Shown: positions 1-35,363 of the stretch, in pieces
How positions within the stretch are numbered: the stretch's first letter is position 1
Layout: each line of letters starts with the position of its first letter
From: Lentisphaeria bacterium
GTDB lineage: Bacteria; Verrucomicrobiota; Lentisphaeria; Victivallales; UBA1829
Assembly (NCBI GenBank): GCA_017541665.1
Contig: JAFXYP010000011.1
Span: 1 to 35,363, forward strand
Length of the DNA: 35,363 nucleotides
Direction: 5' to 3'
Program-made: the position numbers and the translations under genes
Notes under the pieces: generated by a model
Told to the model about the DNA's origin: nothing
Database searches by the model: none
The model's input: the letters and a program-made list of their open reading frames with translations, nothing else

Positions 1-126
1 ATCCTTGCCGCCCTGCTTGGTGGCAACCATGATTTCCTTGGCCAGACGGGAAAACGCCTGACCTTTCTTCTTGTCGGTTGCCTCTTTTTTGTGCTTGATA
101 TTTGCCCATTTACTGTGACCGGACAT
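1..126 (-). CDS. yebC: YebC/TACO1-family regulator, N-terminal part
   Basis: The reverse strand reads [20 protein letters not shown] at its start, the hallmark N-terminus of the YebC/PmpR/TACO1 family. Only the first 42 residues are present because the gene runs off the left edge. Family members are cytoplasmic proteins described as transcriptional regulators or as factors that relieve ribosome stalling; which applies here cannot be told. The ATG at 124-126 has a GGAG Shine-Dalgarno about 8 bases upstream and a strong promoter at 178-205. It follows miaA on the same strand but has this promoter of its own. Confidence 0.92.
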
Positions 127-177
127 AATAAATCTCCATTGGTTTGAGGTTTTTGTTTAAAAGACACTTATCCTATA

Positions 178-205
178 AATATATCACAGGAAAACCGATT
201 GTCAA
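178..205 (-). promoter_or_regulatory. Promoter of yebC
   Basis: On the minus strand a consensus -35 TTGACA (200-205) is followed after 16 bases by TATATT (178-183). It lies about 50 bases before the yebC start, just past the miaA stop. It is the best -35 in the window. Confidence 0.75.
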
Positions 206-221
206 CTCTTTTTTTCCTCTT

Positions 222-1250
222 TCATCGTACCTTTTTTCCGTTTCCGCCTGAATCCGGTTCGGGGTGGACCGGATATTTGCAGTCGGTCAGGCGGAATCCG
301 GGCGCGGGGATTTCGCGGCTTGCAAGGAAGTCGAGGCAGAGGCGTTCCGCGTCGTCGAGCTGGTCCGGGCGGAGCCAGTGGATCGGGCAGCCGTCGTTCT
401 CGAACTTGCGGAACCAGGAGTCCTGGCGCTTGGCGAACTGGCAGATCTTCGCATAGAGCTGATCGTGCATCTCCTCCATCGTGAGCTGTCCCTGCAGGTG
501 GCGCGCGAGGTAGCGGTATTCCAGCCCGAGGAATTCCATCTTTTCCCAGCTCATCCCCTCCGCATGGAGACGTTCCGCCTCCTCGACCATGCCGGATGCG
601 AGGCGTTCGTCCAGTCGCCGGAGAATGCGGGCGCGCGTCTCCGAACGCGGCCGGTAGAGCCCGAGCACGAGGAAGTCGGACGGCGGGAAGGGGTGTTCCA
701 GAGCGTTCGGAGGTTCGTTCGCTCGGGCGGAACGTGCGAGCTCGATGGCGCGGATCAGGCGGATGCGGTTGTCGGGCTCGTTTGCGGGCACGGGGCTGTC
801 CGGGTCGAGTTCGAGCAGGAGCCTGCGGAGCGAGGCGGTGTCGAGCGCGCGCAGATAGGAACGGAATTCCGGGACGGGCGCACCCGGTGCGAGGTGGTAC
901 GAGAACACCATGCCGTGCAGGTAGAGTGCGGTGCCGCCGACGAAAAGCGGGACGAGCCCGTCCGCCTCGGCCTCGTTTACGGCTGCTGCCGCGTCGCGCA
1001 GGTATTCGGCGAGGGAGTATTCCGCGTCCGGCGGCAGAATGTCGATAAGCTTGTACGGGACGGCAGGACGGCCCGGCGGGGCGTATTCCGCGAGGTCCTT
1101 TCCGGTGCCGATGTCGAGTCCGCGGTAGATCTGGCGGGAGTCGGCGCTGATGACGGCGGCACGGATGCGGCCGGCGAGCGCGACGCCGAACGAGGTCTTG
1201 CCGCAGGCGGTCGGGCCCAGCAGGATGATGATGCGATGACGGTGGTTCAT
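222..1250 (-). CDS. miaA: tRNA dimethylallyltransferase MiaA
   Basis: MiaA transfers a dimethylallyl group to N6 of A37 in tRNAs that read codons starting with U. The 342-residue protein has the P-loop GPTACGKT (residues 12-19; the family usually has S in place of this C), then DSRQIYRGLDIGTGK (about 38-52), VGGTALYLHG and the late AKRQDSWFRK motif, all in family order and at family length. The open frame extends 23 codons upstream, but the ATG at 1248-1250 starts right before the P-loop region and has a GGAG at a good distance. The upstream extension covers the promoter, so the shorter start is chosen. The gene is divergent from lpxC. Confidence 0.95.
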   Translation of the reverse strand: MNHRHRIIILLGPTACGKTSFGVALAGRIRAAVISADSRQIYRGLDIGTGKDLAEYAPPGRPAVPYKLIDILPPDAEYSLAEYLRDAAAAVNEAEADGLVPLFVGGTALYLHGMVFSYHLAPGAPVPEFRSYLRALDTASLRRLLLELDPDSPVPANEPDNRIRLIRAIELARSARANEPPNALEHPFPPSDFLVLGLYRPRSETRARILRRLDERLASGMVEEAERLHAEGMSWEKMEFLGLEYRYLARHLQGQLTMEEMHDQLYAKICQFAKRQDSWFRKFENDGCPIHWLRPDQLDDAERLCLDFLASREIPAPGFRLTDCKYPVHPEPDSGGNGKKVR

Positions 1251-1306
1251 GACCGGAAAAACTCCGAAAATGGCGGAAAAAAGAAAAAAAACACGGTTTT
1301 CTTTAT

Positions 1307-1335
1307 AATATAACGCCATTTCGACTGGTAATCAC
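1307..1335 (-). promoter_or_regulatory. Probable promoter of miaA
   Basis: Minus-strand GTGATT (1330-1335), a 17-base spacer, then TATATT (1307-1312), about 55 bases before the miaA start. The -10 matches the one that recurs across the window; the -35 is weaker. The same 155-base gap must also drive lpxC rightward. A TAAATT at 1348-1353 is possible there, but no good -35 accompanies it. Confidence 0.5.
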
Positions 1336-1405
1336 GCGAAAAAGAGGTAAATTACAAAGAAAAAAGTTTTTTTCCGTAACTAACCGTGAGATTTTGAGAA
1401 AAACC

Positions 1406-2263
1406 ATGCCGAAACAGAATACCGTCAAAGGCCCGGCTGTCGTGAAGGGCATCGCCCTCCACACGGGAGCCCGCGCCACCCTCCGCATCCTTCCCGCACC
1501 ACCCGACACCGGGATCGTGTTCCGCCGCATTGACATGCCCGGGGCGCCCGAGGTCCTTGCCAACGCCCGGAACGTGATCGACGTGCGCCGTGCGACCACG
1601 ATCGCGTCCCGCACGACCGGCGCGTTCGTCGTGACCGTGGAGCACATCATGTCCTCGCTGCACGCCGCATGCGTCGACAATGCCGTCATCGAGATGGACG
1701 GGCCGGAGCCCCCGATCGCCGACGGCAGCGCCAAGCCGTATTTCGAGGGGATCCTCGAGGCGGGGCTCCAGGAGCAGGACGCCGAGGCGCATTACTGGAC
1801 TGCGAAAGCGCCGATCGTGTTCGAGGAGGGATCCGCGATGCTGGCCCTGCTGCCCGCCGACGACCTGAAGATTTCATTCACCACGCAGTTCGGCTACAGC
1901 GAACTCGACACGCAGTTCTTTTCCTGCCAGGTCACGACCGAGAGTTTTAAAAACGAGCTCGAGGGCGCCCGCACTTTCTGCCCGTACAAGGAGCTGGAGC
2001 AGGTCATCGCCGCCGGACTTGCCAAGGGCGGCAGCCTCGACAACGCCATCATCCTGCACGACGGTGCGCTGATCTGCAAGGACGGCCTGCGCTACCCGAA
2101 TGAACTTGTCCGCCATAAGATCATGGATATGATCGGCGACCTGTACCTGGTCGGCAAACGCGTCCATGCCCATGTCATGTCGGTCAAATCCGGCCACCCG
2201 ACCCATTTCAAACTCGCACTGGCCATGCTCGAACAGGAAGCCGCGGCCGCAGCCGCAAAGTAA
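1406..2263 (+). CDS. lpxC: UDP-3-O-acyl-N-acetylglucosamine deacetylase LpxC
   Basis: LpxC is the zinc deacetylase that catalyses the committed step of lipid A synthesis. All expected residues are visible: VEHIMSSLHA with E79 and zinc ligand H80, GGSLDNAI, then LRYPNELVRHKIMDMIGDL with H237, K238 and D241, and the catalytic H264 in SGHPTHF. These sit within one residue of the E. coli numbering. The protein is 285 residues, slightly short at the C-terminus, and ends in an alanine-rich tail. A TTG at 1394 is also in frame, but the ATG at 1406 is preferred, with a weak GAG-type ribosome site. The gene shows that the organism makes lipid A and so has an outer membrane. The fabZ-like gene follows after 15 bases. 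Confidence 0.95.
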   Translation: MPKQNTVKGPAVVKGIALHTGARATLRILPAPPDTGIVFRRIDMPGAPEVLANARNVIDVRRATTIASRTTGAFVVTVEHIMSSLHAACVDNAVIEMDGPEPPIADGSAKPYFEGILEAGLQEQDAEAHYWTAKAPIVFEEGSAMLALLPADDLKISFTTQFGYSELDTQFFSCQVTTESFKNELEGARTFCPYKELEQVIAAGLAKGGSLDNAIILHDGALICKDGLRYPNELVRHKIMDMIGDLYLVGKRVHAHVMSVKSGHPTHFKLALAMLEQEAAAAAAK

Positions 2264-2278
2264 GTAAGGAGACGACTC

Positions 2279-3202
2279 ATGAAACCCGACACCATCCTGT
2301 CCATCCGGGACATCCGCGCGATCCTGCCCGTCAATCCCGAATACCTCATGCTCGACCGCGTGAAGGTCATCGACGACGACCATCTCGCCGGCTGGCGCAA
2401 CCTCACCATCGGCGACCACTGCTTCCATGGGCATTTCCCCGGACATCCGATCCTCCCCGGCGTGCTTCAGGTGGAGGCCATTGCCCAGCTCGCCGAAATT
2501 GCGGTCTGGGAACGCCTCGACCCGCAGCGCACCCGCGATATTTATGTGAAATCCATCCGCAATGTGAAGTTCCGCCGTCCGAATACGCCCGGCGACCGCA
2601 TGCTGATCGAAGTCTCCCTGACGAAGCTTGAAAACGGGGAAGCCACGTTCAGCGCGACCGTGACGAACAACGGCGGGCTCGCCTGCCAGGCCGAGCTCGT
2701 GATTGCAGTTCGCGACCGTGTGGAATCCCTGCCCGAGCCTCCGCCGTTCGGTCCGTTCGACAAGGCCGACGACGCGCCGCAGGACGTTACCAAAGTCATG
2801 GACGTGATCCCGCATCGCTATCCCTTCCTGTATGTCGACTACGTGTCGAGCCTCGGCGAGACCACCGTGACCGCGATCAAGAACCTCGGCAGCTGCGAGC
2901 CGCCGATCCGCACCTACGGCGACGGCTACATGGTCCTGTCGAACTCGGTCCAGCCGGAGATCATCTCCGAAGCCGGCGCGATCCTCCTGCTCGGCAAGGA
3001 GTCGAACAAGAACAAGCTCGCCTACTTCATGGGCATCGAGTCCGCCGAATTCAAGGCGCCCGTCTTCCCCGGCGACCAGCTCGTCATGACGCTGGAACTG
3101 CCGAACTTCACCCGCAGGTTCGGCAAGGGCACCGGCAACCTCGTCGTCGGTGGCCGCGTGGTCACGGAGCTGTCCATGGCGTTCGCGCTCGTCGATAAAT
3201 AA
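2279..3202 (+). CDS. fabZ: Tandem FabZ: two fused 3-hydroxyacyl-ACP dehydratase domains
   Basis: At 307 residues this is about twice a normal FabZ. The first hotdog domain (about 5-150) has the catalytic GHFPGHPILPGVLQVEAIAQ block with H52 and E66. The second (about 168-307) opens with the FabZ signature IPHRYPFLYVDYV, but its catalytic block is reduced to GYMVLSNSVQPEIISEAG: the HFPG histidine is gone while the glutamate (E227) aligns and is kept. FabZ dehydrates 3-hydroxyacyl-ACP in fatty acid and lipid A precursor synthesis. A lpxC-fabZ neighbourhood is common, and lpxC-fabZ fusions are known in Bacteroidetes, but here it is fabZ that is doubled. The start has an AAGGAG site. No lpxA follows. 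Confidence 0.9.
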   Translation: MKPDTILSIRDIRAILPVNPEYLMLDRVKVIDDDHLAGWRNLTIGDHCFHGHFPGHPILPGVLQVEAIAQLAEIAVWERLDPQRTRDIYVKSIRNVKFRRPNTPGDRMLIEVSLTKLENGEATFSATVTNNGGLACQAELVIAVRDRVESLPEPPPFGPFDKADDAPQDVTKVMDVIPHRYPFLYVDYVSSLGETTVTAIKNLGSCEPPIRTYGDGYMVLSNSVQPEIISEAGAILLLGKESNKNKLAYFMGIESAEFKAPVFPGDQLVMTLELPNFTRRFGKGTGNLVVGGRVVTELSMAFALVDK

Positions 3203-3277
3203 GCGGCGGTTTGAAACGAGGGCGGCCCGGCGCCGTCCCGTCCCCCGGAAAAACAGTTCAAACAGGAGACCCGATTT

Positions 3278-4096
3278 ATGAGACAAAAAATATTGATGCT
3301 GGCGGCGGTGTTTTTCGGCGTGCTGGCTTTTATCTTCACCTACCAGCAGATCAAACAGGAGCGCAGCAAGATCATGAACAGCGCGGTCCGGGTCCGCCTG
3401 ATCAGGATGAAGACCGATGTGGCGGAAGGCGACAAGCTCATGGAATCGGACATCGAGATGTACGAGGGCATGCGGTTCGCCAATGCCGCGGCCAATACGC
3501 TCGAGATCCCGTGGGACCGCCGGAATGACGTGATCGGGTCCCCCGTTCGCTCCATGGTCCGCCGCGGCGACATCCTCACCTGGCGCGATTTCAAGCAGGT
3601 CTTCACCAAGGAGCGCACCGGGCTCCCCGCGCAGACGCGATCCGGCTGGCGCGCGGTGTCGATCCCCGTCAGTTCCGTGACCTCGGTCTCCGGCCTGATC
3701 CGCCCGAACAATTTCGTTGACGTGATCGGCACGTTCCATTTCCCGGACGCCAAGGGCGACTCCTCGCGTGACACGGTCACGATGACGATCCTCCAGCGCG
3801 TCAAGGTCCTTGCCACCGGCACGGACATCGGCTACGCGCAGCAGAACGGCGCGCAGGCCGGCGCTTCCGCGGTCGGCCGTTCCTACAGCACCGTTACGCT
3901 CGAGCTGACCCCGAAGGAAGTCGAGATGATTATCTTCGCGCAGCAGAAAGGCACGCTGACGCTGTCCCTGCGGAGCTACGAGGACCCGAACATCACGACC
4001 GACGTGCAGAGCGTCGACTGGGCATTCCTCCAGCAGCATATCAAGGACTACACGGCCGAACGCGAACAGCTGCTCAGGAAAACGACCGGATACTGA
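3278..4096 (+). CDS. cpaB: Flp/Tad pilus assembly protein CpaB (RcpC)
   Basis: A 272-residue protein with one N-terminal membrane helix (about 4-22), then an SAF-type domain (about 38-110, with AEGDKLMESDI and RRGDILTWRDF) and a CpaB/RcpC domain opening RAVSIPVSSVTSVSGLIRPNNFVDVIGTF. CpaB acts in the periplasm next to the Tad secretin. It is the first gene of the Tad block. The start has a CAGGAG site. The gap to fabZ is only 75 bases and shows no terminator, so read-through from lpxC-fabZ is possible. No pilin, secretin, prepilin peptidase or TadZ gene is in the window, so those parts must be elsewhere. Confidence 0.88.
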   Translation: MRQKILMLAAVFFGVLAFIFTYQQIKQERSKIMNSAVRVRLIRMKTDVAEGDKLMESDIEMYEGMRFANAAANTLEIPWDRRNDVIGSPVRSMVRRGDILTWRDFKQVFTKERTGLPAQTRSGWRAVSIPVSSVTSVSGLIRPNNFVDVIGTFHFPDAKGDSSRDTVTMTILQRVKVLATGTDIGYAQQNGAQAGASAVGRSYSTVTLELTPKEVEMIIFAQQKGTLTLSLRSYEDPNITTDVQSVDWAFLQQHIKDYTAEREQLLRKTTGY

Positions 4097-4117
4097 TTCG
4101 GACAAGGAGTTCTTTCC

Positions 4118-5830
4118 ATGGTCGAAGTCATTTTGAAAATGCCAGGACAGCCGGATTCCCCGCTGAGCATTCCGCCCGGCCAGTACCAGGTCGGATCGTC
4201 CGAGGCGGTCCCGATCCAGCTTCCGTTCGTGGGCGTCTCGAAGCTCCACTGCGTGATTCAGGCGCAGGATTCCTCGCTCCGTATCGCCGACCTCGGCAGC
4301 TCCAACGGCACGTACCTGAACGGACAGCGCATCGGACGCGAGTTCGTGAACGTGCCCGCGGACAGCGACATCGAGATCGGCTCCGTACACATCATCGTCG
4401 GGGCGGCGCGTCCCGGCTCGAAGCCCGGGCGCCCCGCCTCCGCCCCGCCTCCGCCCTCAGAAGTCCCCGCCGACTCCGAACAGCAGTTCAAAAGCCGCAT
4501 CCTCGCGGTCAGCGGGATCCCGATGTCGGCACGTCCCCTCGTGCAGGAGATCAAGAAGCAGGCGCACAGCGAACTGCTGGTTCGCCTGAACATGAAGCGC
4601 CTGGCGCTCAACAGCGTCTCGGAAAACGACCTGGAGGAGAAGGCTCGGACGACCATCCACGAGATCCTGAACGAACTCTCCATCCCGCTGCCGGCGGGCG
4701 TGACGCAGGAGAAGATCGAAAACGAGCTTTACCACGAAGCGATCGGGCTCGGCCCGCTGGAGGACCTCATCGCGCGCGACGACATCACCGAAATCATGGT
4801 CAACGGCCCGGACAACGTCTATGTCGAGCACAACGGCATCCTTTATAAGACCGATACCGCGTTCGCCGACGACCACCAGGTGCTCGCCGCCATCGAACGC
4901 ATCGTCTCCCCGCTCGGGCGCCGCATCGACGAGAGTTCGCCGATGGTCGACGCCCGCCTGAAGGACGGATCCCGCGTGAACGCCATCATCCCGCCGCTCT
5001 CCCTGGTCGGCCCCTCCATCACGATCCGAAAGTTCGCCAAGACGCCCCTCACCGTGGAGAAACTGGTCTCGTACGGTTCGATTACCGCCGAGATTGCGCA
5101 TTTCCTGGACGTCTGCGTGAAACTCCGCAAGAATATCCTGATCTCCGGCGGAACGGGAAGCGGCAAGACGACCCTGCTGAACATCCTGAGCGGATACCTG
5201 CCCGCGACGGAACGGATCATCACCATCGAGGATGCCGCCGAACTCCAGCTGAGGCAGGAGCACCTGGTCCGCCTGGAGTCCCGCCCCGCCAACATCGAGG
5301 GGAAGGGCGAGGTCACGATCCGCGACCTGGTGCGCAACGCCCTGCGCATGCGCCCCGACCGCATCGTCATCGGCGAATGCCGCGGCGGCGAGGCGCTCGA
5401 CATGCTCCAGGCCATGAACACCGGCCACGACGGCTCGCTGACCACGATCCATGCGAACTCCCCGCGCGACGCGCTTGCACGCCTCGAAACGCTCGTCCTG
5501 ATGGCGGGGTTCGACCTGCCCCTGCGCGCCATTCGCGAGCAGATCGCGTCCGCCATCTCCATCATCGTCCAGATCAACCGCGAGAAGGACGGCAGCCGCA
5601 AGGTTGTGTGCGTGAGCGAGATCACCAAGATGGAGGGAGACATCATCACGATGCAGGACCTCTTCGAATTCCGCCAGGACGGCTGGAGCGAGGACGGACG
5701 CCTGCTGGGGCACTTCGAGCCGACCGGCGCGATCCCCACCTTCATCGAGGACATCCGCCGCGCCAACCTCGACTTGGACCTTTCCATGTTCTCGCCGACT
5801 CCAAGAGCGGGCAAGAGGGGAGGCATTTGA
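4118..5830 (+). CDS. cpaF: FHA domain fused to CpaF/TadA secretion ATPase
   Basis: A 570-residue fusion. Residues 1-95 form an FHA domain with SKLHC (41-45) and SSNGT (61-65). A proline-rich linker (about 97-118) leads to a full CpaF/VirB11-type ATPase, with Walker A GGTGSGKT (344-351), the acidic IIEDAAEL-like box near 368-375, RPDRIVIGECRGGEALDML (412-430) and the His box LTTIHAN (441-447). CpaF powers Tad pilus assembly from the inner face of the membrane. The FHA lacks the usual phosphate-binding Arg: VGSSEA stands where other FHA domains have a GR. Most CpaF proteins have no FHA domain, so the fusion suggests control by phospho-threonine or docking to a partner. tadB follows one base after the stop. 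Confidence 0.93.
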   Translation: MVEVILKMPGQPDSPLSIPPGQYQVGSSEAVPIQLPFVGVSKLHCVIQAQDSSLRIADLGSSNGTYLNGQRIGREFVNVPADSDIEIGSVHIIVGAARPGSKPGRPASAPPPPSEVPADSEQQFKSRILAVSGIPMSARPLVQEIKKQAHSELLVRLNMKRLALNSVSENDLEEKARTTIHEILNELSIPLPAGVTQEKIENELYHEAIGLGPLEDLIARDDITEIMVNGPDNVYVEHNGILYKTDTAFADDHQVLAAIERIVSPLGRRIDESSPMVDARLKDGSRVNAIIPPLSLVGPSITIRKFAKTPLTVEKLVSYGSITAEIAHFLDVCVKLRKNILISGGTGSGKTTLLNILSGYLPATERIITIEDAAELQLRQEHLVRLESRPANIEGKGEVTIRDLVRNALRMRPDRIVIGECRGGEALDMLQAMNTGHDGSLTTIHANSPRDALARLETLVLMAGFDLPLRAIREQIASAISIIVQINREKDGSRKVVCVSEITKMEGDIITMQDLFEFRQDGWSEDGRLLGHFEPTGAIPTFIEDIRRANLDLDLSMFSPTPRAGKRGGI

Positions 5831-5831
5831 C

Positions 5832-6731
5832 ATGCCGGACTTCATTTCGGAGAACATGTACCTGCTGGCATCCGTCTGCGCCGGGCTGTGCGCGCTGTTC
5901 GCCACGTTCGTGATCGTGGAATTCATGTCCTACACGTCCGCCCGCTACAAGGAACGTTTTCTGGCGGAGGCGGCGGTCGAGCTGGACGACATCCTGCTCC
6001 AGATGCCGGCGAACCGGATCCTGGACCTGAGCATCGCGATCGCCGCGGTGTCGTTCATCCTGTTCGGCGGGCTGAGTTCGTTCCTGTCGAGCGAAGTCAG
6101 CTGGATACGGACCATCGCGGTCGGCACGGTTTCGGCCGTCATCGGGTTCCTGGCGCCCCGCTTCTACCTGAGGGCGCTGAAGAAACAGCGTCTGGCGAAG
6201 TTCAACGAGCAGCTGGAGGACGCTCTCCTCTCCATGAGCAGCGCGTTGAAGGCCGGGTTCAGCATTACGCAGGCGCTGGAGAACGTCGCCTCGGAGAACC
6301 GGTATCCCATTTCATTTGAATTCACGCTGCTCCTGCAGGAACTCCGCCTCGGCGTGCAGTTCGATGCCGCGCTCCGCAAGATGGCCGATCGCCTCGAGTC
6401 CCAGGATTTCGAGCTTGTTTCCGTGGCGATCATTACGGCGCGGCAGACGGGCGGCGAACTGACGTCCGTGCTGGAGGAGCTGGCGGGCGTGATCCGCGAA
6501 CGCATGCGCATCATGCAGCGTGTGCGCGCCCTGACATCCCAGGGCCGTATGCAGGCATGGCTGATCGCGTCCGTGCCGTTCGTGCTCATGTTCGCGATGA
6601 TGCGCCTGGCGCCCGACCTGATGGACCCCTTCTTCGGGTCCCTGGCGGGGATCGTAGTGCTCGGGCTGGTCATCGTCATGGTCGTCTGCGGGTTCCTGTG
6701 GATCCGTAAAATCACGACGATCGACGTGTAA
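5832..6731 (+). CDS. tadB: Tad inner-membrane platform protein TadB
   Basis: A 299-residue protein of the type II secretion F family. It has hydrophobic segments at about 9-31, 48-68, 77-97, 240-262 and 268-290, around a cytoplasmic helical domain. That domain contains LEDALLSMSSALKAGFSITQALE and ITARQTGGELTSVLEELAGVIR, both typical of TadB. TadB and TadC form the membrane platform on which the CpaF ATPase acts. The start is one base after the cpaF stop, which implies translational coupling. Confidence 0.9.
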   Translation: MPDFISENMYLLASVCAGLCALFATFVIVEFMSYTSARYKERFLAEAAVELDDILLQMPANRILDLSIAIAAVSFILFGGLSSFLSSEVSWIRTIAVGTVSAVIGFLAPRFYLRALKKQRLAKFNEQLEDALLSMSSALKAGFSITQALENVASENRYPISFEFTLLLQELRLGVQFDAALRKMADRLESQDFELVSVAIITARQTGGELTSVLEELAGVIRERMRIMQRVRALTSQGRMQAWLIASVPFVLMFAMMRLAPDLMDPFFGSLAGIVVLGLVIVMVVCGFLWIRKITTIDV

Positions 6732-6743
6732 AGGAGGAGGCAA

Positions 6744-7622
6744 ATGGAACAGATCTTCATGCTTCTGGCAAGCATTTTCGCCGGGATGTGCGCGGCCTCC
6801 GTGGTGCTTCTTGTCGCGGAAATGATCTCCGCGATCGACGTCGAGAAGGCGCAGTTCGGCGAGGACGCGCGCCATATCCCCGTATTTTTCCGCATCTTCC
6901 TGCCGTTCACGCCGAATTTCCGGCGGCTCTGCGCCTCGGAAGCTCTTTCCGGCAACATGAAGAAACTGCGCGAACAGCTCGCCATGGCGGGCTACGAGCA
7001 GGCTCTGACCGCGGAGCAGTTCATGACGGTGCGTATCCTGATGGGTGTCCTCGGCGTCCTTTTCACGGTCCTCTTTTTCGCCTCAAACAACGCGATGGCG
7101 GGACTCCTGGTGCTGTTCTGCATGGTGTTTTATCCGCAGGTGTGGCTTCGCGGCCTGGTCGCGCGCCGGCACCTGCAGATTCTGAAGGCCCTGCCGAACG
7201 TGCTGGACCTGCTGACGCTGTCCGTCGAGGCGGGCAAGGACTTCGTGACTGCCCTTCGCGACATTCTGAACCGCCGTCCGGCGGACGAGCTCGGGCTCGA
7301 GCTTCGCAAAGCGCTCCACGAGATCCAGCTCGGCAAGCCGCGCCATACCGCGCTGAAGGAAATGACGCAGCGCGTCCGCCAGCCCGAACTGACCAGCGTC
7401 CTGAACGCGATCGTACAGTCCGACGAACTCGGCGTGAGCATCGGCCAGGTCCTGCGGATCCAGGCGGAACAGCTCCGCGCGAAACGGTTCGCACGTGCCG
7501 AAAAGCTGGCGAGCGAAGCGCCCGTGAAGATCCTTTTCCCCGTGGCGCTGCTGATCTTCCCCGCCGTGTTTACCGTGGTGATCGCGCCGATGCTGATGCG
7601 CGCGCTGGAGATTTTCAAGTGA
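6744..7622 (+). CDS. tadC: Tad inner-membrane platform protein TadC
   Basis: A 292-residue T2SSF-family protein that pairs with TadB. It has a membrane helix near 7-25, two adjacent helices near 97-135, the cytoplasmic block NVLDLLTLSVEAGKDFVTAL and SVLNAIVQSDELGVSIGQVL, and a final helix near 265-285. The start has a strong AAGGAGGAG ribosome site. Its TGA overlaps the GTG start of the next gene. Confidence 0.9.
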   Translation: MEQIFMLLASIFAGMCAASVVLLVAEMISAIDVEKAQFGEDARHIPVFFRIFLPFTPNFRRLCASEALSGNMKKLREQLAMAGYEQALTAEQFMTVRILMGVLGVLFTVLFFASNNAMAGLLVLFCMVFYPQVWLRGLVARRHLQILKALPNVLDLLTLSVEAGKDFVTALRDILNRRPADELGLELRKALHEIQLGKPRHTALKEMTQRVRQPELTSVLNAIVQSDELGVSIGQVLRIQAEQLRAKRFARAEKLASEAPVKILFPVALLIFPAVFTVVIAPMLMRALEIFK

Positions 7623-8056
7623 TCCGGAACCTCACAAAAAAGACCGTGCTGTCCTACCGGACCTTCCAGGCCGTGTCGTTCGCCGACCGCCTGCGCGGGA
7701 TGATCGGACGCCCGTTCGAACAGATCGGGATCGACGCGATGGTCTTTCCGTCATGTTCCAGCATCCATACGTGTTTTATGACGTTTCCTATCGACGTGAT
7801 CTTCCTCGGGACGGACAATACCGTCCTGCAGACGCATCCCGGCTGCCGCCCCTGGCGGTTCGCCGTGTGGTGCAGGGGGGCGCAGTCGGTGATAGAACTT
7901 CCCCCGGGCGCGCTCGCGCACACGGGAACCATGCCCGGGGACCGGCTTGACCTGAATGCCGAGACCGTGCCGCCGGAGAAACAGACGAATTTCACCACTC
8001 ATACAGCCGGGGAGCAAAGTACGGTGTGCCCCAGCAAGGAGAATCCGACAGTATGA
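7619..8056 (+). CDS. DUF192 (COG1430) family protein
   Basis: A 145-residue protein. The family core is clear: RLRGMIGRPFEQIGIDAMVF, then IHTCFMTFPIDVIFLGTDN, and VIELPPGALAHTGTMPGDRL near the end. The biochemical role of DUF192 is not settled. The GTG start at 7619 overlaps the tadC stop by four bases, and the stop overlaps the next ATG as ATGA. This tight coupling places it in the Tad operon, and an accessory role in pilus assembly is inferred from position alone. No signal peptide is seen with this start. The last 20 or so residues look unstructured. Confidence 0.85.
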   Translation: MIRNLTKKTVLSYRTFQAVSFADRLRGMIGRPFEQIGIDAMVFPSCSSIHTCFMTFPIDVIFLGTDNTVLQTHPGCRPWRFAVWCRGAQSVIELPPGALAHTGTMPGDRLDLNAETVPPEKQTNFTTHTAGEQSTVCPSKENPTV

Positions 8057-9555
8057 AAATCATGTATCTGAACGGCGCTTTGACCGGGCAGACGATGGAA
8101 CTGATCCCCTCCGGCACGATGATCGGCCGCGAGAGCGACAACACCATCCAGCTGCCGATGGGGGGCGTTTCCCGCTACCATGCGAAAATCGAGCGCGATG
8201 CCGCCGGGAACTGGTTGATCCGCGACCTGGGCAGTACCAACGGCACGCTCGTTGACGATATCCCCGTGGAAGGCGTGGCACGCCTCGCATCCGGTTCCGT
8301 CATCACGATCGGAGACCAGCTCCTGCGGTGCATGGATTCCGCTCCGGCGCCGGCGGGAAATCCGCCATCCGTCCAGCCCGGTCCGGCCGTGCAGCCGTCT
8401 TCCGCTTCACCTCAACCGACCGTGCAGCAATCCCCCCAGGTGCAGCAGCCATTTTTCTTCCGTCCGCAGAATACGACGTCCAATGTCCCGACCAGCACGG
8501 GGCCGGTCCCGGAGATGCCGAAACCCGCCCCCGCGCCTTCTGCGCCGTCTCCTGCCTCCGCTCCCGTTTCCCCTGCGGAAGTCCCGCACGGGCTTTTCAA
8601 GAAGAAGCAGAACGCCGCGCAGCAGGCGAACCACACGAAGAAGCTCCTGAGCAACGTGATCTTCGCCCTGATCGTGATCCTGGCCGCATGCGTTGGACTT
8701 TGGATTTTCCTCAAGCTGAACGAGACTTCGCAGACGCCTGTCAACCAGCCCCCCGCCAAAAAGAAGGTCGAGAACCCCTTCGTCCTCTACTACGAAAAGG
8801 AATCCGTTTCGGGGACCGCGGTGTTCCGTTTCGTGCTCCAGGTCGAAAACGGCCTCATGGAGGTTACGCTGGACGAGCCGCAGAACAAGCGTCGCTACTA
8901 TGAACTCTTCAAGGAGCCGCTCCCCGACACGCTGATCGAAAAGCTCAAGCAGCAGATCCTGGATTCCGGCTTCATGGACCTCCAGCAGGAGAAAATCGCC
9001 GGGACCTCGCAGGACAACCGCCAGCATCGCCGCATCATGGTCGGGTTCGGCAGCAAGTTCTGCGACGTGAAGGTCTCCAACGACGTCTCCGAGACGTTCA
9101 ACCGCGTGGAGACCATCATCAACGAGACTCTGCTCGACGAATACGATCTCGGCGTGATCTCCCAGAACGTCGACCGGATCCTGGAGGACGCACGCACGTT
9201 CCTGTTCGTCGCCGAGGAGGCGTTCCGCAATATCGACACCACCCCGTCCAATCTGCCGAAGGCGATCGTCAACTACAGGCTCGCCCTGCGCCGCTACCAG
9301 CTTTTCGACGACCCGAAGCCCGCGGAGTGGAAGACTGCACGCGACGGGCTCGCGAAGGCCGAAGCCAAGCTGGAGGAGATTCACCAGGAGGGGCTGAAGA
9401 ACGTCCGCCTCTTCTACGAGCAGCGCGAGTACGACAAGGCCATCGCCGAGTGCAACCGCCTGCTTGACATCTTCCCGCCCGACAGCAAGACCTACCAGGC
9501 CATCCGGGAAAACAAGATCAAAATCGAGAAAAAAATGTCTTTGAGGAACAACTGA
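8053..9555 (+). CDS. Membrane-anchored FHA domain protein
   Basis: A 500-residue protein. Residues 1-92 are a full FHA domain with IGRESDN (24-30), SRYHAKI (40-46) and STNGT (61-65), so all phospho-threonine contacts are present. A long Pro/Ser/Gln-rich linker (about 96-180) is followed by KKK and a single membrane helix (about 199-220). The remaining 280 residues would be outside the cytoplasm. They end in a helical TPR-like stretch (NVRLFYEQREYDKAIAECNR onward). The ATG overlaps the previous stop and has AAGGAG ten bases upstream. The layout suggests a receptor that binds a phosphorylated partner inside and acts in the periplasm. The periplasmic domain is not recognised. Confidence 0.85.
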   Translation: MKIMYLNGALTGQTMELIPSGTMIGRESDNTIQLPMGGVSRYHAKIERDAAGNWLIRDLGSTNGTLVDDIPVEGVARLASGSVITIGDQLLRCMDSAPAPAGNPPSVQPGPAVQPSSASPQPTVQQSPQVQQPFFFRPQNTTSNVPTSTGPVPEMPKPAPAPSAPSPASAPVSPAEVPHGLFKKKQNAAQQANHTKKLLSNVIFALIVILAACVGLWIFLKLNETSQTPVNQPPAKKKVENPFVLYYEKESVSGTAVFRFVLQVENGLMEVTLDEPQNKRRYYELFKEPLPDTLIEKLKQQILDSGFMDLQQEKIAGTSQDNRQHRRIMVGFGSKFCDVKVSNDVSETFNRVETIINETLLDEYDLGVISQNVDRILEDARTFLFVAEEAFRNIDTTPSNLPKAIVNYRLALRRYQLFDDPKPAEWKTARDGLAKAEAKLEEIHQEGLKNVRLFYEQREYDKAIAECNRLLDIFPPDSKTYQAIRENKIKIEKKMSLRNN

Positions 9556-9556
9556 T

Positions 9557-10921
9557 ATGATGAAACGTCTTTTTCTCTCTGCTGTCTGTTCCGTCTGCGC
9601 CGCAGCCCTCACGTTCCTGCCTTCGTGCGAAAAGAAGATGCCCGAAAAAGACCTGAGCGACTACGGCAGCATGAACATCACGTCCGAGCCGTCCGGCGCC
9701 CAGGTCTCCATCCTCGGCAAGGTCATCGGCACGACCCCGCGCGTGACCAATCCCGTGCCCTCCGCGATGTATATCGTGAAAATCTCCATGGACGGCTACG
9801 AGCCCGCCTGGCTGCCGGTGACCGTCGTCCCGGGCCGTCAGGTCGATGCCCATGTCGCGCTCGTGCCGGAAACTGCCACGGTCATCATCAACTCCGAACC
9901 GACCGGCGCCCATGTGCAGATGAACGGGCAGGAGATCGGCGACACGCCCGTGCTCCTGCCGGACCTTGCGCTCGGATCCTATTCCGCCTCCGTCCAGATG
10001 GCCGGCTACACGCGCCGCGACATCTCCTGGAAGGTGCAGAACGGACGGCCGATCCTGATCAACGTCCCGCTGATGAACAACATCGGCACGCTTTCCGTGA
10101 ACAGCAACCCGGAAACCGCCGAGCTCGAGATCGACGGCCTGTCCTACGGCACCACGCCGTTCAAGGACTTCCTTGAACAGGGCCAGCATAAGATCCGCCT
10201 CGCGAAGACCGGTTACAAACCCTATGAGAAGATCGTGACGGTGAAACGGGACGAGACCACGGAGGAGGATATCTCCCTGGAGATGCTTCCCGGCTCCCTC
10301 TCCCTCGACAGCGAGCCCACCGGCGCCGCCCTCTTCATCAACGGCATCGACTACGGCGTGACGCCCTACAAGCGCGACTCCATCGAGGCCGGCGACTACA
10401 CCATCCTCCTGAAGAAGGACGGCTACGACCCGCTGGAGCAGACCGTCACGGTCCACCCGGGCGAGCCCATGGACCGCACGTTCACGCTCGATTCGAACAC
10501 CGGCAGCATCATCCTCTCCGTGAACCCGCCCGGCATGAACATCTACCTCGACGGCAAGTTCATCTGCCGGACCGAAGCGGAGTCCAAGTCCCGCGACGTC
10601 TCCAGGCGCGTGACGATCAAGAACCTCGCCGCAGGAGAGCACACGATCACCGTGTCGAACAAGTACGCCAAGCCCGATGTAAAGAGCATCACGATTACCG
10701 TCGGCAAAGGCAAGGCCGTGCAGGTCCCGGAAGTCTCCTTCTGGCTGCCCGACACCACGATCATCCTGAAGAACGGCAGCAAATACACGGGCCGCCTGTC
10801 CGACAAGTATACCGAGGAATCCAAGAAGATCGCGTTCCGCCATTCCGCCGGCATCACCGAAGAATACAACAAGACCGACATTCAGGAGATCATCCCCCTG
10901 AATATCATCGACGGGGAGTGA
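9557..10921 (+). CDS. PEGA-repeat lipoprotein
   Basis: A 454-residue protein with a signal peptide ending FLPSC, making Cys24 a likely lipidation site; the Pro in the lipobox is unusual. Five PEGA repeats follow at about 38-102, 107-171, 177-243, 246-312 and 316-395, each starting with a beta strand and a SEPSGA/SEPTGA-like turn and carrying a GTTP, GDTP or GVTP motif. PEGA domains occur in cell-surface proteins. The C-terminal 50 residues (LKNGSKYTGRLSDKY onward) are distinct. The start lies right after the FHA gene stop, with GAGGAA nine bases before. A surface partner of the Tad system is inferred. Confidence 0.88.
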   Translation: MMKRLFLSAVCSVCAAALTFLPSCEKKMPEKDLSDYGSMNITSEPSGAQVSILGKVIGTTPRVTNPVPSAMYIVKISMDGYEPAWLPVTVVPGRQVDAHVALVPETATVIINSEPTGAHVQMNGQEIGDTPVLLPDLALGSYSASVQMAGYTRRDISWKVQNGRPILINVPLMNNIGTLSVNSNPETAELEIDGLSYGTTPFKDFLEQGQHKIRLAKTGYKPYEKIVTVKRDETTEEDISLEMLPGSLSLDSEPTGAALFINGIDYGVTPYKRDSIEAGDYTILLKKDGYDPLEQTVTVHPGEPMDRTFTLDSNTGSIILSVNPPGMNIYLDGKFICRTEAESKSRDVSRRVTIKNLAAGEHTITVSNKYAKPDVKSITITVGKGKAVQVPEVSFWLPDTTIILKNGSKYTGRLSDKYTEESKKIAFRHSAGITEEYNKTDIQEIIPLNIIDGE

Positions 10922-10927
10922 TCCGTT

Positions 10928-11467
10928 ATGCCGCTTTCCGTCGTGCTTGTCCTCGCCGCCGCCGTTTCGTTCGCCGCGGCGGCGCCCTTCATCCTGACCG
11001 TGCGGCGCGAACCCGCCGTGCGGAGCATGCTTGAAAAACTCCCGCGCGAGCGTATCTCCGGCACGGTCCTGACTGCGGTCGCGCTGCTCTGGTGCGTCCC
11101 GAACATCCGTCCGATCTTCATGCCGGACTCGCCGTTCCAGGGGTTCATCCTGCCGCTGATCCTCGTCTCCATCGTGCTCGCCGCGATCTTCCTGAACTAC
11201 CTGTTCGCCCGTGCCGCCGCCGCCATCCTGATTCTCGGTGCGCATTCCGTGCTGAAGGCGGCGTATCCGGCGCAGCTCCCGGGCTATCCGGTCCTGGCGG
11301 CGCTGGTGCTGATCGCGGGCGTGATCGGGATCCTGCTGTCCGCCAAGCCGTACTGGCTCCGCGACTGGTTCCGGCTGTCGTTCCGCAATTCCGCCGTGCG
11401 CTGGGGGTCCGCCGCGTATTTCCTGCTGCTGTGCGCGATGTCCTGCTATTGCGCCGTGGAGGCGTGA
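10928..11467 (+). CDS. Multi-pass membrane protein, unknown
   Basis: A 179-residue, very hydrophobic protein with about five or six membrane helices (near 4-24, 45-60, 72-92, 94-112, 118-136 and 160-177). No family is recognised. It starts seven bases after the PEGA gene, and its stop overlaps or nearly abuts the rsmG start, so it is probably the last Tad-block gene or a link into the next unit. A membrane partner of the lipoprotein is possible but is only position-based. Confidence 0.7.
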   Translation: MPLSVVLVLAAAVSFAAAAPFILTVRREPAVRSMLEKLPRERISGTVLTAVALLWCVPNIRPIFMPDSPFQGFILPLILVSIVLAAIFLNYLFARAAAAILILGAHSVLKAAYPAQLPGYPVLAALVLIAGVIGILLSAKPYWLRDWFRLSFRNSAVRWGSAAYFLLLCAMSCYCAVEA

Positions 11468-11469
11468 GC

Positions 11470-12144
11470 ATGGCCGTTTTTCTGCCGCCGCCGGACGATG
11501 CCGAACGCGCATTCCTGCTCGAATGCGTCGGGACGGACCGGCTGGACGCTTTCCTGACGCTCTGCACGCGGTACGGCGAACTGCTGTACGAGACGAACGA
11601 ATCCCTGAACCTGACGGCGATCCCCCCGGAAGCCTACTGGAGCAAGCACGTCTGCGACTGCGTGCTCGCACTCCGCGCCCTGCCGGACCTTTTCGCCGAC
11701 GGCGTGCGCATCGCCGATGTCGGGTGCGGCGCGGGGCTTCCGGCGTTTCCGCTGGCCGCCGCGCGCCCCATGCTCGACGTGACCGCGATCGACTCGCGCG
11801 GCAAGAAGGTTGCGTTCCTGGAGCGCGCCGCCTCGGATTGCGGACTTTCCAATCTTCATCCCGTCCACGCCCGCGCCAACGAGCTGGCGGCACAGGAGAA
11901 ATACCGCGGGGCGTTCCGTACGATCACGGCGCGCGCGGTCGCCGGTGCGCCCGAGCTTGTCAGGGAATGCCGCAATCTGCTGGGGCAGGGCGGCAGCCTG
12001 TGCGTGTTCCGCACGGAGTCCCAGGCCGCGGACGAATGGCCCGCGCTGCTCGCCGACAAACGCGTCCGCGCCGAACGCACCCCGGAGTTCATACTTCCTC
12101 ACGATGCCGGTACGCGCCTGTTTCTTCGCATCCGAAAACCATAG
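11470..12144 (+). CDS. rsmG: 16S rRNA (guanine-N7) methyltransferase RsmG (GidB)
   Basis: RsmG methylates G527 of 16S rRNA using SAM. The 224-residue protein shows NESLNLTAI, the SAM-binding ADVGCGAGLPAFPLA, DSRGKKVAFLE and ITARAVAG, in RsmG order and length. The ATG at 11470 is chosen; an in-frame GTG two codons earlier overlaps the upstream stop and is also possible. No clear ribosome site is present, so coupling to the previous gene is likely. Confidence 0.93.
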   Translation: MAVFLPPPDDAERAFLLECVGTDRLDAFLTLCTRYGELLYETNESLNLTAIPPEAYWSKHVCDCVLALRALPDLFADGVRIADVGCGAGLPAFPLAAARPMLDVTAIDSRGKKVAFLERAASDCGLSNLHPVHARANELAAQEKYRGAFRTITARAVAGAPELVRECRNLLGQGGSLCVFRTESQAADEWPALLADKRVRAERTPEFILPHDAGTRLFLRIRKP

Positions 12145-12171
12145 GGGATATTCATTCCATAAGGAGCCGTT

Positions 12172-12498
12172 ATGCACTTTTATCGTCTTGACGTTTACGT
12201 GCCGGATTCGCATGTGGAGGCCGTGAAAACGGCGATCTTCGAGGCCGGGGCCGGGTACTTCGGCAACTACGATTCCTGCTGCTGGCAGACCGAGGGGACC
12301 GGACAGTTCCGTCCGCTGGATGGCGCGCATCCGTTCTACGGCGAACCCGGCCGCGTGGAGCACGTGAAGGAATGGAAGCTGGAGTTCGTGGTGGAGGAAA
12401 GCGTGCTGGGAGTCGTCCTGACGGCCCTGAAAGAGTCGCATCCGTACGAGACGCCGTCCTTCCAGTACTGGCCGGTCAACCGCCACTGGCAGGCGTGA
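12172..12498 (+). CDS. COG3323 (YqfO/NIF3-insert, PII-like) protein
   Basis: A 108-residue stand-alone version of the PII/CutA-like domain found inserted in some NIF3/YqfO proteins. The diagnostic blocks are VPDSHVEAVKTAIFEAGAG, GNYDSCCWQTEGTGQFRPL, and ESHPYETPSFQYWPV at the end. The function is unknown; the related CutA and PII folds are trimeric and bind metals or small ligands. AAGGAG precedes the start. It is the last plus-strand gene before the palindrome array. Confidence 0.85.
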   Translation: MHFYRLDVYVPDSHVEAVKTAIFEAGAGYFGNYDSCCWQTEGTGQFRPLDGAHPFYGEPGRVEHVKEWKLEFVVEESVLGVVLTALKESHPYETPSFQYWPVNRHWQA

Positions 12499-12914
12499 GG
12501 ACAAGTCCTCAACTGATATAGTGCCCGGCTGCGCTCGGGCACTGTACGGCACACAATGTGTGTGCTCAAGCGAAGCTGAGAGCACTACTACAGCACACGC
12601 AGTGTGTGCTCAAGCGAAGCTGAGAGCACTACTACAGCACACGCAATGTGTGCTCAAGCGAAGCTGAGAGCACTACTGTAGTGGAGGGCTTGCCCTCCCA
12701 AGCGAAGCTGAGAGCACTACTACAGCACACGCAATGTGTGCTCAAGCGAAGCAGAGAGCACTACTGTAGTGGAGGGCTTGCCCTCCCAAGCGAAGCTGAG
12801 AGCACTACTGTAGTGGAGGACTTGCCCTCCCAAGCGAAGCTGAGAGCACTACTGTAGTGGAGGGCTTGCCCTCCCAAGCGAAGCTGAGAGCACTACTACA
12901 GCACACGCAGTGTG
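12499..12914. repeat. Modular palindrome array with exact 44-bp period
   Basis: The region lies between two convergent genes. A 22-base core beginning AAGCGAAGCTGAGAGCACTA starts at 12568, 12612, 12656, 12700, 12744, 12788, 12832 and 12876, always 44 bases apart; the copy at 12744 has one substitution. Each core is followed by one of two 22-base modules. Type A contains AGCACAC-5 bases-GTGTGCT; type B contains CACTAC-T-GTAGTG and GGAGGGC-TT-GCCCTCC. The order of modules after the cores is A, A, B, A, B, B, B, A (last one cut). Upstream lie two unrelated hairpins, GAGGAC-AA-GTCCTC (about 12497-12510) and AGTGCCCG-8 bases-CGGGCACT (about 12520-12543). It may act as a two-way terminator or a REP/BIME-like element. 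Confidence 0.9.
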
Positions 12915-13286
12915 TTACTTGCGGAAGATGAAGAAGACGGCGCCGCAGAGGCAGAGGGCGGCCCAGACGAAATCGAGGCGGAATTTCTCGCCCATGAAGA
13001 ACAGGGAGAACGGCACGAACACGGAGAGCGTGATGACCTCCTGCATGATCTTGAGCTGGGCGAGCGTGAGCGCGGTATAGCCGATGCGGTTCGCCGGCAC
13101 CTGAAGCAAATATTCAAAGAGTGCAATCCCCCAACTGACGATGGCGGCCAGCCACCACGGCTTGCTCGCCATGTTTTTCAGGTGTCCGTACCAGGCGAAC
13201 GTCATGAAGCAGTTCGAGCAGATCAGGAGGAAGATCGTGCGGTAGATGGCGGGGATGGAGACGATGGTTTCGATGATTTTCTGCAT
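12915..13286 (-). CDS. DUF486 (COG3169) small membrane protein, DMT-like
   Basis: A 123-residue protein with four membrane helices. It matches the DUF486 pattern: LLICSNCFMTFAWYGHLK, IVSWGIALFEYLLQVPANR and LAQLKIMQEVITLSVF. This family resembles half-size drug/metabolite transporters; no substrate is known. The ATG has AGGA about ten bases upstream. Its stop lies at the edge of the palindrome array. The stator operon upstream on the same strand ends 135 bases away behind a hairpin. Confidence 0.88.
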   Translation of the reverse strand: MQKIIETIVSIPAIYRTIFLLICSNCFMTFAWYGHLKNMASKPWWLAAIVSWGIALFEYLLQVPANRIGYTALTLAQLKIMQEVITLSVFVPFSLFFMGEKFRLDFVWAALCLCGAVFFIFRK

Positions 13287-13338
13287 GGCTGTGGGGTCCT
13301 GAAAAATGCCGGACGGTCCGGCGGCTTGAATAAGAATC

Positions 13339-13373
13339 GGCGGCGCATCGGGTCGTGTCCGGTGTGCGCCGCC
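13339..13373 (-). terminator. Probable terminator of the stator-like operon
   Basis: A perfect 9-bp stem, GGCGGCGCA (13339-13347) with TGCGCCGCC (13365-13373), and a 17-base loop, lies just after the stop of the minus-strand coiled-coil gene. The downstream T content on that strand is weak (GATTCTTATTC). Confidence 0.5.
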
Positions 13374-13421
13374 TGTTTGGCTTTCGGGGAGGGGGGGATT
13401 CTGTTGTCTATGCGGGGGTGG

Positions 13422-15212
13422 TTACTTCTTTTTGTCGATCTGTTCGGTGAGTTTCCGCAGGGACTCGTGCATTTCCACGAAATCGTAGTAGAGCGTCTGG
13501 GAACGCTCCTTCGTGAGGCGGAGCTGGTGAGCTTTCTTCAGGTCGGGTTCGCCGGTGAAGACGAAGCACTGCGCCGTGGAGGTTTGCCCGAGGTCGGTCG
13601 AGGAGACTTTCACGACCACGCCGACAAAGAAGCCTTCCTTCGACAGCACGATGTCGCCGACATCTGCCCTGAGCTCGCTGGAGGAACGGTTCGAGTTGCG
13701 GATGTACAGGTAGTTGTCGCCCTGCTTCATGCTGACGGAGCAGCGGCCGGTGATGTCGGCGGAATCCTTCGAGAAGGTCGCCGACTTGAAGAGCGTGAGG
13801 TTGTCCACGCCGCGTTCGCGGAGCGCGTCGAATGTGATCGCGCGGATGGGTTCGGCCTTGCCCGCGTCGACGGGGAAGATGCACACGCGTGCGTCTTCCG
13901 CCAGGCAGATGGCGGGGCCAGTGACGGCGGACCATTTGTCCTTGCTCTGCGGGCGGCGTGCCTTGTACTCGAGCTCGGTGACCTTGGTGTAGCCGGAGTA
14001 CAGGTTGAGGGCGGTCGTGTCGCGGAAGGCGGAGACGAGCCAGGTCTTTCCGTTGAGCGTCACGGCCGGTAGGAAGAAGGATTTGTCGATGACGATGTTG
14101 TTGAAGATGCGGTCGTTGACGAGGTGGAAGGAGAGCTCCAGAGCGGAGGCGTTGTAGCTGGTGAGGACGTCGTTGCTGAGCATCTTCTTCAGTTCTTCGG
14201 CTTCCTTGCGGGTCTCGGCCAGGTCGCGCTGCTTGTCCGCGATCTGCCTGTCCTTCTCGCCCATGAGCTTTTCGGTCTGCGCGATCTGCTTGTCCTTCTC
14301 GCCCATGAGCTTTTCGGTCTGCGCGATCGTTTCCTTCGAGACGGCAAGCGACTGTTCGGATTTATCCAGGTCGGATTTCGTCTTCACGAGGTCGGAATTG
14401 ACGTCCGCCAGCACGCGCACCATGCCGCTCAGCTGGGTCTGCGCGGAAGTGAGCTGGGACTTCGTTTCGACGAGTTCGACTTCGGCGGCGTGGAATTTCG
14501 CGACGGCCTCGTCGGCGCGTGCGCGGTCGAGGCGGGCCTGTTCGCGGAGCGCCTCGAGTTCGAGCTTCGTCATTTCGAGCTGGCCGGAAGTCCGGGACAG
14601 GGACTTCTCGCTCTCCTGGAGTTTTTCGGTGGCGGCGGCCTTTTCCTGCATGACGCGCGCGAGGGAACGTTCGCTCCTTTCGAGGAGGTCTTCGCTTTCG
14701 CGGATGACCTTGTCGCGTTCCACGAGTTCCTTCGCGGAGATCTTCAGTTCGCTCTCCTTCTGCTCGATGACGGCGGCGGAACGCTTCAGCGCGGCCTCGC
14801 GTTCGTCGAGCTCCTTTTTGATCCTGGCGAGTTCTGCAGCGCTCTTCGCGAGATCCTGTTCGGACTTGGTCTTTTCGGAGGAGAGTTCGTCCCTCGATTG
14901 CGTGAGTGCGGCGAGGGTCTCGGCGAGTTTGGCCTGGGCCTGTGCGATCTCCTCGTCCTTGGACAGGAGCTGCTTTTCGTCCTTGAGCGCGAGTTCGCGG
15001 AATTCCTCAAGGCGTTTTTCCAGCTCGTCCTTCTGCTCCTTCACCGCTTCGTGGCGGGCAAGCTCCTCGTCGATCATCTCGACCAGGCGCGACGCCGGAG
15101 ACGAGATCTTCGCGGCTCCGGAGGGGTCTCCGACTTCGGTCATTCCGATCGACAGGGACATTGCCGCCAGGACCAGGAAGTCGCATGTGACAATGAGAAT
15201 GGACCGGTTCAC
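13422..15212 (-). CDS. MotB/ExbD-like single-span protein with long coiled coil
   Basis: A 596-residue protein. The N-terminus MNRSILIVTCDFLVLAAMSL is one membrane helix with a buried acidic residue, D11. It reads like the proton-binding helices of MotB (ADF...) and ExbD (IDV...). Residues from about 38 to 345 are an almost unbroken, highly charged coiled coil. The C-terminal 240 residues form a globular domain that I do not recognise; the block GDIVLSKEGFFVGVVV is faintly trypsin-fold-like, but no catalytic triad is evident. With the N-terminus inside, the coil and the C-domain would be periplasmic. The ATG overlaps the stop of the channel-like gene as ATGA. A PMF-driven stator subunit is inferred. 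Confidence 0.7.
   Translation of the reverse strand: MNRSILIVTCDFLVLAAMSLSIGMTEVGDPSGAAKISSPASRLVEMIDEELARHEAVKEQKDELEKRLEEFRELALKDEKQLLSKDEEIAQAQAKLAETLAALTQSRDELSSEKTKSEQDLAKSAAELARIKKELDEREAALKRSAAVIEQKESELKISAKELVERDKVIRESEDLLERSERSLARVMQEKAAATEKLQESEKSLSRTSGQLEMTKLELEALREQARLDRARADEAVAKFHAAEVELVETKSQLTSAQTQLSGMVRVLADVNSDLVKTKSDLDKSEQSLAVSKETIAQTEKLMGEKDKQIAQTEKLMGEKDRQIADKQRDLAETRKEAEELKKMLSNDVLTSYNASALELSFHLVNDRIFNNIVIDKSFFLPAVTLNGKTWLVSAFRDTTALNLYSGYTKVTELEYKARRPQSKDKWSAVTGPAICLAEDARVCIFPVDAGKAEPIRAITFDALRERGVDNLTLFKSATFSKDSADITGRCSVSMKQGDNYLYIRNSNRSSSELRADVGDIVLSKEGFFVGVVVKVSSTDLGQTSTAQCFVFTGEPDLKKAHQLRLTKERSQTLYYDFVEMHESLRKLTEQIDKKK
14242..14328. repeat. 42-bp tandem duplication inside the coiled-coil gene
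   Basis: Two adjacent copies with a 42-bp period (identical over 38 bases starting at 14249 and 14291) encode two copies of the 14-residue unit IAQTEKLMGEKDKQ. The shift is exactly four heptads' worth over two units (28 residues) or two heptads per unit, so the coiled-coil register is kept. Confidence 0.85.
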
Positions 15213-15775
15213 TTTTCGGATTCCTTTTCGTTGAGTTCAGCGGCGGCGCAGATGAGGGACTGCTTCAGCGGGTACTGGAGCGTCAGCCGCAGGATCACGC
15301 TGAAGATGATGCCGACGAGCGTGGAGGAGTATGCGATGAGTCGGCTGATGTTCGGGTTGAACGACATCACGATGAAGCTGGCGACGGTGCCGAGCAGGCC
15401 GAAATACAGCGGCAGGTCCAGGAAGAGGTCGGCGTTGTCAAGCTTTTTCAGTCGGACCGGGACGGGTTCGGTACTGTGCTTCAGGCCGGAGAAGACGCCG
15501 GCGGCGGTCACGAACGCAAACGCCTGGAGAATGAGGATGAAAATGAGGATGAAGAACGACAGGTGCGCCGCCGTCCTGTTGATGCTTTCGACGGTTTTCG
15601 CCGCCTCGTGGATGTCATTTTCCGTCGCGTGCTGCGTCGATGTGGTCACGTTGCCTTCGAAGAGCGAACGGAAGAAATCGTTTGTTCTGTAGAGATAGGA
15701 AAGGGCAAGGATGATCAAAACCGCTATGACGGTGCAGATGACGGCGAGTCCGAGAATCCTGGATGATTTTTTCAC
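15209..15775 (-). CDS. MotA/TolQ/ExbB-like channel subunit
   Basis: A 188-residue protein with four predicted membrane helices (about 7-29, 70-95, 119-139 and 146-166). The last two carry the pattern of the MotA/TolQ/ExbB core: LYFGLLGTVASFIV, then a short loop and ISRLIAYSSTLVGIIFSVILR, with the small and Thr/Ser residues of the ion path. The start is GTG (15773-15775) with GGAGG eight bases before. It overlaps the next gene by four bases. The two genes together look like a two-subunit ion-driven motor unit. The long loop between helices 1 and 2 (30-69) is unlike classical ExbB. Confidence 0.72.
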   Translation of the reverse strand: MKKSSRILGLAVICTVIAVLIILALSYLYRTNDFFRSLFEGNVTTSTQHATENDIHEAAKTVESINRTAAHLSFFILIFILILQAFAFVTAAGVFSGLKHSTEPVPVRLKKLDNADLFLDLPLYFGLLGTVASFIVMSFNPNISRLIAYSSTLVGIIFSVILRLTLQYPLKQSLICAAAELNEKESEK

Positions 15776-15796
15776 GGTTTTCCTCCGGGTTGCAGT

Positions 15797-15802
15797 ATTA
15801 TA
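15797..15802 (-). promoter_or_regulatory. Probable -10 box of the stator-like operon
   Basis: Minus-strand TATAAT sits about 22 bases before the GTG start. No good -35 lies at 16-18 bases; a TTGACT is too close (7 bases). The operon may need an activator, or may use another start. Confidence 0.4.
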
Positions 15803-15892
15803 ATTTTTTAGTCAATTGAGCAGAGTGATTCGGGATAAATTTCTTCATTTATTAAAATAACTCCTTCTTTTCAAAAATCAAGACGAAAAGAC

Positions 15893-15920
15893 AAAAAAAA
15901 GCGGATTCGGAAACATCCGC
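15893..15920 (-). terminator. Intrinsic terminator of the minus-strand RNA
   Basis: On the minus strand GCGGAT-8 bases-ATCCGC (15901-15920) is followed directly by eight T (15893-15900). No protein gene precedes it on that strand, so it most likely ends the RNA at 15941-16050. Confidence 0.7.
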
Positions 15921-16050
15921 GATCCGCCCGGAAAAATGGCAAAAAAACAGAAGCAGGGTTTCATATACCGCTCCAACTTAAAAGTAGGTGCAATAAGGCC
16001 TTGCGGCCCCGATATATTCTTTGTTCAGAGGAATGAACCGCTGCTTCCTG
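15893..16050 (-). ncRNA. Unidentified structured RNA
   Basis: The 478 bases between the channel-like gene and hisD hold no gene but carry signs of a leftward RNA. A promoter-like TTGCTT-16-TAAATT (16057-16084) is followed by a closing stem of 15 positions with 13 pairs (16033-16047 with 15950-15964). Inside it AUAUAUC/GGUAUAU closes a junction holding a GGCC-GCAA-GGCC hairpin (GNRA loop) and an imperfect CCUACUU/AAGUUGG hairpin. Seven T follow the closing stem, and a full intrinsic terminator lies at 15893-15920, giving an RNA of about 110 or 155 bases. It fits no RNA family I can name. A 15-bp palindromic mobile element is the main alternative. Confidence 0.55.
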
Positions 16051-16056
16051 ACGATT

Positions 16057-16084
16057 AATTTAGACGGGATTTCCGAAAAAGCAA
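16057..16084 (-). promoter_or_regulatory. Putative promoter of the structured RNA
   Basis: Minus-strand TTGCTT (16079-16084), a 16-base spacer and TAAATT (16057-16062). The predicted start falls within a few bases of the closing stem of the RNA. No protein start follows in this direction for 280 bases. Confidence 0.45.
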
Positions 16085-16253
16085 GTTTTCCCATGCGATT
16101 TTTTCAAAAAAAAAGCATTGCATCGGCAGGATGTGCGCGGGCCGCCTGAAAAAAGCGACTTTTTGGAGGTTTCGACTGGAAAAATTCTTTTTTTGAGCTA
16201 TCTTTATATGTTATTGTTGTTTGCGCCCCCGAAACCGAAAGGACCTTTTCTCC

Positions 16254-17552
16254 ATGAAGATCATTGACTGCACCGATGCCGATTACGAGCAGGCTCTCCA
16301 ATCGCTTTATACACGGCCGGCATGCCCCCCCGAGATCGAGGCGCGGGCACAGGCGATCGTGGACGAGGTCCGTCAGCACGGGGATGCGGCGGTCCTGGCG
16401 CAGATCGCGAAGTTCGACCGCGTCATCCTGACTTCGCCCGAGCTGAAAGTCTCCGAGGTGGAGATCGCCGCCGCGAAGAAGTCGGTCTCCCGCAAGACCA
16501 AAGATGCCATCCGCCTCGCGCGCAAAAATATCACCGAATTCGCGAAGATGCAGATACCACGTTCGTGGACCTCGCATCCGCGTCCCGGCGTCACGCTCGG
16601 CGAACAGTTCAAGCCCATGGACCGCGTGGCATGCTATGTGCCCGGCGGCACGGCGCCGCTGGTCTCCAGCGCGCTCCACACCGTCGCCATCGCGAAGGCC
16701 GCCGGCGTCCGCGAGATCATCGCGGCCACGCCGCCGCGCAAGGACGGCACCGTTAACCCCGCCACCTTGTACGCACTGGTCGCGGCAGGCGCCACCGCCG
16801 TCTACAAGATGGGCGGAGCGACGGCCATCGCAGCGCTCGCCTACGGCACGGAGACGGTCCCCGCCGTGGAGAAGATCGTCGGGCCGGGCAACGCCTACGT
16901 CGCCGCGGCCAAACGTTATGTCTTCGGACGCGTCGCCATCGACATGGTCGCCGGACCCTCCGAGGTCATGGTCGTCGCCGACGGCAGCGTCGATCCCGCC
17001 TGGACCGCCGCCGACATCCTGTCGCAGGCGGAGCACGGCTCCGGCCTGGAGCAGGCCGTCCTGGTCACGGATTCCGAAAAGACGCTCAAAGCCGTGAAGG
17101 TGCAGATCCTGGAGCAGTCCAAAACGCTGACCCGGCAGGGCCCGCTTCAGAAGGTGCTGGAGAACGGCATCTTCCTGATCCGCTGCGGCTCCATGGACGA
17201 GGCGGCGGAGATCGCCGGGAAATTCGCTCCGGAACACCTCGAGCTCCACTGCGCCGACCCCGCGAAATTCGCGAAGAAAGTCCATGCTGCGGGCGCCATC
17301 TTCCTCGGACCGTGGACGCCCGAGCCCGCCGGCGACTTCACCGCGGGGCCGAGCCACGTGCTTCCGACCGCCGGCACCGCCAGGTTCTTCCACGGTATCA
17401 CGGCGGGCGATTTCTTCTGCCGCAGCAGCATCCTGTCGTTCACCGAAAAGGCGCTGATGCGCGAAGTCGGCGCGATCGAGCATTTCGCCGAACTCGAAGG
17501 GCTCGACGCCCACGGGCGCAGCGCCTCCATCCGCAGAAACGGCCTGAAATGA
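16254..17552 (+). CDS. hisD: Histidinol dehydrogenase HisD
   Basis: HisD oxidises L-histidinol to L-histidine in two NAD-dependent steps, the last of histidine synthesis. The 432-residue protein keeps the zinc and catalytic residues at nearly E. coli positions: Q258 and H261 (SQAEHGS), E327 and H328 (PEHLELH), D361 and H420. The VGPGNAYVAAAKR and AIDMVAGPSEV blocks are also present. The ATG at 16254 has AAAGGACC about ten bases upstream; a TTG eleven codons earlier is less likely. hisC follows after 13 bases. The upstream AT-rich stretch near 16185-16217 probably holds the promoter, but no consensus pair could be fixed. Confidence 0.97.
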   Translation: MKIIDCTDADYEQALQSLYTRPACPPEIEARAQAIVDEVRQHGDAAVLAQIAKFDRVILTSPELKVSEVEIAAAKKSVSRKTKDAIRLARKNITEFAKMQIPRSWTSHPRPGVTLGEQFKPMDRVACYVPGGTAPLVSSALHTVAIAKAAGVREIIAATPPRKDGTVNPATLYALVAAGATAVYKMGGATAIAALAYGTETVPAVEKIVGPGNAYVAAAKRYVFGRVAIDMVAGPSEVMVVADGSVDPAWTAADILSQAEHGSGLEQAVLVTDSEKTLKAVKVQILEQSKTLTRQGPLQKVLENGIFLIRCGSMDEAAEIAGKFAPEHLELHCADPAKFAKKVHAAGAIFLGPWTPEPAGDFTAGPSHVLPTAGTARFFHGITAGDFFCRSSILSFTEKALMREVGAIEHFAELEGLDAHGRSASIRRNGLK

Positions 17553-17565
17553 AAGGCTCCCGGCA

Positions 17566-18645
17566 ATGACTCCCGACCAATATATTTCCTATTTCCGCAA
17601 GGACATCGACGGGATGGACGGCTACGCCCCCGGCGAACAGCTCAATATCCCCGAGCTCATCAAGCTCAATACCAACGAGAACCCGTTCCCGCCGTGCCCC
17701 GGCGTCTTCCAGGCGCTTTCCTCCATCGACCCGGAACGCCTCCGCCTGTACCCGAATCCGACTTCCGACCCCGTCCGCGACGAGATCGCGAAGATGTTCG
17801 GCCTGACCCGTGACCACGTGATCGCCTGCAACGGTTCCGACGACACGCTGAGCATCACGGTGCGGTGCTTCTCCTCGGCCGACCTGCCGATCGCCTGCCT
17901 GCGTCCATCCTATACGCTGTATCCCACGCTGGCGGCGCTCCACGGCGCTCCGGTCCGCTATATCGAACTCAAGGACGATTTCTCGCTGCCGGACGACATC
18001 CAGAAGCAGCTCGAAGGCACGAACCTCTTCCTCATCGCGCGTCCGAATGCCCCGACCGGGAACAGTTTCCCGCGCGAGCTGATGGAGACGATCTGCGCGA
18101 ACTACAGGGGCATGGTGCTGATCGACGAGGCGTACGCCGATTTCGCCGCCGACAACTGCGCCGATTTCGTGGAGCGGTTCCCGAACGTGATCGTGTCCCG
18201 CACGTTCTCGAAATCTCGTTCGCTTGCCGGGCTGCGTTTCGGCTTCGCGCTGGCGCATCCTCGGACCATCGCCGGCATGATGAAGATGAAGGATTCGTAC
18301 AACGTCTCCTACCTCACGCAGATGCTTGCCGTCGCCGCGCTCCGCGACAAGAAGTATTTCGAGGAGTGCTGCGAGAAGATCCGCCTGGCGCGCAAGATGC
18401 TCCTCTCCGGGCTCCTCGACCTCGGGTTCGAGGTCGTTCCGTCCGAGACGAACTTCCTTTTCGCCTCCCCGCCCGACCGCGACGGCGAACGCTGCTTCCG
18501 CGAGCTCCGCGCCCGCAACATCCTCGTCCGGTATTTCCCGTATCCGCGCACGAAGGCGTACGTTCGGATTTCCATCGGCACGTCCGTCCAGATCGTGAAG
18601 GTCTGGGCCGTGCTGTCCGAGATCTACGGAAAGGGCAAGTCATGA
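17566..18645 (+). CDS. hisC: Histidinol-phosphate aminotransferase HisC
   Basis: A PLP enzyme that converts imidazole-acetol phosphate to histidinol phosphate. The 359-residue protein has LNTNENPFPP near the start, RPNAPTG (159-165), LIDEAYADF with D187, and the PLP lysine K216 in SRTFSKSRSLAGLRFG. It follows hisD directly. Its TGA overlaps the next ATG. Confidence 0.95.
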   Translation: MTPDQYISYFRKDIDGMDGYAPGEQLNIPELIKLNTNENPFPPCPGVFQALSSIDPERLRLYPNPTSDPVRDEIAKMFGLTRDHVIACNGSDDTLSITVRCFSSADLPIACLRPSYTLYPTLAALHGAPVRYIELKDDFSLPDDIQKQLEGTNLFLIARPNAPTGNSFPRELMETICANYRGMVLIDEAYADFAADNCADFVERFPNVIVSRTFSKSRSLAGLRFGFALAHPRTIAGMMKMKDSYNVSYLTQMLAVAALRDKKYFEECCEKIRLARKMLLSGLLDLGFEVVPSETNFLFASPPDRDGERCFRELRARNILVRYFPYPRTKAYVRISIGTSVQIVKVWAVLSEIYGKGKS

Positions 18646-19421
18646 TCCGCCTCGGCCTCAGCAGAAGATCGTTCCGTCTGTCCGTCCTCGCGGCGCTGCT
18701 CCTGTCCGCGCCGTGCGCACTGCATGCCGACGTCTTCTCCATCTGGCCGTTTGGCGGCGGCGCGTCGGGAAAGAACGGCGCTTCGGACCTTTCCGCCGAA
18801 TCCGCCGAGGACACGCTTGCTGCCCTGCTGGACGCCACGCAGTTCTGGTCGGAGAAGGTCTCGATCAACGGCCAGAACCTGACCATGAAGATCTCCATGT
18901 CCGACCAGCCGCTTTCGCTGGTCCGGGCGTCCGTGCTGAAGCTCTTCCCCACCGCGCAGGCGGCGGGCAACGAATCGTCCCTGCTCATGCGGCGTCCGCT
19001 CGAGGGCGGCGGTTCCCAGCGCATCTTCCTGCTTCAGCTCCGCGGCATGAATCCGCTTCTCCAGTTCACGACGGTCCTGCCGGAGGACATGCCCCGGGAG
19101 TGCCCCCGATCCCTCTGGCCCGAGGAGTTCCCCGTCGCCGCCGGCGCGACCTCGTTCCAGCTGATGACCTTTCCGAACCGCGGTTCCCATTTCGGCACCT
19201 ACGAGATCGCCGGTTCCGAGATCGCGCCCGTGATGGACGACCTGACCGCGAAGATCAAAAGCGCGGGCTGGGCTCCCGCCACCATGGAACATGCCGATTT
19301 GTTTGCCGGCGCCGGCGAGGTCTTCATGAAGAAGGACCCCGACGAACTGCTGCTCCTCGGCATCGTCCGCGACGCCGCCGGGTCCGCCCAGGTCTCGTTC
19401 TATACACGCAAGCTCAAGTAA
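18642..19421 (+). CDS. Exported protein of unknown function
   Basis: A 259-residue protein that starts inside the hisC stop (ATGA). It has a twin-Arg-free signal peptide, RRSFRLSVLAALLLSAPCAL, with likely cleavage after ALHA. The mature protein has no motif I recognise; it is mixed alpha/beta with conserved-looking stretches such as LTMKISMSDQPLSLVRA. It sits between hisC and cmk. The tight overlap with hisC looks like operon packing rather than a role in histidine synthesis. The frame has the same GC-rich codon use as its neighbours. Confidence 0.8.
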   Translation: MIRLGLSRRSFRLSVLAALLLSAPCALHADVFSIWPFGGGASGKNGASDLSAESAEDTLAALLDATQFWSEKVSINGQNLTMKISMSDQPLSLVRASVLKLFPTAQAAGNESSLLMRRPLEGGGSQRIFLLQLRGMNPLLQFTTVLPEDMPRECPRSLWPEEFPVAAGATSFQLMTFPNRGSHFGTYEIAGSEIAPVMDDLTAKIKSAGWAPATMEHADLFAGAGEVFMKKDPDELLLLGIVRDAAGSAQVSFYTRKLK

Positions 19422-19455
19422 CCTCAACCCATTTTCATCGAAGGAAGCCCCGACC

Positions 19456-20136
19456 ATGGCAAGCACAGTGATCGCGATCGACGGACCCGCCGCGTCCGGC
19501 AAAAGCACAGCCGCGCGGAATCTCGCCGCCAGCCTCGGCATCCCCTACATCAATACCGGTTCCCTCTACCGCGCCATCGCCTGGAAGGCCGGGCAGCGCG
19601 GGATCTCCACCCGCGACGAAGCCGCGCTCCGCGCCATGCTCGCGGACACCTCCATCCGGTACGCAGTCCCCGCGGACGGCGGCAACCCGGATATCGAGAT
19701 CGACGGCGTTTTCCCGGGGCAGGCGCTCCGCGCCCCCGAGATCGCGCAGGGCGCCTCGAACGTCGCCGCCATTCCTTTCGTCCGCGCCTTCACGCTCCAG
19801 ATCCAGCGCGATGCGGCGAAGAACTCGCTCGTGGTGATGGAAGGGCGCGACATCGGCACGGCGGTCTTCCCCGATGCCAAATACAAGTTTTTCCTGACCG
19901 CATCCCCGCGCGTCCGGGCGCTCCGCCGTCTGGCGCAGGGCGGCGAGACGCCCGACAACGCCACGGTCGATTCCGTGGCCGCCGAGATCGCCGAGCGCGA
20001 CCGCCAGGACATGAACCGTTCCGTCGCGCCGCTCCGTCAGGCCGAGGACGCCGTCTTCATCGACAGCAGCGGCATGACGGCCGAAGAAGTGCTGGACGCG
20101 ATGGTCCTTTGCATTCAGGACGGGGGTGACGCATGA
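19456..20136 (+). CDS. cmk: Cytidylate kinase Cmk
   Basis: Cmk phosphorylates CMP and dCMP with ATP. The 226-residue protein begins [20 protein letters not shown] (P-loop GPAASGKS), followed by [35 protein letters not shown] and [18 protein letters not shown]. All are standard Cmk motifs at family length. An AAGGAA site precedes the ATG. The stop overlaps the thioesterase start as ATGA. Confidence 0.96.
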
Positions 20137-20546
20137 TCGCCGCCTCCATCGACTACCGCGTCCCGTACGCCGACACCGACCAGATGACGTTCGTCTACTA
20201 CGCGAACTACCTCATCTATTTCGAAATGGCGCGCGAAGAGCTCATGCGCGTCATCGGGCTGCCCTACAGCAAGCTCGAAGAGCTCGGATGCGCGCTCCCG
20301 GTCCTCGAGGCCGTCTGCCATTACAAACGGCCCGCCAAGTTCGAGGACATCCTCACCATCACAGCCTCCCTCGCCGAGCTGAAAGGCGTCCGTGTCAAAA
20401 TCGCCTGCACCGTGAAACGCGGCGACGTGCTGCTCGCCGAAGGCTGGACCGTCCACGCGTTCATGAATCGCGACGGCCGCCCGCAGAAGCCGCCGCAGGT
20501 CTTCCTCGACACGATCTCCTCCGCACCTTCAACAACCGAATCATAA
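20133..20546 (+). CDS. Acyl-CoA thioesterase, 4HBT hotdog family (YbgC-like)
   Basis: A 137-residue single hotdog protein. The active-site region [22 protein letters not shown] carries the Asp of the 4HBT/YbgC family, followed by [14 protein letters not shown] and an FMNRDGRP tail. Family members hydrolyse acyl-CoA or acyl-ACP thioesters; the substrate here is not known. It is coupled to cmk by a 4-base overlap. Confidence 0.88.
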
Positions 20547-20560
20547 AGGTTTTTTCTTAC

Positions 20561-21067
20561 ATGAGCATCAACACCAACCCCGATCTCTGCCCCTGCGGTT
20601 CCGGCGAACACTTCGCCGACTGCTGCGAACCCGTCATCCTCGGCGCCCGCAAGGCGAAAACGCCCGAAGAACTCATGCGTGCGCGCTACTCCGCCTACGC
20701 CACCTGCCACGTCGATTTCATCCTCGACTCCACGCACCCCGAACAGCGCGCGACCTGCGACCGCCAGGAGGTCAAGAACTGGGCGGAGCAGTCCGAGTGG
20801 GACAGCATCACCATCCTGCGCACCGAGCGCGGCGGCGAGAAGGATTCCGACGGCATCGTCGAGTTCGTCGCCCGCTACAAAAACCGCAACATGCAGATGG
20901 AGCACCACGAGATCTCCGAGTTCCGCCGCAGCGGCGGCGAATGGTTCTTCTACGACGGCGCCATCGTCGGCCCGAAGCCGTACGTTCGCACCGCGCCGAA
21001 GGTCGGCCCGAACGATCCGTGCCCCTGCGGTTCCGGCAAAAAATACAAGAAGTGCTGCGGCAAGTAA
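20561..21067 (+). CDS. YchJ-like protein with two SEC-C motifs
   Basis: A 168-residue protein with a zinc-binding SEC-C motif at each end ([13 protein letters not shown] and [13 protein letters not shown]). Between them is the YchJ/NTF2-like middle domain, starting [20 protein letters not shown] and holding [13 protein letters not shown] is known from SecA, where it binds zinc and the SecB chaperone; the role of YchJ proteins is open. It starts 14 bases after the thioesterase. Confidence 0.9.
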
Positions 21068-21119
21068 CGCCGATTCCTGAAAGCCGGGACCGCCGTCCCC
21101 CGAAAACAAGGAGAGTCAA

Positions 21120-21293
21120 ATGAGTCTGAGCCTCCAGAATACGGTCGTGAGAGTCATTCTGTGCATCATATTCCCTCCGCTTGCCGTCATCGACAAAGGC
21201 TGCGGGATCATGCTGCTTGTTTTTTTCCTTTGTTTCCTGGGGTGGCTCCCGGCGACGATCGTCGCTTTGATCCTGACACTGAAAGACAAATGA
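21120..21293 (+). CDS. Pmp3/YqaE-family (UPF0057) small membrane protein
   Basis: A 57-residue protein with two membrane helices. It matches the Pmp3/YqaE pattern: [19 protein letters not shown], then a second helix ending [16 protein letters not shown]. In yeast and plants such proteins affect membrane potential and salt stress; in bacteria they are little studied. An AAGGAG site lies eight bases before the ATG. It is 52 bases after the SEC-C gene and probably co-transcribed. Confidence 0.88.
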
Positions 21294-21347
21294 CGGATAT
21301 CCATTGTCCATAGTGACGCGGGAGGTTCGTTCCTCTGCACATTTTCC

Positions 21348-22532
21348 ATGAAAAAGCGTTGGAAAAAAGTTTTGGTCTGGACGGCGGTCGCGTTTGTCCT
21401 GACTCTCGCCGTCGTCGCGCTCGGCGCGTGGCGGATGTTCGGCACGTTCGTCACGGCGGCGCGGAGCATCCACAAGCTGAAGGACGGCCTGTACGTCATG
21501 GAATACCGCGGCGATTACGGATTCGACAAGTTCCTCGCGCAGGGCGGGGCGGCGGACGATTCCGCCGTGGCGGACTACCTGATCGGATTTCTGTCCGGCG
21601 GGTACTATAAGAGGGCGGACAACGAGATCAAGCCCGGCGACTACGGCTGCTCCACGGTCTGCGTGAAGAATAAGAACGGCGCCGTGTATTTCGGGCGGAA
21701 TTTCGACTGGGAGAAAGGCCGCGCGATGATCGTCCACACCGTGCCGGAGAACGGCTACGAATCGCTGTCCACCTGCTGCCTGGATTTCCTCGGATTCGGG
21801 GACGATTACCAGCCCGACGGCTCCATGCCGGAACGCATCCAGACGCTCGCGGCGATCTATGTCCCCGTGGACGGCATGAACGAGAAGGGCCTCATGATCG
21901 CCGACCTCATGGCGGGGGACATGGAGGAGACGCACCAGAAGACCGGCAAGGTCGCGCTCACGACCACGACCGCCATCCGGCTGCTGCTGGACCGCGCGGC
22001 AACCGTGGACGAGGCGGTCGAACTGCTGAAACAGTATGATATGAACTCGTCCATCGGTGCGGCGCATCATTTCGCGATCACGGACAAGACCGGAAAAAGC
22101 GTGGTCGTGGAGTATGTGGACGGCGAAATGCTCGTCACGGAAACGAGCATCGTCACGAACCATTATCTCTCCGACTGCGCGAAGAAGGGCGTCGGCTCCG
22201 AGCAGTCCCATCAGCGGTTCGACTGGCTGGACAACCGTCTCGGGCCGGATTTCGTCCTCGCCGGCTGGCGCGGCCGGCCGGACTACAAGATAAGCTGGCC
22301 GGCGTTCCAGGAAGTCAGGAGCCTGTTGTCATTCGTCGCGCAGTCACAGTATCCGCAGACGGACGGCGACAACGACGTGACCTTGTGGAGCATCGTGTAT
22401 GCTCCGGGGAAGCAGTGGGCCGACTTCTATTTCCGTGAAGATTTCAAGTACGGTCATCGGCTTTATCTCTTCCCGGAAATCAACAACAAAACCAAATTCG
22501 TGTCCGCCACTCCCGTCATCTACATCGATTGA
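21348..22532 (+). CDS. Membrane-anchored Ntn hydrolase, choloylglycine/C45 type
   Basis: A 394-residue protein with an N-terminal membrane anchor (about 8-28), a pro-segment to about residue 100, and then GCSTVCVKNKNGAVYFGRNF. This is the Ntn linear-amide hydrolase signature, with C101 as the expected nucleophile after autocleavage, and GRNFDW (116-121) with Arg and Asp. The family includes bile salt hydrolase, penicillin V acylase and acyltransferases. The target bond here is unknown, and the membrane anchor implies action outside the cytoplasm. It is convergent with the glycosyltransferase gene, 44 bases away. Confidence 0.85.
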   Translation: MKKRWKKVLVWTAVAFVLTLAVVALGAWRMFGTFVTAARSIHKLKDGLYVMEYRGDYGFDKFLAQGGAADDSAVADYLIGFLSGGYYKRADNEIKPGDYGCSTVCVKNKNGAVYFGRNFDWEKGRAMIVHTVPENGYESLSTCCLDFLGFGDDYQPDGSMPERIQTLAAIYVPVDGMNEKGLMIADLMAGDMEETHQKTGKVALTTTTAIRLLLDRAATVDEAVELLKQYDMNSSIGAAHHFAITDKTGKSVVVEYVDGEMLVTETSIVTNHYLSDCAKKGVGSEQSHQRFDWLDNRLGPDFVLAGWRGRPDYKISWPAFQEVRSLLSFVAQSQYPQTDGDNDVTLWSIVYAPGKQWADFYFREDFKYGHRLYLFPEINNKTKFVSATPVIYID

Positions 22533-22576
22533 GTTCGCCGAAAATGAGGGCTTGACGGCGTGGGAACCAATCCTTT

Positions 22577-23731
22577 TTACCGGCCTTTCGGGAACAGCAT
22601 GACGTCCAGCCATTCGTCCAGGTGGCCGTCGAGCCACCAGGCGTCCATGCGCGCGTAGTTGTCGCGGATGAGCTGAAACTGTTTGTCCGGGTCCGCGAAT
22701 AAACCGTTGACCATGCGGTCGAGCGTGTCCGCCGTGTCGAAGCACGCGTCGGGCGCGATCTGCCTGTAGCTGCCGATATCCTGCACGAACGCGGGCACGC
22801 CCTCCGCCCAGGACTCCAGCAGCTTGATCGGGCTCTTGCACTCGTTGAACCGGGAATGCTGAAGCGGCTGAATAAAGAGGTCGGCGCGGATGGTACGCCG
22901 CACGCGCGGATAGTCCAGGAACGGGCCGACGGGGATGTACTCGAAGTCGTCTTCGTATTCTTTCAGGGCAGGGGGGAATCCGCCGTGGAAGACGAACTGA
23001 TACTTGTGCCGGTTTACGACGATCCAGTCCAGAATCCCGGAGAAATCGTCGCCCGCGCCGGTCTGCATCATGTCGAAGTGCGACATGCCACAGGAGAAGC
23101 AGATGCGCGGCTTCCGCGATTTCTGCGAGCGGACGCGTTCGAGGACGGCCGTTTCATTGTACGAGTCGAAGAAATAGCGGGGCAGGTAGTTCGGGATGAC
23201 GCGGAATTTGCTGCGCGGGATCCCGAACTTCTCGCTGTAGTAGTCGGCGAGCGGCGCGCACGTGACCGTGATCGCGTCGCATCCTGCCATGAAGAGCGGG
23301 ATGGCGTCTTTTCCTTCCTTGAAGATGTCTCGGTAGCAGTTGTAGACGGGGATGTCTTCCATGACGAGGATGTCGTCGATCTCGTAGACGACCGGGAACC
23401 GGTATTTCTCCTTCGCGGGCAGGATGACGTCGCGGAACCACCGGATGTCGCAGAGGGCGCATGCGCGCTGCAGACGGAAGGACGAAAGGATCGGGAAGAT
23501 GGTCTGGTAGTTGAAGAGCAGGCGCACGTCGCAGAAGACCGCGTTGTCATGGACCTGGGACAGCAGCTGCGAGGGGAAAAGGATGCGGTAGTAGGAACAT
23601 CCGCCGACGTCGATGTGCGTGGAGCCGAAGAGATAGGCCTTCTGCGGGTCCAGCTGGACCGGAGTCTTTTCCGGCTGCGGTTGTTCCGGCTGCGAGGGGA
23701 CGGTCAGTTTCGGCGGGACGAATTGAATCAT
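22577..23731 (-). CDS. GT-B glycosyltransferase
   Basis: A 384-residue protein. The N-half has SYYRILFPSQLLSQVHDNAV and VVYEIDDILVMEDIPVYN, seen in group 1 glycosyltransferases. The C-half has the nucleotide-sugar binding helix with ECKSPIKLLESWAEGVPAFV. No signal peptide is seen. The donor and acceptor are unknown; a cell-surface glycan is a guess. The frame is open 71 codons further upstream, but the ATG at 23729-23731 is preferred because the extension covers the promoter at 23795-23823 and reads as low-complexity. Confidence 0.82.
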   Translation of the reverse strand: MIQFVPPKLTVPSQPEQPQPEKTPVQLDPQKAYLFGSTHIDVGGCSYYRILFPSQLLSQVHDNAVFCDVRLLFNYQTIFPILSSFRLQRACALCDIRWFRDVILPAKEKYRFPVVYEIDDILVMEDIPVYNCYRDIFKEGKDAIPLFMAGCDAITVTCAPLADYYSEKFGIPRSKFRVIPNYLPRYFFDSYNETAVLERVRSQKSRKPRICFSCGMSHFDMMQTGAGDDFSGILDWIVVNRHKYQFVFHGGFPPALKEYEDDFEYIPVGPFLDYPRVRRTIRADLFIQPLQHSRFNECKSPIKLLESWAEGVPAFVQDIGSYRQIAPDACFDTADTLDRMVNGLFADPDKQFQLIRDNYARMDAWWLDGHLDEWLDVMLFPKGR

Positions 23732-23794
23732 GGCGAACTTGGAAAAAGGTTGTCGGAGCCGGCCGGATCGGGGCCGGGGCGAATGGCGAAAACA

Positions 23795-23823
23795 AATATA
23801 ACGCAGAAAACCCGAAAAAACAA
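23795..23823 (-). promoter_or_regulatory. Promoter of the glycosyltransferase gene
   Basis: Minus-strand TTGTTT (23818-23823), 17-base spacer, TATATT (23795-23800), about 64 bases before the start. It is divergent from the kinase promoter 50 bases to the right. Confidence 0.65.
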
Positions 23824-23875
23824 GCGGCGAATTCCGAAAAACCGGGCGAAAAAGAGGAAAAAAAAGATTTTGAGG

Positions 23876-23904
23876 TTGAAGTTTCGGGCGGTTCGGTCTA
23901 TATT
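23876..23904 (+). promoter_or_regulatory. Promoter of the Ser/Thr kinase gene
   Basis: TTGAAG (23876-23881), 17-base spacer, TATATT (23899-23904). It leaves a leader of about 85 bases before the ATG at 23995. Confidence 0.65.
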
Positions 23905-23994
23905 TAATGGAATAAACTAACGCCATGACCCCGCCGGCCCGCATGCGACCTCCCTCTCTGCCCGGCGGCCATGGTGCAACAGGAAGACGATCCC

Positions 23995-26376
23995 ATGCTT
24001 TTTTGTCCGAAATGCCAGCAGCTTACGCCGACCACGCCGCAGAAACACGACGACGGCACGGTGACGTATCTCTGCAAGAAATGCGGAGACGTCATCCCGC
24101 TTCGCTGCGAACTCCGGCCGGGCGAGGTCGTGGCAGGGTTCGAGATTGAGGAGGAGATCGGACGCGGCGCCATGGGGATCGTGTACCAGGCGAAACAGAC
24201 CAATCTCGACCGGGAAGTGGCGATCAAGATTCTGTCCGACGACAGCGCCAGCGACGAGCTGTATGTGGAACGTTTCTTCCGCGAGGCGAGGGCGGCGGCC
24301 AGCCTGTCGCACCCGAACGTGGTGCAGGCCTACGACGCCGGCGTGACCGACGACGGCATCTATTATTTCGTGATGGAAAAGATCACCGGGGAGAACCTGG
24401 AGCGCGTGCTGAACAACGTCGGCCCGCTGAACATTCCGCAGGCGCTGGACGTCTTCATTTCCGTCGCCAACGCCCTGTCCTACGCCTGGACGCGCAACCA
24501 GCTCAGCCACGGCGACATCAAGCCGGAAAACATCATCATGCGCCTGAACGGGAAGGTGAAGCTCGCCGACTTCGGGCTCGCGCGCCGGGCGAAGGACCCC
24601 GAGCTCGCCGACGAGGACATCCGCGCGACGCCCGCCTATGCCCCGCCGGAGATCATCAACGGCGACAAGGACGTCCCCGGGTTCAAGTCCGACATGTATT
24701 CCTTCGGCGCCACGGCCTACCATATTCTGATCGGGCATGAACCGTTCGTCGGGACGGACCCCATGAAGGTCTGCGCCATGCAGCTTTCCGATATCCAGAC
24801 TCCGCTTCGCGAGCTTAATCCGAATATCCCGAAACGACTCTCCGACCTTGTTGACGCCCTCATGATGAAGAATCCTGCGGACAGGCCCGAAGCATGGAGC
24901 GACGTGGTCGACGAACTGAAGTCGATTCGCCGGGACATCGCGGCGTCCGCCTCCGCGTCCGATGACCCGTCCGAAGAAAAAACGGACGACGGGACAGGCC
25001 GTGTCTCCGCTCCGCCGATGCGAAGGAAGATCCCCGTCGCGGCCGTCGCGGCTGCCGCCGTGCTTCTCCTGGTCGTGATCGCGGTCGTCGTGGCAGTCTC
25101 CCTGCGCTCTGGTGGCGGCGGAAGCGGGAATGTTCCGCCTGTATCCGGCAAGCCGTCCGCTCCCGCGGGTCCGGCGTCCGCTTCGACGGTCAAACCCGGT
25201 TCCACTTCGGTCCGCGACGAGGCGTTCTACCAGGCGAGATGGAAGATGATCCGGGAGGAGTCCAAAGAGTCCGGCCTGGAGCTGAGGCAGGTCGAGAAGT
25301 TTGTCAATGAGGCCGGTGCGAAAGCGCCCGCGGAGGCGGTCCGTGCGCTCGAATCCCTGCGCGCCGCGGAAAACCAGAGCCGTGCGCTGGTCCTTCGGAA
25401 CGAGCTCCTGGACCAGGCGGCGGCGTTCAAACCGGAGGAGGCGAAGGAACTGGATCCCGATTCGCTGAACAAGCTCTGCCTGTCCGTCATGTCGAAACGC
25501 GACGAGCTGAAAAGGCTCGACGATTCCCTGGCCGAACATGTTTTCCTGCCGGAACATCAGAAAGAGGTCGATGCCTATGTGAAACGGCTCGCCGACCTGC
25601 ATCTTGCCGCGTCCCTGGGCGGAGAGATCGCCATCGGGACGAAGACGGAGCCTGTCAAAACGGACCCGGCGGATCCGGCGCCGGAAAAGGATTCCGGCCC
25701 GGTCGTGGCGGAGCCTGTCAAAACGGATCCGGCAGCCTTGGAGCAGGGGCCGATGGATGAAAGCGTCGCCGGAAAGGTGGAGGATTCCAAGCTTTCCCTG
25801 AACTATGTGCTCCTGCTGGACTGCCTGCCGAACACGATCGAGGACGAATCGGAACGCGCCGACGCGCTCAGGATGCTGAACGAGCTTCTGGCGGACAAGG
25901 CTTTCACAGACGAGATCCCGCGGCGAAACTGCCTCGGCATCCGGAAATTCCTGGTCCTGAATCAGCAGTCGCTCCTGCCGTATCTTGTCGCCGACGAATC
26001 CGCCCTGCGCGGCATGAAGCTCTTCCCGCATGCCTATCCGGACAGCATCCTCGACGCCATCTCCGAATCCACATTCCGCCTGAAGGTGCCCGATCAGAAG
26101 GCCAGCATCATCCAGAAAGTCTCCTGGAACAAACTCCGCAGGGACGAGGGGGAGGACCGGATCATCGTCACCCTCATCAACAGCCCGCAGCTCGCGAAGC
26201 TCTCGGAGGAATTCCGCGAGAACCTGTTTGTGCGCGCCATCTTCCTCGGCGTCGATTCCGAGCTTCTCAAGAAGCGTTTCGAACGCGCTTCCGGCCTGTC
26301 CGCCGGGAAAATGGAAGAACTGGGCCGGATCGCCGGTTTCTTCCGGAAGTCCGTGTTCGACGAGGAAGAAGACTGA
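23995..26376 (+). CDS. Membrane Ser/Thr kinase with N-terminal zinc ribbon
   Basis: A 793-residue Hanks-type kinase. Residues 4-30 form a zinc ribbon (C4, C7, C27, C30). The kinase domain (about 49-312) has the Gly loop IGRGAMGIVY, K78 in VAIK, the catalytic loop SHGDIKPENI (D174) and DFG (192-194). The usual HRD Arg is Gly, so it is a non-RD kinase. One membrane helix (about 348-370) leads to a 420-residue outer part that I do not recognise. Within it EPVKTDPA occurs twice, 21 residues apart. The ATG at 23995 has AGGAAG eight bases upstream; an ATG at 23971 lacks a site. FHA proteins 12-20 kb upstream are plausible partners, but this is inference. Confidence 0.9.
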   Translation: MLFCPKCQQLTPTTPQKHDDGTVTYLCKKCGDVIPLRCELRPGEVVAGFEIEEEIGRGAMGIVYQAKQTNLDREVAIKILSDDSASDELYVERFFREARAAASLSHPNVVQAYDAGVTDDGIYYFVMEKITGENLERVLNNVGPLNIPQALDVFISVANALSYAWTRNQLSHGDIKPENIIMRLNGKVKLADFGLARRAKDPELADEDIRATPAYAPPEIINGDKDVPGFKSDMYSFGATAYHILIGHEPFVGTDPMKVCAMQLSDIQTPLRELNPNIPKRLSDLVDALMMKNPADRPEAWSDVVDELKSIRRDIAASASASDDPSEEKTDDGTGRVSAPPMRRKIPVAAVAAAAVLLLVVIAVVVAVSLRSGGGGSGNVPPVSGKPSAPAGPASASTVKPGSTSVRDEAFYQARWKMIREESKESGLELRQVEKFVNEAGAKAPAEAVRALESLRAAENQSRALVLRNELLDQAAAFKPEEAKELDPDSLNKLCLSVMSKRDELKRLDDSLAEHVFLPEHQKEVDAYVKRLADLHLAASLGGEIAIGTKTEPVKTDPADPAPEKDSGPVVAEPVKTDPAALEQGPMDESVAGKVEDSKLSLNYVLLLDCLPNTIEDESERADALRMLNELLADKAFTDEIPRRNCLGIRKFLVLNQQSLLPYLVADESALRGMKLFPHAYPDSILDAISESTFRLKVPDQKASIIQKVSWNKLRRDEGEDRIIVTLINSPQLAKLSEEFRENLFVRAIFLGVDSELLKKRFERASGLSAGKMEELGRIAGFFRKSVFDEEED

Positions 26377-26412
26377 GCGGCATGCTTGTTCCGCCTGTCG
26401 GCCGAGCTCCCG

Positions 26413-26640
26413 TCAGGCGAGCAGGCCGTCGCCGGACTCTTCGAAAATCCGTCGCGAGGTAAAGCCGTCGAACGCGCCCAAATCGGACAGCGCGGCGAAC
26501 AGCTCCGAACCGTCGTCGCCGAAATACAGCGTGACCTGTTCGGCGGAGACGCCCGAAACCGTGACGCTGTTTTCACCGTTCGAGTAGGTCAGCGTTTCCG
26601 CGTTCCAGTTCGTTTCGCCGCCGGAAATGATGTGCGCCAT
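26413..26640 (-). CDS. Small orphan protein, 75 residues
   Basis: Not recognised. The sequence MAHIISGGETNWNAETLTYS leads into alternating beta-like stretches (NSVTVSGV, EQVTLYFGDD) and a helical end, and it lacks a signal peptide. Its start resembles the MAQYDIVKGV opening of the repeat protein at 33738, and SGG turns occur in both, so it may be related or a fragment of such a protein. Support for a real gene comes from an AAGGA site about ten bases before the ATG and a good promoter at 26689-26716. It is convergent with the kinase gene. Confidence 0.65.
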   Translation of the reverse strand: MAHIISGGETNWNAETLTYSNGENSVTVSGVSAEQVTLYFGDDGSELFAALSDLGAFDGFTSRRIFEESGDGLLA

Positions 26641-26688
26641 TTCGAGTTCGTCCTTCGTTGTTTTTGTTCCATACGCTATTGCATCAGT

Positions 26689-26716
26689 AATATAATACGA
26701 TGACCTGAATAATCAA
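26689..26716 (-). promoter_or_regulatory. Promoter of the 75-residue orphan gene
   Basis: Minus-strand TTGATT (26711-26716), 16-base spacer, TATATT (26689-26694), about 50 bases before the ATG. The same hexamers and spacing occur before the YhcG gene. Confidence 0.65.
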
Positions 26717-26800
26717 GAAGCTTTTCCCCTAAAAATACTTATTATTCATGCGGAGGCCGGTCTTTTTCCGCCCTTTTTCAGGCTATTCGTGCGCGCGAAC

Positions 26801-26829
26801 TTGAAATAAATGGGAAGTGATGCTATTTT
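26801..26829 (+). promoter_or_regulatory. Promoter of the shikimate operon
   Basis: TTGAAA (26801-26806), 17-base spacer, TATTTT (26824-26829). The leader is about 65 bases and contains CGCGG-T-CCGCG and a 16-codon reading frame (26855-26905) that ends over the first ATG of the operon. Confidence 0.65.
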
Positions 26830-26901
26830 ATTTGGTATTTTTTCTCAAACGGCAATGACGGGCCGCGGTCCGCGCCCCGCAAAAAAAGGTTTTTCCGCTC
26901 C

Positions 26902-27918
26902 ATGATCATCATCCTGAAAGAGAACGCCGATTCCGTGCAGTTCGATGCACTGAAGGACTGGCTCACCAAACAGAACGTCACTCTGCACATCAGCGAAGGC
27001 ATCCAGCAGACCATCATCGGCCTCATCGGCGACACCTCGCACATCGACATCGACATCATCAAGCAGTTCGATATCGTCGAGGACGTGAAACGCATCCAGG
27101 AACCGTTCAAGAACGCCAACCGGAAGTTCCATCCGCTCGACACGGTCGTCGAGGTTGGGCCGGGCGTGAAGGTCGGCGGCGGGTCGTTCGCGGTCATCGC
27201 GGGACCGTGCTCCGTCGAAAGCGAGGAGCAGATCATCGCCGTCGCGGAGGCCGTGAAGAAGTCCGGGGCGGACATGCTCCGCGGCGGGGCGTTCAAGCCG
27301 CGCACGTCGCCGTACTCCTTCCAGGGGCTCCGCGCGGAAGGCCTGCGCCTGCTGCTCGAGGCGAAGAAAGCCACCGGGCTGCCCATCGTGACCGAACTCA
27401 TGGACCTCTCCCAGCTCGACCTCTTCACCGACGTGGACGTGATCCAGATCGGCGCGCGCAACATGCAGAACTTCGAGCTGCTGAAGCAGATCGGCAAGTG
27501 CGACAAGCCCATCCTCCTGAAGCGCGGACTCGCAAACACCTATCAGGAACTCCTGATGAGCGCGGAGTACATCATGGCGTCCGGCAACCAGAACGTCATC
27601 CTGTGCGAACGCGGCATCCGCACGTTCGAGACCTACACGCGCAACACGCTCGACATCTCCGCCATCCCGGCGCTGAAGACGCTCTCCCATCTGCCCGTGA
27701 TCATCGATCCGAGCCATTCCGCGGGCATCGCGCGCTTCGTTTCGCCGCTCTCGCTCGCGGCGACGGCGGCCGGCGCGGACGGCATCATCGTGGAGGTCCA
27801 CAATAACCCGTCCTGCGCGCTCTGCGATGGCGCACAGTCCATCACGCCTCCCGTCTTCGACGACCTCATGGTCAAGATCCGCCACATCCTGCCCTTCCGC
27901 TGCAAGATCAACGCCTGA
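26902..27918 (+). CDS. aroF: DAHP synthase, type I-beta with ferredoxin-like domain
   Basis: The enzyme joins PEP and erythrose 4-phosphate in the first step of the shikimate pathway. The 338-residue protein has an N-terminal ferredoxin-like regulatory domain (about 1-70) and the catalytic barrel. The barrel has FAVIAGPCSVES, LRGGAFKPRTSPYSFQG, IGARNMQNFELL, PILLKRG and PVIIDPSHSAG. This matches the Thermotoga-type enzyme in layout and length; in that group the N-domain mediates feedback control by Tyr or Phe. The gene heads a three-gene unit. Its ribosome site (AAAGG, 13 bases away) is weak. Confidence 0.95.
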   Translation: MIIILKENADSVQFDALKDWLTKQNVTLHISEGIQQTIIGLIGDTSHIDIDIIKQFDIVEDVKRIQEPFKNANRKFHPLDTVVEVGPGVKVGGGSFAVIAGPCSVESEEQIIAVAEAVKKSGADMLRGGAFKPRTSPYSFQGLRAEGLRLLLEAKKATGLPIVTELMDLSQLDLFTDVDVIQIGARNMQNFELLKQIGKCDKPILLKRGLANTYQELLMSAEYIMASGNQNVILCERGIRTFETYTRNTLDISAIPALKTLSHLPVIIDPSHSAGIARFVSPLSLAATAAGADGIIVEVHNNPSCALCDGAQSITPPVFDDLMVKIRHILPFRCKINA

Positions 27919-27933
27919 GGCCGAGCTGCTTCC

Positions 27934-28767
27934 ATGCCGAACACCCCGGACAATCCGTCTCCGCTCGATGCGCACCGGGCCGAGATCGACGCGGCTGACG
28001 CGACCCTGCTGCCGGCGTTCATCCGCCGCATGGAGGCCGCCGTCCGCATCGCCGACTGCAAGCTCGCCGCGGACATGCCCGTGAGCCGTCCCGGCCGCGA
28101 ACATGTGATCCTCGACCGGATCCGCGCTTCCGTGCCGCCCGAATTCGCGGACGACGCCGTACGCCTCTACCGCACGATCCTCGCGATCAGCTGTTCCCGG
28201 CAGCGCATCCGCATCCTGAACGCCCGGCTCGGCCGCCGCGTCGTGCTCTGCGGCGTGAAGCACTGCGGCAAGACCTGCCTCGGCAACGCGCTCGCGAAGA
28301 CGCTCGGTGTGCCGTTCTTCGACACCGACGCCCTGCTGGAGGCCGACGCGGGCAAACCCGTCCGCGCGCTCTACAAGGAGGTCGGCGAGGCGCGGTTCCG
28401 CGAGCTCGAGGCGGAGACCATCCGCAAGTTCATTGCCGGTGCGCCTGTACCCGCCGTCGTCGCGCTCGGCGGCGGCGTGGTCTCCAACCCGTGCCTCACA
28501 CCCGACGACCTGCACGCGCTCGGGCTTATCGTCTGGATGGACGTCCCCGTCCCCACCGCGTTCGAACGCATGGCGCGCGAAGGGCTCCCGCCGTTCCTGG
28601 CGGACAAGCCCGACCCCTCCGTCGAATTCAACCGCATCTGCGCCGTCCGCCGTCCGGTCTTCCGTGCGGCTGCCGACGCCGTGCTCGAACTGCCCGAAGT
28701 CCTCCCCGTGGAGGAAGCGGTCGACCGTCTCCTCATCGTCCTCGAATCGAAAGTGATCTCCCAATGA
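27934..28767 (+). CDS. Chorismate mutase (AroQ)-shikimate kinase fusion
   Basis: A 277-residue fusion. Residues 10-92 are an AroQ helix bundle (LDAHRAEIDAADATLLPAFI, with R15, R31/R32, K43 and Q90 in the expected places). From about 100 there is a shikimate kinase with P-loop GVKHCGKT (107-114), FFDTD (128-132), GEARFRELE (151-159) and ALGGGVV (177-183). Shikimate kinase makes shikimate 3-phosphate; chorismate mutase turns chorismate into prephenate. The two steps are not adjacent in the pathway. The gene lies between DAHP synthase and chorismate synthase, and its stop overlaps the aroC ATG as ATGA. Confidence 0.9.
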   Translation: MPNTPDNPSPLDAHRAEIDAADATLLPAFIRRMEAAVRIADCKLAADMPVSRPGREHVILDRIRASVPPEFADDAVRLYRTILAISCSRQRIRILNARLGRRVVLCGVKHCGKTCLGNALAKTLGVPFFDTDALLEADAGKPVRALYKEVGEARFRELEAETIRKFIAGAPVPAVVALGGGVVSNPCLTPDDLHALGLIVWMDVPVPTAFERMAREGLPPFLADKPDPSVEFNRICAVRRPVFRAAADAVLELPEVLPVEEAVDRLLIVLESKVISQ

Positions 28768-29825
28768 GCTCCAACACCTTCGGCACCCTGTTCCGCGTCA
28801 CCACCTTCGGCGAATCCCACGGCGCCGCCCTCGGCTGCGTCGTCGACGGCGTCCCCGCCGGGCTTCCGGTTGACCTCGATTTTCTGAAATCCGAACTCGT
28901 GCGCCGCAGGCCCGGCCAGTCCGGCATGACGACCCCGCGGCAGGAGGCCGACGAACCGGAGATCCTGTCCGGCGTGCTGAACGGCGTCGCGACCGGCGCC
29001 CCGCTCGCCATCCTCTTCCGCAACACGAACCAGCACAGCGCCGACTACGATGCCATCGCAAACCTCTTCCGCCCCGGGCATGCCGACTATGCGTGGGAAC
29101 GCAAGTTCGGATTCCGCGACGCACGCGGGGGAGGGCGCACCTCGGGACGCGAGACCGTCGCGCGGGTGGCGGCCGGAGCCATTGCGAAAATGCTCCTCGC
29201 AAAATATGGTGTTAAAGTCCGCGCCTGCACGCTCGAAGTCGCCGGGATCCGGGCGCAGACCGTCGACTGGGACCAGGTCGAACGCAATCCCGTCCGCGCG
29301 CCGGACGCCGAAGCCGCCGCCCGCATGGCGGAAGCGGTCAATGCCGCGCGCGCCGACCACGACAGCGTCGGCGGCGTCATCCTCTGCGAAGCGCTCGGGC
29401 TTCCCGCCGGACTCGGCGAACCCGTTTTCGACAAGCTGGACGCCCTCACCGCGCACGCCATCCTCTCCATCGGCGGTGTGAAGGGGATCGAATTCGGTGC
29501 GGGATTCGGCGCCGCCGCCATGCGCGGCAGCGTCCACAACGACCCGATCCTGCCCGGCGGCAAGTTCGCCTCGAACAACGCGGGCGGCGTGCTCGGCGGC
29601 ATCTCGAACGGCGACGTCTTCACGTTCCGCTGCGCCGTCAAGCCCACGGCGTCCATCGCGCGTCCGCAGCAGACCGTCGACCGCGGCGACGCGCCCGCGG
29701 AGATCTCCACGCCCGGACGGCACGACCCGTGCCTCGCGCCGCGCATGGTCCCGGTCGTCGAAGCCATGACCGCCATTGTCCTCGCCGACCTCCTGCTCCT
29801 CTCGCAGACCAGCCGCCTCGGCTGA
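28764..29825 (+). CDS. aroC: Chorismate synthase AroC
   Basis: AroC forms chorismate from EPSP using reduced FMN. The 353-residue protein shows the family motifs GESHGAALGCVVDGVPAGL, RRRPGQSGMTTPRQE, FRDARGGGRTSGRETVARVA and the late GRHDPCLAPRMVPVVEAM. The ATG is coupled to the fusion gene by a 4-base overlap. It ends the operon; 31 bases of gap separate it from the convergent unknown gene. Confidence 0.96.
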   Translation: MSSNTFGTLFRVTTFGESHGAALGCVVDGVPAGLPVDLDFLKSELVRRRPGQSGMTTPRQEADEPEILSGVLNGVATGAPLAILFRNTNQHSADYDAIANLFRPGHADYAWERKFGFRDARGGGRTSGRETVARVAAGAIAKMLLAKYGVKVRACTLEVAGIRAQTVDWDQVERNPVRAPDAEAAARMAEAVNAARADHDSVGGVILCEALGLPAGLGEPVFDKLDALTAHAILSIGGVKGIEFGAGFGAAAMRGSVHNDPILPGGKFASNNAGGVLGGISNGDVFTFRCAVKPTASIARPQQTVDRGDAPAEISTPGRHDPCLAPRMVPVVEAMTAIVLADLLLLSQTSRLG

Positions 29826-29856
29826 ACCGAAGAGTCGACGCCCCGTCTGTCTCCGT

Positions 29857-30360
29857 TTATTGATCGCGTTTTATCTCGGACTCGATCATCTGAAGCACCT
29901 CGGCGATCGTGTTCTCGGGGGAGATCAAAGACGTGTCAACGAGCGGGATGTCGCTTCCGACGACAAGGAATTGTTTTAATCTGGCCCAGGCGCTTTTCTT
30001 TTCCCGTTCTCTGGGGGAGAGAATATAAAACAGGTCGTTTACAGTATCCGTGTCGGCATTGAACGAGTCATAACGAATGCCTTCGAGAGGTGCCAACGCC
30101 AAAAAAGAGTCGGTCGGAAGGAACATGGTATTGGGCCAGCCGTTGTTGCCCCGAATGCATTCCAGAATTTCATGTGTCTCCTGTCCTGAATAATGCAAGG
30201 AATGCCACATCGTTTCTATCTCATTCTTGAAAGAAACTCGCGACAACAATTTCCGCCTGACCATTTTTCTAAACTTACAGTTCGCACCGAAGAAAGGAAC
30301 GGTGGAAAAAAAGCCGAAAGTGCTTTTGGGAGGGAAAACGATTCGTTTCATTTGAGTCAA
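29857..30360 (-). CDS. Unknown protein in AT-richer island
   Basis: A 167-residue frame with no recognised motif. It begins basic and aromatic (residues 5-40) and becomes acidic at the end. The first codon is TTG (30358-30360), which has AAGGA ten bases upstream; an ATG three codons later is the alternative. Base use is clearly more AT-rich than in the neighbouring aro genes and matches the YhcG gene, which lies 50 bases upstream on the same strand. It may be co-transcribed with, and have arrived with, the nuclease. It could also be a remnant of a longer gene. Confidence 0.55.
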   Translation of the reverse strand: MTQMKRIVFPPKSTFGFFSTVPFFGANCKFRKMVRRKLLSRVSFKNEIETMWHSLHYSGQETHEILECIRGNNGWPNTMFLPTDSFLALAPLEGIRYDSFNADTDTVNDLFYILSPREREKKSAWARLKQFLVVGSDIPLVDTSLISPENTIAEVLQMIESEIKRDQ

Positions 30361-30410
30361 AAGCTTTTTGTCCTTGGCTGTATCAGATGAATATAGTCCA
30401 GGTCTCCTCG

Positions 30411-31460
30411 TTATCGTTGCGTTTCGGTGCCTTCCGATTCCCTTGCATCCAGAAGTTTCCGTTCGCGCTCGATTTCCTTTTTCAATTCATCCTCGCTGGG
30501 AAGATAGAGCAGATATTTGGATGCAAAAAGTTGCTTGTTTTCATGGAGAATGGAATACTTGACGATTGCCTCGTTGCGATTGGAGCACAATACGATACCC
30601 AAAGTGGGGTTATCGTCTTCTTTGCGGTATTGCTCCTCGTACAAACGGATGTATCCATCCATCTGTCCGATATCCTGATATGTGAGTTCTCCCAATTTCA
30701 GGTCTATCAGGACATAGCATTTCAGCAGGCAGTTGTAGAAGACAAGGTCAATGTAAAAATCCTGATCGTCAAAGCGAATACGCTTCTGACGGGCGACAAA
30801 GCAGAATCCTTTTCCAAGTTCAAGCAGGAAGGACTGCAGATTGTTGATCAGCCCTTCTTCGATATCCTTTTCGTGGAGATTGGGATAATCTTTCAGGTCA
30901 AGGAATTCTAAAACATAGGGATTGCGAATAATGCTTTCAGGTTCCAGTTTGGCAAGAGCGATGTTTTCTTTCGCATCGGTCTTGGTGGACTGTTTGTCCG
31001 CGGAGAGCAGCATGCGATCGTAGTACAGCACGGAAATCTGCCGTTCCAACTCTCTGCTCGACCAGTTTTCGGCAACCGCTTCGTTCATATACCAGTCGCG
31101 GGCATCCAGGTTTTCAACACGGAGTAAAAGACGGTAATGGGTCCAACTCAATTCGTGACGCAGTGCGTCACATTTTGGAAATGCCTGATAGAAGAGTCTC
31201 ATGTATCGAAGATTGCTGGCATCAAATCCCTTCCCGAAATCCGCGGTCAGCCGTTCCGCCAACTCCGCCAAGACTCTCTTGCCGTATTCAGCGCGAACTT
31301 CCCCTTTTTGCTCATCTTCCACGATGAGGCGGCCGATTTGCCAATAGGCCTGCACCATTGCGAAATTAACCGCCTTGTATGCGCTCTGCCGTGCCGTTTC
31401 CAGCACTTGCCGGATGGCGCCGTACAGATTTGAGTTGAAGTGATTCAGTCTGTTGTCCAT
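30411..31460 (-). CDS. YhcG-family (DUF1016) PD-(D/E)XK nuclease
   Basis: A 349-residue protein. The DUF1016 N-domain (about 10-150) includes YWQIGRLIVEDEQKG, SNLRYMRLFYQAFP and LSWTHYRLLLRV. The C-terminal nuclease domain includes FYIDLVFYNCLLKCYVLIDL with D238 and the D253-x-K255 pair, and TYQDIGQMDGYI. YhcG proteins are predicted nucleases often found in variable genome regions and beside restriction or defence genes. Here it sits in an AT-richer segment with its own promoter, which suggests horizontal gain. No methylase or restriction subunit accompanies it. Confidence 0.92.
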   Translation of the reverse strand: MDNRLNHFNSNLYGAIRQVLETARQSAYKAVNFAMVQAYWQIGRLIVEDEQKGEVRAEYGKRVLAELAERLTADFGKGFDASNLRYMRLFYQAFPKCDALRHELSWTHYRLLLRVENLDARDWYMNEAVAENWSSRELERQISVLYYDRMLLSADKQSTKTDAKENIALAKLEPESIIRNPYVLEFLDLKDYPNLHEKDIEEGLINNLQSFLLELGKGFCFVARQKRIRFDDQDFYIDLVFYNCLLKCYVLIDLKLGELTYQDIGQMDGYIRLYEEQYRKEDDNPTLGIVLCSNRNEAIVKYSILHENKQLFASKYLLYLPSEDELKKEIERERKLLDARESEGTETQR

Positions 31461-31559
31461 GCTTTACCTCACGTTATTCTTCGCTGTTCTCCGATGTTTG
31501 CATATTGAATGCAGAGAAAGTGTCCCTCGCGAATCAGCGTGTCTCAGTATTCCGGAAGT

Positions 31560-31587
31560 AATATAGCAGAGAACACTTCGAAATCAA
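31560..31587 (-). promoter_or_regulatory. Promoter of the YhcG gene
   Basis: Minus-strand TTGATT (31582-31587), 16-base spacer, TATATT (31560-31565), giving a leader of roughly 95 bases. Confidence 0.65.
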
Positions 31588-31617
31588 ATCCGTTTCCTTT
31601 TTTCTGCACAAAAGAAT

Positions 31618-31645
31618 CCCCGGTCCGCCGTGAAGCGAGCCGGGG
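31618..31645 (-). terminator. Second hairpin after the esterase gene
   Basis: CCCCGG (31618-31623) pairs with CCGGGG (31640-31645), followed on the minus strand by ATTCTTTTG. It lies behind the stronger stem at 31674-31708 and may act as a back-up terminator. Confidence 0.35.
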
Positions 31646-31669
31646 AAATCTGTATTGAGAAAACCTGAG

Positions 31670-31708
31670 AAAACCGCCGCGGGAAACCAATGATGTCGCG
31701 CGCGGCGG
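31670..31708 (-). terminator. Terminator of the esterase gene
   Basis: An 8-bp GC stem, CCGCCGCG (31674-31681) with CGCGGCGG (31701-31708), a 19-base loop and then TTTTCTC on the minus strand, 16 bases after the stop codon. Confidence 0.55.
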
Positions 31709-31723
31709 AGAGTTCGGAGACTC

Positions 31724-33289
31724 TTATTTCTTTTTCTCGTATTCGTTTTTGACCTTGTCCGTGCGGAACGGATAGGCGGGGAAACCGTCCTTGTTCATGA
31801 GGTTGACGTCGCCGCGGTACATGATGTAGGCGAAACGGACGGTCTTGGGCTCCTTGACCTGGGCGGAGGAGACTTCGACGGTGTCGCCGACGATCTTGGC
31901 ATCGGCCCAGACGAACTTGCCGTCGGCGCCCGCGATCGCGAACGCGCCGGGAGCCTGTCCGTCAGAGGTGGTGAGGCCCTTGCCGACGTTCTTGAAGTGG
32001 ATGATGCACTTGTCGCCCTTGACGTCCATGTGGTCGTAGACCGGGCCGACGCCGAGTTCGCCGCCGAAATACTTCCATTCCACGAGCTTGGCGAGGCGGT
32101 AGCCGAGGGTCTGCTTGTCGCGCGGGTGGATGTCGGACTGGTCGCCGATGTCCATCAGGGGGACGCTGCTGACGTTCTCATAGATGTAGGACATCTCGTC
32201 CTGGATCTCGCGGGTGAGCGCCCAGCCGTCGACTTTGCTGCCCATCGGGGGCTTGCTCTTCCACTGGTCTTCGGGGAGACGGTTCATCGGGGTCCACTGC
32301 TCGAAACCGGCGAGCTGGCAGATGACCCACGGCTGCTTCGGATCGTTGAACTTCTCGCGCCAGCCTTCGATGAGCATCTTGTGGAGGTCGTAGTAATCGG
32401 TGTTGCCGGTGTTGGATTCGCCCTGGTAGAAGAGGACGCCGCCGATGGTGTACCTGGTCCAGGGATGGGCCATGGCGCCCCACATCGTCCCGGGGAACTT
32501 CTCGCTGGAGAACTGGCCGCCGCGGGCCTGTCCGGTCGCCGGGTTCGCCGCGCCTGCGACGAGGGCGCTTTCGATCTGCTTGGCCTCGTTGCGGTTGTGC
32601 TTGATGAACTCGCTGTCCGGGATGAAGGTCTCGATGTTGACGCCGCCCCACGCGATCATGACGAGGCCGACCGGGATGTCGAGGTCCTTCTGGAGCTGGC
32701 GGGCGAAGAAATAGCCCGCTGCGGAGAAGTTCGGGACGGTCTGCGGGCTGCATTCCATCCAGACGCCGGTATTCCTTCCCGCGCCGACGATTTCATCGAA
32801 CTCGTCGCCGGGGGCCTTGGTCTTCGGGACTTCGAACAGGCGGATGCGCGGATAGTCGGCCGCCGCGGCTTCCTGCTGGTGGTTCTTGATCTGGATCATG
32901 GTGTTGCCGGTGGAGACGGGCAGTTCCATGTTGGACTGGCCGGCGCAGATCCAGACTTCGCCGATGAGCACGTTGTCGAACGTGATGGTGTCGGCGCCGT
33001 CGGTCACTTTCACCTTGTACGGGCCGCCCGCTTCAAGCGGTTCGACCTTGGCTTCCCATTCGCCGCTGGCGTCGGCCTTCGCGGTGGCGGGTTTGGCCTT
33101 CGTGCCTTCGATCGTGACCGTGACGGTCTTGCCGGGGTCGGCCTTGCCGGAGAACTTGATCGGGGCGCGCCGCTGGAGGCACATGTTGTTCTGGAAGATG
33201 TTGTGGCAGGAGAGCTGTGCCGCGTACGCGCTGGGGAGCGCGAGGAGAGCCGAGACTGTCGCCGCGAGGAGGAGAACCATTTTCTTCAT
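31724..33289 (-). CDS. Secreted sialate O-acetylesterase-like SGNH hydrolase
   Basis: A 521-residue protein with a signal peptide (MKKMVLLLAATVSALLALPS, cut near AYA-AQ). A beta-sandwich-like region (about 25-105) precedes the SGNH core. The core has IWICAGQSNM-type block WICAGQSNM with nucleophile S119, VMIAWGGVNIETFIP, VLFYQGESN (285-293), and the DIHP motif with H388. Family members remove acetyl groups from sialic acids or from xylans and other plant sugars. The frame extends 43 codons upstream, but the ATG at 33287-33289 begins the signal peptide and has AGGA upstream. It is divergent from the repeat-protein gene. Confidence 0.9.
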   Translation of the reverse strand: MKKMVLLLAATVSALLALPSAYAAQLSCHNIFQNNMCLQRRAPIKFSGKADPGKTVTVTIEGTKAKPATAKADASGEWEAKVEPLEAGGPYKVKVTDGADTITFDNVLIGEVWICAGQSNMELPVSTGNTMIQIKNHQQEAAAADYPRIRLFEVPKTKAPGDEFDEIVGAGRNTGVWMECSPQTVPNFSAAGYFFARQLQKDLDIPVGLVMIAWGGVNIETFIPDSEFIKHNRNEAKQIESALVAGAANPATGQARGGQFSSEKFPGTMWGAMAHPWTRYTIGGVLFYQGESNTGNTDYYDLHKMLIEGWREKFNDPKQPWVICQLAGFEQWTPMNRLPEDQWKSKPPMGSKVDGWALTREIQDEMSYIYENVSSVPLMDIGDQSDIHPRDKQTLGYRLAKLVEWKYFGGELGVGPVYDHMDVKGDKCIIHFKNVGKGLTTSDGQAPGAFAIAGADGKFVWADAKIVGDTVEVSSAQVKEPKTVRFAYIMYRGDVNLMNKDGFPAYPFRTDKVKNEYEKKK

Positions 33290-33447
33290 ATGAATTCTTT
33301 CCTGACTTGGTTGGTTTGGGTGGTTATGATGGTTGGTTTGGTTGTATGGGTTGTCTGTTGAGAAAGATTTCGAAGCATTTTGAGCTTGTTTCAGCTCAAA
33401 ACACCGATTCTTTCTCACAATATATACCGATTCGCCGCAAAATACAA
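33290..33447 (-). promoter_or_regulatory. Promoter and leader of the esterase gene
   Basis: Minus-strand TTGTAT (33442-33447), 17-base spacer and TATATT (33419-33424). The 120-base leader holds a perfect 9-bp hairpin, TTTTGAGCT-6 bases-AGCTCAAAA (33378-33401), then a C/A-rich run on the RNA strand made by GGTTGGTTTGG direct repeats on the plus strand (about 33309-33345). The hairpin could be an operator or a structured 5' end. Confidence 0.65.
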
Positions 33448-33580
33448 GAGGAACTTCCCGTTTTTAAACCGTTTTTTTGAATTCCCCGCTCCGGCATTCG
33501 CTTCAAGTCGTGCCGCACTCGAAGATGGAAGAAACGGTCTGATATGCAACGGCACCAGCGCCTTCCCTTTTCGGTCCGAA

Positions 33581-33627
33581 CGAATGCGACTGTCCGGCAG
33601 CAGCGGCACATTCGGGAATTTTTTTTT
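33581..33627 (+). terminator. Possible upstream terminator before the repeat-protein promoter
   Basis: CGAATG (33581-33586) pairs with CATTCG (33609-33614), enclosing a shorter TG.CCG/CGGCA stem, and nine T follow from 33619. No plus-strand gene precedes it within 1 kb, so it may insulate the next promoter or be a relic. The rest of 33448-33580 shows nothing recognisable. Confidence 0.35.
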
Positions 33628-33649
33628 GATTATTTTTCGAGATAAAAGC

Positions 33650-33678
33650 TTGTATTCCTTTAAAACAATTAGTATATT
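33650..33678 (+). promoter_or_regulatory. Promoter of the repeat-protein gene
   Basis: TTGTAT (33650-33655), 17-base spacer, TATATT (33673-33678). Both hexamers and the spacing are identical to those of the divergent esterase promoter. Confidence 0.7.
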
Positions 33679-33737
33679 ATTGCGTTTTCATAATCAGGAA
33701 ATCATGTAACCATTCATTTTCAATAAGGTTTTCCGTT

Positions 33738-35363
33738 ATGGCCCAATACGATATCGTCAAAGGTGTCAAAAGCTCCGGCCTCACTCTAAATGAAAACGAC
33801 AATATGTTCGTTTACAAGGGTGGCTCCGCAATCTCCACCAGTGTCAAAACCGGACATCTGAATATTTTCTCGGGAGGAAAAACGTTTACCACCTGGGTCG
33901 ACTTCAATGGCCTTGTCACGGTCTTATCCGGCGGCATAGCGAGCCAGACCAATCTTTCCAGCACCTTCGCAAGCATGCACCTTTCCGGCGGCACGGCAAA
34001 CCTGACCGTGATTCAGTCAAACGGAAGGCTGGATGTCCTGACGGGCGGCGTCGCGAACCACACCTATGTTCTTGGCGGCTCCCTGATCATCTCCAACGGC
34101 GGCAAAGCTGTCAATACGGAACTTGACAGAGGCGGCATTGCCACCGTCCTGTCCGGCGGCAGCATGATAAACACCCGCATCAGTTCCTATAAGGATACCA
34201 CCGGAGCATACAAGGATTCCAGCGGCAAATTGCATGTCTCTTCCGGCGGAAGTGTGACTTCGGTCACCGTTTTCTCCGGCGGCTCCCTGATCGTTTCCAA
34301 CAGCGGGGAGGCGAACAAAGCTATGGTCTCCTCCGGCGGCAGCGCGATCGTTTTAGCCGGCGGGAAAGCGAACAGCACCATGGTGTCTTCCGTCGGCAGG
34401 CTGATCGTCTCCAACGGCGGCTCGGCTGTCGGGACCACGGTCAGCGATGGCGGCAGGATGGTCGTTTCCATCGGCGGAGTTGCGGGCAATACCACGGTTT
34501 CCTCCGGCGGCAGCATGGTCCTCTCCAGCGGCGGCACGGCGACCAAGGCGACCGTCAAAAAGGGCAACGTCATCGTTTATTCGACCGCTTCCATGACGGA
34601 CCTCAAACTCAGCGGCGGTTCCCTTTACATCCAAAACGGTGCGATCGTCAATTCGATCACGAACAAGGGCGCGGAACTGACGATAGAGAAAGGCGCCGTC
34701 GTCGACAATTACAAGGGCAATCCCGTGAAATTCCCGGACTGCGACGGCGGATGGAACAACTACCTGTCCAGCGGGACCGGACCGGAGGCGATCAATACGA
34801 ATGTCACCAATAAGGCCGCGGTCAAAATGGCTCCAGCCACCGCAAAGATCCAGATGGACACGAACAATGTCTCCTACAACGGACTGAGCAACTACGTCGG
34901 ATACGGAGACGAAGCGGATTTCGAGAAGATCTCCCTGAACTATGCCGCGACACTGTCCTTTATCGTTTCCGCCACGGGTGCGACGAAATTCACGATCTGG
35001 AGCCTGACTTCCGGCACGAAGGTGAAATCCCTTCAGGCGACTTCGCTGAAGAAGAATGCGAAGACCGGAGAATACTATGTGGAAACGAAAGGTCTTCTGC
35101 TCGAGGCGGACACTTATTACATTTCCGTGCAGTCCACCGATGCGAAAAAAGGCGGCAACGCCTACTATAGTGTCGCCATGAACAGCGAAAGCGTGTTCTA
35201 TTCCAAGGGAAAGAGCTTCGATAACGACTGGAATGCTTTCGTCAAGGACAATTACACCGGAGAAGGTTATCTCGGGATTGTCGACGGCAAGAAGGAAAAA
35301 CTGGTCGCCAACGAGTGGGTCGGCTACACGGACCCGATCGATTTCCGGAAATTCAAGCTCGCC
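33738..35363 (+). CDS. Strand-loop-strand (AIDA-type) repeat surface protein, N-terminal part
   Basis: An open frame of 542 codons that runs off the right edge. It starts MAQYDIVKGVKSSGLTLNEN with an AAGG site nine bases upstream. Residues from about 25 to 300 are 19-20-residue repeats of the form VSSGGSxIVxxGGxAxxTx, the passenger repeat of AIDA-like adhesins (beta-helix). From about 380 a different beta-rich domain follows (SLNYAATLSFIVSATGATKF onward), resembling pre-peptidase C-terminal domains. No signal peptide is visible at this start. Proteins with such repeats are typically on the cell surface. The export route and any C-terminal anchor are outside the window. Confidence 0.85.
   Translation, partial: MAQYDIVKGVKSSGLTLNENDNMFVYKGGSAISTSVKTGHLNIFSGGKTFTTWVDFNGLVTVLSGGIASQTNLSSTFASMHLSGGTANLTVIQSNGRLDVLTGGVANHTYVLGGSLIISNGGKAVNTELDRGGIATVLSGGSMINTRISSYKDTTGAYKDSSGKLHVSSGGSVTSVTVFSGGSLIVSNSGEANKAMVSSGGSAIVLAGGKANSTMVSSVGRLIVSNGGSAVGTTVSDGGRMVVSIGGVAGNTTVSSGGSMVLSSGGTATKATVKKGNVIVYSTASMTDLKLSGGSLYIQNGAIVNSITNKGAELTIEKGAVVDNYKGNPVKFPDCDGGWNNYLSSGTGPEAINTNVTNKAAVKMAPATAKIQMDTNNVSYNGLSNYVGYGDEADFEKISLNYAATLSFIVSATGATKFTIWSLTSGTKVKSLQATSLKKNAKTGEYYVETKGLLLEADTYYISVQSTDAKKGGNAYYSVAMNSESVFYSKGKSFDNDWNAFVKDNYTGEGYLGIVDGKKEKLVANEWVGYTDPIDFRKFKLA
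34224..34563 (+). repeat. 57-bp protein-coding repeats of the AIDA-type region
   Basis: Six or so consecutive units of about 57 bases encode the best-conserved 19-residue strand-loop-strand repeats (for example VSSGGSAIVLAGGKANSTM and VSSVGRLIVSNGGSAVGTT). Base identity between units is partial. Weaker units extend on both sides, from about 33816 to 34650. Confidence 0.75.

Follow-up and report, generated by a model that had tools for sequence, protein, structure and literature searches.

Known or proposed ion-driven motors of the 5:2 type amount to a handful (MotAB, ExbBD, TolQR, GldLM, AglRQS, ZorAB and the vWA types). We asked whether two overlapping genes of a Lentisphaeria bacterium encode another. 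The genes, here called A and B, lie in the window, by which we mean the whole stretch of 35,363 nucleotides that was analysed (contig JAFXYP010000011.1 of assembly GCA_017541665.1). A preliminary description had read them as a stator-like pair joined by an ATGA overlap. Both reading frames were found at the stated positions, on the minus strand. The genes do overlap by four nucleotides, but the letters are GTGA, because B starts with a GTG codon. The features of the locus, with the basis for each, are as follows.

15209..15775, minus strand: gene A, 188 aa, four-TM channel-like protein, predicted N-in/C-in with a short cytoplasmic loop (ORF, homologues, AF2 model)
15359..15421, minus strand: TM3 of A with DLPLYFGLLGTVASF (conservation; aligns with the GLxGTV helix of TolQ/ExbB)
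15281..15349, minus strand: TM4 of A with IAYSSTLVGII (conservation; aligns with the ALxTTxxGL helix of TolQ/ExbB)
15209..15212, minus strand: overlap of the A stop and B start, 4 nt, GTGA (sequence; the -4 overlap recurs in many homologous loci)
13422..15212, minus strand: gene B, 596 aa, membrane helix, coiled coil and predicted HtrA-like domain (ORF; downstream of A)
15141..15200, minus strand: membrane helix of B, residues 5-24 (sequence and conservation)
15180..15182, minus strand: Asp11 codon of B, proposed ion-binding carboxylate (invariant in 58/58 tabulated B proteins)
14178..15080, minus strand: coiled coil of B, residues 45-345 (heptad power, no Pro)
13425..14174, minus strand: C-domain of B, residues 347-596, predicted HtrA/DegP-like chymotrypsin fold without the catalytic triad (AF2, Foldseek, VIA)

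A gene pair conserved across Verrucomicrobiota

Gene A is present in 98 of the 198 genomes of the class, one of which (G080) holds a marginal fragment, and a wider profile found it in 116 of 384 sampled genomes of the phylum, once per genome. B lies directly downstream of A in all of the approximately 60 loci that were read across the phylum, about 40 from the order (Victivallales) and 20 from elsewhere in the class and phylum; among the order loci, B is truncated where the contig ends in one and interrupted by an in-frame stop in another. The window's own family comprises 36 genomes, with A in 21 and absent from 15. The C-domain of B was found in 20 of the 21 A-bearing genomes and in none of those without A; in the remaining A-bearing genome, G006, the contig ends within B. 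The expected co-occurrence of the two genes is thus borne out, with 21 genomes of the family carrying both and 15 neither (an exact chance of 1.8e-10 when shared ancestry and completeness are ignored), and A and B form a pair conserved across Verrucomicrobiota.

The rest of the window holds several features of separate interest. Type II secretion-like genes occupy positions 4118-9552 of the plus strand, including a T2SSE gene with an N-terminal FHA domain at 4118 and a T2SSF gene at 5832; another FHA protein is encoded at 8026. They are followed by a plus-strand gene (9557-10921) whose product has five PEGA repeats and, towards its C-terminus, a stretch resembling the LA_0442/LA_0875 N-terminal domain. 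A short direct repeat (12800-12910, around gagcactactgtagtggag and cttgccctcccaagcgaagctga) separates the gene at 12172-12498 from a DMT_6 gene. An open-ended reading frame with AIDA autotransporter stalk repeats lies at 33738-35363 of the plus strand.

Relationship of protein A to the MotA/TolQ/ExbB channels

Protein A has four hydrophobic helices. As described earlier, it carries an LYFGLLGTV motif (LPLYFGLLGTV, residues 121-131) and a Thr/Ser-rich last helix (IAYSSTLVGII, residues 147-157). Judged by its charges, A would have both termini and the TM2-TM3 loop (VRLKKLDNAD) in the cytoplasm, giving a putative topology of the MotA type with a cytoplasmic loop of approximately 20 residues. The length of A is about 180 residues in Victivallales. 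In most far lineages the core forms the end of a protein of approximately 570 aa with a large extra N-terminal region, and the short form is retained in a few of them (L123-L126).

Conservation is concentrated in the last two helices and beside them. Among 61 A proteins, D120, Y124, G126, A148, Y149 and G155 never vary, and only Thr or Ser occurs at position 130. Positions 150-152 hold S/T/A, then S/T, then T/N, with T152 replaced by Asn in eight proteins. Counted from the cytoplasmic end, T130 stands 10 residues from D120, T152 stands 11 from R163, and Asp11 of B stands 8 from R3; given these spacings, the three residues would share a similar depth in the membrane.

The preliminary description had assigned A to the MotA/TolQ/ExbB channels. 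Topology, motif register and, less firmly, fold argue for this assignment, but matches to Pfam or NCBIfam profiles do not. PF01618 was absent from the hmmscan matches of A and 22 relatives at E values up to 1, and the NCBIfam profiles likewise gave no MotA_ExbB match, either for A or for its relatives. PF01618 (ExbB/TolQ-type) was recognised at five loci of the same genome. Profile-profile comparison gave weak support. With hhalign, A aligned to local TolQ/ExbB profiles at P = 0.0012-0.02, depending on the profiles used, and reverse controls gave 0.06-0.4. The alignment paired FGLxGTV with GLxGTV and AYSSTLVGI with ALxTTxxGL in register. When profile columns were shuffled within blocks of ten, an equally high score arose in 2-3 of 200 trials, and an A profile built from far homologues only gave P = 0.43 against TolQ. 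We consider the register match of both helices weak but specific. Other matches to A were set aside: those to FlhB/Bac_export_2 and DUF443 (E 0.002-0.01) were below cut-offs or due to membrane-helix composition, and that of G138 was a spurious match to an RND-type transporter.

The AF2 model of A (pLDDT 76, from an alignment of 11 sequences drawn from the window and related loci) found nothing significant with Foldseek (E 1.4 or worse). In VIA comparisons it superposed on type II ZorA with Z 8.9 over 98 aligned residues at 2.3 Å, nearly all of the 99 residues modelled in the ZorA chain, and on TolQ, ExbB and MotA with Z of approximately 6-7.6; ZorA, TolQ, ExbB, MotA or PomA made up 23 of the 50 structure entries listed. 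CorA scored 9.4, above ZorA, so a Z near 9 can be generic for helical bundles and the fold comparison is supportive rather than decisive. Searches of PDB sequences with profiles of A and of the C-domain of B returned nothing relevant. By these finer tests A is probably a channel of the MotA/TolQ/ExbB type, and the pair probably works like members of that family, although membership by sequence profile is not demonstrated.

The Asp helix, coiled coil and C-domain of protein B

The only membrane helix of B, MNRSILIVTCDFLVLAAMSLSIGM, carries Asp11 in a CDF context, in keeping with the preliminary description, and the residue proved invariant in all 58 tabulated B proteins across the phylum. Within the first 26 residues only Met1 and Asp11 are invariant in this set. 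The consensus reads MN(R/K)(S/T/A)(I/L)L(I/L)(V/I)xCDF, and the neighbours of Asp11 vary, with Cys10 replaced by Met, Leu or Ile and Phe12 by Val. Near B proteins had initially been chosen by the CDF pattern, yet every near locus had one. The far set was chosen on residues 1-7 only, and the far B of locus L129, which this filter missed, likewise has CDF. B therefore presents what is found in partners of the MotB, ExbD, TolR and ZorB type, a single N-terminal helix with an invariant Asp.

The V-T-C-D sequence of this helix could be mistaken for a lipoprotein signal. We rejected this reading, as the Cys has just nine residues before it, Ile or Met mostly occupies position -1, and in some far homologues the Cys gives way to Met, Leu or Ile while the Asp stays.

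The helix also bears on the idea that A and B are an accessory force transducer, docking in the manner of TolA or TonB on one of the cell's canonical ExbB/TolQ motors. Five PF01618 loci in the genome could supply such a motor, and B resembles TolA in running from a helix through a long helical stalk to a globular end. Its membrane helix carries an Asp, however, and lacks the SHLS motif with which TolA and TonB dock (PMC12204202). In addition, the partner of B is always its own A and not ExbB or TolQ. We regard a transducer of this kind as very unlikely.

A coiled coil follows the helix, as proposed earlier. Residues 45-345 (301 residues) contain no Pro and four Gly, and their hydrophobic power at the heptad period (3.5) is 30.4, compared to 10.0 ± 3.4 in shuffled sequences. 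The preliminary description had drawn attention to a length near 45 nm. The arithmetic (300 x 0.15 nm) is right for an unbroken coil, but length varies among homologues, from approximately 50-100 residues in the 344-aa B of locus L140 to about 300 or more. Because coil length is not conserved, reaching 45 nm is not essential to B. It had also been suggested that B might extend to the cell surface, and nothing in the analysis supports surface exposure. Matches of B to SMC, JetC and DndD were below cut-offs or arose from coil composition. In locus L054 the coil region of the B gene is interrupted by an in-frame stop, which marks either a pseudogene or an assembly error.

B has no Pfam match to OmpA or ExbD, and its C-terminal domain models as HtrA-like instead, which supports the earlier proposal of a coiled-coil stalk in place of those domains. 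This C-domain had been called an unknown fold, a label that no longer holds. Its AF2 model (pLDDT 86, likewise from an 11-deep alignment) matched HtrA/DegP-type proteins with a Foldseek E of 1.7e-6 and VIA Z of 13.3 over 197 residues at 4.1 Å. The domain is thus predicted to be a chymotrypsin-type double barrel of the HtrA/DegP kind; in far homologues the fold was assigned by sequence alignment to the modelled one.

Given this fold, B could be an active HtrA-type protease on a coiled-coil anchor, with A as its membrane cofactor, and a Z of 13.3 would fit such an enzyme. The His-Asp-Ser triad of HtrA (S1C) proteases was not found in an alignment of 57 C-domain sequences. The nucleophile position, 518, holds Val, Pro, Arg, Ile, Ala, Gln or Glu, with no Ser among the common residues, and the best His column reaches 12 of 57. 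In place of the GNSGGP loop there is x-G-D, with G519 in all 57 sequences and D520 in 55. An active protease is thus extremely improbable. Since the triad residues are missing, the C-domain is predicted to be a pseudoprotease and is most likely a binding domain.

A proposed motor and its relation to known systems

We estimate a probability of roughly 70% that A and B are divergent ion-motor-like partners, distributed phylum-wide, with a coiled coil as the shaft and a pseudoprotease at its end. In the mechanism that we propose, the two proteins would work in the inner membrane as a 5:2-type motor powered by ions. A ring of several A subunits (by analogy, five) would enclose the N-terminal helices of a B dimer, and ions would move between polar sites in TM3 and TM4 of A (T130, S151/T152) and the two Asp11 carboxylates. 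Their passage would shift B relative to A, presumably by rotation or pulling. The coiled coil would transmit this motion into the periplasm, where the HtrA-like end may bind, anchor on or pull a putative target. In ZorAB, MotAB and their relatives, which are 5:2 motors, the Asp is ringed by Ser/Thr (PMC11890865).

A different view of the pair comes from its neighbours. Outside the window's family, a Ser/Thr kinase gene is next after B in 26 of 28 Victivallales loci. Its product has Pkinase, PEGA-like and FGE-sulfatase domains, the gap to B is usually less than 60 nt, and an ABC-F gene often follows. A and B might accordingly be a transmembrane sensor or tether, in which the coil and pseudoprotease monitor the envelope and the pair relays its state to the adjacent kinase, with Asp11 in a structural role; HtrA-like pseudoprotease folds are plausible as binding domains. 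The window's family and the far loci read, however, have no kinase gene adjoining the pair (in the window, the DMT_6 gene comes after it), indicating that the pair works without an adjacent one. Moreover, an Asp that is invariant across the phylum in a drifting helix, together with conserved Thr/Ser in two helices of the partner, would be unusual for a plain tether. We therefore consider the sensor or tether unlikely. Under the motor reading, the apparent operon that the pair shares with the kinase gene in most Victivallales (the window's family excepted) suggests that the kinase regulates the pair or receives signals from it, and we take this neighbour as a lead to regulation rather than to function in general. 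A separate 801-aa Ser/Thr kinase with a Cys-rich N-terminal segment is encoded in the window at 23971-26376 (plus strand), apart from the A-B pair.

The balance of evidence tilts towards a more specific proposal, that A and B represent an undescribed phylum-wide class of 5:2 ion motor whose single-polypeptide partner combines the Asp helix, a coiled-coil drive shaft and a pseudoprotease end-effector, linked in Victivallales to a transmembrane Ser/Thr kinase. In the open-access literature searched, neither the pair nor an HtrA-like motor partner was found described. If the proposal is true, sequence profiles have missed an additional motor that recurs across a phylum and whose coiled-coil shaft bears a protease fold that no longer cuts. 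The pair would be a test case for how diverse periplasmic tools are driven by one small channel core. It would also give a first functional lead for two gene families without annotation.

Zorya is among the closest known systems: the type II ZorA core (approximately 100 residues, short cytoplasmic loop) superposes on A, and its partner, like B, has an N-terminal Asp helix. The coil, however, is on the ZorA side, in the cytoplasm, whereas here it is on B and, judged by charge, in the periplasm. B also lacks an OmpA-like peptidoglycan domain, and no effector genes stand beside the pair; zorC/zorD, zorE and zorF/G were not recurrent neighbours in the 60 loci, and PADLOC made no ZorA or ZorB call for A or B. 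We rejected Zorya as the identity of the pair, as type II ZorA was found in only 1 of the 241 genomes sampled from the phylum, where it has neighbours of its own. A aligned to this single phylum ZorA at P = 0.017 with the core profile and 0.33 with a narrower one (hhalign). A type II Zorya-like locus with ZorA2, a ZorB-like protein and an HNH-like protein lies at 401-3557 of L141 (G316), in another member of the phylum.

With ExbBD, TolQR and MotAB the pair shares the two-gene arrangement, the GLxGTV and Thr-rich helices, the four-helix MotA-like topology predicted for A and the Asp in the partner's single helix. It differs in that A falls below PF01618 detection and has a cytoplasmic loop of about 20 residues, and B bears a coil and a predicted HtrA-like domain rather than an ExbD or OmpA domain. 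The predicted chymotrypsin fold of the C-domain recalls HtrA, DegP and DegS, and DegS is likewise membrane-anchored. Unlike these proteases, B has no triad and no PDZ domain was seen in it, and its domain is joined to a coil and an Asp helix.

Periplasmic domains are varied in the survey of MotAB homologues in PMC12505986. The TPH-vWA motors also resemble the pair. In PMC12204202, vWA proteins that carry an Asp 'transpore helix' are proposed to act directly inside TolQ-like pentamers without TolR, and further systems of that kind are expected. In those motors too, the Asp helix is fused directly to a linker, followed by a globular domain other than ExbD, and they also occur in Verrucomicrobia. 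In the A-B pair, by contrast, the globular domain is predicted to be HtrA-like rather than vWA, a coiled coil serves as the linker, a single B gene takes the place of a heterologous pair, and the putative channel is more diverged.
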